Source of the DNA: an uncultured Hyphomicrobium sp. | GTDB taxonomy: Bacteria; Pseudomonadota; Alphaproteobacteria; Rhizobiales; Hyphomicrobiaceae | DNA length: 64,000 nucleotides | NCBI RefSeq assembly: GCF_902826555.1 | Contig: NZ_CADEFI010000001.1 | Span: forward strand, 227,208 to 291,207 | Reading direction: 5' to 3' | In this document: positions 1 through 64,000 of the stretch, one piece after another | How the letters are laid out: each line of letters opens with the position of its first letter | Numbering within the stretch: the first letter of the stretch is position 1 | The notes under the pieces: generated by a model | Database searches by the model: none | Seen by the model: the letters and a program-made list of their open reading frames with translations, nothing else | What the model was told of the DNA's origin: nothing | Position numbers and translations under genes: made by a program

Positions 1-1211
1 ACGCGTCCCGGATTGTCGAAGCGGCGGCGGGTGCGCTTGTCAGCGACGAGCTCGATGGCGCCCATCATGCCGACGGATCGCACCTCGCCGACGAGCGGGT
101 GGTCCTTGAACTTGGCCAGCATCCTGGCCATGGCCGGTCCGCCGTGGTCGGCGACGCGTGCCACCAGCTTTTCGCGTTCCATGATCTCGATGTTCTTCAA
201 CGCGACGGCACAGGCGACGGGGTGACCCGAGAACGTGTAGCCGTGATTGAAATCGTCGTCGTGTCCCATCAGGGCGTCGACGATCTTGTCATCGATCAGA
301 ATGCCGGAGAGAGGCAAGTAGCCCGACGTCACGGCCTTGGCGAAGGTGATGATGTTGGGTTTGAGCCCATAGTAGTCCGAGGCGAACCAAGTGCCGAGGC
401 GGCCGAAGCCGGTGATGACCTCGTCGGCCAGGAACAGAATGCCGTACTTGTCGATGATGCGCTGAACTTCCGGCCAGTAGGAGTCGGGCGCGATCTTCAC
501 GCCTCCCGCGCCCTGCACCGGCTCGCCGGCAAAGGCGGCGACGTTCTCGGGGCCGATGGCGAGGATCTCGTCCTCGAGCGCTTTGGCGGCGCGCAGTCCG
601 AATGCCTCGGGGGTCTCGCCGTCGCGGCTCTCGCCGAACCAATACGGATCCATGACGTGGCGGAAGCCGTCATAGACCGGATAGCTGTGCTTGTGGACGT
701 GCGACATGCCGCCCATGGAGCCCGCGGCGATGGTCGAGCCGTGGTAGGCGTTCTTGCGCGAGATGATGATGTGGCGCTGGGGCTGGCCCTTGAGCGCCCA
801 ATAATGGCGGATCAGCCGGATGGCGGTGTCGTTCGATTCCGACCCGGATGAGCCGTAGAACACCTGATTGATATGCGGGGGGGTGATCTCCGCGAGCTTC
901 TTCGAGAGGGCGATCACGGGTGGATGCGTGGTCTTGAAGAAGGTGTTGTAGAACGGCAGCTCGAGCATCTGATCGCGCGCAGCGTCTGCCAGCTCGGCGC
1001 GGCCGTAGCCGACGTTGGTGGTCCAGAGGCCAGCCATGCCGTCCAGAATGCGGTGACCTTCGCTGTCCCAGATGTAGGGACCATCCCCTTTGACGATCAC
1101 GCGCGCGCCGGACGCGCGCAGCGACTTGTGATCGGTGAACGGGTGCAGGTGATGCAGGGCGTCGAGATCCCGCCATTCGGTGGTGCTGTTCTTGAGCTTG
1201 GCGTTCGACAT
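1..1211 (-). CDS. Class III PLP aminotransferase, putrescine/polyamine type (3' end beyond window)
   Basis: Probable cytosolic PLP-dependent transaminase that uses putrescine or a related omega-amine with pyruvate or 2-oxoglutarate. About 403 codons are visible and the C-terminus runs off the left edge. The N-terminus fits the SpuC/omega-transaminase family (DLDALHHLHPFTDH, then IVKGDGPYIWDSEG). PLP residues are visible: SSGSESNDTA near 121-130, Asp263 in LADEVITGFG, and the Schiff-base Lys292 in FAKAVTSGY. The ATG at 1211 has a GGAGGAG ribosome site six bases upstream. It is the last visible gene of the leftward puuA arm, which supports polyamine use. Beta-alanine or GABA transaminase activity cannot be excluded from sequence alone. 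Confidence 0.9.
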   Translation of the reverse strand, partial: MSNAKLKNSTTEWRDLDALHHLHPFTDHKSLRASGARVIVKGDGPYIWDSEGHRILDGMAGLWTTNVGYGRAELADAARDQMLELPFYNTFFKTTHPPVIALSKKLAEITPPHINQVFYGSSGSESNDTAIRLIRHYWALKGQPQRHIIISRKNAYHGSTIAAGSMGGMSHVHKHSYPVYDGFRHVMDPYWFGESRDGETPEAFGLRAAKALEDEILAIGPENVAAFAGEPVQGAGGVKIAPDSYWPEVQRIIDKYGILFLADEVITGFGRLGTWFASDYYGLKPNIITFAKAVTSGYLPLSGILIDDKIVDALMGHDDDFNHGYTFSGHPVACAVALKNIEIMEREKLVARVADHGGPAMARMLAKFKDHPLVGEVRSVGMMGAIELVADKRTRRRFDNPGR

Positions 1212-1305
1212 GGGACTCCTCCAGTGCGCGTCGTGGGGGGTCGGGGATGCGCTTCGGGCGTTGATGGCCCCGACGTTCAATGCAGTGCGGCGGCCGAGCG
1301 TGGGC

Positions 1306-1398
1306 TCAGGCGGCAATCGGGGGCGTGAAGCCAATGCGCGCGCAGAGCTCGAGGAGCTCCGTCTTGCGCGTCTTCGGTGGCTGTTCGACGGGTATCAC
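1306..1398 (-). CDS. Possible 30-residue protein between puuA and the aminotransferase gene
   Basis: A GTG-started frame of 30 codons ending in TGA, 15 bases after the puuA stop and in the same phase. A GAGGAA ribosome-site-like sequence lies six bases before the GTG. The peptide (start VIPVEQPPKTRK, end ARIGFTPPIAA) has ordinary high-GC codon use. It has no signal peptide or membrane segment. It could be a real small protein co-translated with PuuA, a remnant of a longer PuuA C-terminus, or chance. I do not recognise it. Confidence 0.3.
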   Translation of the reverse strand: MIPVEQPPKTRKTELLELCARIGFTPPIAA

Positions 1399-1413
1399 GC
1401 TCGGTTCCTCGAT

Positions 1414-2817
1414 TCAGACGCTGAGCAGCAGATGCTCGCGCTCCCAGGGACTGATGACGCGCATGAACTCCTCGAATTCGCTGCGCTTCAGCGAGAGATA
1501 GACATGCGAGAAGCGCTTGCCCAGGATTTCGTGCAGCTCGGTCGACTCCTCAAAGTCAGTCAGCGCCTCCAAGAGGCCGCGCGGGAGCTGATGGTCATTG
1601 CGGTAGGCGTTGCCAATCACGGCTTGGCGCGGCTCGAGGCCTAACTTGATGCCGAGGTAGCCGCAGGCGAGGCTGGCGGCGAGGGCGAGATAGGGGTTGG
1701 CGTCGGAGCCCGCGAGGCGGTTCTCGATGCGGCGGGCGGATGATGGCGAGAACGGAATGCGCAAGCCCGCGGATCGATTGTCGTGGCCCCATTCGACGTT
1801 GATCGGCGCGGCGCCGCCGGGCACCAGCCGGCGATAGGAGTTCACGTAAGGCGCGAGGAGGCAGGTGGCGGCCGGCAGGAAGCGCTGCTGGCCGGCGAGG
1901 AACTGATAGAAGACCTTGCTCGGGCCGCCGGTCTCATCGGTGAAAATGTTGCGGCCGGTCTTAGCGTCCACCACGCTTTGATGGATGTGCATGGCGCTGC
2001 CCGGCTCGTTGGCGAGGGGCTTGGCCATGAAGGTGGCGTAGCAGTTGTGCGTGAACGCCGCCTCGCGGATCGTGCGCTTGAACAGGAACACTTGGTCGGC
2101 CAGATCGACCGGATCGCCGTGCAGGAGATTGATCTCGAGCTGGGCGGCGCCGCCTTCCTGGATGATGGTGTCGATCTTCAGATATTGGCGCTCCGCGTAC
2201 TCGTACACGTCATCGACGATCTTGTCGTACTCGTCGACGGCACCGAGGCTGTAGGCCTGGCGCCCGGCGCCGGCGCGGCCCGATCGGCCCGTCGGCGGTT
2301 CCAGCGGATAGTCGGGATCGGGGTTGGTCTTGGTGAGATAGAATTCGAGCTCCGGCGCGACGACCGGAAGCCATCCTTCCTTGTCGAAGAGGGCGAGCAC
2401 GCGCTTCAAGACGGAGCGAGGAGCGATCTCGACCGGCTCGCCGTTCTGCCAGGTGGCGTCGTGAATGACCTGTGCCGTCGGGCTCGAGGCCCAAGGGGCC
2501 GGGCGGATGGTCGAAAGATCCGGCACCATCAGCAGGTCGCTCTCGGCATAGAGCTCCTGTGCGCCTTCCTCGAAGCCGACGTAGTCGCCGGTGATGGTTT
2601 GATGGAAGATCGAGATCGGGAGGTGCACCGGATCGAGCTTGACGAACTTCTCGGCCGGCATGGTCTTGCCGCGCGCGACGCCGGCGATGTCGGGGACGGC
2701 GCAGTCGACCTCTTCGATGCGATGATGCTGAAGCCAAGAGCGCAGGGTTTCAGGCTCCGTTCCGACGGTGAAGGATTCACCGGTGAGACTGGCCATCGCT
2801 CCATTGTCGGCTGACAT
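1414..2817 (-). CDS. puuA: Gamma-glutamylputrescine synthetase (glutamine synthetase family)
   Basis: ATP-dependent ligase joining glutamate to putrescine (or another monoamine), the first step of the glutamylated polyamine pathway in the cytosol. At 467 residues it is close to E. coli PuuA. Glutamine-synthetase signatures are visible: the metal-binding APELEFYL stretch, GGAAQLEINLLHGDP, GSAMHIHQSV with the active-site His, and NVEWGHDNRSAGLRIPFS. I chose the ATG at 2817 because AGGTGG sits just upstream. A longer frame to 2988 would add a basic, unconserved leader and cross the operator palindrome. Transcription leftward, together with the aminotransferase, from a promoter near the palindrome at 2960 is likely. 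Confidence 0.92.
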   Translation of the reverse strand: MSADNGAMASLTGESFTVGTEPETLRSWLQHHRIEEVDCAVPDIAGVARGKTMPAEKFVKLDPVHLPISIFHQTITGDYVGFEEGAQELYAESDLLMVPDLSTIRPAPWASSPTAQVIHDATWQNGEPVEIAPRSVLKRVLALFDKEGWLPVVAPELEFYLTKTNPDPDYPLEPPTGRSGRAGAGRQAYSLGAVDEYDKIVDDVYEYAERQYLKIDTIIQEGGAAQLEINLLHGDPVDLADQVFLFKRTIREAAFTHNCYATFMAKPLANEPGSAMHIHQSVVDAKTGRNIFTDETGGPSKVFYQFLAGQQRFLPAATCLLAPYVNSYRRLVPGGAAPINVEWGHDNRSAGLRIPFSPSSARRIENRLAGSDANPYLALAASLACGYLGIKLGLEPRQAVIGNAYRNDHQLPRGLLEALTDFEESTELHEILGKRFSHVYLSLKRSEFEEFMRVISPWEREHLLLSV

Positions 2818-2959
2818 GATCCACCTTGCTCGTGCGGGCTGGTTGCTGCGGGCGCTTCGTTTTTTCAGGAAGCCGTCGCGCGCGCTGCCGTTCGACGACG
2901 CAGGGCGTCGTCTCAAGCGGGTCGCGCCGCCGGGATGCCCGGGGCATTGTTCGCCAATA

Positions 2960-2971
2960 TTGTGATCACAA
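2960..2971. promoter_or_regulatory. TTGTGATCACAA palindrome, candidate GntR operator for puuA
   Basis: A perfect 12-base palindrome 143 bases upstream of the puuA start. The 10-base core TGTGATCACA recurs at 3912-3921 on the other side of the gntR gene, ahead of potF. Paired identical palindromes around a GntR/FCD regulator gene are typical of that regulator's own operators. The assignment is inference. Confidence 0.6.
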
Positions 2972-2983
2972 AATGGGCGGAAA

Positions 2984-3020
2984 CTCAAGCGCCGGATCTT
3001 AACCCTTGAGGGGGCTTGAG
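2984..3020 (-). terminator. Possible weak terminator after gntR
   Basis: CTCAAGC and GCTTGAG form an inverted repeat with a 23-base loop that contains a second short dyad (CCTTGAGG). On the minus strand the repeat is followed by TTTCC. It lies 11 bases past the gntR stop. The stem is short and the loop long, so support is modest. Confidence 0.3.
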
Positions 3021-3030
3021 GTTCAAATCC

Positions 3031-3765
3031 TTAGTAGGCGCGCCTCAGTACGGATTCACCGATAAAGCTCATTCCTTGACTAACGTCGGCGGCGATGGCG
3101 GCGCGGAGCGCCTTGCGATCGTTGCGCTGCAGCGCGGCGATGGCGGCCTGATGCTGATCCTCGAGATCGGATGTGCCCCAGCGGTTGTACGCCATGCGCA
3201 TGAACGGTCCAAACTGGAGCCAAATGCTCTCGACGAGTGCCATCAACGTCTCGGCGCCCGCGCGTTCGTAGATGGCGAAATGAAAGCGGTAGTTGCTCTC
3301 CATGTAGCCGTGAATATCGCTCGTGGCCATAGCGCGATCGACGGATCTGTCATGTGCAGCAATCTGGCGGAGCTCTGCCGGCCCGATGTGATCCATGGCG
3401 CGTGCGGCCAGCTCGGGTTCGAGTGTTTTTCGCGCAAAAACAATCTGTTCGAAGGTCGCTTGCGTCATCAGGGGGACGAGAACGCGACGATTGTCCTGCA
3501 TCTTGAGCGCTCGCTCGGCAATGAGGCGGCGAACTGCCTCGCGAATGGGCATCGGGCTCACGCCCATGTCCTCGGCGAGCCCGCGCAACGTGACGGCGCT
3601 GCCGGGCAGGAAGCCGCCGAACAGAATGCGATTGCGCAATCCACGATACACGCTCTCGTGCGTGGTTACCGCGATGTCGCTCTTCACGGGAAGCGGCTTG
3701 CGGATGATCGCTTTCGGCCGTGACGGCGGGGTTTTCACGCTGTCCGCCCTATGACGTTCGCGCAT
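3031..3765 (-). CDS. GntR-family transcriptional regulator with FCD domain
   Basis: DNA-binding regulator of 244 residues. A winged helix lies at about residues 30-95, with helix-turn-helix VTLRGLAEDMGVSPMPIREAVRRL. An all-helical FCD ligand domain follows, with ESNYRFHFAIYERAG carrying the usual metal/ligand histidine region. It sits between the leftward puuA arm and the rightward potFGHI-puuB arm, with a TGTGATCACA palindrome at each side. It is therefore probably a repressor relieved by a polyamine or pathway intermediate. The ATG at 3765 has a weak ribosome site; a GTG at 3738 preceded by AGGG is a plausible alternative that would shorten only the disordered leader. Confidence 0.88.
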   Translation of the reverse strand: MRERHRADSVKTPPSRPKAIIRKPLPVKSDIAVTTHESVYRGLRNRILFGGFLPGSAVTLRGLAEDMGVSPMPIREAVRRLIAERALKMQDNRRVLVPLMTQATFEQIVFARKTLEPELAARAMDHIGPAELRQIAAHDRSVDRAMATSDIHGYMESNYRFHFAIYERAGAETLMALVESIWLQFGPFMRMAYNRWGTSDLEDQHQAAIAALQRNDRKALRAAIAADVSQGMSFIGESVLRRAY

Positions 3766-3911
3766 TGATTTTGCTACGTCCTCACGCTCAGGCGCCTTCG
3801 GTTGCGCATTCGAAAATCGCGTCCTATCCGTCGTTTTCCGCCGGGGATCGCCGCCGTTGGTGGCGGGTTTCGCGGACGTGCCTCAACGAAAGACTTGTAG
3901 CGCGCGAATAA

Positions 3912-3921
3912 TGTGATCACA
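3912..3921. promoter_or_regulatory. TGTGATCACA palindrome, candidate operator for potFGHI (and gntR)
   Basis: Second copy of the 10-base core seen at 2961-2970. It lies 75 bases upstream of the potF start and about 147 bases upstream of the gntR start, so one site could serve both directions. A TTGTAG hexamer at 3895-3900 would place a -10 element over the palindrome at standard spacing, which would suit repression. Promoter placement is inference. Confidence 0.6.
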
Positions 3922-3995
3922 ATGGGGAGTGTTGGGCCCGGCGCAAAGGGGTGCTCGGCCTTGTTCCGTTTATCGCTCCCTTGGGAGGTAGCCGA

Positions 3996-5105
3996 ATGAC
4001 TTATTCCGGAAATAAGCGTGGGACCCTCGCGGGCTCCTTGACGCTGGCAACCATGCTCGCCTGTGGCGTGGCCATGGCCGATCAAAAGGAGGTCCGGGTC
4101 TATAACTGGTCCGACTACATCGACGAGGAAATCCTCACCGAGTTCACGAAAGAGACCGGCATCAAAGTGGTCTACGACGTGTTCGACAGCAACGAAATCC
4201 TCGAGACGAAGTTGCTCGCCGGCGGCAGCGGCTACGACGTCGTGGTGCCGACGGGACAGTTCCTCGCCCGCCAGATCCAGGCCGGCGTTTTCCAGAAGCT
4301 CGACAAGTCCAAGCTGCCGAACATTTCGAACATGTGGCCGGAAGTTTCCAACCGTGTCGCCGTGTATGATCCCGGCAACGAGTATGCCGTCGACTACATG
4401 TGGGGCACGACGGGCCTCGGTTACAACGAGGCGAAGATCAAGGAGCGGCTGCCGGACGTTCCGACCGACTCGTTCGATCTGCTCTTCAAGCCCGAGAACG
4501 CCGCGAAGCTGAAAGATTGCGGCATCATGGTTCTCGATTCCGCGACCGACGTGCTGCCCGTCATCCTGCAGTATCTCGGGCTCGATCCCAACAGCAAGGC
4601 ACAGGCCGATCTCGAGAAGGCGGCGGCCGTGCTCGAGGCGATCCGCCCGAACATCCAGAAGTTCCATTCGTCGGAGTACATCAACGCGCTTGCGAACGGC
4701 GATATCTGCATCGCTTTCGGCTGGTCGGGTGACATCCTGCAGGCTGCAAGCCGCGCGGAAGAGGCGAAGAACGGCCATACGATCCACTACTCGCTGCCGA
4801 AAGAGGGCACGCAGATGTGGTTCGACATGCTGGCTGTTCCGAAGGACGCGCCGCACGTCGAGGAAGCTCACGCATTCATCAACTTCCTGATGAAGCCAGA
4901 GGTGATCGCGAAGGCCTCCAACTACATCAGCTACGCGAACGGAAATCTCGCCTCGCAAAAATTCATCGACGAGTCGATCTTGAAGGACGGGGCGATCTAT
5001 CCGGATGAGGCAACACTCAAGAAGCTCTTCGTGCTGCTGCCCTACGACGCCAAGACACAACGCTCAGTGACGCGCTTGTGGACGAAGATCGTCACAGGCC
5101 AGTAG
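3996..5105 (+). CDS. potF: Putrescine/spermidine ABC transporter, periplasmic binding protein
   Basis: Periplasmic polyamine-binding protein feeding PotG-PotH-PotI, 369 residues. The N-terminus is a signal peptide ending near AMADQ. The mature protein opens with VRVYNWSDYIDEE, the hallmark of the PotD/PotF family. Further family segments include YDVVVPTGQFLARQIQAG, YMWGTTGLGYN and DICIAFGWSGD. I chose the ATG at 3996 because GGGAGG lies seven bases upstream; an upstream in-frame start at 3951 lacks this and would misplace the signal peptide. It is the first gene of the rightward arm and is followed by a strong hairpin, a common arrangement for making excess binding protein over membrane parts. 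Confidence 0.94.
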   Translation: MTYSGNKRGTLAGSLTLATMLACGVAMADQKEVRVYNWSDYIDEEILTEFTKETGIKVVYDVFDSNEILETKLLAGGSGYDVVVPTGQFLARQIQAGVFQKLDKSKLPNISNMWPEVSNRVAVYDPGNEYAVDYMWGTTGLGYNEAKIKERLPDVPTDSFDLLFKPENAAKLKDCGIMVLDSATDVLPVILQYLGLDPNSKAQADLEKAAAVLEAIRPNIQKFHSSEYINALANGDICIAFGWSGDILQAASRAEEAKNGHTIHYSLPKEGTQMWFDMLAVPKDAPHVEEAHAFINFLMKPEVIAKASNYISYANGNLASQKFIDESILKDGAIYPDEATLKKLFVLLPYDAKTQRSVTRLWTKIVTGQ

Positions 5106-5115
5106 AAAAAGTCAG

Positions 5116-5150
5116 CCGCGCCCGAGGCTCCTCGGGCGCGGTTCTTCTTT
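5116..5150 (+). terminator. Strong hairpin with pyrimidine tail between potF and potG
   Basis: CCGCGCCCGAGG pairs perfectly with CCTCGGGCGCGG (5116-5127 with 5130-5141), followed by TTCTTCTTT. It lies 10 bases after the potF stop and 53 before potG. It could end part of the transcripts or protect the potF message from 3' decay, either of which would raise PotF over PotGHI. Confidence 0.7.
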
Positions 5151-5202
5151 CAACAGCGGACTCGCGGCGCGCGCGAGGCAAGGCAAACGAAGGATCGACA
5201 TC

Positions 5203-6393
5203 ATGAGTGGAGCCACAGTGCAAAGCGCAACGCCGGCGCAGCCGAAGAGTCCGCTTCGGACGGCCGCTCCCCAGTCGGGCTTTGCGCCGTGGAAGGATCC
5301 TTCGAAGGCGCCCATCGTGCGCTTCGAGAACGTGGTGAAGCGCTTCGGCGACTTCGTCGCGGTCAAGGACTGTACGCTCGACATCTACGAACGAGAGTTC
5401 TTCGCTCTCCTGGGTCCGTCGGGATGCGGAAAAACGACGCTTCTACGCATGCTCGCGGGGTTCGAGAAGCCGACCAGCGGGCGCATACTCGTCGCGGGTC
5501 AGGACATCACGGAGCTGGCGCCCTACGAGCGTCCGGTGAACATGATGTTCCAGTCGTACGCGCTGTTTCCGCACATGACCGTCGAGCAGAACATCGGCTT
5601 CGGCCTCCGGCAGGACGGCATGCCGAAGGACCAGATCGCCACGCGCGTGGACGAGGTCATGGCGTTGCTCGAACTCGGCAGGTTCGGCAAGCGCAAGCCA
5701 CATCAGCTTTCGGGCGGCCAGCAGCAGCGCGTCGCACTTGCGCGCGCAATCGCAAAAAAGCCGCGTATCGTGCTGCTCGATGAGCCGCTCGGCGCGCTCG
5801 ACAAACGGCTCAGGCAAACGGCTCAGTTCGAGCTGATGGGCATTCAGGAGCGCACCGGCACGACCTTCATCATCGTCACGCACGATCAGGAAGAAGCGAT
5901 GACGGTGTCGTCGCGCATCGCAGTCATGGATCACGGCGAGTTCGTGCAGATCGCGACGCCGGGCGATATCTACGAGGCGCCGAATTCGCGTTACGTCGCA
6001 AACTTCATCGGCGACGTGAATCTTTTCGAAGGCAAGGTCGTCAGTATTTCCGGCGGGTTTGCGGAGATCGATTGGGGTCCCGGGCTCGCACGCTTCAAAT
6101 CGGTGGCGCCGGAGGGATGCACGGGCGATCAGCAGGTCTGGCTCGCGCTCAGACCGGAGAAGATCCACATCGATCTCGATAAGCCGACCGATACCAGCAA
6201 CACGATTCCGGGCAAGGTCGTCGACGTCGGATATCTCGGCTCGATCTCTCACTATCACGTGGAGCTCGCGAACGGGCAGCGGGTGAAGGCGTTGCGGACG
6301 AACTCGTCGCGCACAGTCGACAGGCCCATCAGCTGGGAAGACAAGGTCTGGCTGCAGTGGCCGGCGGAAACCGGCATCGTGCTCACCCGCTAG
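5203..6393 (+). CDS. potG: Polyamine ABC transporter ATP-binding protein
   Basis: Cytoplasmic ATPase of the putrescine importer, 396 residues. Visible motifs are Walker A GPSGCGKTT (about 71-79), Q-loop in MMFQSYALFPH, signature LSGGQQQRVALARA, Walker B IVLLDEPLGALD and switch His in IIVTHDQEE. A C-terminal TOBE-type region follows, with VWLALRPEKIHID. The N-terminus has about 35 extra residues before the ATPase core, as in many PotG proteins. It is followed by potH after 23 bases. Confidence 0.94.
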   Translation: MSGATVQSATPAQPKSPLRTAAPQSGFAPWKDPSKAPIVRFENVVKRFGDFVAVKDCTLDIYEREFFALLGPSGCGKTTLLRMLAGFEKPTSGRILVAGQDITELAPYERPVNMMFQSYALFPHMTVEQNIGFGLRQDGMPKDQIATRVDEVMALLELGRFGKRKPHQLSGGQQQRVALARAIAKKPRIVLLDEPLGALDKRLRQTAQFELMGIQERTGTTFIIVTHDQEEAMTVSSRIAVMDHGEFVQIATPGDIYEAPNSRYVANFIGDVNLFEGKVVSISGGFAEIDWGPGLARFKSVAPEGCTGDQQVWLALRPEKIHIDLDKPTDTSNTIPGKVVDVGYLGSISHYHVELANGQRVKALRTNSSRTVDRPISWEDKVWLQWPAETGIVLTR

Positions 6394-6416
6394 ACCCTCA
6401 CATCCGGAGGAATCCC

Positions 6417-7295
6417 ATGCGCCGCTGGTTTGTGATCCTGGTGCCTTACCTTTGGCTCCTGGTCTTCTTTTTGATCCCGTTCTTCATCGTGTTCAAAATC
6501 TCGCTGTCGGATATCGCGACGGCGATCCCGCCGTACACGCCGACATTCAGCATCACCGATATCGGGGGGTTCTTCTCGCAGCTCGACTTCGAGAACTACA
6601 CGTTCATTTTTCAGGATTCGCTCTATATCGGCGCCTATTTCTCCGCGCTCAAGATCGCGTTTTTCTCGACCATCCTGACCCTGCTCATCGCCTATCCGAT
6701 CGCGTACGGCATGGCGCGGGCGCCCAGGGAGTGGCAGCCCACGCTCGTCATGCTGGTCATTCTTCCGTTCTGGACCTCGTTCCTGATCCGCGTCTACGCG
6801 TGGATCGGCATTCTGAAGAAGGAAGGTCTTCTCAACTTGTTCCTGATGAACCTCGGGCTCATCAGCGAGCCGCTCACCATCATGAACACGAACACGGCGG
6901 TCTATATCGGCATCGTCTATTCGTATTTGCCGTTCATGATCCTGCCGCTCTACGCTAGCCTAGAAAAGATCAACCCGGCGTTGCTCGAAGCCGCCGCCGA
7001 TCTCGGCTCTCCACCGTGGAAATCATTCTGGCAAGTGACCTTCCCGCTTTCGATTCCGGGCGTGCTCGCGGGTTGCTTCCTGGTCTTCATCCCGGCGACA
7101 GGCGAGTTCGTCATTCCGGATCTGCTCGGCGGCTCCGAGACTTTGATGATCGGCAAGACGCTCTGGAACGAGTTCTTCAACAATCGTGACTGGCCGGTGT
7201 CGTCGGCGGTGGCGGTGGTGCTGCTGCTCGTGCTCGTGGTGCCAATCGTCTTGTTCCAGCGCAACCAAGAAAAGCAGCGGGAGGCAGGGCGATGA
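6417..7295 (+). CDS. potH: Polyamine ABC transporter permease, first subunit
   Basis: Inner-membrane permease of 292 residues with about six hydrophobic helices, starting VILVPYLWLLVFFLIPFFIV. The EAA coupling loop is visible as EAAADLGSPPWKSFWQVTFP, followed by the LSIPGVLAGC helix. The ATG at 6417 has CCGGAGG six bases upstream; a longer frame overlapping potG is not needed. The gene overlaps potI by four bases (ATGA), so the two permease subunits are probably made in equal amounts by translational coupling. Confidence 0.94.
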   Translation: MRRWFVILVPYLWLLVFFLIPFFIVFKISLSDIATAIPPYTPTFSITDIGGFFSQLDFENYTFIFQDSLYIGAYFSALKIAFFSTILTLLIAYPIAYGMARAPREWQPTLVMLVILPFWTSFLIRVYAWIGILKKEGLLNLFLMNLGLISEPLTIMNTNTAVYIGIVYSYLPFMILPLYASLEKINPALLEAAADLGSPPWKSFWQVTFPLSIPGVLAGCFLVFIPATGEFVIPDLLGGSETLMIGKTLWNEFFNNRDWPVSSAVAVVLLLVLVVPIVLFQRNQEKQREAGR

Positions 7296-8113
7296 GACGC
7301 TTCAGCTGGTTCAACGCCACGTCTATCGCGCTCGGGTTCGCATTTCTCTACATCCCGATCCTGCTGCTCGTGATCTACAGCTTCAACGACTCGAAGCTGG
7401 TGACGGTGTGGGGCGGCTGGTCAACCCGATGGTATGGGGAACTGCTGCAGAACGAGGGTATTCTGAACGCGGCTTGGGTGACGCTGCGGGTCGCCATTGT
7501 CTCGTCGACGCTGGCGACCATTCTCGGCACCATGGCTGCCATCGTGCTCGTTCGCATGGGGCGCTTTCCGGGGCGTACTCTCTTCTCGGGGCTGATTTTC
7601 GCCCCGCTCGTCATGCCCGAGGTCATCACCGGCCTGTCGATGCTGCTGCTGTTCGTGGCCATGAATCTCGATCGCGGGTTCTGGACCGTGGTCATCGCGC
7701 ACGCCACGTTCTCGATGTGCTTTGCGGCCGTCGTCGTTCAGGCGCGGCTCTACGACTTCGATAAATCGGTCGAGGAAGCGGCGATGGACCTCGGTGCGAC
7801 GCCGCTCGATACGTTCCGGCAGGTAACGCTGCCGATCATCGCGCCCTCGGTCATATCCGCCTGGCTGTTGTCGTTCACGCTGTCGCTCGACGATCTCGTG
7901 ATCGCGAGCTTCGCGACCGGCCCCGGCGCCACGACACTGCCGATGAAGATCTACAGTCAGGTGCGTCTCGGCGTGACGCCCGAGATCAACGCCGTCTCGA
8001 CGATCATGATCGGGTTGGTGACCATCGGCGTGCTAGTGGCCTCGTACTCGACGAAACGCGCGAGCGAGCGGCAGGAGCGCGAGATGAAAGCCGTCGATGC
8101 CGGCGCAAAGTAA
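7292..8113 (+). CDS. potI: Polyamine ABC transporter permease, second subunit
   Basis: Second inner-membrane permease, 273 residues, with about six helices. The EAA loop reads EEAAMDLGATPLDTFRQVTLP, and the helix LSFTLSLDDLVIASF is typical of PotC/PotI. It begins within the potH stop codon (ATGA overlap) behind a GGGAGG ribosome site. Its C-terminal tail is charged (KRASERQEREMK). It completes the PotFGHI importer, which probably supplies putrescine to PuuA. Confidence 0.93.
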   Translation: MRRFSWFNATSIALGFAFLYIPILLLVIYSFNDSKLVTVWGGWSTRWYGELLQNEGILNAAWVTLRVAIVSSTLATILGTMAAIVLVRMGRFPGRTLFSGLIFAPLVMPEVITGLSMLLLFVAMNLDRGFWTVVIAHATFSMCFAAVVVQARLYDFDKSVEEAAMDLGATPLDTFRQVTLPIIAPSVISAWLLSFTLSLDDLVIASFATGPGATTLPMKIYSQVRLGVTPEINAVSTIMIGLVTIGVLVASYSTKRASERQEREMKAVDAGAK

Positions 8114-8122
8114 GCAACAGAA

Positions 8123-8171
8123 GGCGGATCGCAGAGAGTTCAATCGCATCTCGTAACTCGGGCGATCCGCC
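8123..8171 (+). other. Long stem-loop between potI and puuB
   Basis: GGCGGATCGC (8123-8132) pairs perfectly with GCGATCCGCC (8162-8171). Inside it, GAGTT and AACTC can extend the pairing. There is no T-run after it, so it looks less like a simple terminator and more like an RNA-processing or attenuation structure. It would separate expression of the transporter from puuB. Function is inference. Confidence 0.45.
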
Positions 8172-8186
8172 ACTAAATAATCCGTC

Positions 8187-9461
8187 ATGTCCGCTACACA
8201 CATCAACTCCTACTACGCCGCTACGGCCAACGACGACACGCGCTATCCGCGCCTCCGCGGCACGGTCACGGCGGATGTGTGCGTGGTCGGCGGCGGGTTC
8301 TCCGGGATTGCGACCGCGCTTTCGCTGGCGGAACGCGGCTACAAGGTGGTCGTGATCGAAGCGGAGCGGATCGGCTGGGGCGCCTCGGGCCGCAACGGCG
8401 GGCAGATGATCGCCGGTATCAGCGGCGAGCATCGCATCGAGAGTCAGCTTGGTGACGCCGGTCGCAAGCTGCTGACTGAGATCCGCTATCTCGGCCACGA
8501 CATCATCGAAGGGCGGGTCGCACGGCATCAGATCCGGTGCGACCTGAAGCACGGATGGATGGAGGTGGCTGCGCGACCGCGGCACATGGAGGGGTTGCGC
8601 TCTTACGTCGAAGAGCGCGTTGCGGCCGGTGACGGCGACGGCCTCGAACTCGTGGAAGCGGCCGATATGGGCCGCGTGATCGGTTCGGACCTTTACCACG
8701 GGGCCATGGTGGACCGGAAAAGCGGCCATCTGCATCCGCTCAACCTGTGTCTCGGCGAAGCCCGCGCGGCGGTGACGGCGGGCGTTCAAATCTTCGAAGA
8801 GTCTCCGGTGATGGAGGTTGCCGGCGGGGCGAAGCCGTTCGCCGCCACTGCGGAAGGGCGTGTCGACGCGGCTTCTATCGTGCTTGCCGGAACCATGGAT
8901 CCCAAGTTCCAGACAGGGCCGCTCGGCGGGCTTCTGTTCCCGACGGGGAGCTACATCGTTGCCACGGAGCCTTTGCCGGAGCGCCTCGCGAAGGCGGTCA
9001 GTCCTCAGGATCTCGCCGTTGCGGACAGCAACGTGGTGCTCGACTACTTCCGCCTCTCAGCCGATCGCCGGCTCTTGTTCGGCGGGAGATGCAATTATTC
9101 GAACCGCGATCCGCGGGATGTGCGGGAGGCGCTGCGGCCGCGGCTCACGGAAGTCTTTCCGCAGCTCGAGGGCGTGAAGCTCGATTACGCGTGGGGCGGC
9201 CGGATCGACATCGTGCTGACGCGCGTGCCGGCGATCGGCCGTCGCGAGCCAAACGTCTACTATATGCAGGGCTATTGCGGGCACGGAGTCAACACGACGC
9301 ATATCGCGGGCCAGATCGTGGCGGATGCCATCGCGGGCACGATGGAGAAGCTGGATCTCTTTGAGAAGATCCGGCACGTGCGCCTGCCGGTCGGGCAGTT
9401 TCTCGGCAACCAGCTCCTGGCGCTGGGGATGCTCTATTATCGTCTGCGCGATCTGCTTTAG
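8187..9461 (+). CDS. puuB: FAD-dependent gamma-glutamylputrescine oxidase
   Basis: D-amino-acid-oxidase-fold flavoenzyme of 424 residues, nearly the length of E. coli PuuB. It would oxidise gamma-glutamylputrescine to the aldehyde with release of ammonia and peroxide in the cytosol. The FAD-binding motif VVGGGFSGIATALSLAERG is at about 33-51. The family signature WGASGRNGGQMIAG follows, and the C-terminal part has the second FAD-contact region YYMQGYCGHGVNTTHIAG. It lies 73 bases after potI in the same direction. The ribosome site before the ATG is weak, and the stem-loop at 8123 may control its translation. Other glycine/amine-oxidase substrates are possible, but the context favours PuuB. 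Confidence 0.88.
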   Translation: MSATHINSYYAATANDDTRYPRLRGTVTADVCVVGGGFSGIATALSLAERGYKVVVIEAERIGWGASGRNGGQMIAGISGEHRIESQLGDAGRKLLTEIRYLGHDIIEGRVARHQIRCDLKHGWMEVAARPRHMEGLRSYVEERVAAGDGDGLELVEAADMGRVIGSDLYHGAMVDRKSGHLHPLNLCLGEARAAVTAGVQIFEESPVMEVAGGAKPFAATAEGRVDAASIVLAGTMDPKFQTGPLGGLLFPTGSYIVATEPLPERLAKAVSPQDLAVADSNVVLDYFRLSADRRLLFGGRCNYSNRDPRDVREALRPRLTEVFPQLEGVKLDYAWGGRIDIVLTRVPAIGRREPNVYYMQGYCGHGVNTTHIAGQIVADAIAGTMEKLDLFEKIRHVRLPVGQFLGNQLLALGMLYYRLRDLL

Positions 9462-9484
9462 CGCTCGGCGAGCTATCGAGACGC

Positions 9485-9530
9485 CTCAGAAAATGAAAAG
9501 GCGCGCTTCGTATGCGAACGAAGCGCGCCT
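9485..9530 (-). terminator. Intrinsic terminator for the chemoreceptor gene, between convergent genes
   Basis: AGGCGCGCTTCGT (9499-9511) pairs perfectly with ACGAAGCGCGCCT (9518-9530) over a six-base loop. On the minus strand the stem is followed by TTTCATTTTCTG, a fair U-tract. It lies 20 bases past the chemoreceptor stop. Rightward, after puuB, the stem has no T-run. Confidence 0.75.
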
Positions 9531-9550
9531 GGTCGATATCGGTGCCCGTG

Positions 9551-10930
9551 TCAGGCCGCGGCGGCTCTATCGAGGAGCTTGGCGATGGCTTGATGGGCTT
9601 TGGCGATTGCCTCGTCGCACGCGATGTAGGCGGGCGTTGCGGCTCCCCAATTCTGGTTGCGGACCTCGTCGACCATCTTGGTAGCCTGTGCCTGGGCTGT
9701 GGCAAGGGCGGACGACAGGTCTGCGGCCAGCGCGGAGCCGCTGCCGGTCGTTTTGCAGATTTCGTCGGCCTCGGTCATGACGCCCGCCTGGGGAAGCTGG
9801 GGGGCGGTGGCCGAGACGGGGATGGCGCCGAGCAGGATTTGCGCGAGCTTACGCTTCCAGGACAGCAACTCGGTGCCGACGCGGATGAGCGCCGAGCAAC
9901 GGACGGGAAGCTCGGCGGTGTCGAAGGCCTTGCGGAGGATCCCCTCGCAGTCCTCGAGACGCTTGCCGATCTTCTGCACCTCGTCCTTGCTCTTGGTGGC
10001 CTTCTCGGAAATGCGCACGACGTTGTGTGTGATCTCGGTCGTGGCGGCGCGTTGCTGCTCGAGAACGTTCGAAAGGCTGCGGATGCGCTCTGCAACCTCG
10101 GCAACCTCGTCGCCCATGCTCTCGATGATGGTGCCGACCTGAGTTACGACCGAGCTACCCGACGCGACGGATTTGAGGCTGTCGGCCACGGCGCCGCGGA
10201 TCTCGCGCATCTCGCGCGTCAGGGCTTCGACGCGTGAGCGGATCTCTTGCGTCGCCTTGCCTGTTTCAACGGAAAGCGTCTTCACCTCGGCTGCGACGAC
10301 GGCGAAGCCGCGGCCGGCTTCACCGGCGCGTGCGGCCTCGATGGTGGCGTTGAGGGCCAAGAGGTTGGTCTGGCGGGCGATGGAGTCGATCGAGGTCGCC
10401 ATTTCGCCGATCTGGTCGACAGCCGATTGCAGAACGGCGACCTGTTCGCCGATCTTGCTCGACTGGCCCTGGATGCTCGTCATGGCCTCGACGGCGGCGC
10501 GGCTATCGTTGATACAGCTGCGCATCGTGTCGCGCGCGTTCTCGGTTTGGGTCGCGCTCTGAGCGGAGACCGTCGAAAGCTCGGAAATGGAAGCTGCCAT
10601 TTCCTCGACGGCGCTGGAGATCGAAACGGTCGACTGCGCCACTTCGCTGAAATCGTGCGAGAGCCAGCCGATGTTCACGGACGCCTCGCAGGCTTCCTTG
10701 CCGAGATCGCTGGCGAGGATGAGCTGGTTGGTGTTCGCCACCTGGACCATCGCGACAAGCCGGGCAAGGGCTTCGGATATAGGGCCGTCGATCGCGACGT
10801 TCATATGCAGCTTGGCGCGAATCAATTCTTCGATGGCCCCAACGAGCTCCTGCGGGGTGCTGCCGGTCGGGATCGTGGCTTGGGTCGCGACGGAGTTGTT
10901 GGAAACGCTCGAGCGGCGCATGGCAAACAC
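9551..10930 (-). CDS. Soluble methyl-accepting chemotaxis protein
   Basis: Cytoplasmic chemoreceptor of 459 residues; no membrane helix is visible. Most of the protein is the MCP signalling coiled coil, with the conserved hairpin tip [33 protein letters not shown] at about residues 184-217, which contacts CheA/CheW. A C-terminal helical part (about 345-459) contains [12 protein letters not shown] and a late KAHQAI. It loosely resembles a CZB zinc-binding domain but lacks the usual first His and the CxxGxW motif. The GTG at 10930 is preferred over the ATG nine bases later because AAGGAG lies seven bases upstream. No che genes are nearby, so it is an orphan receptor. Confidence 0.9.
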
Positions 10931-11158
10931 TTCAGTTCTCCTTGGTCGTCAGAAGACGCTGCGCAAGCGGCACACTGGTCTCTTCACGCCGTCGTCTGCG
11001 ACTTCAGGCGTGCCGCCAGATGATCCCGACTTACGTCGTTAGTTAGAATTAGAAGGCAGCCGTTAATGGCCGCTTAACCGGAAGATAGGTCTGCTGAATT
11101 TTATTCGTCCGTCTTGTGACGGTTTGCGGGGCGAGGATCGAAGGATGGGGTGGGCAGG

Positions 11159-12193
11159 CTAGCGCCGGTAGCCCGGGAGGCGCCGCAGCAGGTCCTCGAT
11201 GGGGTTGTCGACCCAAGCCTCGGTGACGAAGCTGCGGTGGGTGACGTTTTCGCCGCCCGAGAGGAGCGCCACGTCGCCTTGATGCAGGGGGCGGTCCAGC
11301 TCGGTTGCATAGCCGATGTCGCGGGCGGTCAGGATCTCGGCCAGCTCGGAGTTCTTTTCGCGGGTCGAGCCGAGGTAAGCGCTGACGAAAAAGGCCGATC
11401 GGTCATTCTCGATCCAGGACGCGAATTTCCCGAGCTCGCCATAGAGCGCATCCAGCAGCACAACGCCGCGAAGGCGTTTGTTGAGGCCGCCGTTGATCGC
11501 ACACGATGCGGCCGCGAGGTATCCGCCGCTATAGGCGACGAAGATGACCGGCGCAGAGGCGAAGGTTCGCACGCTTTTTGGTCCGCCATGCAACTCGGCG
11601 AGTGCCGCGGCCGCTTCGCCCATGAAGCGACCGAAGGCGCCGGGTTCCCAGAATCTTCCGGCGCTCGAGTCGGCTGCATCGACGGCGAATTGTGGGGCGA
11701 CCAGCACGGCGTTGGCGCCGGATCGCGAGATCTGGTCGGCGACGCGCTGGCGGCGCAGGACGTCGCGCTCGAGCGTCGCGCCATGACCGTGGAAAAAGAC
11801 GATCATGACCGAGGGGCGGCGAACATCGAAGCCCTTCGGAATGTGTAGGAGCACGCGGTTATCGCTGTAGGTTTCGTCTTCCCAATAGAGTCGGCCGTAG
11901 GGTGTGGTGTGGCCGCGGCGGCCGTTCTCGCTAACGTCAAAGAACGGCCGTCCTGATCCCGGCACGGCGCCGCGGTAGGGAAACGGCGCGGTCTGGAAGG
12001 GCACCAGCGCGGTTCGCGCCTGTTTCAACGGGGCCGAGCGGGACTGCACCGGCTGAGGTTTCGGAACTGCGGCGCGTTCCGGGGCGGGGGGTGTCTTGCT
12101 CCAGGACGGTGTCGCGAACGCAAGCGCCGCCGCCAAGCCTGCGGCGATCGCAAGGGCTTTTTCGGTGCTGCCGGTTCTGGACGCGCCCTTCAT
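11159..12193 (-). CDS. Secreted alpha/beta-hydrolase-like protein
   Basis: Probable exported serine hydrolase of 344 residues, substrate unknown. An N-terminal signal peptide (MKGASRTGSTEK, then a hydrophobic stretch ending in SWS) is followed by a proline-rich linker to about residue 60. The core has an oxyanion-type MIVFFHGHG motif and a nucleophile elbow FVAYSGGY, a variant of GxSxG. Later comes VVLLDALYG, which may hold the acidic residue, and a possible catalytic His in ENVTHRSF near the C-terminus. The ATG at 12193 gives a normal signal peptide; an ATG at 12220 would add nine residues without a better ribosome site. The neighbours give no clue to the substrate. Confidence 0.7.
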   Translation of the reverse strand: MKGASRTGSTEKALAIAAGLAAALAFATPSWSKTPPAPERAAVPKPQPVQSRSAPLKQARTALVPFQTAPFPYRGAVPGSGRPFFDVSENGRRGHTTPYGRLYWEDETYSDNRVLLHIPKGFDVRRPSVMIVFFHGHGATLERDVLRRQRVADQISRSGANAVLVAPQFAVDAADSSAGRFWEPGAFGRFMGEAAAALAELHGGPKSVRTFASAPVIFVAYSGGYLAAASCAINGGLNKRLRGVVLLDALYGELGKFASWIENDRSAFFVSAYLGSTREKNSELAEILTARDIGYATELDRPLHQGDVALLSGGENVTHRSFVTEAWVDNPIEDLLRRLPGYRR

Positions 12194-12359
12194 TGCCGCT
12201 CGCTGCTGGTGGCCATGCACGTTGTGCGCCCCGGGCTCGTTGGCGAGGCGTCGCTCACCCTAGTCCCGAGATGGTTTCCTGATGCTTTATGAACGTCCCA
12301 TCCCTCCGGATGCTTAGAACTCAATCGTGTCGAGATGTTGGACGGGCAGGTGTGGGCCG

Positions 12360-12380
12360 ATTGCACGTAAGCGGTGCAAT
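12360..12380. promoter_or_regulatory. ATTGCAC-N7-GTGCAAT palindrome upstream of the permease gene
   Basis: A perfect seven-base dyad with a seven-base spacer, 93 bases upstream of the permease start, in a 279-base divergent intergenic region. Size and symmetry suit a dimeric regulator. No regulator gene adjoins it. Assignment is inference. Confidence 0.4.
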
Positions 12381-12472
12381 TCTGCAACTCGGTAAGGGTC
12401 ATTTCGAGGTTCGGCTTGTTGAATGGGGCGCTCCCTCCTAGGGTAAACCCATCAATTGTCATTCGGTTTTCC

Positions 12473-13837
12473 ATGCCCTTGTCCGCTGTTCCCTCCACGC
12501 CGGTTAGCGAACCGGCTGCACGGACCGTCTCGACCACGACCGCAACCGCGATCGCGGTTGCGGATATGATCGGCATCGGCGTGTTCACGAGCCTCGGATT
12601 CCAGCTCGCGTCCATTCCCTCCGGGTTCGCCATCCTCATGCTTTGGATCGTTGGCGGCTTGGCTGCGCTGGGCGGCGCGCTCTCCTATGCGGAGCTCGCG
12701 GTGGCGTTTCCCCGTTCGGGAGGGGAGTACAATTTCCTGTCGCGCATCTATCACCCGGCGGTCGGTTTCATGGCCGGATGGGTTTCGGCGACGGTCGGTT
12801 TTGCGGCGCCTGTTGCGCTGGCAGCGATGGCGTTCGGTGAATACTTCGCCGGTGTGGTGCCGGGCTCGCCGCCTCTGCTGCTCGGTCTCGCGGTCGCCTG
12901 GGGCGTGACGCTCGTTCATCTGTCGGGGGCCAAGCCTGGGGCCGCGTTCCAGAATATATCTACGGCCATCAAGGTGGCGCTGATCACGGCTTTCATCATT
13001 GCAGGTTTCAGCGTGGCGGATCCGCAGCCGATCTCGTTCCTGCCGCAACCCGGCGATCTCGGTCACATCCTGTCGGCGCCGTTTGCCGTGAGCCTCGTGT
13101 TCGTCATGTACTCGTATTCCGGTTGGAACGCGGCCACCTATATCGCGGGCGATGTGCGGGATCCGGCGCGGAGCCTGCCGCTGGCCATGCTCGTGGCGAC
13201 GCTCGTGGTGATGGTGCTCTATGTGGCGCTCAACGCCGTGTTTCTCTATACGACGCCGATCTCGGCCATGGCGGGTCAGCTCAACGTGGCGCAGATCGCG
13301 GGCGAGCACATTTTCGGCGTGACGGGAGGGCGCGTGGTCGCCGCCTTGATCTGCATCGGCCTCATCTCCGCGATCAGCGCCATGATGTGGATCGGCCCGC
13401 GCGTGACGGTGGCGATGGGCGAAGATTTTCCGCTGCTCGAGGTGTTGGCGCGGCGCTCGGCGACCGGCGTTCCGGTGCCTGCGCTTACGGTGCAGATTCT
13501 GGTCGTGACGGTGCTGCTTCTGACGCAGAGTTTCGAGGCGGTGCTCGACTTCATCCAGTTCAGCCTGACGCTGTGCTCGTTTCTTGCCGTGCTCGGCGTG
13601 ATCGTGTTGCGCGTCACGCGCCCGGATCTGCCACGTCCCTACAAGGTGTGGGCCTACCCGCTGACGCCGCTGGTGTTTCTCGCGATCACGGGCTTCATGA
13701 TGTACTACCTCGTTTCGGAAAGGCCGCTGCAGTCACTCGCCAGCCTCGGTCTGATGGCGTCGGGTCTCGTGCTCTTCTTTTTGTCGCGGCGCGATGCTCT
13801 TCGCGGCGAGGATCTTCAAAGGGCGGTCAAGGGATGA
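12473..13837 (+). CDS. APC-superfamily amino acid/polyamine permease
   Basis: Inner-membrane secondary transporter of 454 residues with about 12 hydrophobic helices. The first helix carries the APC substrate-binding glycine motif (MIGIGVFTSLGFQ), and helix 6 shows the SYSGWNAATY segment typical of the family. The later sequence FPRSGGEYNFLSRIYHPAVGFMAGW is also characteristic. The ATG at 12473 starts a protein with a short hydrophilic N-terminus; an in-frame ATG at 12374 would lie in the candidate operator. The ribosome site is poor. The gene overlaps the next gene by four bases, so its product may act with that secreted protein. The substrate cannot be read from sequence. Confidence 0.85.
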   Translation: MPLSAVPSTPVSEPAARTVSTTTATAIAVADMIGIGVFTSLGFQLASIPSGFAILMLWIVGGLAALGGALSYAELAVAFPRSGGEYNFLSRIYHPAVGFMAGWVSATVGFAAPVALAAMAFGEYFAGVVPGSPPLLLGLAVAWGVTLVHLSGAKPGAAFQNISTAIKVALITAFIIAGFSVADPQPISFLPQPGDLGHILSAPFAVSLVFVMYSYSGWNAATYIAGDVRDPARSLPLAMLVATLVVMVLYVALNAVFLYTTPISAMAGQLNVAQIAGEHIFGVTGGRVVAALICIGLISAISAMMWIGPRVTVAMGEDFPLLEVLARRSATGVPVPALTVQILVVTVLLLTQSFEAVLDFIQFSLTLCSFLAVLGVIVLRVTRPDLPRPYKVWAYPLTPLVFLAITGFMMYYLVSERPLQSLASLGLMASGLVLFFLSRRDALRGEDLQRAVKG

Positions 13838-14961
13838 TCAAGGCCATGAGATTGAGTGCAGCGCTCGTCGCCGTGTTGCTGCTCGCGCCCGCGAGCGCCT
13901 GGGCGCAGGCAACGACGAACGTGGCAACCGCCGATGACAATGCGCGCGTGATCGCCGGGATGACACCTTCGACCGGATCGCCGCTCGAGCCGTTGACGCG
14001 GGATGCGTCCTGGCAAGCCCACGCGAAGTATTTCGACAAGGCATGGGCCGGGCTCGAGCAGCGTCAGCTCAGCAAGATCAAGGCATGGTCGGCTAAGAAC
14101 GTCACGTCGCGCAAGCCGGTGCTTTTCTACATGTTCAGCGGTCCCGACTTCCTCTACGCGGATGCTTTTTTCCAAGGGGCGTCCACGTATGTGCTGTCCG
14201 GGCTGGAGCCTGTGGGCAAAGTGCCGGACCTCGTGGCGTTGCCCGCCCGGTCGCTCGGCGGCGAGCTCAGGGGCCTCCAGCAGTCGCTCAATTCCGTTCT
14301 GTCGTTCAGCTTCTTCATTACCAAGAAGATGAAGACGGAGCTTCGCGATGGGCGGCTCACGGGGACGCTGCCGATCCTCTATACGTTCCTCGCGCGGAGC
14401 GGGAAAACCATCAAGGACGCTCAACTGGTGACGCTGAACACGGATGGGACCGTGACGCCGACCACGGGTGAGATCCCGAAGGGGGCGAGCCCGGGGGCGA
14501 AGATCACGTTCTCGTCCGGGAGCGGGGCGGATCAGACGCTCTACTATTTCAATACCGACCTTTCGGACTCGGGGCTCAAGACGAGCGGCTTCCTCGCGTT
14601 CTGCAAGGGGCTCGGCCAAGGCGACAGTTTCGTGAAGAGCGCGTCGTACCTGATGCACTCGGACAATTTTGCGACCGTGCGCGACTTCATCGTCCAGAAC
14701 ACGGCGACGTTGGTGCAGGACGACTCCGGCGTGCCGCTGCGCTTTCTCGAGGAGAAAAGCTGGCGCATCTCGGCGTTCGGGCGCTACCTGAACCCGATTT
14801 CGATTTTCTCGCGCAGCACCTATCAGCCGAAGATGCGGGAGCTCTTTACCAAGACGGCGCAGCCCCTGGATTTCGGCATCGGGTACCGGTGGCGGCCCAA
14901 CGAATCCAATCTGCTGCTTGCGGTTAGGGAGGCCGGGGCCCGGGCAGATGCGAAGCCCTGA
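13834..14961 (+). CDS. Exported protein of unknown family, translationally coupled to the APC permease
   Basis: Protein of 375 residues with a clear signal peptide (MIKAMRLSAALVAVLLLAPASAWAQ). I do not recognise a known domain. Visible features are a motif PVLFYMFSGPDFLYADAFFQGASTYVLSGLEPVG, a later TLYYFNTDLSDSGLKTSGFLAFC, and a C-terminal part ending DFGIGYRWRPNESNLLLAVREAG. The sequence is mixed alpha/beta in appearance with few cysteines. Its ATG overlaps the permease stop (ATGA), which implies joint translation. An internal ATG at 13846 would give a shorter signal peptide. Role unknown; a periplasmic partner of the permease is only a guess. Confidence 0.75.
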   Translation: MIKAMRLSAALVAVLLLAPASAWAQATTNVATADDNARVIAGMTPSTGSPLEPLTRDASWQAHAKYFDKAWAGLEQRQLSKIKAWSAKNVTSRKPVLFYMFSGPDFLYADAFFQGASTYVLSGLEPVGKVPDLVALPARSLGGELRGLQQSLNSVLSFSFFITKKMKTELRDGRLTGTLPILYTFLARSGKTIKDAQLVTLNTDGTVTPTTGEIPKGASPGAKITFSSGSGADQTLYYFNTDLSDSGLKTSGFLAFCKGLGQGDSFVKSASYLMHSDNFATVRDFIVQNTATLVQDDSGVPLRFLEEKSWRISAFGRYLNPISIFSRSTYQPKMRELFTKTAQPLDFGIGYRWRPNESNLLLAVREAGARADAKP

Positions 14962-15168
14962 CGGGCGATCTGCTCGTGATCTTTCCGCACCGCGGAAGAC
15001 GCAATTGCCCTGGCTGCTGCTCTCGCGGCACTTTGCCTAGCTTCAGACTACATTGTACCCTATCCGAACATTGCTTCGGGGGAGCCGGTCAGGTGTTCGA
15101 AGCAGCCGGAGCCTGACGTCGCGTACGTCCGGTCCGAAGCGAATGGCGTAGGGTTCGGGGAGGTTTGC

Positions 15169-17085
15169 GTGGCCACCGTCGTCACTGTTCACGGCACGTT
15201 CGTGCATTCGGCAGGAACGGCGGATGCGCTCAATGTCGGAACGCAAAGCGAGGCTCAGTGGTGGCAGCAGGGCAGTGAGCTCGATGCCGATCTGCAAGCC
15301 TTCGTCTCGGGTGCAGACGGCAGCCCGGTGGAGGTGGTGCCTTTCACCTGGAGCTCGCTCAACAGCGAGATCGACCGGCGTCATGCAGGCTCCGAGCTGC
15401 TCAAAGTCCTGAGGGGACTCGACGCCAGGGGCGAGCCCTACTGTGTCATCGGCCATAGCCACGGCGGGTCGGTGGTCGCCTCGGCTCTGATCGAGAGCGT
15501 TGCCAGACGGAACCCTCTCACGCATCTCAAGCGCTGGATTACGGTCGGCACGCCCTTCGTCGGGATGCGCAAGGAGCGCTTTCTGTTCACGCGACTGACT
15601 CTGCCGCGCAAGGTGATGTTCGTCGCCTCGCTGATGCTGTTCATGATGTTCATGTTCTACGTCGCCGGCGAGCTTTTCGGACAGGGGTTCCGGTTCCGCA
15701 GCGAGCGCTACTACACGGCGCTGCTGTTCAACGGCGTGATGATGACGTTGCCGATCCTGTTCTTCTACATCGTGTTCCGCGTTCTCGATGGGCGCGAGTT
15801 GATGGGCTACAGCCGCGGGGCGGTGCAGCGCGCGCGCGACTACTACGCCGACAAATGGCTGCCGCTCTGTCACAAGGACGACGAAGCGGTTCAGGGTCTG
15901 CGCTACCTGCCCAAGGTGAAGCTGCATTTCTTCGACAAGGATTTCGCGACCTCGACGATCACCAAGGGCTCGGTCGTAGCGCTGCCCATTGTCTATCTGC
16001 TCGTGGTCACGTCGCCCACGATCATGCTCGGCATCTCGGATTTTCTGCAGAGCCGGATTTACGACGTGCAGGAATTTGCCGACGAGGATGCGGCGGCAAC
16101 GCAAGCGCGCCAGGAGCTCAAGGCGCTGCAAGACCGCATGCAAGCGGCACGGGAGCAGGCGGAAAAAGGCGGGCTGGATCCGGCCGCTGCGGAAGAGGCG
16201 CGTCAGCGCATGCGCGGCATTCGCCTGCAGATGCGCGCCAAGCGGAGCATCCTGGAGAAGTCGTTTCCGCAGTTTGCTCAGGTGGAGCGGGCGCAGCGCT
16301 TCAAGCGGCGTTTTCTCACACGTGAAGGCAAGCCGTGCGAAGGCGGTCGCCTATGCGGCGGCGGGCACGATTATGCGCTCAACAGCAAGCTTCTCTTCCA
16401 CGTGGTCACGGATGAGCTTTCGAGCGCGGTGGTCGATGACGGGCTTTTTGCGGGCGCGCTCGGCAACATTCTCAAGCTGCTGGTGCCGATCGTCCTCGTT
16501 CCGCTCGTGTTCGCCGTGTTTGCGCTCGGTATTCTGGCCGTGATCGAGTACCTCGCGACGTACGTCAGCTTGCTCCTCAGTCGCGGGCTCAATGCGTTGA
16601 CGCTATCGGAGGTGAAGCGATCGACCTTCGGCAACGACACCGAAGGCGAGGTCGTGCTGGGCGCGGACTATGGTCCGTCCTGGCTCGAGCCGGTCACCTG
16701 CCTGCTGCCTGCGGAGATCAGCGACCAGATCACGGATCGCAGCAATTCGATGGCCACGCAATCGCTCTACAAGTTCCGCAACGCGATCAGCACGCTCGCG
16801 TTCTCGGACGAGGACAACAAGGGCGGTGTCATCACCAACTACCTGTCGTGGAAGGAGCTGGTGCACACCTGCTATTTCGACGTTGCGGCATTCCGAAAGC
16901 TCGTGGCGCTGGCCATCAGCCAGGCGGAAGGCTTCATGCCGACCCAAGCGCTCCTGCACGACGGTGATTTCCAGCGCACCGGTCAGTGGGTGGCCGATCT
17001 CGGGCGCAAGCTCGATGTGGATCCCGAAACCGGTGTCGTGGTCACGCACAATCCGATTCAGCGACCGGTGCCGTTCCCGGTGTGA
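15169..17085 (+). CDS. Membrane-anchored alpha/beta hydrolase-like protein
   Basis: Protein of 638 residues. The N-terminal 150 residues look like a lipase-type alpha/beta hydrolase domain: VVTVHGTFVHS, then nucleophile elbow VIGHSHGGS with Ser97, then ITVGTPFVG. Two hydrophobic helices follow at about 145-205, a third at about 265-285, and another at about 440-475. A charged, probably coiled-coil segment (about 300-365) lies between them. No signal peptide is present, so the hydrolase domain is probably cytoplasmic. The GTG start at 15169 has GGGGAGG six bases upstream. Function is unknown; an acylhydrolase or membrane-lipid role is possible. Confidence 0.8.
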   Translation: MATVVTVHGTFVHSAGTADALNVGTQSEAQWWQQGSELDADLQAFVSGADGSPVEVVPFTWSSLNSEIDRRHAGSELLKVLRGLDARGEPYCVIGHSHGGSVVASALIESVARRNPLTHLKRWITVGTPFVGMRKERFLFTRLTLPRKVMFVASLMLFMMFMFYVAGELFGQGFRFRSERYYTALLFNGVMMTLPILFFYIVFRVLDGRELMGYSRGAVQRARDYYADKWLPLCHKDDEAVQGLRYLPKVKLHFFDKDFATSTITKGSVVALPIVYLLVVTSPTIMLGISDFLQSRIYDVQEFADEDAAATQARQELKALQDRMQAAREQAEKGGLDPAAAEEARQRMRGIRLQMRAKRSILEKSFPQFAQVERAQRFKRRFLTREGKPCEGGRLCGGGHDYALNSKLLFHVVTDELSSAVVDDGLFAGALGNILKLLVPIVLVPLVFAVFALGILAVIEYLATYVSLLLSRGLNALTLSEVKRSTFGNDTEGEVVLGADYGPSWLEPVTCLLPAEISDQITDRSNSMATQSLYKFRNAISTLAFSDEDNKGGVITNYLSWKELVHTCYFDVAAFRKLVALAISQAEGFMPTQALLHDGDFQRTGQWVADLGRKLDVDPETGVVVTHNPIQRPVPFPV

Positions 17086-17121
17086 GGGATCGCGGCACGC
17101 GCTTGTGCTGTCTTGCGTGGT

Positions 17122-18768
17122 CTAGGTCTTGATCTCGAGGAACTCGATCTCGGGATTGCGGCTGGCGTTGTAGTTGAGCGTAAAGACCGAGGCGGGCAAA
17201 TAGACGTACTCGCCGTCGAGATCGGTGGCGACCGACGAACGGTTAGCCTCGATGAAGCGCTTCAGCGCGACAGGATCCTTGGCGCGGATCCAGCGCACCG
17301 CGTCGCAGGGGGCCGGGTCGAAGTCGGTCTTCAGCCCGTATTCGTGCACGAGCCTGTCGGCGAGCACATCGAGCTGCAACGCGCCGATGACTCCGACCAC
17401 GGGCTGGGTTCCGTCGATGGGCGAGAACACCTGCACGACGCCCTCCTCGGCCATCTCGCGGATAGCGTCCTTCAGCTTCTTGGCCTTGATGGCGTCCTCA
17501 AGCCGGATGCGGCGCAGGATTTCGGGGGCGAAGCTCGGGATGCCGAGGAAGGTCACGTCCTCGCCCTCGGTCAGCGCGTCGCCGATCCTGAGCGTGCCGC
17601 GGTTTGGAATGCCGACCACGTCGCCTGCGAAGGCTTCCTCGGCAATCGAGCGGTCCTGGGCAAAGAAGAATTGCGGCGCTGTGAGTGCCATGGTCTTGCC
17701 GGAACGCACATGCTTCACCTTCATGCCGCGCGAGAGTTTGCCCGAGCAGACACGCATAAAGGCGATGCGATCGCGGTGGTTCGGATCCATGTTGGCCTGG
17801 ATCTTGAAAATGATTCCTGTCATGGCGGGTTCGGTCGCCACGATTTCGCGATTGGCGGCATGCTGCGTGCGCGGAGGTGGGGCGAAGGTCTTGAGCGCGT
17901 CGAGAACGTCGCGGACGCCGAAATTCTTCAAGGCCGATCCGAAGTACACGGGCGTCAGCGCGCCGTGCTGGAAGGATTCGAGATCGAACTTGCCGCAGGC
18001 TTCGGCGACGAGATCTATTTCCTCGCGCCAGCGCTGATAGGCATCGGGCTCCATGATCTGGCCGAACAGCGGATCGTCGGGGCCGCTGATCGGAATACCG
18101 TCGAAGTTCTCGTCGAGGCGGCGCACGCGCGGCTGATAGAGATCGTAGGTACCGCGGAAGTCGCGGCCCTGACCGATCGGCCACACCATCGGCGCCGTGT
18201 CGAGCGCCAGCGTTTTCTCGATCTCGTCCAGGAGGTCGAGCGGCTCCTTGGCCTCGCGGTCGAGCTTGTTGATGAAGGTCACGATTGGGATGTCGCGCAT
18301 GCGGCAGATCTCGAACAGCTTGCGCGTTCGTGTCTCGATGCCGCGCGCGGCGTCGATCACCATGATGGCGCTGTCGACTGCGGTCAGCGTGCGATAGGTG
18401 TCGTCCGAGAAGTCCTCGTGGCCCGGCGTGTCGAGCAGGTTGAAGACGGCGCCGCCGTACTCGAAGGTCATGACGGACGTGGCGACGGAGATGCCGCGCG
18501 CCTTCTCGATGGCCATCCAGTCGGAGCGCGTGGCGCGCCCGTCCTTCTTCGCCTTGACCTGGCCGGCGAGCTGAATGGCGCCGCCGAACAGGAGCAGCTT
18601 CTCGGTCAGTGTCGTCTTGCCGGCATCGGGGTGCGAGATGATCGCAAACGTGCGCCGCCTGCCGATCTCGTCGGCGAGCTTCTGGTCTGCGGCCGCTGAT
18701 TTTCTCGCGGGGGGCGCCGGCGCCTCGTCCGGGCTGGCTACCGTTCCCGATAAACTGTCGTCGCTCAT
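17122..18768 (-). CDS. prfC: Peptide chain release factor 3
   Basis: Translational GTPase that removes RF1/RF2 from the ribosome after peptide release. It has 548 residues. GTPase motifs are clear: G1 SHPDAGKTT, G3 DTPGHEDFSDDTYR, G4 FINKLDRE. The RF3-typical GISVATSVMTFEY and a domain II/III region (GIIFKIQANMDPNHRDRIAFMRVCSG) follow. About 20 residues of A/P-rich leader precede the usual start. The ATG at 18768 is preceded by AGGA; a TTG immediately upstream would add one residue. It converges on the hydrolase gene with 36 bases between. Confidence 0.96.
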   Translation of the reverse strand: MSDDSLSGTVASPDEAPAPPARKSAAADQKLADEIGRRRTFAIISHPDAGKTTLTEKLLLFGGAIQLAGQVKAKKDGRATRSDWMAIEKARGISVATSVMTFEYGGAVFNLLDTPGHEDFSDDTYRTLTAVDSAIMVIDAARGIETRTRKLFEICRMRDIPIVTFINKLDREAKEPLDLLDEIEKTLALDTAPMVWPIGQGRDFRGTYDLYQPRVRRLDENFDGIPISGPDDPLFGQIMEPDAYQRWREEIDLVAEACGKFDLESFQHGALTPVYFGSALKNFGVRDVLDALKTFAPPPRTQHAANREIVATEPAMTGIIFKIQANMDPNHRDRIAFMRVCSGKLSRGMKVKHVRSGKTMALTAPQFFFAQDRSIAEEAFAGDVVGIPNRGTLRIGDALTEGEDVTFLGIPSFAPEILRRIRLEDAIKAKKLKDAIREMAEEGVVQVFSPIDGTQPVVGVIGALQLDVLADRLVHEYGLKTDFDPAPCDAVRWIRAKDPVALKRFIEANRSSVATDLDGEYVYLPASVFTLNYNASRNPEIEFLEIKT

Positions 18769-18848
18769 CAAGTCCTACTCAGAAAAGTCGATTTGCCGGG
18801 GTCTATAGCATCGTTTGCGGGGATGTGCAGGGGCCGCTACACCGCAGG

Positions 18849-18979
18849 TGTCATCCTAGGCCTAGTGCCGAGGATCCGGGGGGCTGCAAGAGCGCGATTA
18901 TTTGAGATGCGGCGCAGCCTCCTGCAGCAGCGTTCCCTCCGTGGTTAAATGGATCCTCGGGAGAAGCCCGAGGATGACA
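18849..18979. repeat. Mosaic intergenic palindromic element
   Basis: Two 29-base arms in inverted orientation: 18849-18877 (TGTCATCCT...CCGAGGATCC) and 18951-18979 (GGATCCTCGG...AGGATGACA). The outer nine and inner ten bases match exactly. Each arm is itself partly self-complementary (ATCCT with AGGAT), so the whole can fold as a multi-stem structure. The 73 bases between arms also hold GGCTGC with GCAGCC. Layout and position between prfC and recQ resemble the RIME/REP-like intergenic elements of Rhizobiales. No second copy is in this window. Confidence 0.6.
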
Positions 18980-19014
18980 GTTGGGCCGACGTGCCCTTTG
19001 TCCCTTAAATGGCG

Positions 19015-21207
<2,193 letters not shown>

Positions 21208-21552
21208 GACGTCGTCCTATGCCGCGTCTGGCGTTCGGCCGGACGGCAGGCTTCGATGGTGATGACTGAAGCTAGCGCGATTCTGTCCAGGCACTGCCGG
21301 CGTGAGGGGCGCCTATCCCGCAGTTTGTCCGGGCGTCCCGGCCGTTCGACCTCGCGGGGCCATATCGTGAGGCGGCGGAAAGGGGTAAACTGGCATGCGC
21401 CAGGGGTCCCATTTCACCCCGCCCTCCGTGGCGCCACTCGTCCGGAGGGGGGCGGCCCCAATATGCTGAATAAGGCCGCAGGACCCCTGGCGTTTCCCTT
21501 CGAGCGCCGTTGCCGTTCCACAACAGCCATCACCATGTGATTGCTTTACAGT
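21208..21552. other. Intergenic region between recQ and the first barrel gene, with a long-spaced inverted repeat
   Basis: About 345 bases with no convincing gene. It must hold the divergent promoters of recQ and the barrel gene. A perfect 12-base inverted repeat, CGCCAGGGGTCC at 21398-21409 and GGACCCCTGGCG at 21482-21493, spans 72 bases. Short GC-rich dyads lie between the arms. I see no clear -35/-10 pair. Confidence 0.5.
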
Positions 21553-22626
21553 GTGAATTCCATTTTTCGCGATGGGATTGCCGCCGTGGGGCCCGGTCAC
21601 TGCAAATCGAGTACGGCTTGGGGTGTGCTGGCGTTTGCTCTGGCCGCGCCGGGGCTTTCCGATGTCGCTCAAGCGCAATTCGCGCCGCCGGTCACTCCCG
21701 TCGGCCCTACCGTGCTCGCGGATCCCTATACACCCGCCGTCAGCGTCTCGACGGTCGGGCAGCTCGGCAGCGCGGCCGGTGACACCTTCATCGGCCAGCA
21801 GCTGAATTTCGGCGCGGGTTTCGGAGCGTTTGTCGGGCCGACCGGGAGGCTCCGCCATACGGACCACGATGGCTTGCGCAATGCCGCCACGGGAGCACGG
21901 GGCAGCGCGTTCGAGGTCGATGAGGGCTCGGTGTTCGGCAGCGCCAGCGCGGATTTGCCGGGCACCTATTGGGGCGGTCGCGTGCGGGTCAGCGGACTTG
22001 CGGGCTACGGGCGTCTCGAGCAGGATTCGGTATTGCCGGGTGGATTCAGCGCCGAGGCCGATCTTGGAATTTTCGGCGCGAGCGTCCTCTGGAGCTCGGG
22101 TTCTTTCTATACGTTGTCCCAGATCATTGGTCTCGACGGGGACGCCGATGCCCGCGACGCCAACGGGGAGTACGGGTTCGACGTTGCCGGCTATGTGACG
22201 AACAGCGTGGTCGGCAATACGTTCGATGCTCCGGCTTCCTGGAAGCTCGATTTGCGCGCCGAGCTCGGTCATTACGACATCGCCAGCGACCGGTTTCTCA
22301 TTCCGGGCGCGGCGGAGACGAGCAAGGCCGGAGCCGAGGCGTGGAACGCGTCGCTCACCGGAACGCTCTTCACGATCATGAATCTGCAGGGCGGGGTGCT
22401 GCGCCCGTATCTGCTCGGCTCTTACAAGCATGTTTTCGATGAGGATATCCGGACGAGCGGCGCGCTCGCGGGGTCCTATGAGCAGGCTCGGGATTTCGGC
22501 CGCGCCGAGGCGGGCTTCGACTATGTGCAAGGCGCCATGACCTACGGTGCGGCGGGGTACGGCGAGTTCTCGGCGGACGAGGAGACGTACGGCCTCAAGA
22601 TCGGCGCCTCCGTCAAGCTGGACTAG
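21553..22626 (+). CDS. Outer-membrane beta-barrel protein, autotransporter-barrel-like (paralogue 1)
   Basis: Exported protein of about 357 residues, with a signal peptide ending near VAQAQF, then a barrel-like run of alternating strands. Typical strand segments are GGRVRVSGLAGYGRLEQD, AWNASLTGTLFTIM and GFDYVQGAMTYGAAGYGEFSADEETYGLKIGASVKLD at the C-terminus. It has no passenger domain, so it is a barrel with a short N-terminal helix region. It is clearly paralogous to the next gene; shared blocks include TGRLRHTDHDG and AFEVDEGS. The start is uncertain: GTG at 21553 (chosen) and TTG at 21541 both lack a good ribosome site. The function may be porin-like or structural. Confidence 0.75.
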   Translation: MNSIFRDGIAAVGPGHCKSSTAWGVLAFALAAPGLSDVAQAQFAPPVTPVGPTVLADPYTPAVSVSTVGQLGSAAGDTFIGQQLNFGAGFGAFVGPTGRLRHTDHDGLRNAATGARGSAFEVDEGSVFGSASADLPGTYWGGRVRVSGLAGYGRLEQDSVLPGGFSAEADLGIFGASVLWSSGSFYTLSQIIGLDGDADARDANGEYGFDVAGYVTNSVVGNTFDAPASWKLDLRAELGHYDIASDRFLIPGAAETSKAGAEAWNASLTGTLFTIMNLQGGVLRPYLLGSYKHVFDEDIRTSGALAGSYEQARDFGRAEAGFDYVQGAMTYGAAGYGEFSADEETYGLKIGASVKLD

Positions 22627-22805
22627 CGGAGCGCTCGGGGTCCTGTGAAGGTTGCGGTTGCGCCACATCCCTTGGGAAACCTGGGCGGTAATCTCAAATG
22701 GCGCACTAAGGTCGCTTCCGAATCGGCAGAATCATCGTTACGGATTTCTAAATTGATAAGTGTGCGTACGACCTGATCGATCACCTTTTATTGAGGGATA
22801 AGATT

Positions 22806-23906
22806 ATGTGGTACGCGCATGTCCTCAGGACAACGGCGGGTTTTTTCGCATTCGCCATTCTTGCGATCGCTGTCGTTCCGGGAGCCGCTCAGGCCCAGCC
22901 GCATCCTTGCTATCTAACTTACATCGACACCGATCCGTTCTCTCCGACTTACCTTCAGGAGCTGGTTTCGAACTCGTATAGCGAGTGTCATGAATCAGCA
23001 TCAGGCGTGTCGGCGGTTGGCGCGAACATCGCAGCCATCGGCGAGTCATTCGTCCAGCAACAGCTCAACATCGGGGCAGGTATCGCCGGCTTCACTACGC
23101 CGACGGGGCGCCTTCGCCATACGGATCATGACGGCCTGATCGAGAAGTCCACCGGAACGCGCACGGATGCGTTCGAGGTCGACGAAGGTTCGATCTTCGC
23201 CAACGCGAGCTACGATCTTCCGGGAACCTACTTCGGCGGCAAGGTGCGCGTCAGCGGCCTCGCAGGCTACACCCGGCTCGAGCAAGATCTCGACACTGCC
23301 GGTAACTCCACCGACATCGACTCGTTTGTCTATGGCGGCAGCTACCTGTGGAGCCAGGGCTCGTTCTACAGCATGTCTCTGATCATCGGCATTACGGGCG
23401 AGGCCGACGCGACGACACTCGGTGGCGCTGCCGGTGGCGGCGACTATAACTACGACGTGTCCGGCTACTTCACGAACAGCGTCATCGGCTACACTTTCGA
23501 TTGGCCTGGAAACGGGTGGAGATTCGATCTGCGCGGCGGGCTCGGCCACTACGACGTGGATACCAACCGCTTCAAGTTCGCCGCTACCGATCTCACAATC
23601 AAGGGTATCGCCGAGGCGTGGAACGCTTCGATCACGGGCACGCTCTTTACCATCGTGGAGGTCGACGGCGGGGGTGTCATGCGGCCCTACGTTCTCGCCT
23701 CCTACAAAAACGTCTTTGACGAAGACATCAAGGTCAAGGGCGACGTGACGGCAGAGTTCGAGCAGGCCAACGACTATGGCAAGGTCGAGCTGGGCTTCGA
23801 CTACGTGCAGGGCATCCTGACCTACGGCGCCGCCGGCTACACCGAGTTCTCGGCGGACGAGAACACTTTCGGAGCGCGGCTGGGCGTTTCGGTCAAGCTG
23901 CAGTAG
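22806..23906 (+). CDS. Outer-membrane beta-barrel protein, autotransporter-barrel-like (paralogue 2)
   Basis: Protein of 366 residues, tandem paralogue of the preceding gene. The signal peptide ends near AAQAQP. A cysteine pair follows in the mature N-terminus (HPCYLTYIDTD ... SECHES), absent from paralogue 1. The barrel shares PTGRLRHTDHDGL, FEVDEGSIF, LPGTYFGGKVRVSGLAGYTRLEQD, AWNASITGTLFTI and the C-terminal FSADENTFGARLGVSVKLQ. The ATG at 22806 is used because GAGGG lies upstream; an in-frame TTG at 22791 would include that site. A strong terminator follows. The two copies probably arose by duplication and have diverged most in the N-terminus. Confidence 0.8.
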   Translation: MWYAHVLRTTAGFFAFAILAIAVVPGAAQAQPHPCYLTYIDTDPFSPTYLQELVSNSYSECHESASGVSAVGANIAAIGESFVQQQLNIGAGIAGFTTPTGRLRHTDHDGLIEKSTGTRTDAFEVDEGSIFANASYDLPGTYFGGKVRVSGLAGYTRLEQDLDTAGNSTDIDSFVYGGSYLWSQGSFYSMSLIIGITGEADATTLGGAAGGGDYNYDVSGYFTNSVIGYTFDWPGNGWRFDLRGGLGHYDVDTNRFKFAATDLTIKGIAEAWNASITGTLFTIVEVDGGGVMRPYVLASYKNVFDEDIKVKGDVTAEFEQANDYGKVELGFDYVQGILTYGAAGYTEFSADENTFGARLGVSVKLQ

Positions 23907-23932
23907 GTCGCGGACAGGATCCGTTAACCAAA

Positions 23933-23966
23933 GGCGGGCATGCGCGGCATGCCCGCCTATTTTTTT
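23933..23966 (+). terminator. Intrinsic terminator after the second barrel gene
   Basis: GGCGGGCATGC (23933-23943) pairs with GCATGCCCGCC (23947-23957) over a three-base loop, followed by TATTTTTTT. This is a textbook rho-independent terminator, 26 bases past the stop codon. Confidence 0.9.
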
Positions 23967-24148
23967 GGCGTCGACGCGCGTGGCGTGTCCCGCGCGGAAC
24001 AGCGCCGTCAACTCCCTGTGGTGTCAATGGATTAAACATGAGACCGTGTTGAGCGCGCACGACGCGGGCTGTTGCGGTCTGATGGTGGTCATTGCTGGTC
24101 AGTATGCGTCCGTTAGGATATGCTGCAGACCGCTATTTGGAGGTTCCG

Positions 24149-24832
24149 ATGGCGTTCATTTCTTTCAAGTCGCGAGCCCTTGCGGGCGGCATCCTGGCCA
24201 TTGCGTCGCTCGCGTTCTGCTCGTCCGGTCGTTTCGACGCGGCTTACGCGGACCAGGCCGGCGCACCCTCCGTCCAGGATATCATCGAGGCGCTGAAGCC
24301 CAGGAAGACGCGCGGTCTGTCGGTGAAGCCGACGCAGGCCGAGATCGAGCGCTCGAAGACGATCGAGGATCTCAAGACCAAAGCCGCAAGCCGTGGGCTC
24401 TCGGTCCCTGAGCGGCAGCAGCTTGCCGACGCCGTCAGCGACAAGCCGCAACTCGATTTCGTCATCTACTTCGATTTCGGCTCGGCCAACATTTCGAACC
24501 GCTCGAAGGCGTCGCTCGACGCGCTCGGCACTGCGTTGCAGGACGACTCCCTCAAGGGCGCGTCGATCATGATTGCCGGACATACCGACGCCAAGGGCCG
24601 TTCGGAATTCAACCAGACGCTTTCGGAGCGCCGGGCGGATGCGGTCCGCAAGTACCTCAGCGACAAGTTCGATGTCGGCTCCGATACCCTTACGGTGGTC
24701 GGCTACGGCGCCGAACGTCTCAAGGATGCGCATTCCCCCTACGCAGGGGTCAATCGCCGTGTTCAGATCGTCAACCTGACGGACAAGACGGCGTCGACGA
24801 GCAAGCCGCTGAGCGATCCCGGCCATGAGTAG
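24149..24832 (+). CDS. OmpA-family peptidoglycan-associated protein
   Basis: Exported protein of 227 residues. A signal peptide (MAFISFKSRALAGGILAIASLAF) ends before a charged, helical linker (about 35-95). The C-terminal OmpA domain follows: FVIYFDFGSANISNRSKASLDALG, IMIAGHTDAKGRSEFNQTLSERRADAVRKYL, VVGYGAERL and NRRVQIVNL, which include the peptidoglycan-binding Asp and Arg of the family. The ATG at 24149 has TTGGAGG six bases upstream. The caspase-like gene follows 31 bases later in the same direction, so the pair is probably one operon. It may anchor a periplasmic complex to the wall. Confidence 0.88.
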   Translation: MAFISFKSRALAGGILAIASLAFCSSGRFDAAYADQAGAPSVQDIIEALKPRKTRGLSVKPTQAEIERSKTIEDLKTKAASRGLSVPERQQLADAVSDKPQLDFVIYFDFGSANISNRSKASLDALGTALQDDSLKGASIMIAGHTDAKGRSEFNQTLSERRADAVRKYLSDKFDVGSDTLTVVGYGAERLKDAHSPYAGVNRRVQIVNLTDKTASTSKPLSDPGHE

Positions 24833-24863
24833 GCGGGCAGCTTTCTAGAGAGAGGATAGAGCC

Positions 24864-25880
24864 ATGCGCGCGAGGACCGTATGCCATTCGCTGCTTACGC
24901 TGGCGTTACTGCCGCTGATGGCGGCGGCCTTGCCGACCGAAGCGTCGGCGCGGCGCCTTGCGCTCGTTATCGGCAACTCGACCTACCAGAACGTTGCCGA
25001 ACTCACGAACCCGCAGAACGATGCGAGCGACATTGCCGAGAAGCTGCGCAACCTGTCCTTCGACGTGATGCTGGGAACCAATCTGACGCGCGAGCAGATG
25101 CACGAGGCCTTCGAGAAGTTTGCTGAGGAGCTGAAGCCCGGCGACGAGGGTTTGTTCTTCTATGCCGGGCACGGCATCTCGCTCTCGGGTGAGAACTTCC
25201 TGATCCCGATCGATATGCCGGCGGAGATCAAGGTCGAGGACGAGGCGCAGAGCAAGGCGGCGCTCGACAGCGCGCTGGTCAACATGGCGGACGTGATCAC
25301 GCCGCTGCAAAAGGCGAAGCTCGGCATGATCTTCCTCGACGCGTGCCGGAATACGCCGTCTCGCGAGGAGCTCGGCTTGCAGATCGTGGCGCAGGACGGC
25401 GACGCGCGGAAGGTGCGGTCGCTATCGTTCAGCCGTGGCATCTCCAAGGTCAACGTGGCGTCGACGAGCGGTGCCTCCGGCATCTTTCGTGCTTACGCGA
25501 CGCAGCCCAACAACGTGTCCGACGACGGCGGTGGGCGCAACAGCCCGTTCACCAAGGCGCTCCTGAAGCACCTCGGCACGAAGGGCGTCGATGTGCATCA
25601 GATGATGCTCAAGGTGCGCCTCGACGTGCAGACGGAAACCAACGGACGTCAGGTCCCTTGGGAGGAGAGCGCGCTCACGGACATGTACTACTTCACGCCG
25701 ACGGCGCCGGGCATGGCCGCGCCGTTGCTGCCGACCTATCGCGACGGTGCTCCGCCTGAGCGGCGCTCGAAGTCGACGGCGCAGGCGCCGCGCAAGAACA
25801 AGGGTTCTGGTGCTCCGCGGCAGGCGCGTCGCAGCGGGCCTCCCCCGGGTATCGGTGTCGGGGTGGGCGCCGGGCTCTGA
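24864..25880 (+). CDS. Exported caspase-family (p20) protein
   Basis: Secreted protein of 338 residues with a signal peptide (to about residue 29) and a caspase-like C14 domain. The catalytic dyad is intact: His103 in LFFYAGHGIS and Cys161 in IFLDACRNTP. The N-terminal strand RRLALVIGNSTYQN and the later RAYATQPNNVSDDGGGRNSPFTKALLKHL are typical of bacterial metacaspase-like proteins. The last 60 residues are proline/arginine-rich, then glycine-rich, and probably disordered. It has an AGAGAGGA ribosome site and lies just after the OmpA gene. A protease with Arg/Lys specificity is the family expectation; targets are unknown. Confidence 0.88.
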   Translation: MRARTVCHSLLTLALLPLMAAALPTEASARRLALVIGNSTYQNVAELTNPQNDASDIAEKLRNLSFDVMLGTNLTREQMHEAFEKFAEELKPGDEGLFFYAGHGISLSGENFLIPIDMPAEIKVEDEAQSKAALDSALVNMADVITPLQKAKLGMIFLDACRNTPSREELGLQIVAQDGDARKVRSLSFSRGISKVNVASTSGASGIFRAYATQPNNVSDDGGGRNSPFTKALLKHLGTKGVDVHQMMLKVRLDVQTETNGRQVPWEESALTDMYYFTPTAPGMAAPLLPTYRDGAPPERRSKSTAQAPRKNKGSGAPRQARRSGPPPGIGVGVGAGL

Positions 25881-25906
25881 GCGTTCGAGATCCGGTGATG
25901 GAAATC

Positions 25907-25941
25907 AAAGGTGCGGGTCCCCGGTGATCCGCACCTTTTTT
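25907..25941. terminator. Bidirectional terminator between the caspase and cyclase genes
   Basis: AAAGGTGCGG (25907-25916) pairs with CCGCACCTTT (25929-25938), followed rightward by a T-run to 25941. On the other strand it is followed by TTTGATTTCC. It lies between convergent genes and can serve both. Confidence 0.85.
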
Positions 25942-25960
25942 GTTGCAGCGGGTGTCGCGC

Positions 25961-27427
25961 TCAGTTCGCGACGCCGAGGCGCGTGAGACCTTCGCTGCTG
26001 CTCGTGGTCGAGCCGTCGAGCTGGAGGGCCTTGCGGTAGTCGCTGATGGCGGCACTGCGGGCGCCCCGCTTCTCGTTGATGTGGCCACGCGTGTCCCAAA
26101 TATAGGCCTTGGTGCCGTCAAGACTGACGGCGCGGTTGGCGTCGTCGAGCGCCTTGTCGATGTCTCCGGCGGTGTAACGGGTCCAGGCGCGGTTGTTCAA
26201 GGCGTCTGCGTCGGACGGCTTGATGCGGAGCGCTTCGGTGTAATCGTCGATGGCTTTCTGATACTCGCGCTTGTCGTAGTAGGCGACGCCGCGGTGGTTG
26301 TAGGCGTCGGCCGTGGGATTGAGCTCGATGGCGCGCGTGTAGTTGTCGATGGCGGTGTCGGGGTCGCCCTTGTCGCGGAGTGCGCGGGCATACTTGTAGC
26401 GGATGATTGCCTGGTCCTCGTTGCTCAGGCCGCCGGTGTCGAGCAGCCCCTTGCAGGCGACCGCGGCGGTGTCAGCGTTGGCCGTCTCGTCGCAGTCTTT
26501 CCATTGACGGGTGAGAACGTAGCGCGAGGCGAGCGGGCTCGGCGTCTTGCGCACGATGTCGGGATCGGGTTCCGCGGATTTCTCTGCCGTCTCGATTTTT
26601 TTTCCGGGCTCGGGAGAAGTGGCAGGCTCGCTCTCCGATTCGCCGGCGATTGCAGGCGGTGCCTCGGGCGCGGGCGAGACCGTCGACGAGGTCGGTGCCG
26701 GCGCGTCCGTCGCCGTTCGGCTTTCTCCGGGCAGGTACTCGCGCACGTAGAGACCGGCGACGACGAGAGCGAGTGCGCCGAGTGCGAGCGTCAGCCCGTG
26801 TGCCTTGAGGTCGGGCCGCGGCAGCGTGTTCGGGATCAGCTTAGGTATGGAAATGCTGGGCAGGGGCGATGCCTTCTCCTCGCTCTTGACGACCACGGTT
26901 TCGGGCACGCTGTCCTCGAGCGACAGCGTGTAGGCCTGAATGCGCTCCGGGATATTCTTCAGCGCCTGGGGACCGGCATCGGCAAATCGCAGCGCCATCT
27001 TGCTGGCGACGGCCTCGTGGACCGAGCGCGACACGCAGATACCGCCGGGCGGGGCCACCGATTCGAGCCGCGAGGCGATGTTGACGCCGTCGCCGAGGAG
27101 ATCGCCGTTCTCGCGCTCGACCACATCGCCGATGGTGATGCCGATGCGGAAGTTCATGTGCCGGCTGGTCGGATAGGCGAGATTGCGGGCGCGCAAGCTC
27201 TCCTGCACATCGACGGCGCAGCGAACGGCTTCGACGGCGCTCTGGAACTCGGCCAGGATGGCATCGCCGGCGGTGTTGAAGATGCGTCCGCCGCCGCGCG
27301 CGACGAACTCGGAGAAGACGACCTGATAGCCCTCGAAACGCCGCAGCGTTTCTTCCTCATCCTCCGCGATAAGCCGGCTATAGCCGGCGATGTCGGCGGC
27401 AAGAATGACGGCAATCTTTCGTTTCAC
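25961..27427 (-). CDS. Class III adenylate/guanylate cyclase with TPR repeats
   Basis: Probable cyclic-nucleotide-producing protein, 488 residues. The N-terminal cyclase domain (about 1-170) has both metal-binding aspartates (AADIAGYSRL and TAGDAILAEF) and the catalytic GDGVNIASRLES. One membrane helix lies at about 210-230 (LALGALALVVAGLYV). A P/A/S/E-rich linker is followed by TPR repeats (about 330-475), for example TAIDNYTRAIELNPTADAYNHRGVAYYDKREYQKAIDDYTEAL. The cyclase domain is thus cytoplasmic and the repeats periplasmic. I chose GTG at 27427 (start VKRKIAVILAAD) with AGAGGG upstream; the nearby ATGs are in other frames. Confidence 0.88.
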   Translation of the reverse strand: MKRKIAVILAADIAGYSRLIAEDEEETLRRFEGYQVVFSEFVARGGGRIFNTAGDAILAEFQSAVEAVRCAVDVQESLRARNLAYPTSRHMNFRIGITIGDVVERENGDLLGDGVNIASRLESVAPPGGICVSRSVHEAVASKMALRFADAGPQALKNIPERIQAYTLSLEDSVPETVVVKSEEKASPLPSISIPKLIPNTLPRPDLKAHGLTLALGALALVVAGLYVREYLPGESRTATDAPAPTSSTVSPAPEAPPAIAGESESEPATSPEPGKKIETAEKSAEPDPDIVRKTPSPLASRYVLTRQWKDCDETANADTAAVACKGLLDTGGLSNEDQAIIRYKYARALRDKGDPDTAIDNYTRAIELNPTADAYNHRGVAYYDKREYQKAIDDYTEALRIKPSDADALNNRAWTRYTAGDIDKALDDANRAVSLDGTKAYIWDTRGHINEKRGARSAAISDYRKALQLDGSTTSSSEGLTRLGVAN

Positions 27428-27558
27428 TGGAGAGGCCCTCTGCCATTCATCAGCACGGCAATTGTCCCATGATCCGGTCCTGCGGCGCAAGCTGTGCCGG
27501 TGCTGGGTCCGGCAACGGATTGGACTGGATCCCTACGGGCATCAGGACCGCGGACGGC

Positions 27559-27978
27559 TCATCCGCGCGAGCGCGCACGTGGCGCAACGATCTCGCCGTC
27601 TTCCTTGGTGAAGGCGCCGATGTCCGGGTTGGGGAGGATGTCGAGGACGATCTCGGACGGACGGCAGAGGCGCGTGCCGAGGGGAGACACGACGATCGGG
27701 CGATTGATGAGGACCGGATGGGCAAGCATGGCGTCGATCAGCGCGTCGTCGGTCCATTCGGGCTTGTCGAGGCCGAGTGCGTCGTAGGGCGTGCCTTTGC
27801 GGCGCAGGAGGTCGCGCGGCTTCATTCCCATGTCGCGCAGCAGGCGGACGAGGGTGGCTCGCGTCGGTGGCGTCTTCAGATACTCGATGACCTCGGGCAC
27901 CTCGCCGCTGGCGCGGATCATGGCGAGGGTGTTGCGTGAGGTTCCGCAGGCGGGGTTGTGATAGATGGTGATGGGCAT
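27559..27978 (-). CDS. arsC: Arsenate reductase, glutaredoxin-dependent
   Basis: Small cytosolic reductase of 139 residues that turns arsenate into arsenite with glutathione/glutaredoxin. The catalytic Cys11 is in HNPACGTSRN. The arginines that hold arsenate are visible in LLRDMGMKPRDLLRRKG and INRPIVVSPLGTRLCRPSE. The ATG at 27978 begins MPITIYHNPA as in the family; an upstream extension to 28074 would add an unconserved arginine-rich leader. No ars operon genes (arsB, acr3, arsR) are next to it, so it stands alone here. Spx/ArsC-like non-arsenate roles are possible but the active site is intact. Confidence 0.9.
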   Translation of the reverse strand: MPITIYHNPACGTSRNTLAMIRASGEVPEVIEYLKTPPTRATLVRLLRDMGMKPRDLLRRKGTPYDALGLDKPEWTDDALIDAMLAHPVLINRPIVVSPLGTRLCRPSEIVLDILPNPDIGAFTKEDGEIVAPRARSRG

Positions 27979-28115
27979 GACGGGCGTCTCCGGACTCCGG
28001 CGGTCTCTATAGCACGCCATCGCCGCTCGATTGCGAGGACGTCTCCCGCCGGAAAAACAAGTGGCCGCCGGCATCGGAATGCCAGCGGCTACGCTTTTGT
28101 CCGCCTCGCGCGCGG

Positions 28116-28718
28116 CTAAGCCTGGGCGAGCTTGGCGGCGATCTGGGCCACATGGCGGCCCTGGAAGCGCGCGCCTGCAAGCTCGTTCTCGCTCGGCTGG
28201 CGTGAGCCATCGCTGCCGGAGATGGTGGTGGCGCCGTAGGGCGAGCCGCCGCTGATCTCCACGAGCGTCGTCTGACCCTGGAAGGAATAGGGGAGACCGA
28301 CGACGACCATTCCCTGGTGGAGGAGAACCGTGTGCGTCGAGAGAATGGTGCTCTCCTGGCCGCCGTGTTGTGTGGCGGTCGAGGTGAATACGGAGCCGAC
28401 CTTGCCGATCAGCTTGCCCTGGAACCAGAGGCCGCCCGTCTGGTCGAGGAAGTTCTTCATCTGAGCCGCCATATTGCCGAAGCGGGTCGGTGTGCCGATG
28501 ACGATCGCATCGTAGCTCGCCAGCTCGTCGACGGTGGCGACGGGCGCGGGCTGGTTGAGTTTGAAGCCGCTCTTCTGCGCAACCTCCTCGGGCACGAGCT
28601 CGGGCACACGCTTGACCTCGGCATGGGCGCCGGCCTCGCGGACGCCATCGGCGACGGCGTGGGCCATGCGCTCGATATGGCCGTAGCTGGAATAATAGAG
28701 GACGAGAACTTTGGTCAT
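28116..28718 (-). CDS. wrbA: NAD(P)H:quinone oxidoreductase, WrbA type
   Basis: FMN-binding flavodoxin-fold quinone reductase, 200 residues, that reduces quinones by two electrons in the cytosol. The FMN phosphate loop is [12 protein letters not shown] near the N-terminus. Family segments include [41 protein letters not shown] and GLPYSFQGQ. The C-terminal [34 protein letters not shown] is diagnostic of WrbA. The ribosome site is weak. It follows pirin in the same direction after 82 bases that hold a perfect hairpin. Confidence 0.93.
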
Positions 28719-28764
28719 GGGAGGTTCGCTTTCGGGTTTTTGATTGCTGATGAGGGGAGCGTTG

Positions 28765-28792
28765 AGGACAGAGCGATTGCTCGCTCTGTCCT
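28765..28792 (-). terminator. Perfect hairpin between pirin and wrbA genes
   Basis: AGGACAGAGCGA pairs perfectly with TCGCTCTGTCCT over a TTGC loop, eight bases past the pirin stop. No T-run follows on either strand, so it may be a partial terminator or an RNA-stability element separating pirin from wrbA. Confidence 0.5.
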
Positions 28793-28800
28793 GCCGACGT

Positions 28801-29502
28801 CTAGGCGCCGAGGTCGAACAGGAGGATCTCGGCGTTGTCGTTGGCGGCGATACGGACGTCGTGCTCGTCGGTCAGCGCCGCACCATCGCCCTGGGCAACC
28901 GCAATGCCGTTGACCGTCACCGCGCCGCGCGTCACCTGTACCCATGCCTTGCGGCGGGGGCGCAGCGTGTGGCTCACCTCGTTGCCTTTCTCCAGATTGG
29001 CGACGAAGAGGTCGAGATCCTGGTGGATCGTCAGCGCGCCCTCGCGTCCATCGCGAGCGCCGACGAGCTGCAGGCGGCCCTTGCGCGTTTCCACGGGGAA
29101 GGACTTTTGCTCGTAGCTCGGCTTGAGCCCGCGCTCTTCAGGCAGCACCCAGATCTGGAGGAAGTGCACGTGCTCGTCGCCCGACGCGTTGAACTCGCTA
29201 TGGGTGATGCCGGTGCCGGCGGTCATGCGCTGCACGTCGCCGGGGCGGATGACGGAGCCCGTCCCGAGGCTGTCCTTGTGGGCGAGCGCGCCGTCGAGCA
29301 CATAGGAGATGATCTCCATGTTGTCGTGGGGGTGCGTGCCGAAGCCGGCGCCGCCCTCGACGATGTCCTCGTTGATGACGCGAAGCTTGCCGAAGCCCAT
29401 GTTCCGCGGGTCGTAGTAATGGCCGAAGGAAAACGTGTGCTTGCTGTCGAGCCAGCCGAAGTTGCTGGCGCCGCGCTCGTTGCCTTTGCGAACGGTGATC
29501 AT
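28801..29502 (-). CDS. Pirin-family protein (bicupin, quercetinase-like)
   Basis: Cytosolic bicupin of 233 residues, close to E. coli YhhW. The first cupin holds the metal-binding set [26 protein letters not shown] and later GITHSEFN, which supply three His and one Glu. The N-terminus [19 protein letters not shown] is typical. A quercetin 2,3-dioxygenase-like activity or an electrophile/redox sensing role is known for relatives. The ATG at 29502 has GAGGAG upstream. It precedes wrbA, and a strong inverted repeat lies 76 bases upstream, which suggests a regulated stress gene. Confidence 0.9.
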
Positions 29503-29577
29503 GGCTTTCTCCTCACTTTCCGGCTGCGCTCGATGCGCGGCCGCTGTTGAGGGAGAAGATGTCATTGCTCGTATCTA

Positions 29578-29611
29578 GAACCAATATTGTGAATTTGAAA
29601 TATATTGGTTC
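29578..29611. promoter_or_regulatory. GAACCAATAT-N14-ATATTGGTTC inverted repeat, candidate operator for pirin
   Basis: A perfect ten-base dyad spaced by 14 bases, in an AT-rich patch unlike its surroundings, 76 bases upstream of the pirin ATG. Size and symmetry suit a dimeric or tetrameric repressor such as HxlR, MarR or TetR types that often control pirin/quinone-reductase genes. No such regulator gene is next to it. Confidence 0.55.
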
Positions 29612-29624
29612 CTGATTGTATCCA

Positions 29625-29653
29625 ATGAAAAGGCCCGCCGGGTGGCGGGCCTT
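29625..29653 (-). terminator. Intrinsic terminator after the Old Yellow Enzyme gene
   Basis: AAGGCCCGCC (29630-29639) pairs with GGCGGGCCTT (29644-29653) over GGGT. On the minus strand the stem runs into TTTTCATTGG. It lies 21 bases past the gene's stop and separates it from the pirin promoter. Confidence 0.75.
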
Positions 29654-29674
29654 GGTTGTCCTTTTCGCGGAGGC

Positions 29675-30760
29675 TCAAGCGGCTAGAGCGGGATAGTCGG
29701 TATAGCCTTCGGCGCCGCCGCCATAAAACGTGGCGGGTTGAGGCTCGTTGAGAGGTTCGTTGCGCTCGAGACGTGCGACCAGATCGGGATTGGCGATGAA
29801 GGGGCGCCCGAAGGCGATCAGGTCCGCCGCACCTGTTTCCACGGCGCGAATGGCCGAGGCGCGGTCGTAGCCGTTGTTTGCGAGATAGGCGCCTCGGAAC
29901 AGCTTGCGCAAGGCGGCGATGTCGGCTCCCGCAGGGAGCTCGCGCGAGCCGCCCGTCTCGCCTTCGACCAGATGCAAGTAGGCCAGGCCGAAGCTGTCGG
30001 CTTTGGCGATGGCGGCGGCGAAGGTTGTCATGGGATCGGAATCGGACATGTCGCCGAAGCCGGAGAACGGGCTGAAGCGGACGCCGATGCGGTTCGCGGA
30101 CCAGACTGATGTCAGCGCTGCAAGCACCTCGGTGAGAAAGCGCGTGCGGTTCTCGATGGGGCCGCCGTATTCGTCGGTGCGCTTGTTCGAGCCGTCACGC
30201 AGGAACTGGTCGATCAGATAACCGTTGGCGCCATGCAACTCGATGCCGTCGAAGCCGGCGGCCTTGGCGTTCTCGGCTGCCTTGCGGTAGTCCTCGACGA
30301 TGCGCTTGACCTCGGATGTCTCGAGTGCGCGGGGCGGCGAGGCGTCTGCGAACCCTGATGGCGTGAACACCTTGGTGGCGGCGGTGATCGCCGAGGGTGC
30401 GACCGGGGGCTGTCCGTTCGGCTGCAGGGAGGTGTGCGAAACGCGGCCGACGTGCCAGAGCTGCAATACGATACGGCCGCCCTTGGCATGTACGGCGTCC
30501 GTGATCAATTTCCAACCGGCGACCTGCTCGGGACTGTAGATGCCGGGTGTTTGAATGTAGCCCTTGCCTTCGGGCGAGATCTGAGTGGCTTCCGTGATGA
30601 TCAGTCCCGCGGTGGCGCGCTGGGCGTAGTACTCGACATTGAGCGCGTGAGGCACATCGCCTTCGGGCTTGGCGCGGTTGCGCGTGAGCGGGGCCATGAC
30701 AATGCGGTTGGGAAGTGTCAGTGCGCCGACGGTGAGCGGGGTGAACAGTTTTTCGGTCAT
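29675..30760 (-). CDS. Old Yellow Enzyme family ene-reductase
   Basis: FMN-dependent NAD(P)H ene-reductase of the NemA/xenobiotic-reductase group, 361 residues, cytosolic. It reduces alkenes activated by a carbonyl, nitro or similar group. Visible FMN and substrate motifs: PLTVGALTLPNRIVMAPLTRNRA, IITEATQISPEGKGY, LQLWHVGRVSH, the paired His/Asn motif GFDGIELHGANGYLIDQFLRDGSNKRTDEYGG, and the C-terminal DLIAFGRPFIANPDLVARL. It shares the redox neighbourhood with pirin and wrbA but has its own terminator and a gap before it. Confidence 0.93.
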   Translation of the reverse strand: MTEKLFTPLTVGALTLPNRIVMAPLTRNRAKPEGDVPHALNVEYYAQRATAGLIITEATQISPEGKGYIQTPGIYSPEQVAGWKLITDAVHAKGGRIVLQLWHVGRVSHTSLQPNGQPPVAPSAITAATKVFTPSGFADASPPRALETSEVKRIVEDYRKAAENAKAAGFDGIELHGANGYLIDQFLRDGSNKRTDEYGGPIENRTRFLTEVLAALTSVWSANRIGVRFSPFSGFGDMSDSDPMTTFAAAIAKADSFGLAYLHLVEGETGGSRELPAGADIAALRKLFRGAYLANNGYDRASAIRAVETGAADLIAFGRPFIANPDLVARLERNEPLNEPQPATFYGGGAEGYTDYPALAA

Positions 30761-30816
30761 GTATGCCGGTCTCCCTGGTGGTGCGGAGGTCGAGGATATC
30801 GACGATCCATCGATCG

Positions 30817-30857
30817 GGAAAACCCTCCGGATGCCAGGTGGGCCGCATCCGGAGGGT
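30817..30857 (-). terminator. Intrinsic terminator after the ureohydrolase gene
   Basis: ACCCTCCGGATGC (30822-30834) pairs perfectly with GCATCCGGAGGGT (30845-30857) over a ten-base loop. On the minus strand it is followed by TTTCCCG. It lies 32 bases past the ureohydrolase stop. Confidence 0.7.
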
Positions 30858-30889
30858 GTGCCGAGCTGGCATACGGGCGTCTGTCGCCG

Positions 30890-31861
30890 CTAGATCATCT
30901 TTTTCTCCGCCAATAGACCAAGGTAGTGCTGCAGAACGGTGGCGCCGGCGATGGACGTGATGTCCGCATGGTCGTAGGCGGGGGCGACCTCGACCACGTC
31001 TCCACCGACGATGTCGAGGCTGCCAAGATTGCGGAGGATCATCAGGGCCTCGCGCGAGGTGAGACCGCCCGCAACCGGCGTGCCCGTGCCCGGTGCACAG
31101 GCCGGGTCCAGGCAGTCGATATCGAACGTGAGGTAGGTCTTGGCGTCGCCGACGCGCTCCTTGATGCGCTCGATCACGCCCTTGATGCCGAGCGTCGCGA
31201 CATCCTCGCCATAGACGATATCGAGGCCGCAGGTGTCGGGTGCGTGCGTGCGGATGCCGATCTGGATCGAGCGCTCGGGCAGGATGATGCCTTCACGCAC
31301 GGCACGGGCGACGAACGAGCCGTGGTCGATCCGCTGCTCCTCGTCGAACCAGGTGTCCTGATGGGCGTCGAACTGCACCAGGGCCATCGGGCCATGCTTG
31401 CGGGCATGAGCCTTGAGCAGCGGCCACGTGACGTAGTGATCGCCGCCGATCGAGAGCAGCTTGGCGCCCTGATCGATGACCTCGCGGGCCTGCCCCTCGA
31501 TCTGACGCGGGACGTCCGCGTGGCGTCCGTAGTCGAGCGAGCAGTCGCCGTAATCGACGACGGCGAGGCGCGCGAACGGATCGGCGCGGAAGGGATATTG
31601 CGGATCTCCCTCGAGCATGGCGGATGCGCGGCGCACGCCTTGCGGTCCGAAACGTGCGCCCGGACGGTTGGAAACGGCGGCATCGAAGGGGATACCCCAG
31701 ACGGCGACGTCGACGCCGGCAAGATTGCGCGTCAGCCGGCGGCGCATGAAGGACAGCACGCCGCCGTACATGGGCTCGTGTGAGCCGTGCATGAGGTCGT
31801 GGCCGAAGACTGCACTGTCTGTTTCGCGGGGCTTCAGGGGATGCTTCAGCATCTCGTTCAT
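30890..31861 (-). CDS. Agmatinase-family ureohydrolase (agmatinase or guanidinobutyrase)
   Basis: Binuclear-manganese hydrolase of 323 residues that removes urea from a guanidino compound. Metal ligands are all present: GGDHYVTWP, the DAHQD motif in VQFDAHQDTW, and DIDCLDPACAPGTGTP. With agmatine as substrate it would release putrescine and feed the puu pathway. The divergent LysR gene recalls the Pseudomonas gbuA-gbuR arrangement for 4-guanidinobutyrate, so GbuA activity is a real alternative. The gene lies 55 bases after the polyamine-binding-protein gene, probably in one operon. Arginase and formimidoylglutamase are less likely from context. Confidence 0.88.
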   Translation of the reverse strand: MNEMLKHPLKPRETDSAVFGHDLMHGSHEPMYGGVLSFMRRRLTRNLAGVDVAVWGIPFDAAVSNRPGARFGPQGVRRASAMLEGDPQYPFRADPFARLAVVDYGDCSLDYGRHADVPRQIEGQAREVIDQGAKLLSIGGDHYVTWPLLKAHARKHGPMALVQFDAHQDTWFDEEQRIDHGSFVARAVREGIILPERSIQIGIRTHAPDTCGLDIVYGEDVATLGIKGVIERIKERVGDAKTYLTFDIDCLDPACAPGTGTPVAGGLTSREALMILRNLGSLDIVGGDVVEVAPAYDHADITSIAGATVLQHYLGLLAEKKMI

Positions 31862-31916
31862 GGGTTCAATGTCCTTGGGTGTTCCACTTATGTCCGTTGT
31901 GGCGTCGAGTGGATTG

Positions 31917-33029
31917 TCAGGATCCGCCGGAGGTGAATTTGGTCCAGGCGCGGGTGACGAGGCGGAGGGATGCGGGATCGCGTGGCGCTGCAGCGAACAG
32001 TTTCGCGGTCATCTCCTTCGGTGGGTAGATGTTCGGGTTCGTGCGGATGCGCTCGTTGACGAGGCCGGTCGCCGCCATGTTGCCGTTGGGATAGGAATAG
32101 CTGTTGGTGACCTCGGCCATTACGCGCGGTGTGAGCAGGAAGTTGACGAAGGCGTGCGCGGCCTCGGGATGGGGTGCATCGGCGGGGATGGTCATCACGT
32201 CGAAGAAGATTTCGGTTCCTTCACGTGGGATCGCGTAGCGGACCTGGACACCGGCGTTGGCCTCCTCGGCGCGGGCGGCGGCTATGAAGGCGTCGCCGCT
32301 CCAGCCAAGCGCGAGACAAAGGTCTCCGGCTGCCATCTCGTTGATGATGGCACCGGTCTTGAAGTGGCGAATGTTCGGGCGGGCGGCGAGCAACAGCGCC
32401 TCGGCTTGTTTGATTTCGCGAGCGTCGGTCGTGAACGGATCGAAACCGAGATAGCGGAGCGCGATCGACATGATGCCCTCGGGGCTATCGGCGATGGCGA
32501 TGCCGCAGTCCTTGAAACGGCTCGCGATCTCCGGCTTGAAGATCATGTCGAGACTGTTGGTCGGCGCGTCAGGCATGCGCGCGGCGATGCGCTCCGGATT
32601 GTACATGATGCCGGTAGTTCCGTAGACGTAGGGCACGGCATAGGCATTGCCGGGGTCCTGCGTTGCAACGAAGTGCAGGATGTCCGGGTTGAGGTCCTTG
32701 GTGTTCGGCACCTTGGCTGGGTCGAATTTGCGCAGCGCACCCGCGGTGATGAGGCGCCCCGTGGCTGAGGCGGTCGGCATGACGACGTCGTAACCGGTCT
32801 TGCCGGACATGACCTTCGTGGTCAGCATCTCAGTGGATTCAAAGGTATCGTAGATCACCTTGATACCGGTCTCGCGCTCGAAGTCGGCGATGACGGTCGG
32901 GGGGACGTACTCGTACCAGAAGAAGATGTTGACGCTTTTTTCGGTTGCCGGCGGGGTGGCATCGGCACCCGTGGCGCCGGAGCAAAGCAATGCAAGTCCA
33001 AGCAGCGAACCCTGAAAACCTCGGATCAT
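31917..33029 (-). CDS. Second PotF-like polyamine-binding protein (orphan)
   Basis: Periplasmic binding protein of 370 residues with a signal peptide (MIRGFQGSLLGLALLCSGATGADA). The mature start VNIFFWYEYVPPTVIADFERETGIKV parallels PotF at 3996, and later VYGTTGIMYNPERIAARMPDAP, KDCGIAIADSP and LCLALGWSGDAFIAAARAEEA match it closely. No permease or ATPase gene adjoins it. It may share PotGHI or signal through another receptor. The aromatic pocket differs (FFWYEYV in place of VYNWSDY), so the ligand may differ, perhaps agmatine or guanidinobutyrate given the next gene. The ATG at 33029 has GGGAGA upstream. Confidence 0.87.
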   Translation of the reverse strand: MIRGFQGSLLGLALLCSGATGADATPPATEKSVNIFFWYEYVPPTVIADFERETGIKVIYDTFESTEMLTTKVMSGKTGYDVVMPTASATGRLITAGALRKFDPAKVPNTKDLNPDILHFVATQDPGNAYAVPYVYGTTGIMYNPERIAARMPDAPTNSLDMIFKPEIASRFKDCGIAIADSPEGIMSIALRYLGFDPFTTDAREIKQAEALLLAARPNIRHFKTGAIINEMAAGDLCLALGWSGDAFIAAARAEEANAGVQVRYAIPREGTEIFFDVMTIPADAPHPEAAHAFVNFLLTPRVMAEVTNSYSYPNGNMAATGLVNERIRTNPNIYPPKEMTAKLFAAAPRDPASLRLVTRAWTKFTSGGS

Positions 33030-33117
33030 GGCGGGTCTCCCGAAAAATGCCGTCCAAGCGGCTCGGGTCAAAGGATCGACCTTGCGGAAACGCCCGACAA
33101 ACGGCTATTTTGCGCTT

Positions 33118-33137
33118 ATGAGTTGATTAAAACTCAT
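33118..33137. promoter_or_regulatory. ATGAGTT-N6-AACTCAT palindrome, candidate LysR operator
   Basis: A perfect seven-base dyad with a six-base centre (GATTAA) in the 122-base region between the divergent binding-protein and LysR genes, 15 bases before the LysR start. The size and AT-rich centre fit a LysR regulator site of the T-N11-A type. It could control both directions. Confidence 0.5.
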
Positions 33138-33151
33138 GTCAAGGGTGATGC

Positions 33152-34072
33152 ATGGCGCTGCCGTCGCTGAATGCCATTCGTGCTTTCGAGGCCGCCGCGC
33201 GGCTGCTTTCCTTCAAGGACGCGGCGGACGAGCTACGCCTGACGCCGTCGGCGGTCAGCCGTCACATCCGCTCGCTCGAGCAGGCGCTCGGTGTGGCCCT
33301 GTTCGAGCGTGGCTTCCGGCAGGTGCAGCTCACGGACAAGGCGCAGGTCTATGCGCGGCGTTTGACGGGTGCGTTCAACGTCATTGCGGACGCCACGGAC
33401 GAGATCAGCGTGCAGGGCGCGGTTCGCAAGCGGCGCCAGAAGCGTGTGTCGCTTTCCATCAATGCGGCTTTCATGAACCTATGGCTCGCGGATCGTCTGC
33501 CGCGATTCCGCGCAGCGTTTCCCGACTGTGAGCTCGAGGTCTCCATTCACGACGATCGCGGGCAGGGCGGCAATCCGCGCGCGGATCTGCGCATCCTATT
33601 CTTGTCCGACGAAGATGACGACGACGCGTCGCATCTGCCGCTCGTCTCGCTGATCATCCTGCCGGTGTGTGCGCCGTCGCTGACGAAAGGCGCGCAGGCG
33701 CTTCGCAGGCCCGCCGATCTCGCGCGCCACCGCCTTCTGCACGAGAACACCACAAGCTGGTGGCAGGAGTGGATCGAGGGAGAGGGCGTCAATGGTGTCG
33801 ATCCGAGGGCGGGGGCGATTTTCCACGACCCGTCGCTCGCGATCCGGGAAGCGGTCAACGGCGGCGGCGTGGCGCTCGCGGACAACATCATGGTCGAGGA
33901 TCTTCTCGCGCAAGGGCTGCTCGTGGCCCCGTTTTCTATCCGACGCAAGATTCCAAGCCGCTATGTACTTGCCGTGCGGCCCGGCGCGGCGGCGCTCGCA
34001 GGCGTCAAGCAGTTCCGGCAATGGCTGGTGTCCGAAATCGTCCGGCACAAGCGGGCGATGCAGTTGGACTAG
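33152..34072 (+). CDS. LysR-family transcriptional regulator, GcvA-like
   Basis: DNA-binding regulator of 306 residues. The N-terminal helix-turn-helix reads LPSLNAIRAFEAAARLLSFKDAADELRLTPSAVSRHIRSLEQALGVALFERG, typical of GcvA-like LysR proteins. The C-terminal half is a periplasmic-binding-type ligand domain with the late motif REAVNGGGVALADNIMVEDLLAQGLLV. It is divergent from the polyamine-binding-protein and ureohydrolase genes and so is probably their activator, by the usual LysR rule. An AAGGG ribosome site precedes the ATG. Confidence 0.9.
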   Translation: MALPSLNAIRAFEAAARLLSFKDAADELRLTPSAVSRHIRSLEQALGVALFERGFRQVQLTDKAQVYARRLTGAFNVIADATDEISVQGAVRKRRQKRVSLSINAAFMNLWLADRLPRFRAAFPDCELEVSIHDDRGQGGNPRADLRILFLSDEDDDDASHLPLVSLIILPVCAPSLTKGAQALRRPADLARHRLLHENTTSWWQEWIEGEGVNGVDPRAGAIFHDPSLAIREAVNGGGVALADNIMVEDLLAQGLLVAPFSIRRKIPSRYVLAVRPGAAALAGVKQFRQWLVSEIVRHKRAMQLD

Positions 34073-34089
34073 ACATGGTTTCGACGGAG

Positions 34090-34590
34090 TCAGGCGCGGG
34101 GCAGGTGCCAGCGCCAGACCGGGCCTTCGTCCGGATCGACGACCGTGCCCTGCAACGCAAATCCGAGGCGGCGCAGAATATGCGTTGAGGCGTTGTTCTC
34201 GCGCAGCGTGTGTGCGCAGACGACGTCGATCTCGTCGCGGCTGAAGGCCAGGTTCACGAGCGCGGACGCCATCCGTCCGCCCCAACCTCGACCTTCGTAG
34301 TCGGGAAAGGTGAAGTAGGCGATCTCGACGCTTCCGTGCCGCGGGTTGGCCGTGAAGCCGCAGGTTCCCACGATCTCACCCGTGTCGGAACAGATCGCCA
34401 AATAGCCGAGCCACGGCGCTACGGCGTGCGTGTTCGGATACAAGTTTGCATACGCCTTGGAGATTTGAACGAGGAGGGGCGACAACGGGGCAAGATTGCG
34501 TGGTTCGAGCCCGAATGGCCGGCCCAGCTCGCGGAAATCGCCGGAAGCGAAGGTCGTCATATCGTCGGGTCTCAGAGGCAGCATGTTCAT
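34090..34590 (-). CDS. GNAT-family N-acetyltransferase
   Basis: Acetyl-CoA-dependent acyltransferase of 166 residues, cytosolic; acceptor unknown. The core acetyl-CoA loop is visible in YEGRGWGGRMASALVNLAF (a QxxGxG/A-type motif), preceded by the strand GTCGFTANPRHGSVEIAYFTFPDYEG and followed by ASTHILRRLGFALQGTVVDP, as in RimJ/RimL-like proteins. It ends 17 bases from the convergent LysR gene. An internal ATG at residue 11 is possible. Polyamine acetylation is conceivable from the neighbourhood but not shown. Confidence 0.8.
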   Translation of the reverse strand: MNMLPLRPDDMTTFASGDFRELGRPFGLEPRNLAPLSPLLVQISKAYANLYPNTHAVAPWLGYLAICSDTGEIVGTCGFTANPRHGSVEIAYFTFPDYEGRGWGGRMASALVNLAFSRDEIDVVCAHTLRENNASTHILRRLGFALQGTVVDPDEGPVWRWHLPRA

Positions 34591-34843
34591 GCGTGGTCTC
34601 TAGCGCAAATCTTGGGCGCCAGGATGATCCTCGTGGAACTCCGTGCGCACAAATTCACTGACGGTGGAGGGAGCCCAATATTCAGGCGGTGTCCTCGCGT
34701 CCGCGGCGCGTTATGTCCGTTCATTTACAGCCATCTAGCAATTCCATGATGGCGCACGCATATGACGAAGGTGCGTGTGTCCGGGCTTGATCCTGCGGCG
34801 GCGCCATTCATCGGAAAATCGGAAGACTTCGAGGGATCTCGCG

Positions 34844-35302
34844 ATGACGACATTCAACCTCAATGGACGTGAGGTGACGGTCAGCTCCGAGGACGACACA
34901 CCTTTGCTGTGGGTGGTCCGGGACGAGCTTGGCCTCACGGGTACGAAATTCGGCTGTGGTGCTGCCCAGTGCGGGTCTTGCACCATGTATCTCGAGGGTG
35001 CGCCGATCCGCTCCTGCATCACCGCCGTTTCGGATGTGGCGGGGCAAAATGTGACAACGATCGAGGGGCTGACGGGAGCTGTCGGGGATGCCGTGCGCGG
35101 GGCATGGCAGAAACTCGATGTGGTTCAGTGCGGCTATTGCCAGTCCGGGCAGATGATGGCGGCGGCGGCGCTGCTCTCAGAGAAGCCGCAGCCGACGGAT
35201 GGCGATATCAACGATGCCATGAGCGGCAACATCTGCCGATGCAACACCTATCAGCGGATCCGCGCGGCTATCCACGATGCCGCCGGGACGCTCAAGGGCT
35301 GA
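34844..35302 (+). CDS. Xanthine-dehydrogenase-family [2Fe-2S] subunit (isoquinoline 1-oxidoreductase alpha-like)
   Basis: Electron-transfer subunit of a molybdenum hydroxylase, 152 residues. The plant-type [2Fe-2S] cluster is bound by Cys38, Cys43, Cys46 and Cys58 (GCGAAQCGSC and SC). The second cluster is bound by Cys96, Cys99, Cys131 and Cys133 (CGYCQSGQ and CRCNTYQRI). Relatives are IorA and nicotinate or aldehyde dehydrogenase small subunits. The ATG at 34844 has GAGGGA upstream and gives the normal MTTFNLNGREV start. It leads a seven-gene rightward operon with almost no gaps; the large subunit begins 13 bases later. Confidence 0.93.
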   Translation: MTTFNLNGREVTVSSEDDTPLLWVVRDELGLTGTKFGCGAAQCGSCTMYLEGAPIRSCITAVSDVAGQNVTTIEGLTGAVGDAVRGAWQKLDVVQCGYCQSGQMMAAAALLSEKPQPTDGDINDAMSGNICRCNTYQRIRAAIHDAAGTLKG

Positions 35303-35315
35303 GGGGAGACATACC

Positions 35316-37538
35316 ATGTACGGTCAGATCGATCTTTCTCACCTTCGCTCTCACATCCGGTCCCGGTTTGCTTCCGAAGCCCTTTCGGTCGATCGCCGGA
35401 GCTTCGTCCGGCTCGCGCTCGGTACGGGTGCCGGTCTCGTTATCGGCGGTTGGCTGCCGGCGACGCCCGCGCGTGCGGAAGCGGCCGCCCAGGCAAGCGC
35501 CACCGACGGCATTTTTGCGCCGTTCGTGCTCATCACGCCGGACAACGTGGTGACGGTGCTGATCAAGCATCAGGATATGGGACAGGGCAACGCGACCGGG
35601 CTGGCGACACTGGTCGCCGATGAGCTCGACGCCGCATGGGGTCAGGTGAAGGCCGAGTTTGCGCCGGCTGATGCCAAGCTCTACGCGAATACGGCGTTCG
35701 GCATTCAGGGCACTGGTGGCTCGACGGCGATCGCCAACTCGTACGAGCAATACCGGAAGGCCGGCGCTGCCGCGCGGGCCATGATCGTCGCGGCGGCGGC
35801 CAAGCGCTGGAGCGTGGCGGCGGACAGCGTCAAAATCGAAAATGGTGTCGTCTCTTCGGGAAACCACAAGGCGACGCTCGGAGAGCTGGCAAAAGAGGCC
35901 GCTGCCGTTGCGGTGCCGGCCGATCCTACGCTCAAGACACCGGAGCAATTCACCTATATCGGCAAGTCGTTCCCGCGCCTCGACAGCGTCGCGAAGACGA
36001 CGGGGGCCAAGATCTACACGCAGGACGTCCAGCTTCCGGACATGCTGGTGGCAACGCTGGCACGACCGCCGAAGTTCGGCGGCACGGTGAAGTCGGTGGA
36101 TGACAAGGCTGCTCGCGCCGTGAAAGGCGTCGTGGACGTGGTGACGACCTCGCGCGGCGTTGCCGTGCTCGCGACTTCCACGTACGCCGCCATCAAGGCG
36201 CGCGATCAGCTCGCCGTCACCTGGGACGACAGCAAGGCCGAGACGCGCAGTACGGAAGCGCTGATCTCCGACTATCACGCTCTCGCCGATAAGCCGGGTC
36301 TCGTCGCGCGCAAGGAAGGTGACGCGGAGGCAGCGCTCGCCAAAGCGGACAAGGTGATCGAGGCGACCTACATCTTTCCGTATCTAGCGCATGCTCCTAT
36401 GGAGCCCATGAACTGCGTGCTGCAGTTCAAGGACGGCCGCGCGACCATGTGGACCGGCTCGCAGCTGCAGACGGTCGATCAGGGCGTGACGGCGGCGATC
36501 TTCGGCATCAAACCTGAGGACGTCACCATCAACACGCTGTGGGCGGGCGGCTCGTTCGGCCGGCGCGGCGTCTACGATTCGGACTACATCGCGGAAACGG
36601 CCGAGATCGTCAAAGTGACGGGGCGCAGCGAGCCGATCAAGCTCGTCTGGACGCGAGAGGACGACATCAAGGGCGGCTATTATCGTCCGGTCTATGTCCA
36701 CAAGGTGCGCGTCGGTCTCGACAAGGACGGCGGGATCGCCGGTTGGCATCATCGCATCGTCGGACAATCGATCATCACGGGTACGGCCTTCGAGTCGGCG
36801 CTGGTGAAGGACGGCATCGACGGGACGTCCGTGGAGGGCGTGTCGGATACACCGTATGCCATTCCCAATATGCAGGTGGAATTGCATACCACCAAGGCCG
36901 GTCCGCGGCCGCTGTGGTGGCGGTCGGTCGGGCATACACATACCGCCTACGTCATGGAAACCCTCATCGACGAGATCGCTGCGGTGACCGGCAAGGATCC
37001 GGTCGCGTTTCGCCTGTCGTTGCTCGAGAAGCATCCGCGGCATGTGGGTGTGCTGAAGCTCGCGGCCGAAAAGGCGGGCTGGGGCACGCCACCGGCCGAG
37101 GGCGTGTTTCGGGGTGTCGCCGTGCACGAAAGCTTCCAGAGCTTCGTCGCCGAGGTGGCCGAGGTGCGGATCGTCGACGGCAAGCCGAAAGTCGAACGTG
37201 TCGTCGCAGCCGTCGATTGCGGAATTGCCGTCAATCCGGATAACATCAAGGCGCAGGTGGAGGGCGGCGTCGGCTTCGGGCTCGGTGCGGTGCTTCACAG
37301 CAAGATCACGTTGAAGGACGGCGTCGTCGAGCAGGGCAACTTCGACGGCTACGAGGTGCTGCGCATGAACGAGATGCCGCACGTCGAGGTGCATCTCGTG
37401 CCTTCGGCGCAGCCACCGACGGGGATCGGCGAGCCAGGCGTGCCGCCGATTGGTCCCGCGGTCGCCAATGCCGTTGCGCTGGGGACCGGGCAGCGCGTGC
37501 GCGTGCTGCCGTTCGCGGATGGACTGAAGCTTGGATAA
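35316..37538 (+). CDS. Molybdopterin-binding catalytic subunit of a periplasmic Mo hydroxylase
   Basis: Large subunit of 740 residues. A Tat export signal is visible near residues 27-55 ([20 protein letters not shown], then ATPARAEA), so the holoenzyme is exported folded with its small subunit. Molybdopterin regions follow in IorB order: [61 protein letters not shown], and the catalytic-end motif [18 protein letters not shown] with the active-site Glu. There is no cytochrome c gene next to it, so the electron acceptor is unknown. The substrate could be an aldehyde or N-heterocycle. GAGGGGAGAC precedes the ATG. Confidence 0.92.
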
Positions 37539-37542
37539 CGCG

Positions 37543-38589
37543 ATGCCAGACGCGGGTTTTCAGACGACGGGCGGGGGCGGCAACGCTCCCGCTTCGGAAA
37601 ATTCAGCGGCGCGCGATGTGATCGGCATCGCGCGCCGTTGGCTCGACGACTACGGCGCGGTCGCGCTTGCAACCGTCATCAAGACCTGGGGCTCGTCTCC
37701 GGTTCCGGTGGGCGGGCAACTGGTCATCGGGCCAGGCGAAATCTTCGAGGGTTCGGTGTCTGGAGGATGCGTCGAGGCGGCGGTGATTACGGCTGCGGCA
37801 GACGTGGTAGCGACGGGCCTGCCTAAAGTTCTCGAATACGGTGTCGGAGACGAAACGGCCTGGCGCGTCGGACTGCCCTGCGGCGGCCGGATCGAGATCT
37901 TTGTCGAACGGCTGTCGGGGACCGACGATGCAGCGTACCTCGACGCTGTTCTCGCCTCGCGCGGATCGCGGTCGCTTCTGGTGGTGGATACGGCTCTTGC
38001 GAGCGGGCGCCGTTCCCTGCATGGCGACACGCATGACTTCCCCGAAGATGCGGCGGAGCAGCTTGCAGGCGGCGAATGCGTGTTGCTCGATGGTCCTCAG
38101 GGGCGTCGTTTTCTGCACGCTCTGGTCCCGCCCGTGCATGTGGTTCTGGTGGGTGCGGGTCATGTGGCTCAGGTGCTGGCCGATCTCGCGCAGCGGGTCG
38201 GTTATCAGGCGACGGTGATCGATCCCCGCACGGCCTTCTCGTCGGAAGCCCGTTTTGGTGGAGTTCCGCTGCAGCAGGATTGGCCGGAGACGGCGCTGCC
38301 GGCGCTGGGGCTCGATGGGCGCACGGCGGTGATCACGCTCGCGCACGATGCGAGGCTCGATGACGAGACGCTGCCGCTGGCGGTGCGGTCGCCTTGCTTC
38401 TATATCGGTGCGCTCGGCTCGCGGCGCACGCACGAGAGACGCGTCGAGCGGCTTGAGAAGGCAGGTCTTTCGAACGCCGAGATCGCGCGCATCGATGCGC
38501 CGGTCGGACTGAACATCGGTGCCAAAGGGCCGGCGGAGATCGCCGTGTCCATTCTCGGTGCCGTCATCAAGGCGAGGCGTGGGGCCTGA
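37543..38589 (+). CDS. XdhC-family molybdenum cofactor maturation protein
   Basis: Chaperone that receives the molybdenum cofactor, helps sulfurate it and hands it to a xanthine-oxidase-family enzyme. It has 348 residues. The N-terminal XdhC/CoxI part holds [20 protein letters not shown] and [15 protein letters not shown]. The C-terminal Rossmann part has [22 protein letters not shown], then [18 protein letters not shown] and [18 protein letters not shown]. The start at ATG 37543 is four bases after the previous stop; a TTG at 37531 is an alternative. Position just after the Mo subunit supports a dedicated role. Confidence 0.92.
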
Positions 38590-38591
38590 GG

Positions 38592-39206
38592 ATGCCAGCC
38601 TCCCCGCATCTTGCCCTTGGCGCGGTGCTGCTCGCGGGCGGTGCGTCGCGGCGGTTCGGGTCCGACAACAAGCTGCTCGCTAATATCGCCGGTGTGCCTA
38701 TCGTCGTGAAAGTCGCCCAGGAGATTCTGTCCGGTGGCGTTTCGGAGCTTGTCGTAGTGACGGGTGCGGAGCACGCTCGCTATGTCGCCGCGCTCTCCGG
38801 CCTTCCACTTCGGTTCGTTGCCAATCCCCTGTGGGACGACGGGATCGGCACTTCCATCGCGGCCGGTGTCGGCGCATTGTCGCGTGAATTGCACGGTGCG
38901 TTCGTCGTTCCGGGTGACCTACCCCATCTCAAGGCCGACGTTTTCCGGGTGCTCGCGCGTGCGTTTGACGGAACGCTGGGCGAGAAGGTGGTCGTTCCGG
39001 TCACCGCTCAGGGCGAGCAACGCAATCCCGTCCTCTGGCCGCGACGCCTGTTTCCAAGGCTCGCGGCGTTGTCCGGGCCGAAGGGAGGCAAGTCCCTACT
39101 GGACACGCTACGTGATGAGAGCGTTGATGTGACGTTCGATGACGAGTCCGTGTTTTCGGACATCGATACGCCGGACGACTATGCACGTTTCATCACGGGA
39201 GCCTGA
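38592..39206 (+). CDS. MocA/MobA-like molybdenum cofactor nucleotidyltransferase
   Basis: Probable CTP:molybdopterin cytidylyltransferase, 204 residues, making the cytosine dinucleotide cofactor used by this hydroxylase family. The nucleotide-binding N-terminus LGAVLLAGGASRRFGSDNKLLANI and the metal Asp region FVVPGDLPHLKADVF are clear. NPVLWPRRLFPRL and FSDIDTPDDYARF complete the family pattern. It starts two bases after xdhC and shares one base with the next gene (TGATG). MobA-type GTP use cannot be excluded, but pairing with XdhC favours MocA. Confidence 0.88.
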   Translation: MPASPHLALGAVLLAGGASRRFGSDNKLLANIAGVPIVVKVAQEILSGGVSELVVVTGAEHARYVAALSGLPLRFVANPLWDDGIGTSIAAGVGALSRELHGAFVVPGDLPHLKADVFRVLARAFDGTLGEKVVVPVTAQGEQRNPVLWPRRLFPRLAALSGPKGGKSLLDTLRDESVDVTFDDESVFSDIDTPDDYARFITGA

Positions 39207-39922
39207 TGGTGACAGTCATCGACCGGGTGCATCGGGCCGGCCGGGCTGCGGGGAATGCTCCGCTTCTCCAAGTCTCGGGCCTCGTCAAATCCTACGCAAC
39301 ACCACAGGGACCGCTGCCGGTGCTCAAGGGCGTGGACCTCACGCTCTCGGCTGGCGAAAGTCTTGCGCTGCTGGGCGAGTCCGGCAGCGGCAAGAGCACG
39401 CTCCTGCATCTGATCGGCGGCCTCGACGAGGTGGATGGCGGCGAGATCGTGCTCGACGGTGTGCGGGTGACCGAGCTTGCGGACGGCGCGCGCGCGGCTC
39501 TGAGGCGCGAGCGCGTCGGCGTCGTGTTCCAGCAGTTCAACCTGGTGCCGAGTTTGACGGTCGCCGGAAATCTGGCGTTTCAGGCGCGGATTGCCGGCCG
39601 GTACGATGTGGCGTGGCAGGATGAGCTGGTATGTCGGCTGGGACTCTCCGGCCTCGAGGGGCGATATCCGGAGCAGCTTTCGGGCGGGCAGCAGCAGCGG
39701 GTGGCGATCGGCCGGGCGCTGGCCGTCAGGCCGCGTCTTTTGATCGCCGATGAGCCGACCGGCAACCTGGACGAGGCCACGGGTGACGAGGTGCTCGGTC
39801 TCGCGCTCGACCTCATCGCCCGCACCGGCTGCGGGTTCCTGATGGTAACGCACAGCACGCGGCTTGCTTCCCGGCTCGATCGGCAGGTGACGCTCGCAGC
39901 CGGCGTGCTGGTGACGCCGTGA
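39206..39922 (+). CDS. ABC exporter ATPase, LolD/MacB type
   Basis: Cytosolic ATPase of a type VII ABC system, 238 residues. Walker A GESGSGKSTLLHLIGGLD, Q-loop FQQFNLVPSLTV, signature LSGGQQQRVAIGRA, Walker B LLIADEPTGNLDEATGD and switch His VTHSTR are intact. The Walker A context is typical of LolD/MacB-like ATPases. An extended N-terminus of about 25 residues precedes the core. It overlaps the molybdenum-cofactor gene by one base and the permease gene by four (GTGA). The latter pair surely works together. Confidence 0.92.
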   Translation: MVTVIDRVHRAGRAAGNAPLLQVSGLVKSYATPQGPLPVLKGVDLTLSAGESLALLGESGSGKSTLLHLIGGLDEVDGGEIVLDGVRVTELADGARAALRRERVGVVFQQFNLVPSLTVAGNLAFQARIAGRYDVAWQDELVCRLGLSGLEGRYPEQLSGGQQQRVAIGRALAVRPRLLIADEPTGNLDEATGDEVLGLALDLIARTGCGFLMVTHSTRLASRLDRQVTLAAGVLVTP

Positions 39923-42384
39923 CGAGCGCTTTCTGGATCTTCGTGACGCTGCTCGGCCATTGGCGGCGGCATCCCCTGAACCTGGCGACGCTGGTGGCCG
40001 GGCTTGCCATCGCCACGGCGCTGTGGAGCGGCGTGCAGGCGCTCAACACGCAGGCCCGCACGAGCTACGACCGCGCTGCGGCCGTTCTCGGCGATGCGGC
40101 AACGGCCAGTATCGTTGCGGCGAAGGGTGCGTTTGTCTCCGAACAGGATTACGTGGCGTTGCGGCGCGCGGGCTGGAAAGTGTCGCCCGTGCTCGAAGGT
40201 ACGGTGCGGATCGGGGCCGCCAGTTATCGGCTGATCGGGGTCGAGCCGTTGACTGTTCCCAGTGGCTCGTCGGTTGGCGGTCTCGCGACCAGCCGCGATC
40301 TCGAAGCGTTCCTCAAATCCCCCGGGCGGACGCTGGCGTCGCCCGAGACGTTGGCGGAGGTGGGGCTTTCGGCAGGAGCGACGCCGCGGACGGATCGCGG
40401 CCAGGCCTTGCCGGCGCTGGTTGGTGCCGAGGCCGTTGCTCCGGGCCTGCTCGTGGTCGACATCGGCGTGGCGCAGCGAATCCTCGGACGGCCGGGGCAA
40501 CTGACGCGTCTCGTTCTCGGCCGAGATGCCACCCATGACGTCGGGGCGCTCTTAGCTGTTGCGGGCGATCGCCTGAAGTTCGAGGATTCGAGCGCGGGCG
40601 GAGATCTGGCGCGCTTAACCGATAGCTTTCATCTCAATCTCACCGCGTTCGGGCTGCTGGCGTTCATCGTCGGCCTTTTCATCGTGCATGCGTCGATTGG
40701 GCTCGCGTACGAGCAGAGGCTCGGAACGGTGCGGACGATGCGGGCGATCGGCGTGCCATTGCGGCTTCTGATGTGGTTGATGGCCGGCGAGATGATGTTG
40801 TTTGCGCTTCTTGCCGGTTCGCTTGGCATGGTTTGCGGCTACGTCATCGCGGCGGCGTTGCTGCCGGATGTGGCGGCGAGCCTCGATGGGCTCTACGGCG
40901 CACATGTAAGCGGACATCTCGCGATCGAGGCGCGCTGGTGGCTCTCTGGGCTCGGGATGGCGGTTCTCGGCGCGCTCGCGGCGTCTGCCGTCAGCCTCGC
41001 CAAGGTCGCCCACCTGCCGGTGCTTTCGGTGGCAAAGCCGTTAGCGTGGCGAGAGGCTCAGCAAGCGCAGCTTCGGAGGCAGGGCGTGCTCGCGGGGCTC
41101 AGTCTCGTCGTTGCGCTTCTCGCATTTCTTACCGGAAGTGGGCTCATTGCGGGGTTTACGGTGATCGCGGGCGTACTGCTCGGTGCGGCGCTGCTGCTGC
41201 CGCTTGCGCTGTCGGCGCTCTTGCGGCTCGGAGAGGGGACCGCGAAAGGTGCGCTCGCGGAATGGTTCTGGGCCGACGCGCGCCAACAGCTCTCCGGCCT
41301 CGCCCTGGCGCTGATGGCGCTCCTGCTCGCGCTTTCGGCCAACGTCGGTGTCGGAACCATGGTCGAAGGATTCCGCAAGACGTTCACGGGCTGGCTGGAT
41401 GAACGGCTGAACTCCGAAGTCTATTTCGACGCGACCGGTGCGGCAGAGGGTGAGCGGATCGTAGCGTGGCTGTCGGGGCGGCCCGAGGTGGTGGCTGTGC
41501 TGCCGGTGTGGCGTGCGGAGACTCGCATTGCGGGTTGGCCGGTCGATGTGATCGGTACGCGCGACCATGAAACCTATCGTGGGCATTTCTCGCTGCTCTC
41601 TCAGGCGAGCGATGCCTGGGACAAGGTGCGTGACGGCGCGGGCGTGCTGGTCAGCGAGCAATTAGCGCGGCGGATCGGGATCGGCGTCGGCGATACGTTC
41701 GCGATCCCGTCGCACGATGACCTGTGGGAGACGCGGGTGGTCGGCATCTACCCGGACTACGGAAATCCGAAGGGGCAGGTGCGTGTCAACGTCGATCATC
41801 TCGTGCGGCACTGGCCGGATGCGCGGCGTGCGGCCTTCAGTCTGCGCGTGTTGCCGGGCCGTGCCGAGCCGCTCATCGATGCCATGGAGGCGGAATTCGG
41901 GTCTTCGCTTGCGCGTGTCGTCGATCAGGCGTCCGTCAAGGCCTCGTCGATGCGCATTTTCGAGAAGACGTTCTCCGTGACGGGGGCGCTCAACTCCTTG
42001 ACGCTGGTGGTGTCCGGGATAGCGCTGTTCTCAAGCCTGTTGACGCTCAGCGGTCTCAGGCTCGCACAGCTTGCCCCGGTGTGGGCGCTCGGCGTGCCGC
42101 GCCTGCTGCTGGGGAAACTCGAGATCGGCAAGCTCTTGGTGCTTGCGGCGATCACGGCGGTCCTGGCCGTCCCCTTGGGGCTCGTGCTTGCATGGTGCCT
42201 GGTTGCCATCGTCAACGTGCAGGCCTTCGGATGGCGGCTGCCTTTCCATGTGTTTCCAGCGCAGTGGCTCGTGGTTTTCGGGCTGGCGCTGGCGACGGCA
42301 TTTGCCGCGGCCGTGGTTCCGGTCATACGTCTCGCGCGGACTGCGCCGCAGGATCTGCTCAAGGTGTTCGCCAATGAACGCTAG
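39919..42384 (+). CDS. ABC exporter permease with two FtsX-type domains
   Basis: Inner-membrane permease of 821 residues. One N-terminal helix is followed by a periplasmic domain, a first FtsX set of helices (about 235-355, with GLAYEQRLGTVRTMRAIGVP), a middle helix pair, a second periplasmic region, and a second FtsX set at the C-terminus (about 685-815, ending ARTAPQDLLKVFANER). This ten-helix layout is that of AttF/AttG-like or YbbP-like permeases acting on lipids or lipoproteins. Start GTG at 39919 overlaps the ATPase stop. The next gene begins 11 bases inside this one. Confidence 0.9.
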   Translation: MTSAFWIFVTLLGHWRRHPLNLATLVAGLAIATALWSGVQALNTQARTSYDRAAAVLGDAATASIVAAKGAFVSEQDYVALRRAGWKVSPVLEGTVRIGAASYRLIGVEPLTVPSGSSVGGLATSRDLEAFLKSPGRTLASPETLAEVGLSAGATPRTDRGQALPALVGAEAVAPGLLVVDIGVAQRILGRPGQLTRLVLGRDATHDVGALLAVAGDRLKFEDSSAGGDLARLTDSFHLNLTAFGLLAFIVGLFIVHASIGLAYEQRLGTVRTMRAIGVPLRLLMWLMAGEMMLFALLAGSLGMVCGYVIAAALLPDVAASLDGLYGAHVSGHLAIEARWWLSGLGMAVLGALAASAVSLAKVAHLPVLSVAKPLAWREAQQAQLRRQGVLAGLSLVVALLAFLTGSGLIAGFTVIAGVLLGAALLLPLALSALLRLGEGTAKGALAEWFWADARQQLSGLALALMALLLALSANVGVGTMVEGFRKTFTGWLDERLNSEVYFDATGAAEGERIVAWLSGRPEVVAVLPVWRAETRIAGWPVDVIGTRDHETYRGHFSLLSQASDAWDKVRDGAGVLVSEQLARRIGIGVGDTFAIPSHDDLWETRVVGIYPDYGNPKGQVRVNVDHLVRHWPDARRAAFSLRVLPGRAEPLIDAMEAEFGSSLARVVDQASVKASSMRIFEKTFSVTGALNSLTLVVSGIALFSSLLTLSGLRLAQLAPVWALGVPRLLLGKLEIGKLLVLAAITAVLAVPLGLVLAWCLVAIVNVQAFGWRLPFHVFPAQWLVVFGLALATAFAAAVVPVIRLARTAPQDLLKVFANER

Positions 42385-43441
42385 GGCCATTGTTGCCGCT
42401 GTTGTCATTGTGGCCGGCGTGTGGTGTGGCCGCGTGGCCGCGCAAGGGTTCGCGGGGCTCGGTGAGCAGGCCGCGGGATTTGCCGACGTGGTGCCCGGCA
42501 GAGAGATCCGGTTCCCGGATGATCTGGGTCCGCATGTCGATTTCCGGATCGAGTGGTGGTACGTGACGGCCAATCTCACGGATGCCGACGGGAAAGCGTT
42601 CGGCGTGCAGTGGACTCTCTTCCGGCAAGCGCTCGCGCCGGGGGCCGAGGGAGAAGGCTGGGCCAATCAGCAGGTGTGGATGGGGCATGCGGCCATCACG
42701 CACGCAGGCTCGCATCGCTTTGCCGAGACGCTGGCGCGTGGCGGTATCGGGCAAGCCGGTGTCAAAGCGCAGCCATTCAAAGCTTGGATCGACGATTGGA
42801 CGTTCGCGTCGGCGGACGGCGCCGATGGGCTCGCGTCGACGACGCTTTCGGCCAAGGGCGCGGACTTCTCTTACGCTTTGAATCTCAAGACAACGCATGC
42901 GCCAGTGCTGCAGGGGGAACGCGGCTTCAGCCAGAAGTCGGAGCGGGGGCAGGCTTCCTACTACTACAGCCAGCCGTTTTTCAACGTGAGCGGCACGCTC
43001 ACGCTCGACGGACGTGATGTGGCCGTGACGGGGCACGCGTGGATGGATCGCGAGTGGAGCAGCCAGCCGCTGGCGTCCGATCAGAAAGGCTGGGACTGGT
43101 TCTCGCTTCATCTCCCGGGCGGCGAGAAGCTGATGCTGTTCCAGCTTCGCAGCGATGGCGGCGCCGCATTTCGTTCGGGAAGCTGGATCGGCGCGGATGG
43201 AAGCATGACGTCTCTTGCGAGCGACGACATCGTGCTGACGGCGGGGGCGCGCCATGACGTGGCGGGACGAAGCTTGCCGGTTGCATGGACGGTTGAAGTC
43301 AAGAGCCGGGGCCTCAAGATCGATACGGCGCCGGTGAACCCACAAAGCTGGATGGGGACGATCTTTCCCTATTGGGAAGGACCGATCACCTATTCCGGGT
43401 CGCACGCTGGTGTGGGCTACCTCGAGATGACCGGGTACTGA
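42374..43441 (+). CDS. AttH/CrtC-like lipocalin-fold protein (carotenoid 1,2-hydratase family)
   Basis: Exported protein of 355 residues with a signal peptide (MNARAIVAAVVIVAGVWCGRVAAQ). The CrtC/AttH signature is clear: FPDDLGPHVDFRIEWWYVTANL, QWTLFRQAL, VTGHAWMDREWSSQ, GWDWFSLHLPGGEKLMLF and the final VGYLEMTGY. In other bacteria this family is encoded with an ABC ATPase and FtsX permease, as here (attE-attH-type clusters); no carotenoid genes are nearby, so hydratase activity is unlikely. It overlaps the permease by 11 bases and closes the operon. It may bind a lipid-like substrate of the exporter. Confidence 0.85.
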   Translation: MNARAIVAAVVIVAGVWCGRVAAQGFAGLGEQAAGFADVVPGREIRFPDDLGPHVDFRIEWWYVTANLTDADGKAFGVQWTLFRQALAPGAEGEGWANQQVWMGHAAITHAGSHRFAETLARGGIGQAGVKAQPFKAWIDDWTFASADGADGLASTTLSAKGADFSYALNLKTTHAPVLQGERGFSQKSERGQASYYYSQPFFNVSGTLTLDGRDVAVTGHAWMDREWSSQPLASDQKGWDWFSLHLPGGEKLMLFQLRSDGGAAFRSGSWIGADGSMTSLASDDIVLTAGARHDVAGRSLPVAWTVEVKSRGLKIDTAPVNPQSWMGTIFPYWEGPITYSGSHAGVGYLEMTGY

Positions 43442-43462
43442 GACGGCGGATGTTGCCAGCCG

Positions 43463-44653
43463 TCAGCGCGTTTTCTGGCCGTTGGCTTTCGACACGGTGG
43501 CCATGGTCACGGCGACCTTGTCGCCTTCACGCAGAAGCGCGTTGGGCGAGAGGATGACGCGGTCCGCCGTCTCCAAGCCGGCGACGATCTCGACGCGCTC
43601 GCCGAAGTCCCGCCCGACTGAAACCTTGCGGAACGTGACCTTGTCCTCCCCGTCCTCGAGTTCGGCCACGGCAACCTTCTGCTGGCCGTCGCGGGTGACA
43701 AGGGTGTTGGTCGGCACGGTCACGGGTGTGCGCTCGCGTGCGATGTCGATGGTCACGATGCCCGTCAGCCCGGCAGGGATGCGTTCCTCCGGGTTCGTCA
43801 TCGTCAGCTCGGCACGCATGGTGGACGAAGCCTGATCGATAAGGCCTGCCCGGCGCACGACCTTGGCTGTGAAGACCTCTCCCGGCAGTTCTGCGAACGA
43901 GACCTTGGCGGCGTTCCCGATGCGCACCTTGAGGGCTTCGGTCTGCGGGATATCGAGCTCGACGCGCAACTCGTCGAGGCGCGCGATGCGAAAGAGAGGC
44001 GCGCTGGGCTGGGAGTCGTTTGCGGAAACGCGGTCGCCTCGCTCCACCGCGCGCGATACGACGGTGCCCGAAAAGGGAGCGCGGACGGTCAGGAAGCCTT
44101 GAACCTCTGCGAGGCGGTGGACTTCGGCTTCGGCGGCGGCGAGATCGGCTTCCGCCACGCGCTCGTTGGCCGTGCGCTCGTCGCGCTGCTGCTCGGAGAC
44201 ATGCCCCTGTTTGACGAGCGCCTCGGCGCGTCCGGCGTTGACACGGGCGAGATCGAGACGGGCACGGGTTTGCTCCACGGCTGCCTTGGCGCGCGCCAGC
44301 TCCTGATCCACCTCGGGGGCGTCGATGACCAGCAGAACATCGCCGGCTCCCACCTTGTCGCCGATGTCGACGAGGCGCTTGGCAGCGATGCCGCTGGCGC
44401 GCGAGGCGACAACCGCCTGCTCGGCGGGCGCCGTGCGTCCCGTGAGCGTGATGGTTCCCGCCTCACGCAGCGGCTCCGGATTGACGACCCGCACCGTCTT
44501 CGGAGTCGTGCCTCCTTGCTGTCCGATGTCCGAGGATGCCTTTGTCGTCGCCTCGGCAGTGACGGGCGACGTGATGGGCTGTGTCCAGGCGAAGTAAATC
44601 GCGGCGACGACCGAGGCGATGGTCAGGCTCGTGATGGCAAGGCGCTTGATCAT
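43463..44653 (-). CDS. RND efflux periplasmic adaptor (system 1)
   Basis: Membrane-fusion protein of 396 residues with one N-terminal helix (ITSLTIASVVAAIYFAW). The lipoyl half-motifs are SGIAAKRLVDIGDKVGAGDVLLVIDAP and AEVQGFLTVRAPFSGTVV, with a helical hairpin between (about 118-190). A barrel domain follows. The gene overlaps the end of its RND pump by four bases, an order (pump then adaptor) that is less common than adaptor first. No outer-membrane TolC-type gene lies in the window. The gene converges on the AttH operon 21 bases away. Confidence 0.92.
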   Translation of the reverse strand: MIKRLAITSLTIASVVAAIYFAWTQPITSPVTAEATTKASSDIGQQGGTTPKTVRVVNPEPLREAGTITLTGRTAPAEQAVVASRASGIAAKRLVDIGDKVGAGDVLLVIDAPEVDQELARAKAAVEQTRARLDLARVNAGRAEALVKQGHVSEQQRDERTANERVAEADLAAAEAEVHRLAEVQGFLTVRAPFSGTVVSRAVERGDRVSANDSQPSAPLFRIARLDELRVELDIPQTEALKVRIGNAAKVSFAELPGEVFTAKVVRRAGLIDQASSTMRAELTMTNPEERIPAGLTGIVTIDIARERTPVTVPTNTLVTRDGQQKVAVAELEDGEDKVTFRKVSVGRDFGERVEIVAGLETADRVILSPNALLREGDKVAVTMATVSKANGQKTR

Positions 44654-47600
44654 GATGCTGTTGTTTCACCCGCTCGTGGCAAGGCCGTGTCCGGCTGGGA
44701 AATGTCGGAAGGATGCTGCGCTTCGATCGTCGCGCCGGGACGCCGGCGGGCGAGTACGGCGAACAGGAACGGCACCAGCGTCAGGGTGGCGACGGTGCCG
44801 AGCATCAGGCCCCCCACTACGGCGCGGCCAAGGGGTGCGTTCTGTTCGCCGCCTTCGCCAGCGCCGAGAGCCATGGGCAGGATGCCGACGATCATGGCGG
44901 TTGCGGTCATCAGTACGGGTCTTAGACGCGTACGTCCGGCGTCGACCGCCGCCTCGAGCGCGGTCACGCCTTCGGCGAGGCGATCGCGGGCAAAGCTGGT
45001 GACGAGCACGGAGTTGGCGGTGGAAACACCGATGACCATGATGAGGCCGGTCAGCGCCGGAACCGAGAGCGGCGTGCCCGTCAAGAAGAGTGCGAGCACC
45101 GCACCGGTGATGGCGACCGGCAGTCCGCTCATGGCGATGAACGGCAGTAGCCAGGATTGGAAGTTGACGACCATGACGAGATAGACGAGCACGGCGGCAA
45201 GGGCGATGCCACCTGCCATCTCGGTATAGGCCTGCGTCATGGATCGGGCGCGGCCGGCCACTTCGATGCGGTTGCCGGGCTTCAGGCGTTTTTCCATTTC
45301 GGCGATGGCTTGGGTCACCTCGGAGTAAACGCCGCCTAGATCCCGCCCTTCCACGTTGGCGAGAACGGTGACGGTCGGCATCAGTGTGGTGCGGTCGATG
45401 TTGGCCGGCATGTTGCGCAACTGGATGCTGGCAACGGTGCGTAGCGCCACCGTGCGTCCGCCCTCGGAGGCGCGGACCGGCGTATTCAAGAGCTGCTCGA
45501 TCTCGACCAGGTTCGATGGCGGAGCGACAATCTGCACCGTGTAGGAGCTGCCGACGACGGGGTCCGCCCAGAATGTCGGGGAGACCGTACCGCCGGTGCC
45601 GAGCGCCGACAGGATCGCGGCTGAAGCGTCCTGTGGCGTGACGCCGATCTGCGAGGCGCGCGTGCGGTCGATCTCGATGTAGTAGGATGGCAGGTTGCGG
45701 ACCTGGCGCACGACCACGTCGACTGCACCCGGAATGGTCCTGATGCGCTCCTGAAGCGCCCGAGCTGTCTCGCCGTTGCCGACACCGTCGCGTCCGATCA
45801 CGCGCACCTCGATCGCCGTCTGGGCTGTGCCGGCAAGCGTTTGTGCGGTGGCGTCGGCCGGCCGGAAGTAGACGGTGAGCTCGGGGAAGCGCGCACGCAG
45901 CATTTGACGTATGGTGCTGACATAGCCAGCGGTCGGCGCGTGACCCTCGCCAAGCTGGATCAGGATCTCGCCGTCAAAGGAGCCGATAACGCCGCTTTCG
46001 ATCCAGGCGAGGTTGATCGGCTCGGGTGCGCCGATGTTCTCGGCGATGAAGCCGATCTCGTTCTCCGGTACGACGTTGCGGATGGCGCGTTGCACGTCGG
46101 CGAAGACGCGGGCTGTCTCCTCGATGCGTTGTCCGGGCGTGGAGCGCACGTAGACGCGGATCATGCCGGCGTCCGTCTCGGGGAAGAACTCGCTGCCGAG
46201 GCGCGTCGTGGTCCAGGCGCCGACGGCGATCACGGCGGCGATGGCGGCGAGGGGCAGGCTCTTGTGGCGCGCGAGATAACCGATGAAAGCTGCTGCACCC
46301 GAGGATGCGCGCCGGATGATGCCGTCGAAGCCGCCGTCGGCCTCGGTGTGCGCGTGGGAATGGAGGAGCATCATGGCGAGCGAGGGGACGAGCGTGCGCG
46401 AGAGCAGATAGGACGCAATCAGCGCGAAGATGACGGCGAGCGCCAGGGGCGTGAAGACAAATGCCGCGGTGCCGGTGAGGAGGAAGAGCGGCGAGAATAC
46501 GATGCAGATGGCGAGCGTGGAGACGAATTCCGGGAAAGCGACCTCGCTCGCGCTGGTCAATACGGCGTCATTGAGGTCGAGACCCTTCTCCAGATTGCGG
46601 TTGATGTTCTCGATCTCGACGAGTGCGTTGTCGACCAGGATGCCGATGGCGAGCATCAATCCGCCGAGCGTCATCAAGTTGAATGTCTGGCCCGTCAGCA
46701 TCAGTCCCCCGACGGAGGCCAGGAGCGCAAGCGGAATCGAGGTCAGCACGATCAGCGACGACCGCCAGGAGCCGATGAAGACAAGCACGACGAACGCCAC
46801 CAGAAGACCGACGATGAGGCCCTCCTTCATGACGCTGTCGACGGCGTGCTCGACGAAGACCGACTGATCGAAAATCGGTTCGATGGAGAGACCCTCCGGT
46901 GCGGCGGCCCGCAGCTCCGGCAGGCGGCGCTTGATCTCGCGGACGATATCGACGGTCGAGGCATTGCCGAGCTTGAGGATCGAAACGAGCACGGCGTTCT
47001 GGCCATCGAGGCGGGCGATGTTGGTCTGCACGGCCTGGCCGTCGCGGACGCTTGCGACGTCGGAAATCTTGATGGTGCGCCCTTCGATCGAGCGTAGCGG
47101 CAAATCGGCGAAGGTGGCGACCGTTTCCGGGCTGGCGTTGGTGGTGATCAGGATCTCGCGCGTGCCGGTGCGCAGCATGCCGGAGGGCAGCGTGAGGTTT
47201 TGCGCGCCGACGGCACGGGCGACATCGCTCGGCGAGAGATCGTGGGCCTGTAACGCCTCGGGATCGAGGTCGATCATTACCTGCCGCGCGGCGCCGCCGT
47301 AGGGTAGCGAAAGGCGGAGGCCGGGTATGGATTGAATCTGTGCGCGGAGCTGGAGACGCGCGTAGTCGAAGAGTGCGCCGTCGCTCAGCGTGTCGGAGGC
47401 GACCACGAGCTGAAGGATCGGCACAGATGACGGCACGTAGGGGATGATGAGCGGCGGTACCGTGCCGGGCGGCATGCGGCGCAGGATGGTCTGGCTGACT
47501 GCGGTGACCTGGGCGAAGGCGTTGGTGACGTTCGTATCAGGCTGGAAGGTCACGCGAACGATTGCGACGCCGTTCAGCGTCTCGGAGCGTAGCTCGCGGA

Positions 47601-47832
47601 TGTTGTCGACGTTGTTCATGATGGCAAGCTCGCTGAAAGACGTGAGCTTGTTCGCCATCTCCGGAGCGTTGAGGCCCTGGTAGGTCCAGATGAGATTAAT
47701 GGCCGGGATGTTGACGGCGGGCAGGATGTCGGTCGACATCCGCCGCGCCGAGAGGCCGCCGAACAGCAAAAGCAAAATTGCGAGGACGCCGACCGTGTGC
47801 CGATGCGCGATGGCGTATCTGACGATCCACAT
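44650..47832 (-). CDS. RND efflux pump permease (system 1), atypical proton-relay residues
   Basis: Inner-membrane pump of 1060 residues, 12 helices and two large periplasmic loops. The N-terminus MWIVRYAIAHRHTVGVL and the C-terminal GEGGEQNAPLGRAVVGGL place it in an HAE-like subgroup distinct from AcrB. In helix 4 the usual pair of aspartates reads ILVDNALVEIENI, so Asp402 is replaced by Asn. In helix 10 the AcrB lysine position is Ala (VSTANSVLVTSFA), which is usual in this subgroup. The energy-coupling site is thus reduced to one aspartate. AGAGGG precedes the ATG. The substrate is unknown. Confidence 0.9.
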   Translation of the reverse strand: MWIVRYAIAHRHTVGVLAILLLLFGGLSARRMSTDILPAVNIPAINLIWTYQGLNAPEMANKLTSFSELAIMNNVDNIRELRSETLNGVAIVRVTFQPDTNVTNAFAQVTAVSQTILRRMPPGTVPPLIIPYVPSSVPILQLVVASDTLSDGALFDYARLQLRAQIQSIPGLRLSLPYGGAARQVMIDLDPEALQAHDLSPSDVARAVGAQNLTLPSGMLRTGTREILITTNASPETVATFADLPLRSIEGRTIKISDVASVRDGQAVQTNIARLDGQNAVLVSILKLGNASTVDIVREIKRRLPELRAAAPEGLSIEPIFDQSVFVEHAVDSVMKEGLIVGLLVAFVVLVFIGSWRSSLIVLTSIPLALLASVGGLMLTGQTFNLMTLGGLMLAIGILVDNALVEIENINRNLEKGLDLNDAVLTSASEVAFPEFVSTLAICIVFSPLFLLTGTAAFVFTPLALAVIFALIASYLLSRTLVPSLAMMLLHSHAHTEADGGFDGIIRRASSGAAAFIGYLARHKSLPLAAIAAVIAVGAWTTTRLGSEFFPETDAGMIRVYVRSTPGQRIEETARVFADVQRAIRNVVPENEIGFIAENIGAPEPINLAWIESGVIGSFDGEILIQLGEGHAPTAGYVSTIRQMLRARFPELTVYFRPADATAQTLAGTAQTAIEVRVIGRDGVGNGETARALQERIRTIPGAVDVVVRQVRNLPSYYIEIDRTRASQIGVTPQDASAAILSALGTGGTVSPTFWADPVVGSSYTVQIVAPPSNLVEIEQLLNTPVRASEGGRTVALRTVASIQLRNMPANIDRTTLMPTVTVLANVEGRDLGGVYSEVTQAIAEMEKRLKPGNRIEVAGRARSMTQAYTEMAGGIALAAVLVYLVMVVNFQSWLLPFIAMSGLPVAITGAVLALFLTGTPLSVPALTGLIMVIGVSTANSVLVTSFARDRLAEGVTALEAAVDAGRTRLRPVLMTATAMIVGILPMALGAGEGGEQNAPLGRAVVGGLMLGTVATLTLVPFLFAVLARRRPGATIEAQHPSDISQPDTALPRAGETTAS

Positions 47833-48185
47833 CCGTCCCTCTGCGCACCCAATTGCGCCCCGTGTCGAGTCTATCGACCGAGGCCTGATGAACTAACTCG
47901 GCTCGTTCATTGGGTTATAGCGCATCCGCGCTGGGCGGGAACGGTATCGGCGTCGCGGTCGCCTTCGGTGACGGTCCTTCGGTAACTATCTTTGGTCTGC
48001 TGCGCAGATTTTAGGCGGAGCCGCCGCCCTTGGTTGGTCGTGCATTTCATCGGAACGGCGCATCGGGTCCGGGTCAAGGTCCGGGATCGAGCTTTTGTTC
48101 CGTAAGCACGCTGGTGGCAGCGGCTCCGCGCCCGGCCATGGGATGAATGTGGGAGGGCGGCCGGGTCGGTGTTCGACACCCGCAA
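47833..48185. other. Intergenic region upstream of RND system 1
   Basis: About 350 bases without a convincing gene. It must hold the promoter of the leftward pump-adaptor operon and the 3' region of the small-protein gene that ends at 48186. A small imperfect hairpin with CGGGT/ACCCG lies at 48163-48182 just past that gene, without a T-run. Frames here are rich in Arg/Ser/Thr and look non-coding. Confidence 0.5.
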
Positions 48186-48452
48186 TCAGGCGGCGGGGAG
48201 GATCTGGATCGCGTAGCGGTGTCCGTGTTGCTCGCGATAGAAGATGCGGACCTGCTCGCCTTTGCGCAGGCCAACGCCCATGAGGCGCGGATCGTATCGA
48301 TAAACCTGGTTCCGAAGGGTCAGGTGCTGACCCTTCGGATTAAGGTGCTCGATACGTCCGGTGATCTCCTGGGTGGGGCTGGCGGCCGCTGCCGCTCCGG
48401 CTGCTGCCGTCATCGCGAGCGCGACGCCCGCCGCCTTTTTCACTATTCTCAT
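48186..48452 (-). CDS. Small exported DUF1344-like protein A
   Basis: Protein of 88 residues with a signal peptide (MRIVKKAAGVALAMTAAAGAAAA). The mature part is a small beta fold: ITGRIEHLNPKGQHLTLRNQVYRYDP, then LRKGEQVRIFYREQHGHRYAIQILPA. The pattern 'sets up a strand, states a coordinate, then a KxGxxVxIxY core' matches the DUF1344-like small periplasmic proteins. The ATG at 48452 has AAGGA seven bases upstream. It is a distant relative of the next gene, 58 bases upstream in the same direction, and both follow an RND-two-component cluster. Function unknown; a signalling or ligand-binding role is only a guess. Confidence 0.7.
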   Translation of the reverse strand: MRIVKKAAGVALAMTAAAGAAAAASPTQEITGRIEHLNPKGQHLTLRNQVYRYDPRLMGVGLRKGEQVRIFYREQHGHRYAIQILPAA

Positions 48453-48510
48453 GGCACTGTCCTTACGCCGATGCAAAGCTGCGATCCCGAGAGGGATCGC
48501 GAGCGGTGAC

Positions 48511-48774
48511 CTACTTCGTGTGGTGGACCTTCGAAGCCAGCATCTTGCCGTCCTTCACCTCGTAGGTGATCGCCACCTTGTCGCCGGCCTTGATCTTGTC
48601 GAGCTTCACGTTGCTTCCGACCTCGAAGGTGTCGCCGGTGGCGAGCGTCAGCTCATGCTTGGCGATATCGGTCGATTTGACGTCACCGGTTTTGGTCTGC
48701 GTTGCGGCAAGGGCCGCCGTCGAGACCGCGGCGAGCATCGCCAAGGCAACGGGGGCAAGGGCTTTCTTGGACAT
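48511..48774 (-). CDS. Small exported DUF1344-like protein B
   Basis: Protein of 87 residues with a signal peptide (MSKKALAPVALAMLAAVSTAALA). The mature part reads KTGDVKSTDIAKHELTLATGDTFEVGS, then LDKIKAGDKVAITYEVKDGKMLASKV, the usual DUF1344-type small beta barrel. CAGGAG lies seven bases before the ATG. It is the closest gene downstream of the sensor kinase (gap 128 bases) and precedes its paralogue. A TTACAAA heptamer upstream recurs before the response regulator gene, so regulation by that system is possible. Confidence 0.75.
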   Translation of the reverse strand: MSKKALAPVALAMLAAVSTAALAATQTKTGDVKSTDIAKHELTLATGDTFEVGSNVKLDKIKAGDKVAITYEVKDGKMLASKVHHTK

Positions 48775-48902
48775 TTCGTGTCTCCTGAATTCGCTGTGTT
48801 TGGTGGGCTCGCTCTCTTGGCGCGCCCATGTCGATGGTTATGCGCGCCGGAGCTTTCCGCTCCTTGGCCGCGGCCATACGCTTTTGTAAAATGACCAAAG
48901 TT

Positions 48903-50270
48903 TCACGAAGTCGCGGGGCTTGGAAATTTGATGGCGACGCGCAGCCCCGGCGCCTGATCCTCAAGCGCGACGCGTGCATCGTGCAACTCGGCGATGGCTG
49001 CGACGAGGGTCAAACCAAGGCCGCTGCCCGGGGTCGAGCGGGCGCGTTCGAGCCGGTAGAGGCGGCGAAAGACCTTCTCGCGCTCATGCTCGGGAATGCC
49101 GGGTCCGTCGTCGCTCACCTCGGCCCGGAAGCCGTCCGGATCGTCCTGCAAGGCGAGCGCAATGCGGGTGCCGGATGGGCAATGGCGGATGGCGTTCTCG
49201 ATCAAGTTGGCAAAGAGCTGCACGAGCAGCTCGCGATCTCCCTTGATCACTGCGGGCTTCCAGCGTCCGTCCGGCCAGGCGAGCTGGTAGCCGGCGTCTT
49301 CCGCGACCGCGGTGTAGACGTCCGCCACGTCGTCGAGCACCGAACCAAGATCGATGCTTGCAAAGCGGATCCTGCGCGCACCGGCCTCGATCTGCGTGAT
49401 GCGCAGCAATGCGTCGAACGTTTCCATCATGCCGTCGAGGTCGCCGAGGGCATCTTCGACGGCAACGCGGAAGTCGGCGGTCGTGTGGGCGCTGCGGCGT
49501 GCCACGTCGAGGCGCTGGCGAAGCCGGCCGACGGGCTTCTTGAGATCGTGGGCGATGTCGGATGACGACTGGTTGACGTTCTCGATCAGTGTCTGGAGAT
49601 GCGCGAGCGTGCGGTTGACCTGGGCGCCCACGTGATCGATGTCGTCACCGGAGCCTGACATGGGAACACGGGCGTCGATCTTTCCTTCGGACACGGCGGA
49701 CAGTGTTTTTGCGAATGCATCGATGCGGTGCTGTGTGCGGGCGGCCAGGAACGCGCCGCATACGGCGCCGAGGAGCGTGGTAGCGACGAGCCCGATGCCG
49801 AGCACTTCGAGCAGGAAGGTTTGCGTGCGCCTCAGCTCGCGATTGGAGCTGCCGACCAGGAGCTGTCCTTTTGAAACGGGCCGCCAGATCGCCTCAAAGC
49901 GATCGTCCGGCTCGCCATTCTCCCAATCGGTCTCGATGTCGTCCCGCTCAAGTGAGATCCACGACGCCGAAGGCTTGATGCCGCTGACGTTGCCGGCCAC
50001 GTGGCGTCCCGTGTCGTCCAGAAGCTCGATGATGAAATCGGCATCTCGCACAGAAATGCCTTCGCCCGACACGGCGGCGGTGAGGTCATCGAAGCCCTTC
50101 TGGTGATCGATCGCCAGGAGGGATTCCATGGTTTCCTGGGTGCGGGTGCGAATCTGCTCCGAGAGCCGCGCCGTGATGCCGAAGAAGACGATGGCGAAAA
50201 GCGCCACGACGGTGAGGGCGAACAGCGCAGTGAACGTTGCGGCCAGGCGGACCGGGGTACGCTTCAACAC
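48903..50270 (-). CDS. Sensor histidine kinase of the RND-linked two-component system
   Basis: Membrane sensor of about 455 residues. Helix 1 (about 9-33), a periplasmic domain (about 34-150) and helix 2 (about 155-180) precede a HAMP linker. The phospho-accepting His is in SSDIAHDLKKPVGRLRQRLD. The ATP domain has LFANLIENAIRHCPSG (N box), VSDDGPGIPEHEREKVF (G1) and STPGSGLGLTLVAAIAELHD (G2). I chose GTG 50270 because GAGGAAG lies seven bases upstream; a GTG at 50303 that overlaps the regulator stop (GTGA) would add 11 residues and is possible. It is the partner of the regulator encoded just upstream. Confidence 0.9.
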   Translation of the reverse strand: MLKRTPVRLAATFTALFALTVVALFAIVFFGITARLSEQIRTRTQETMESLLAIDHQKGFDDLTAAVSGEGISVRDADFIIELLDDTGRHVAGNVSGIKPSASWISLERDDIETDWENGEPDDRFEAIWRPVSKGQLLVGSSNRELRRTQTFLLEVLGIGLVATTLLGAVCGAFLAARTQHRIDAFAKTLSAVSEGKIDARVPMSGSGDDIDHVGAQVNRTLAHLQTLIENVNQSSSDIAHDLKKPVGRLRQRLDVARRSAHTTADFRVAVEDALGDLDGMMETFDALLRITQIEAGARRIRFASIDLGSVLDDVADVYTAVAEDAGYQLAWPDGRWKPAVIKGDRELLVQLFANLIENAIRHCPSGTRIALALQDDPDGFRAEVSDDGPGIPEHEREKVFRRLYRLERARSTPGSGLGLTLVAAIAELHDARVALEDQAPGLRVAIKFPSPATS

Positions 50271-50299
50271 GGCCGGGCTTCCTCTATGAGGCAGAACCG

Positions 50300-50977
50300 T
50301 CACGGACCGTCATGCAGGCTGTAACCGGCGCCGCGGATGGTGTGGATCAGTTCCGTGGCGAAGGGCTTGTCGATCTTCGTGCGCAGGCGGGAGATATGTG
50401 TCTCGACGACGCTTGTTTTGGGATCGAAGTGGAAGCTCCAGACGCGCTCAAGCAACATGGTGCGTGTGACGACGCGGCCCTTGTTGCGCATCAGCACCTC
50501 GAGAAGGCGGAACTCACGGGGCTGGAGGTCGATCTCCGTGCTGCCACGGTAGACCTTGCGCGTGATGAGGTCGAGCGCCAGGTCGCCGACCTTGAGGCGC
50601 GTCTCCTCACCCTTGAGGTGCGGGCGGCGTGCCAGTGCGTTGAGGCGTGCCAGGAGCTCGGAGAACGAGAACGGTTTGACGAGATAGTCGTCGCCGCCTG
50701 CATCGAGGCCGTCCACGCGGTCGTCGACGCCGCCCAGGGCGGTCAGAAAAAGGATCGGCACTTTGCGGCCGGCGGAGCGGAGCGCCTTGACGATGTAGAG
50801 ACCCTCGTGCCCGGGAAGCATGCGGTCGATGATCATGACGTCGTAGTCGTCGGACATGGCCTGGGCCATGCCGTCGCGGCCATCGGCCGTATGGTCGATG
50901 GTGTGCCCTTCCTCCTCCAGCCCTTTGACGATGTAGGCGGCGGTATCCGGATCGTCTTCGATGAGAAGCACACGCAT
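50300..50977 (-). CDS. OmpR-family response regulator
   Basis: Transcriptional regulator of 225 residues. The receiver domain has the acidic pair IEDDPDT, phospho-acceptor Asp51 in VMIIDRMLPG, Thr in LFLTALGG and Lys in DDYLVKPFSF. The C-terminal winged helix carries LQPREFRLLEVLMRNKGRVVTRTMLLERVW and the final FATELIHTIRGAGYSL. The ATG at 50977 has AGGGG upstream. The gene lies 126 bases after the RND pump gene; a perfect palindrome in that gap suggests its own promoter. It probably controls the pump and the small proteins downstream. Confidence 0.93.
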   Translation of the reverse strand: MRVLLIEDDPDTAAYIVKGLEEEGHTIDHTADGRDGMAQAMSDDYDVMIIDRMLPGHEGLYIVKALRSAGRKVPILFLTALGGVDDRVDGLDAGGDDYLVKPFSFSELLARLNALARRPHLKGEETRLKVGDLALDLITRKVYRGSTEIDLQPREFRLLEVLMRNKGRVVTRTMLLERVWSFHFDPKTSVVETHISRLRTKIDKPFATELIHTIRGAGYSLHDGP

Positions 50978-51060
50978 GGTCGGCCCCTGCGGAGGTATCA
51001 ATACCTAAGTATGTCCCGAACCACTATAGGGCCGCAACATGTTCGCCGGCTTACGGTGCC

Positions 51061-51076
51061 ATTACATATTTGTAAT
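51061..51076. promoter_or_regulatory. ATTACA-N4-TGTAAT palindrome upstream of the response regulator
   Basis: A perfect dyad with an AT centre, in an AT-rich patch between the pump and regulator genes, 84 bases before the regulator start. On the leftward strand it contains TTACAAA, which also occurs as TTTTACAAAA at 48882-48891 ahead of the small-protein gene. It could be an autoregulatory site. Inference. Confidence 0.45.
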
Positions 51077-51103
51077 TTCTGGTGTGAATCCAGATGGATG
51101 GCT

Positions 51104-54100
51104 TCAAGCTATGGCTTCGCGGGCTGGCGTGACCGGTGGGGCGCCTTCGAACTCTGCGTCCAGCTCGTCCGGGCGGTGCTCCGCTGCGAGGGCGAGGTAG
51201 ATCACCGGCAGGATGAAAAGCGTGAACAGTGTGCCGATGGCCATGCCCGTCACCAGCATGATGCCGATGCTGTTGCGCGCCTCGGCGCCAGCGCCGGTGA
51301 CGAATACCAGCGGCAAGTGGCCGAAGACGGTGGCCGCGGTGGTCATGAGGATCGGTCTCAAGCGAGTCTTCGCGGCCTCACGGATCGCGGCGAGCTTTTC
51401 GAGGCCCTGCTTCTGCAACCCATTGGCGAAAGCGACGATCAGGATGCCGTTCTTGGCGATCAGGCCGACCAGCGTGATGAGGCCGATCTGGCTGTAGATG
51501 TTGATGGTCGTGAAGCCCAGGAAGGTGAAGACGAGCGCGGCCGTGAGGGCAAGTGGCACGGAGCCCAGCAGCACCACGAGCGGGTCGCGGAAGCTGCCAA
51601 ACTGCGCAACGAGCACGAGATAGATCAGCAGGATGGCGAAGCCGAGCGTTCCGGCTAGCGTGGCGCCTTCCTGACGGATCTGGCGGGATTCGCCCGCGTA
51701 GTCGATCGTGTAGTCGGCGGGCAAAATGGTGCGGGCGGCGTCCTCCAGCGTGGCGAGGGCGGTGGCCTTGGTGATGCCCGGAGCGACGCCGCCGTAGACG
51801 CGGAAGCTGTCGGCCTGCTGGAAGCGGGCGAGGGTGCGGGGCGCGGTTTTCGTCTCGAGACTGGCGATGGCGGAAACCGGGATCTGCGTTCCGTCGCGGG
51901 TGCGGATCTTGTAGTCGAGCAGCTTTGCGGCGACTGCGCGCGCATTGAGATCGACCTGCGGAATGACCTTGTAGGCGCGCCCCTCGCGTGTGAAGCGATT
52001 GACGTAGTTGCCGGAGATGAGGAGGCCCAGCTGGCGGCCGACGTCGGCGAGGTCGAGGCTGAGGTCGGCCACGCGCTCGCGATGCACGGTGACGATGACC
52101 TGCGGCAAATCGATCTTGAGGTCGGTGTCGGCAAACATGAACTGCCCGCTGGCGAAGGCCGCGTTGACGAGCTTGCCGGCGTAGTCGGCCATTTGCTCGG
52201 GCGTGCCGGGTCCCTTGAGCACCAGCTCGACATCGTAGTTCCCGGCGCCGGGCAGTGCCGGTGGCAGTACCGGGAATACCTGAAGCTCCTTGATCTTCGA
52301 CACGGCTCCGAAGATCTCGGGCTGGATCGCATGGGCAGGGCGCGTACGGTCGTGCCAGTTCTTGAGGAGATAGCCGCCGAAGCCGGTCGAGGGGAATACG
52401 ATCTCGAACATGGCCTCGTATTCGGGCAGCGTCTTGCCGATTGCCTGCACTTTATCCATGTGGCCGGCGGTGTAAGCGAGCGAGGCGTCGGGCGCGGAGT
52501 TGACGATGAGCAGGATGAAGCCCTCGTCTTCGACAGGGGCAAGCTCCTGCGAGGAAAACATGTAAAGCGGGACGGCCATCACGCAAATGAAGGCGCCGAA
52601 CGTCAGAACCTGCGCGCGCAGGTGGAGGATAACATCGAGCGCGCGGCTGTAAGCCTCCGAAAGGCGGTCGAGGCTGCGGCTCACGAAGCGAGCGTAGCGG
52701 CCTTCGTGGCCGCCTTCGTAGGCCGAATAGGCGCTCATGACCGGCGAGAGCGTGACGGCGACGAAGCCCGAAACGATGACGGCGATGGCCAGCGTGAAGG
52801 CAAACTCCTTGAAGAGCACGCCGGTCAGGCCGTCGAGGAAGCCGATCGGCGCGTAGACGGCGGCCAGCGTGATGGTCATGGCGAGGATGGGCGTAAACAG
52901 CTGGCGGGTCGAGACGAGCGCCGCCTGCAATCGGGACATGCCGTTCTGCATATGTCGCGTGACGTTCTCGACGACGACGATGGCGTCGTCCACGACGATG
53001 CCGACCGAAAGCACGATCGCGAGCAGCGTCAGAAGATTGAGCGAGAAGCCCATGGCCAGCATGGCGGCGGCGGCGCCGACGAGCGAGATCGGGATGGTAA
53101 CGAGCGGTACCAGCGCGCTGCGCCAGGAGCCGAGAAACAGGAAGACAATGACGCCGACGATGAGCACCGTCTCGGAGAAGGTCTTGCCGATCTCCTTCAG
53201 CGAGTTCTCCATATAAACGGTGCCATCGTAGGCGAGGTCGATCTCGGTGCCCTTCGGCAGATCGGGGCGGATGGCGTCGAGCTCGGCGCGAAGCGCGTAG
53301 GCGACGGCGATCTCGTTGGTGCCCGGCAGCGGCCAGACGGAAAGATAGACGGCGTCCTTGCCGTTGTGACGAACGTTGGCCGTCTCTTCTTCGGAGCCGA
53401 GCTCCACATGACCGAGATCGGAAATGCGGACGATGCGGTTGGCGTCCTCGCGCACAATCAGGCGCTCGAATTCCTCTACGCTCTTCAGATCGGTGTTGGC
53501 GAGCAGGTCAACCTGGACCTGGCTGCCCTTCGTGCGGCCGACGGCGGCGAGGAAGTTGTTGCGGGTGAGTGCGGCTTCGACCTCGTTGGCGCCGAGGCCG
53601 AAGGCGGCAAGGCGGTCGGCGTCAAGCCAGATGCGCATGGCCTGCGGGCGGGCGCCTTCAAGGCCGACGCGCTGCACGTTGGGGATCGTCGAGAGGCGGG
53701 GCTGGATGTTGCGCGAGAGATAGTCGGTGACCTCCGCAGGCGTCATGGCGTCGGAGATTACGCTGACGTAGAACGTGGCGTAGGGCCGGTCCGCGCGCTG
53801 GACCTCGATGACGGGGCTTTCGATCTCTTGGGGCAACTCGCTCCGGATCTGATCCATGCGGTTGCCGACCTCGGCGAGAGCGACCGTGCTCGGGTGATTG
53901 AGCTTGAGGCGGGCGGTGACGGTGCTCACGCCGGCGACGCTCGATGATTCCACATAGTCGATGCCGGTGATGGACGATACGGCGCGCTCGACCGGCGTCG
54001 TCACAAAGCCGCGGATACTGTCGGCAGATGCGCCCACATACACGGTGGTGATGACGATCGACGAGCTTTCGATGCGCGGATACTGCTGGATCGGCAACTG

Positions 54101-54190
54101 CGTTACGGCCCTCAGGCCGATCAGGACCAGCGCCAGGTTGACGACCACTGCGATGACGGGGCGCCGGACGAACATTTCGATGAGGCGCAT
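51104..54190 (-). CDS. RND efflux pump permease (system 2), AcrB/MexB-like
   Basis: Inner-membrane proton-driven multidrug pump of 1028 residues. The N-terminus MRLIEMFVRRPVIAVVVNLALV and repeat units of six helices each are typical. The proton-relay aspartates in GIVVDDAIVVVENVTRHM and the helix-10 lysine in LVGLIAKNGILIVAFANG are intact, in contrast to system 1. Periplasmic loops contain QLPIQQYPRIE and the GTPEQMADYAGKLVNAAF region. It follows its adaptor after 12 bases and precedes the two-component genes, forming one functional cluster. Confidence 0.95.
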   Translation of the reverse strand: MRLIEMFVRRPVIAVVVNLALVLIGLRAVTQLPIQQYPRIESSSIVITTVYVGASADSIRGFVTTPVERAVSSITGIDYVESSSVAGVSTVTARLKLNHPSTVALAEVGNRMDQIRSELPQEIESPVIEVQRADRPYATFYVSVISDAMTPAEVTDYLSRNIQPRLSTIPNVQRVGLEGARPQAMRIWLDADRLAAFGLGANEVEAALTRNNFLAAVGRTKGSQVQVDLLANTDLKSVEEFERLIVREDANRIVRISDLGHVELGSEEETANVRHNGKDAVYLSVWPLPGTNEIAVAYALRAELDAIRPDLPKGTEIDLAYDGTVYMENSLKEIGKTFSETVLIVGVIVFLFLGSWRSALVPLVTIPISLVGAAAAMLAMGFSLNLLTLLAIVLSVGIVVDDAIVVVENVTRHMQNGMSRLQAALVSTRQLFTPILAMTITLAAVYAPIGFLDGLTGVLFKEFAFTLAIAVIVSGFVAVTLSPVMSAYSAYEGGHEGRYARFVSRSLDRLSEAYSRALDVILHLRAQVLTFGAFICVMAVPLYMFSSQELAPVEDEGFILLIVNSAPDASLAYTAGHMDKVQAIGKTLPEYEAMFEIVFPSTGFGGYLLKNWHDRTRPAHAIQPEIFGAVSKIKELQVFPVLPPALPGAGNYDVELVLKGPGTPEQMADYAGKLVNAAFASGQFMFADTDLKIDLPQVIVTVHRERVADLSLDLADVGRQLGLLISGNYVNRFTREGRAYKVIPQVDLNARAVAAKLLDYKIRTRDGTQIPVSAIASLETKTAPRTLARFQQADSFRVYGGVAPGITKATALATLEDAARTILPADYTIDYAGESRQIRQEGATLAGTLGFAILLIYLVLVAQFGSFRDPLVVLLGSVPLALTAALVFTFLGFTTINIYSQIGLITLVGLIAKNGILIVAFANGLQKQGLEKLAAIREAAKTRLRPILMTTAATVFGHLPLVFVTGAGAEARNSIGIMLVTGMAIGTLFTLFILPVIYLALAAEHRPDELDAEFEGAPPVTPAREAIA

Positions 54191-54202
54191 TCGGCTTGCT
54201 CC

Positions 54203-55315
54203 TCAGTTGACGCCGACGGACGGCGCCGGCGCGGCAGCGGTGCTCGTGTCAACGAGCAGGCCTTCGCGCAACTTGAACGAACCCGACGCGGCGATCAGCT
54301 CTCCCGCTTCGACACCCTTGTGGACGGCGATCTCATCGCCCTGCACGGCACCGGTGGTCACCTGGCGGGCGCGCGCGCGCAGCTTGCCTTGCTCCTCGAC
54401 GAGGACGAAGACGTGCTGGCCATTGGGTGACCGGCGGATCGAAGCGAGGGGTACGAGCACGGTCGGTTGCGGCGGGGACGTGATGGCGGTCACGTCCACG
54501 AACGTTCCGGGGCGAAGCGCTTCGCCGAATCCCTTGGCGACGGCGCGGAAGCGGATGGCGCGGTTGGTGCCGTCGGCGCTGTTGTCCTCGGCGACGATGG
54601 TGGCCGTGGTCTCGCCGCCCGGAACGGCGGCGCCCGTCAGCGTGACGCGTGCACCGGGGCGGATCACGGCTGCGCTGTCCTGAGGCAACGAGAAATCGAC
54701 GTAAGCGTCGGCTGCCATGCCCTGCAGCGTGACGATGCGGGTGCCGATGTCCAGGTAGGCGCCGGGCTGCCAGTCGGTGATCCCCACGCGGGCGCGGAAC
54801 GGGGCGGTGATGCGCTTCTTATCGACGATGACGGCGAGGGTCTTGGCGCGTGCGGTCGCGGCTGCGAAATCCTCACGTGCGCGGTCGAGCTCCTGCTGAT
54901 TGAAGGCGGCGCTGTCACGGAGGTTTTCGCGGCGATCGAGGGTCAACTTCGCAAGACGGGCTTCGGCCTCGGTGGCGGCGAGCGCGGCATTCTCCTGGCG
55001 GACATCGAACTGGACGAGAAGTGCTCCTTGCTCGACGACGTCCCCGGATTTGAAGCCGATCTCGGCGATGACGCCTGCGATCTCGTTCTTGATCTCGACC
55101 TGGCGCAAGGCCACCACAGAGCCTATGGCGCGCGTCGTTGCCGACCATTGGCCGGTGCGCGCATGGACGGAGAGCACAGCTTCGACCGGCTCTGGAGTCG
55201 CCTGCGACGCGGCGATCCCAGCCTGGATCTCATTGTATTTGTAGTATCCAAGCCCGCCGGCAATTCCGGCGATGGCGAGGATCACAGCCAACCAGGCTGA
55301 GACGCGCCTAAGCAT
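54203..55315 (-). CDS. RND efflux periplasmic adaptor (system 2)
   Basis: Membrane-fusion protein of 370 residues with one N-terminal helix (VSAWLAVILAIAGIAGGLGYY). Lipoyl halves are visible in VALRQVEIKNEIAGVIAEIGFKSGDVVEQGALLVQFD and KKRITAPFRARVGITDWQPGAYLDIG. The alpha-hairpin between them is short. The beta-barrel holds VDFSLPQDSAAVIRPGARVTL. The ATG at 55315 has GAGG six bases upstream; an in-frame TTG at 55348 would add 11 hydrophilic residues. It starts the leftward cluster adaptor-pump-regulator-kinase-small proteins. Confidence 0.93.
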   Translation of the reverse strand: MLRRVSAWLAVILAIAGIAGGLGYYKYNEIQAGIAASQATPEPVEAVLSVHARTGQWSATTRAIGSVVALRQVEIKNEIAGVIAEIGFKSGDVVEQGALLVQFDVRQENAALAATEAEARLAKLTLDRRENLRDSAAFNQQELDRAREDFAAATARAKTLAVIVDKKRITAPFRARVGITDWQPGAYLDIGTRIVTLQGMAADAYVDFSLPQDSAAVIRPGARVTLTGAAVPGGETTATIVAEDNSADGTNRAIRFRAVAKGFGEALRPGTFVDVTAITSPPQPTVLVPLASIRRSPNGQHVFVLVEEQGKLRARARQVTTGAVQGDEIAVHKGVEAGELIAASGSFKLREGLLVDTSTAAAPAPSVGVN

Positions 55316-55714
55316 TTTGTCCTCGGGCCGTGCTTTGGGTTGACGCAATGGTCGCGCTTGAAGGCGTGTCCGCTGGACACCCGCTGGTTACGCTCGCGGC
55401 GCGTCCTTGGATGCTCCCTCGGTAGCTCATCCTGGCGAGGCCATGCGGGCGCGGGTTCTCCCAGACGCCGAAGCCGTATGGTCTCATCGTATCCAGGACG
55501 GGCGACGCTCCCCCTTTCCGACACGTCGATCGGACTATTTTTCTTACGTTATGGGCTTTCTTCGGCCGGGAGGTCGTCCAAGGTCAAGAGGGACCTTGGA
55601 CAAAGGGTTTCCGGGCGGCCGTGCACGCGCGCCGGGTGTTGCCGTTCGGTGGCGCATTTGCTGGGTTTTCCCGGGTTTACATGGTCCGGGCAGCAATTTT
55701 GGGGGCGTATATCG
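55316..55714. other. Intergenic region upstream of RND system 2, with a hairpin
   Basis: About 400 bases with no convincing gene. It holds the promoter for the system 2 adaptor gene and the region past the exported-protein gene at 55715. GTCCAAGGTC (55576-55585) pairs perfectly with GACCTTGGAC (55592-55601) over a six-base loop, without a T-run. A short dyad TCCGA-N8-TCGGA lies at 55517-55534, next to an AT-rich stretch (GGACTATTTTTCTTACGTTATGG). The dyad and AT patch are good candidates for the operator and promoter of the pump cluster. Confidence 0.5.
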
Positions 55715-56248
55715 TCAGTCCGCGGCGGGTCGAATAACAACCCGGATGCTCGGGCTGCGTGTGCCGCTCACCTGGATCGAGAACGGGCCCGGGGCGACCT
55801 CGAAGCGCACGCTTTTGCGGATGCCTTTGCAATCGTGAGAGCCGGTGTGGCCCGTTGCCTCCAAAGGCGCGCCGTTCTGCACGACGTCGACCCAGCCGTG
55901 GTCCGAGATGGTGACCTGGTAATGGGTGGCTGCGAGCGTGCCCGTGACGTGCACCACGCCGCCGAAGGTCTGATCGTCGTCGGGCTTCGGCGTGCGCGTC
56001 GGCTTGCCTGGGAATGTCACTTCTGCGAGCGGAAGCAGCGCTACCTCGATGGCTTTGCCGGGCGGGATCGCAGCCAGCGTAGCGCCGGAGGCGACCTTCT
56101 CGGCGCCGGCGGCGTTCATCCAAGACAGCTCGGTGGCGAGGGGCCACAGAAGGCCCTCGCAACCCTTCTCCTCCGCGGCCGCAACGGTTTGCACCGAGGT
56201 GCCCAGGAGCGCCGCCAATCCGGCCAGGACGAGACGAAGCCTTCGCAT
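55715..56248 (-). CDS. Exported protein of unknown function in the TonB-receptor/Mop operon
   Basis: Protein of 177 residues with a signal peptide (MRRLRLVLAGLAALLGTSVQTVAAA). The mature part has two cysteines, one near the start (EKGCEGLLWPLATELSWM) and one near the end (GSHDCKGIRKSVRFEVAP), which could form a disulfide. The rest is beta-rich: VHVTGTLAATHYQVTISDHGWVDVV and the C-terminal FSIQVSGTRSPSIRVVIRPA. I recall similar short proteins next to TonB-dependent receptors, sometimes misnamed homogentisate dioxygenase, but no activity is evident. Its ATG begins one base after the mop stop, so it is surely co-translated. It may be a periplasmic binder of the transported ligand. Confidence 0.75.
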   Translation of the reverse strand: MRRLRLVLAGLAALLGTSVQTVAAAEEKGCEGLLWPLATELSWMNAAGAEKVASGATLAAIPPGKAIEVALLPLAEVTFPGKPTRTPKPDDDQTFGGVVHVTGTLAATHYQVTISDHGWVDVVQNGAPLEATGHTGSHDCKGIRKSVRFEVAPGPFSIQVSGTRSPSIRVVIRPAAD

Positions 56249-56249
56249 C

Positions 56250-56456
56250 TCATTCCACCGCGATCATGACGTCCGAGGCCTTGACGACGGCCGAGGCCGA
56301 CATGCCGGGTGCGAGCTTCAACTCGTCCACCGCCTCGTTCGTGATCGACGCGGTGACGACGGTGCCGCCGACGTCGATCCGCACGTGGGCCGTGGTCGCT
56401 CCCTTTTTCACTTCGACAATCTTGCCTTTGAGCACATTGCGGGCGCTGATCTTCAT
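56250..56456 (-). CDS. mop: Molbindin (Mop), molybdate/tungstate-binding TOBE protein
   Basis: Small cytosolic protein of 68 residues, the standard molbindin length. The single TOBE/Mop domain is complete: MKISARNVLKGKIVEVKKGATTAHVRIDVGG, then VVTASITNEAVDELKLAPGMSASAVVKASDVMIAVE. The family forms hexamers that bind molybdate or tungstate and store or buffer it. It lies 77 bases after a TonB-dependent receptor gene and directly before the exported-protein gene. A Mo-box-like palindrome precedes the receptor gene, so all three genes may be Mo-responsive. Confidence 0.93.
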   Translation of the reverse strand: MKISARNVLKGKIVEVKKGATTAHVRIDVGGTVVTASITNEAVDELKLAPGMSASAVVKASDVMIAVE

Positions 56457-56533
56457 GGCGATCTCTCCACAGGGACGTATGCGCTAGGATATAGCGCACT
56501 TACGTCTCGCGGCCAAATCCGCGCTGGGTCACC

Positions 56534-58987
56534 TCAGAACCGTACTCTCGCATTGGCGAAGAACTGACGGCCGGCTTCGGGAAAGCCGTCTGCGAGCGCG
56601 TAGTTCTCGTCGAACAGGTTGGTTGCGCCGATGGCGATGTCGGCATTGTCATTGAAGGCGTACTCGGCCTGAAAGTTGACGATGCTGTAGGCGCCGATGT
56701 CGGTGAAGTTGGGGCGCGCGTTGCGGATGTTGTTATTGGCGTTGTTGGTCGGCGTGTTGGCGTCAAGGCAATTGACATGATTGCTGATGCCGTTCGGCGG
56801 ACGACGCAGCAGGGTCGAGTCGCACCCCGTAACGAGCACCGTGCGGTCGCTGGCCATTTCCACGCTCGGCGTCAGCGTGAGCTGTGGGATCGGCTTCCAC
56901 GACAGATAGACGAATGCCTTGTGGGTCGGCGTGCCTTCGGGCTTGTAAGCGGCAACCGATGCGATGGCGGCTTCCGTCAGAGCAGCCGCATTGGCGATGC
57001 CCTCGAACGGCGTCACTCCGAGTGAGGCCTTGAGATAGTCGAACTCGCGCTCGATGTAGGTGTAGTTGCCGCCGATGCGCAGCGTGCGGGTGATGTCCCA
57101 GTCGGCCGAGACTTCGACACCCCGTGTCTTGCCGTCGGCGTTGAAGCCGATGATCGACGTGCTTCCGTTGGGTGCGAAGAAGGCATTTTGGATGCTGTCC
57201 TCGATGTCGGAATAGAAGGCGGCACCCGAAACCTTGAGGCCCGGTATCAGCGTATCCGAGAGGCCGATCTCGTAGTTGGTCGCGCGCTCGGGATCGAGGT
57301 TCGGATCGACCGCACGGGTGCCAAAGCGCGTGCTGTAGCGTTCGAACAGTGTCGGGAAGCGGGTGCGGGACGATACGCTCGCATGGGCCGTTCCGGTGCC
57401 GCTGTAATTCAGGATGGCGGCGCCTTGCCAGTTCCAGGCGTCGACGTCCGGCTTCTCATCCTGCGATCTGATGACGAGGATGGGATCGTTGTCGTCGTCC
57501 ACGAATTCCGCCTGCAGGACTTCATTGCGGTCGTAGCTCACGCCCGCGACGAAATCGAGGAACGACGTGGCGTGGAAGGTGTTCTCGACAGCGAACGACC
57601 ACGTCTCCTCGGCATTCGTCTCGGTGGGAGATCTGCCCGTGAACACGCTGACGTTGCTCTCATAGTCGAGATCCCATTCCTTATGAACGTCTTTCCGGTA
57701 ATGGATCGTTCCTTTGAGCGTGTTCATGGGAATGAGCTTGGTGCCCAACTCAACGAAACCGCCGTAATTGTAGTCGTCGTAGATGCTGTCGAGAAAGCGT
57801 GTCGTAAATGTTGCATCGTCGTGGAACTGCAGGTTGCTGCCGAACGTCGAATAGTAGGCGTTTGTCTTTACGTAGGACGCTTCTCCGAGCTGCGTCTTCG
57901 ACAGCCATGACACTTGTGACGTCGACCAGTCGTCCCATGACCAGAAACGTTGCTTGTCGACAAAGAAGATGTTCTGCACGGCCTGTCTGTCGGTGTGCAG
58001 CGGACTTCCCCGCTCGTTGGCCTGGGTGGTGTAGCTGATCGTGTATTCGTCGGTCGCATTCGGCGTGATGCCGATCTTGGCGTTGATGCGCCAGTCCTCG
58101 AAGTTCGAGTGGTCGCGGTTGCCGCCGTCCTCGTAGGGATAGTAGTCCGGCCGATATCCGGGAGTGGCCGGCCCTGCGGGCTGGAAGTCATCCGACAGGT
58201 TGAAGTGGTCCTGGTCGACGATCGTTCCGCTGACCTGAGCGTAGTAGCCCTCCTGGCGCGTGCCGGCGTAGGCGTAGCTGCTCCATTGGTTCATGTCGCT
58301 GACATCGCCGTTCATGACGACACCGGCGCGGCCCTCGAACTCAATTTCCTTTGTGGGCTTGCGGGACACGAGGTTGACGGCGCCGCCGAGCCCGCCAGGG
58401 CCGTTCAAGACGGAGACATAGCCCTTCTGCACCTGGACCTCCGCGAGATCCGGCGTGAGGAAGCGGGCGAAGTCGAGGCGGTTATCGGCGGGCAGGTAGA
58501 TGCGCACGCCGTCCATGTAGAGGGGGACGCGAAAACGGTCGAAGCCGCGCACCTGGATGTCTCTCTCGTTGCGGCTGTTGCCGCTCTGCTGCACAGAAAC
58601 GCCGGGAAGGATGCTCAGGGCCTGATCGAGCGATTTCTTGTTGTAAGTCCACATCGCCTCATTGGTGATGGTGGAGCCGCCGATCAGGTCGAGCTGGCCG
58701 AGTGTGAAGGGGGCGACCTCAGGTCCTGCGTCCCCTACGGTGCCGGGAAGATCGGATGTGCCGGGCTCGGGCGAGGCTCCGCTGCTGCCTGCCGTCAGCG
58801 GGCGCTTGGCCTTTCGGCGCGGCGGCTCGGAGGGCGCCTGAACGACGACGGGGGGAAGCGGGGTGGCTTCATCGGCCGTAACGTCACCGCCGGCAGTGGC
58901 TGCGGCCCCCGTGTCCTGCGCGAGTGCTCCGGATGCTGCGACGCAAAGACCCGCCGCGGCAACGGCGGCAAACACGCACTTCGACAT
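56534..58987 (-). CDS. TonB-dependent outer-membrane receptor, candidate molybdate/tungstate (or metallophore) transporter
   Basis: Outer-membrane TonB-dependent transporter of 817 residues. The signal peptide (MSKCVFAAVAAAGLCVAASGALAQ) is followed by a proline-rich region with a possible TonB box (LPPVVVQAP). The plug domain (about 95-225) has SLDQALSILPGVSVQQSG, DIQVRGFDRFRVPLYMDGVRI and VLNGPGGLGGAVNLVSRKP. The 22-strand barrel follows, ending FFANARVRF with the terminal Phe. The ATG at 58987 has GGGGA upstream; a GTG at 59005 is less likely. The sequence resembles catecholate-siderophore-type receptors, but the neighbouring mop and Mo-box-like site point to molybdate or tungstate. Ligand is inference. 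Confidence 0.9.
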   Translation of the reverse strand: MSKCVFAAVAAAGLCVAASGALAQDTGAAATAGGDVTADEATPLPPVVVQAPSEPPRRKAKRPLTAGSSGASPEPGTSDLPGTVGDAGPEVAPFTLGQLDLIGGSTITNEAMWTYNKKSLDQALSILPGVSVQQSGNSRNERDIQVRGFDRFRVPLYMDGVRIYLPADNRLDFARFLTPDLAEVQVQKGYVSVLNGPGGLGGAVNLVSRKPTKEIEFEGRAGVVMNGDVSDMNQWSSYAYAGTRQEGYYAQVSGTIVDQDHFNLSDDFQPAGPATPGYRPDYYPYEDGGNRDHSNFEDWRINAKIGITPNATDEYTISYTTQANERGSPLHTDRQAVQNIFFVDKQRFWSWDDWSTSQVSWLSKTQLGEASYVKTNAYYSTFGSNLQFHDDATFTTRFLDSIYDDYNYGGFVELGTKLIPMNTLKGTIHYRKDVHKEWDLDYESNVSVFTGRSPTETNAEETWSFAVENTFHATSFLDFVAGVSYDRNEVLQAEFVDDDNDPILVIRSQDEKPDVDAWNWQGAAILNYSGTGTAHASVSSRTRFPTLFERYSTRFGTRAVDPNLDPERATNYEIGLSDTLIPGLKVSGAAFYSDIEDSIQNAFFAPNGSTSIIGFNADGKTRGVEVSADWDITRTLRIGGNYTYIEREFDYLKASLGVTPFEGIANAAALTEAAIASVAAYKPEGTPTHKAFVYLSWKPIPQLTLTPSVEMASDRTVLVTGCDSTLLRRPPNGISNHVNCLDANTPTNNANNNIRNARPNFTDIGAYSIVNFQAEYAFNDNADIAIGATNLFDENYALADGFPEAGRQFFANARVRF

Positions 58988-59008
58988 TTTCTTGTTCCCC
59001 AACACTCA

Positions 59009-59026
59009 GTGGACCGCGCGGTCCAC
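59009..59026. promoter_or_regulatory. 18-base perfect palindrome in the receptor gene leader
   Basis: GTGGACCGCGCGGTCCAC, between the Mo-box-like site and the receptor ribosome site (about 22 bases upstream of the ATG). In RNA it would fold into a tight GC hairpin close to the ribosome site; in DNA it could be a second regulator site. Function is inference. Confidence 0.5.
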
Positions 59027-59038
59027 ACTCCCCATTGC

Positions 59039-59066
59039 TTAGTTATATTCATGTGAATATAGCGAT
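59039..59066. promoter_or_regulatory. ModE Mo-box-like palindrome upstream of the TonB receptor-mop operon
   Basis: The site is TTAGTTATATT-CATGTG-AATATAGCGAT. The right half, read on the minus strand, is ATCGCTATATT, which matches the ModE half-site ATCG-N-TATATA at ten of eleven positions. The left half matches the right at eight of eleven, and the central 18 bases (59044-59061) are a perfect palindrome. Half-site length and six-base spacer agree with the Mo-box as I recall it. It lies 52-79 bases upstream of the receptor start, suitable for repression by a ModE/MopB-like protein. No modE gene is in the window. Confidence 0.65.
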
Positions 59067-59102
59067 GGGCAAGTGCAAAATTGCATCACTCGACGGGCCG
59101 TC

Positions 59103-62390
<3,288 letters not shown>

Positions 62391-62401
62391 GGTGGCTTCT
62401 C

Positions 62402-64000
62402 TCATGCGAAGAGGCCGTGGACGAACCAGCGGGGGGCGGCCGTCTCGCGGCCGGGGATGCCTTCGCGGTAGAGCCAGAGGCGGCGGCCCGTGTCATCCTC
62501 GACGACATAGTAGTCGCGCGTCGGCTTCCATGTCTGCGCGCGCCACCACTCGGCGGCGATGCGCTCCGGCCCTTCGGCGTGTGTGGCGATCAGGCGCTTG
62601 CCGCGCCAGCGGATGTGCTGGGGCGGGCCATCCGGCATGAGAGCGATGACATCCACCGGTTCCGCGCGCGGCAGCAGGAGCGGCGGGCGTGTGTTCTTCG
62701 CCGGCGGCCAGGATGCGGTTTCGTCATGCGTCCCGGTCAGCTTGCCGCGGCGTTCTCCAATTTTTTTTTCGCTGCGCTGTTTGGTTTGTTTCTCGCTACG
62801 CTCGGGCCAATGGCTTGCGATCGGCATGATATGATGGACGCTCTCCGCCCCCAACCGCTGGCGCAGCGCATCGAGCAGCACGGTGCAGCGTCGCGCGCGC
62901 TCGGTTTCCTCCGAGGTGGTCGCGAGCGTGTGCTGACGCGGGTCAACTTTTTCAGTGAGGGTGACGGCGAGACTCAAGGTTTCGAAGCCGAAGCCGGCTT
63001 CGAGCAGGCGTGCCACGCGTTCGAGCTTCAAGCGGATCAAGCGGGCGACATGGTCCGGGCTCTGCGTCGGTAGTGTGCAGGCGACGTCGAGGCGCTGCAC
63101 GATGCCGTCGACGCGGTAGAGGGCGAGCCGCAGGCTTCTGGCGCCGACGCCGTCTGCTTCGAGCCTCGGCACGAGGTCCTGCATGAGGTTTCTCGCAACG
63201 GTGACGACGGCGTCCTCGGTGCTGATGGGCTCGAGCAGAGAACGGGTTTTCACATAGGCCGGCGGAGGCGTGAGCAGGGGCAGCGGTTCAGGAGTGTGAC
63301 CCAAGGCCTGATCGAGACGCCGCAGGACGTCTTTTTCGAAGCGGGCCGCGAAAGGTGCACGCGGCTTGCCGATCAGGTCGCCGATGCGCTTGAAGCCGAG
63401 GCGGCGCAGGGTGAGCGCCGTTTCGGTTGCGAGACGCAGGCTTTCGACCGGAAGCGGCAGCAAAGCCTCCCTCTCCAATCCGCCAGGCACGATGACGGAC
63501 GCCTTGTGAGCGTAATGCGAGACGGCCCAGGCGGTGCCGGGTGTCTCCGCAAGGCCCAGGCGTACCGGGAGACCGAATGCCGTGAGGCGCCGCGCGAGAT
63601 CGGCGAGCAGCTTGTCCTCGCCTCCCAAGAGATGCGTTGCTCCCGTCACGTCGAGAAAGAAGCCGTCGCTCCCGCTTTCAACCTTTTGGAAGATCGCGAC
63701 GGAGGGCGTGTAGCGGGTTGCCCACAGTGCGAGGCGCAGGAGGGCTTTCGCATCGGCCGCGGGCTCGGCGATGCGGACCTCGACGGCGCCGATGCGGGCG
63801 CGGGCATCGGCCAGCGTTTCGCCGACGGCAAGGCCGCTCGCCTGCGCTGCGGGATTGAGTGCGACAATGCGCGGCGCGTCCGTGCCGTCGGCGAGCACGA
63901 AGGGCGTGCGGGAATCGACGGGTCTGCCCGTGGGTCTACGCCGCTCCGCTGCTCTTATTTCCCGCTGCTCCGCAGCTCCCATTTCCCGCTGCTCCGCAGC
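62402..64000 (-). CDS. imuB: ImuB, inactive Y-family polymerase-like mutasome protein (N-terminus beyond window)
   Basis: Y-family-like scaffold that joins DnaE2 to the beta clamp in translesion synthesis. About 533 codons are visible with no start in the last 18 bases, so the true N-terminus lies to the right. Visible family parts: [87 protein letters not shown] (HhH). Catalytic acidic residues of active Y polymerases are not evident, as is usual for ImuB. Two oddities: a 24-base tandem repeat at the visible N-terminus and a lysine-rich insert with an A9 run (62761-62769) near residue 425. Confidence 0.92.
62761..62769 (-). repeat. Nine-base A homopolymer inside imuB
   Basis: On the coding strand the sequence GCGAAAAAAAAATTGG encodes Glu-Lys-Lys-Ile. 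Such a run is rare in this GC-rich window. It sits in a lysine/arginine-rich insert ([21 protein letters not shown]) that interrupts the C-terminal part of ImuB. It is in frame as given, but could vary by slippage. Confidence 0.7.
63932..64000 (-). repeat. 24-base in-frame tandem repeat in imuB
   Basis: Two units, 63953-63976 and 63977-64000, agree at 22 of 24 bases; a third degenerate unit lies at about 63932-63952. On the coding strand they encode [16 protein letters not shown] and AAERRRPT. The array reaches the window edge and may continue. It sits in the linker before the RTPFVLAD segment, where extra residues would be tolerated. Confidence 0.75.

Follow-up and report, generated by a model that had tools for sequence, protein, structure and literature searches.

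A putative molybdenum-regulated, TonB-dependent uptake operon for molybdate or tungstate in Hyphomicrobium

What does a TonB-dependent receptor carry when its gene lies beside that of a molbindin? The question is raised by a closely spaced row of three minus-strand genes in the 64,000-nucleotide stretch of DNA analysed here (the window), which encode a TonB-dependent receptor, a molbindin (Mop) and an exported protein with two cysteines (EXP), the same leftward trio that the initial annotation had described (Table 1). Based on pattern, family and protein searches, which together with sequence stretches underlie all genome-wide statements below, we consider it probable that this is a Mo-regulated, TonB-dependent uptake operon for molybdate, tungstate or a chelate of Mo or W.

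Table 1 Features of the putative uptake operon, in window coordinates
Feature	Position	Strand	Remarks
EXP, exported 177-aa protein, two invariant cysteines	55715–56248	−	undescribed family
Mop (molbindin), 68 aa, single TOBE domain	56250–56456	−	TIGR00638
Weak second Mo-box-like element	56473–56496	−	3 mismatches, 16 nt upstream of mop
TonB-dependent receptor, 823 aa	56534–59005	−	PF07715 + PF00593; GTG start at 59005, alternative ATG at 58987
ModE-type Mo-box	59039–59066	−	core 59041–59064, palindrome, matches the printed consensus

The receptor has the architecture that TonB-dependent receptors require, with an N-terminal plug (PF07715, E = 8e−16, 58.9 bits) followed by a C-terminal beta-barrel (PF00593, E = 5e−31, 109.4 bits), both above the Pfam cut-offs. 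A TonB-box-like stretch, LPPVVV, was spotted by eye. Only these two domains were found in Pfam at E values up to 1, and the missing N-terminal STN domain ruled out a signalling receptor. Among the matches listed, none of 25 NCBIfam models had its cut-off reached, and the best of the iron-siderophore receptor families was TIGR01783, with 126.7 bits against a cut-off of 223.5. Two remote relatives were detected within the receptor's own genome (E up to 1e−5), and at the same threshold 14 sequences of solved structures matched it, all of them FhuA or BtuB and in the plug part only; the predicted structure (mean pLDDT 25.3) was too low in confidence for fold comparison.

Mop has the size of a stand-alone TOBE protein of the Mop/molbindin kind (~70 aa) and scored 82.8 bits against its family model (cut-off 55); apart from Mop, only ModC matched PF03459 in the genome. 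As judged from sequence searches, EXP belongs to a family not described before: no Pfam or NCBIfam family matched it at E values up to 1, and when 66 members were compared with Pfam (E up to 0.05), no family was matched by more than four of them (best E 0.0046). Its N-terminus looks like a signal peptide by eye, and in the alignment of the 66 sequences Cys30 and Cys140 are invariant, with L71, G108, W119, D121 and K145 conserved in at least 90%. Solved structures gave no match to the EXP sequence (E up to 1) and a single match to the family profile, which at E = 0.6 was taken as chance, and a structure predicted from two sequences (mean pLDDT 37.5) was again too low for fold comparison. The label 'homogentisate 1,2-dioxygenase', carried by two Sphingomonas plasmid records, found no support as an EXP function in the family searches.

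Control of the operon was approached through the palindrome that precedes it. Mo-boxes have reportedly been surveyed by Studholme and Pau. The E. coli ModE consensus is printed as ATCGNTATATA-N6-TATATANCGAT (PMC545781, in excerpt), and the box upstream of the receptor gene departs from it at 4 of 20 positions, three in the left half and one in the right half (plus strand), bearing out the Mo-box proposed at this place. Its core ends 35 nt from the GTG start, and the runner-up site in the window has seven mismatches to the same consensus. The 'perfect 18-base centre' that had also been ascribed to the palindrome has to be corrected: the innermost pair, around 59052.5, is not complementary and the next eight pairs are, so that the centre is paired at 8 of 9 positions. 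Across the 3.72-Mb genome, the core pattern CGNTATAT-N8-ATATANCG was found at three sites with up to two mismatches, and its reversed control at none. The operon box is the best of the three, and another ends 13 nt upstream of modA. The third, with two mismatches, has no evident target. Lying in the predicted promoter region, the box marks the receptor gene by sequence as a candidate member of the ModE regulon; a Mo-box tells which regulator controls a gene, not what cargo its protein carries.

The element in front of mop is weaker. At up to three mismatches the window holds two sites against 0.25 expected, the main box included, and judged on the window alone the second element is within chance. 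In the seven receptor genomes of the genus, a similar element lies 16–26 nt upstream of mop with 2, 2, 3, 3, 4, 4 and 5 mismatches, and the 17 mop loci in other genera have 6–8.

The genome encodes one ModE-type DNA-binding protein (C8:43832), convergent with modA, which scored 87.7 bits at this position and 84.9 bits as a whole frame against a family cut-off of 98.5, a value that none of the matches in the 103 family genomes compared below attained. Its ModE domain is followed by 14 residues up to the stop and the Mo-binding TOBE domains are absent, PF03459 being matched as stated above, so that the genome has no two-part ModE with such domains. Since the sole ModE-type protein is devoid of a Mo-binding domain, Mop may be its detached sensor, acting in the cytoplasm as a sensor of Mo rather than as a store. 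How TOBE-less ModE proteins sense Mo has been called unclear for Desulfovibrio (PMC545781, in excerpt), and the present protein gives a concrete case for that question. ModE-type proteins (E below 1e−20) occur in all 30 receptor genomes of the family and also in 43 of the 73 others. The modA, modB and modC products of the genome are above their NCBIfam cut-offs.

Comparison of the 103 family genomes showed that the receptor (30 genomes) and EXP (32 genomes) co-occur (both in 29, receptor only in 1, EXP only in 3, neither in 70; Fisher p = 4e−21), counts that ignore shared descent, with receptors confined to 5 of the 25 genera. The proposal had been made contingent on co-conservation of mop with the receptor, and stand-alone Mop is encoded in 28 of the 30 receptor genomes against 15 of the 73 others. 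Conservation of the trio in relatives held in part: the pair of receptor and EXP recurs as just given, and all three genes are present at only 18 of 30 EXP loci. At the level of the order, 29 of 67 EXP loci lack all of receptor, Mop, ModE and modABC within 3.5 kb. One genus member (G356) has neither the receptor nor a stand-alone Mop, keeps a 2-mismatch box before modA, and carries a 47-residue scrap of EXP between the window's two flanking genes, a joint loss of receptor and Mop with an EXP remnant.

Boxes recur upstream of the receptors as well. Of the 30 family receptors, seven lack an upstream box of up to three mismatches; in an earlier set, 20 of 25 receptors had one at this threshold (background 16 in 338,484 positions), the Azospirillum, Bartonella and S. 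paeninsulae receptors of that set having none. Among eight more distant receptor loci, a box at this threshold precedes the receptor in five and its operon in one, and is absent at L127 and L132. Boxes with zero mismatches lie between ModE and the receptor at L080 and L131, and were also found at L108 (Shinella), L176 (a genus member), L134 and L114 (upstream of a ModD-type operon of E. coli); the reversed control pattern gave 0–5 sites per genome in the genus. A chance palindrome in an accidental neighbourhood, that is, an ordinary iron receptor next to mop, would fit the 4 of 20 mismatches of the window box and the genome site without an evident target, but it is extremely improbable in view of the co-occurrence and the joint loss in G356, and was rejected on the 23 of 30 family receptors that carry a box at up to three mismatches, against 0.23 expected from shuffles.

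Linkage to Mo genes was seen at related loci; the 'group' of related receptors is a working term and not a tested clade, their tree having no outgroup. ModE lies near the receptor at seven loci (including L080, L130 and L131), modABC at L130, ModD at L114 and L134, and DUF2478 at L131–L133. EXP lies inside or next to modABC at eight loci, seven from one family (f35) and one (L083) from another, and at L167 EXP with mop is divergent from modA. At two loci (L099 and L089) EXP follows a box with no more than one mismatch; a box of its own within 150 nt of the start was found for only 4 of 70 EXP genes. The E. coli relative, 29.8% identical to the window receptor over 65% of the query, is encoded by the last gene of an operon of FecCD-type ABC transporter, methyltransferase, ModD and TonB receptor genes between treA and ymgE. 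The DNA of this operon is present at a coverage of 80% or more in 2094 of 5426 E. coli genomes, a figure that does not imply intact genes, and at 100% in the laboratory strain E. coli Nissle 1917.

TonB receptors carry iron chelates for the most part, and the ABC genes near related receptors are of the FecCD type or, in Paracoccus, Bartonella and E. coli, annotated as iron transporters. This would suit a receptor for an iron siderophore or other ligand that ModE control merely tunes to Mo status, by way of Mo-enzyme assembly or a siderophore shared by Fe and Mo, and so would Azotobacter vinelandii, where three siderophore receptors of the TonB type, encoded together with ABC genes in operons, are described as being on only without Mo and V, their activator in this nitrogenase context being VnfA1 (PMC9542535, in excerpt). 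We nevertheless regard such a receptor as unlikely, given the Mop, EXP, ModE, modABC, ModD and DUF2478 neighbours and the Mo-boxes across the receptor group. The FecCD type also includes MolBC-A of Haemophilus influenzae. That system is described as a molybdate importer (PMC4031551, in excerpt), which again argues against an iron cargo. ModE-type control and a role in Mo or W acquisition, as first proposed, appear well supported by the comparative evidence.

Mo-controlled uptake of Mo or W is the best-supported reading, in which molybdate, tungstate and a chelate are indistinguishable by sequence. A system for tungstate rather than molybdate, which overlaps with it, is the lesser possibility. 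In its favour, either oxyanion is bound by Mop and ModA proteins, and a W-formate dehydrogenase is among the enzymes available to methylotrophs of the order; against it stand the best scores of ModA, ModB and ModC to molybdate-named models, a matter of naming only.

Under Mo-controlled uptake, the short ModE would occupy the receptor-promoter box when cellular molybdate is plentiful, and the operon would be off. As Mo falls, the receptor, Mop and EXP would be produced together with ModA, whose gene carries its own box. The receptor would draw on TonB energy to import molybdate, tungstate or a small chelate of either metal through the outer membrane, and ModABC would move the oxyanion inward. 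EXP, for which a role as periplasmic partner is a guess, might hold or release the arriving cargo or pass it to ModA, and Mop would bind cytoplasmic molybdate, serving as a buffer, as a store or as the partner through which the TOBE-less ModE senses Mo. More tentatively, receptors from Hyphomicrobiales to E. coli (Pseudomonadota) may all be dedicated to Mo/W, the alphaproteobacterial form with its EXP family and a split ModE of which Mop is the Mo-sensing half. If true, a Mo-switched, energy-driven receptor would alter the porin-only answer to how scarce molybdate crosses the outer membrane, with consequences under Mo limitation for nitrate reduction, nitrogen fixation and formate oxidation, and the E. 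coli relative puts the proposed uptake within reach of test in an ordinary laboratory strain.

Among the matches listed from the open-access PubMed Central literature, with subscription papers mostly outside its scope, no TonB receptor for molybdate or tungstate was found. FhuA and BtuB, receptors for siderophores and vitamin B12, have the plug, the barrel and a TonB-box-like motif in common with the window receptor, which differs in its Mo-box, in its Mop, EXP and ModE neighbours and in reaching the cut-off of no listed NCBIfam receptor model. The Azotobacter receptors are TonB receptors too, Mo-responsive and accompanied by ABC genes, and an operon of Mo-box, Mop and EXP is not seen in the excerpted text on them. 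For the T6SS-ModA-IcmP system of Pseudomonas aeruginosa, in which ModA is secreted and IcmP is a metalloproteinase of the outer membrane (PMC8602904, in excerpt), an outer-membrane molybdate step is likewise proposed, the excerpt naming no TonB receptor, Mop or EXP. The E. coli operon differs in having its own FecCD-type importer and ModD, without Mop or EXP. With ModABC-ModE uptake, finally, the operon shares the Mo-box, a ModE-type regulator and a TOBE protein, and the host modA is boxed too. Molybdate is thought to enter the periplasm by porin diffusion, with ModABC starting from there (PMC8264917, in excerpt); the proposed operon would add an outer-membrane step to this route.

The receptor, molbindin (Mop) and exported-protein (EXP) genes were found in a row on the minus strand, with coordinates and domain matches bearing out the trio proposed in the initial annotation. 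None of the 25 NCBIfam models listed reached its cut-off on the receptor. The operon is flanked upstream by a gene for an error-prone DNA polymerase (NF004225, 1372 bits; cut-off 939) and downstream by an HlyD/AcrB-type efflux pair, homologues of which come after EXP in L008 and L039 too.

Features of the operon, its genome and relatives (window positions, or locus/contig handle:position)
Feature	Location	Strand	Remarks
Receptor	56534-59005	minus	Plug and barrel domains
Mop	56250-56456	minus	Passes TIGR00638
EXP	55715-56248	minus	No Pfam or NCBIfam family found
HlyD/AcrB-type pair	51104-55348		
Genome Mo-box site 1	Before receptor		1 mismatch, core pattern
Genome Mo-box site 2	Ends 13 nt before modA		2 mismatches, core pattern
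Genome Mo-box site 3	C4:35192		≤2 mismatches, core pattern; without clear target
EXP scrap, 47 aa (G356)	L105:7307-7447		~28 nt from polymerase frame
TauE/SafE permease genes	L087:7771-8601; L096:7969-8808		Directly before EXP, one family
E. coli operon	L114:1353-7827		Plasmid NZ_CP141085; also L221 (ATCC 25922)
DUF2478 (PF10649) gene (G799)	L215:829-1566		Adjoins Mo-box at 1501
Haem-containing dehydratase (PF13816) genes	L208:407-1540; L211:1454-2617		Two genus members

Compared with the ModE consensus printed in PMC545781, ATCGNTATATA-N6-TATATANCGAT, 4 of 20 positions differ at 59039-59066 and 7 at the runner-up in the window; the match noted at first sight before the receptor was upheld. 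A whole-genome scan with a core pattern (our own shortened Mo-box, which agrees with the printed consensus) yielded three sites at ≤2 mismatches, while its reversed control yielded none. Mo-box control of the operon is well supported, the box being placed as expected for a repressor that shuts off the putative promoter. E. coli modA is the model for repression, not activation, through a ModE box, and by analogy repression rather than activation would be expected at the putative receptor promoter.

Within the genus (8 genomes), the real pattern gave 3–8 sites per genome and the reversed control 0–5 (≤2 mismatches); in G356, the member without a receptor, control sites outnumbered real ones (4 vs 3). 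As these counts overlap, two-mismatch sites alone mean little there, and the position of a site, not its mere presence, is informative. A site with ≤2 mismatches lies just before the receptor in six of the seven receptor genomes, and one with 3 mismatches in the seventh (G801). Across the family, scanning 250 nt before the homologous part of the receptor recovered a box with ≤3 mismatches in 23/30 receptor loci (0.23 expected from dinucleotide shuffles) and with ≤2 in 16/30. Loci lacking a box at ≤3 mismatches were L188, L189, L190, L192, L194, L195 and L196; of these, a related 4-mismatch version is present in L188, L190, L192 and L194, and the L196 receptor gene is partial. An earlier locus set, which left out L043 and L112 as having just a fragmentary receptor frame, had a box in 20/25 (none at L047, L107, L110, L111 and L114). 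Among eight distant loci, L128–L131 and L133 have a box 3–73 nt ahead of the next start codon and L134 has one before its operon, with none found at L127 and L132. On a P. aeruginosa plasmid, a receptor with 29% identity is preceded by CGTTATGTAAAAAAATACATAACG (2 mismatches) and followed by a gene for a molybdopterin-binding-fold protein (PF00174). A second box-like element, 16–26 nt before mop in the seven receptor genomes of the genus, has 2–5 mismatches and is weak in some; in other genera, the 17 mop loci show 6–8.

The genome's ModE-type protein scores under the family cut-off, its ModE domain ends 14 residues before the stop, and two-part ModE was not found in the genome; of the 11 ModE frames in these neighbourhoods, L131's alone also has a Mop-like part. 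A TOBE search of the genome returned Mop and ModC only. By these searches Mop is the sole free TOBE protein available to ModE, and we propose that it may act as the sensor.

Receptor (E ≤1e-60, up to nine candidates scored per genome) and EXP occur in 30 and 32 of the 103 family genomes, respectively, and together in 29 (Fisher p = 4e-21, counts raw for shared descent). Only G220 has the receptor without EXP; G356, G749 and G793 have the converse, with a receptor fragment adjoining EXP in G793 (L143). Receptors occur in 5/25 genera, and all the counts in this paragraph are raw for shared descent. Stand-alone Mop over cut-off is present in 28/30 receptor genomes vs 15/73 others (p = 3e-12, shared descent ignored), in agreement with the expected co-conservation of mop. 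A ModE-type protein (E <1e-20), found in 30/30 receptor genomes, also occurs in 43/73 others, and is therefore necessary to our reading, not special to it. The trio itself recurs in part: 30 family EXP loci (from 40 match rows; genes within 1.5 kb) comprise 18 with all three genes, 5 with receptor-EXP, 6 with Mop-EXP and 1 with ModE-EXP. In G356, with no receptor match or stand-alone Mop, the EXP scrap stands between the polymerase frame and HlyD and RND genes homologous to those downstream of EXP in the window; the whole unit appears to have been lost together, the scrap being its probable scar. We regard the unit as real and not ordinary, and as not proven.

At order level, EXP was detected in 64/397 genomes. 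The 67 regions read contain receptor (16), Mop (21), modABC (8; 7 from a single family) or ModE (6) within 3.5 kb, and 29 have none of these in that range. An own box (≤3 mismatches, 150 nt) precedes 4/70 EXP starts outside the window, the best at L099 (0 mismatches) and L089 (1). EXP is exported, with two invariant cysteines and conserved W119, D121 and K145, and mod genes adjoin it in other lineages; it is likely a periplasmic helper and possibly a binder. Other neighbours include a TauE/SafE permease, which might be another oxyanion permease, a murein endopeptidase (L061), and a di-haem CCP/MauG peroxidase directly 3' (L046, L063, L101) or following by annotation (L106, L111, L112). Homologues in NZ_CP032828.1 and NZ_CP101723.1 are annotated 'homogentisate 1,2-dioxygenase', a name to which family searches lend no support.

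At phylum level, the receptor (E ≤1e-60) occurs in at least 9/398 genomes, the window's own counted, with up to two candidates scored per genome. A related E. coli operon (SBP-FecCD permease-ATPase-methyltransferase-ModD-receptor) is preceded by a zero-mismatch box, the end of which lies 24 nt from the first gene; the operon's DNA is ≥80% covered in 2094/5426 E. coli genomes (DNA coverage only), with some match in 5265. The system thus has a testable relative in a laboratory strain of E. coli. Separately, the PF13816 genes have apparent starts adjoining zero-mismatch Mo-boxes. DUF2478 genes lie near related receptors in L131–L133, a look-alike candidate frame stands beside a Mo-box in G801 (L217), and DUF2478 is perhaps Mo-linked.

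We infer that the receptor would carry cargo across the outer membrane, because it is the sole operon protein of a suitable kind, and that cargo would pass to ModA, the gene for which has a box. The genome's modA, modB and modC all exceed NCBIfam cut-offs, modB and modC on another contig than modA. For molybdate at the outer membrane, the review PMC8264917 gives porin diffusion and PMC8602904 a T6SS-ModA-IcmP route. The operon would work like a ModE regulon, having the site and a ModE-type protein under cut-off without two-part ModE; by domain test it is a member of the TonB receptor systems, and would work as they do.
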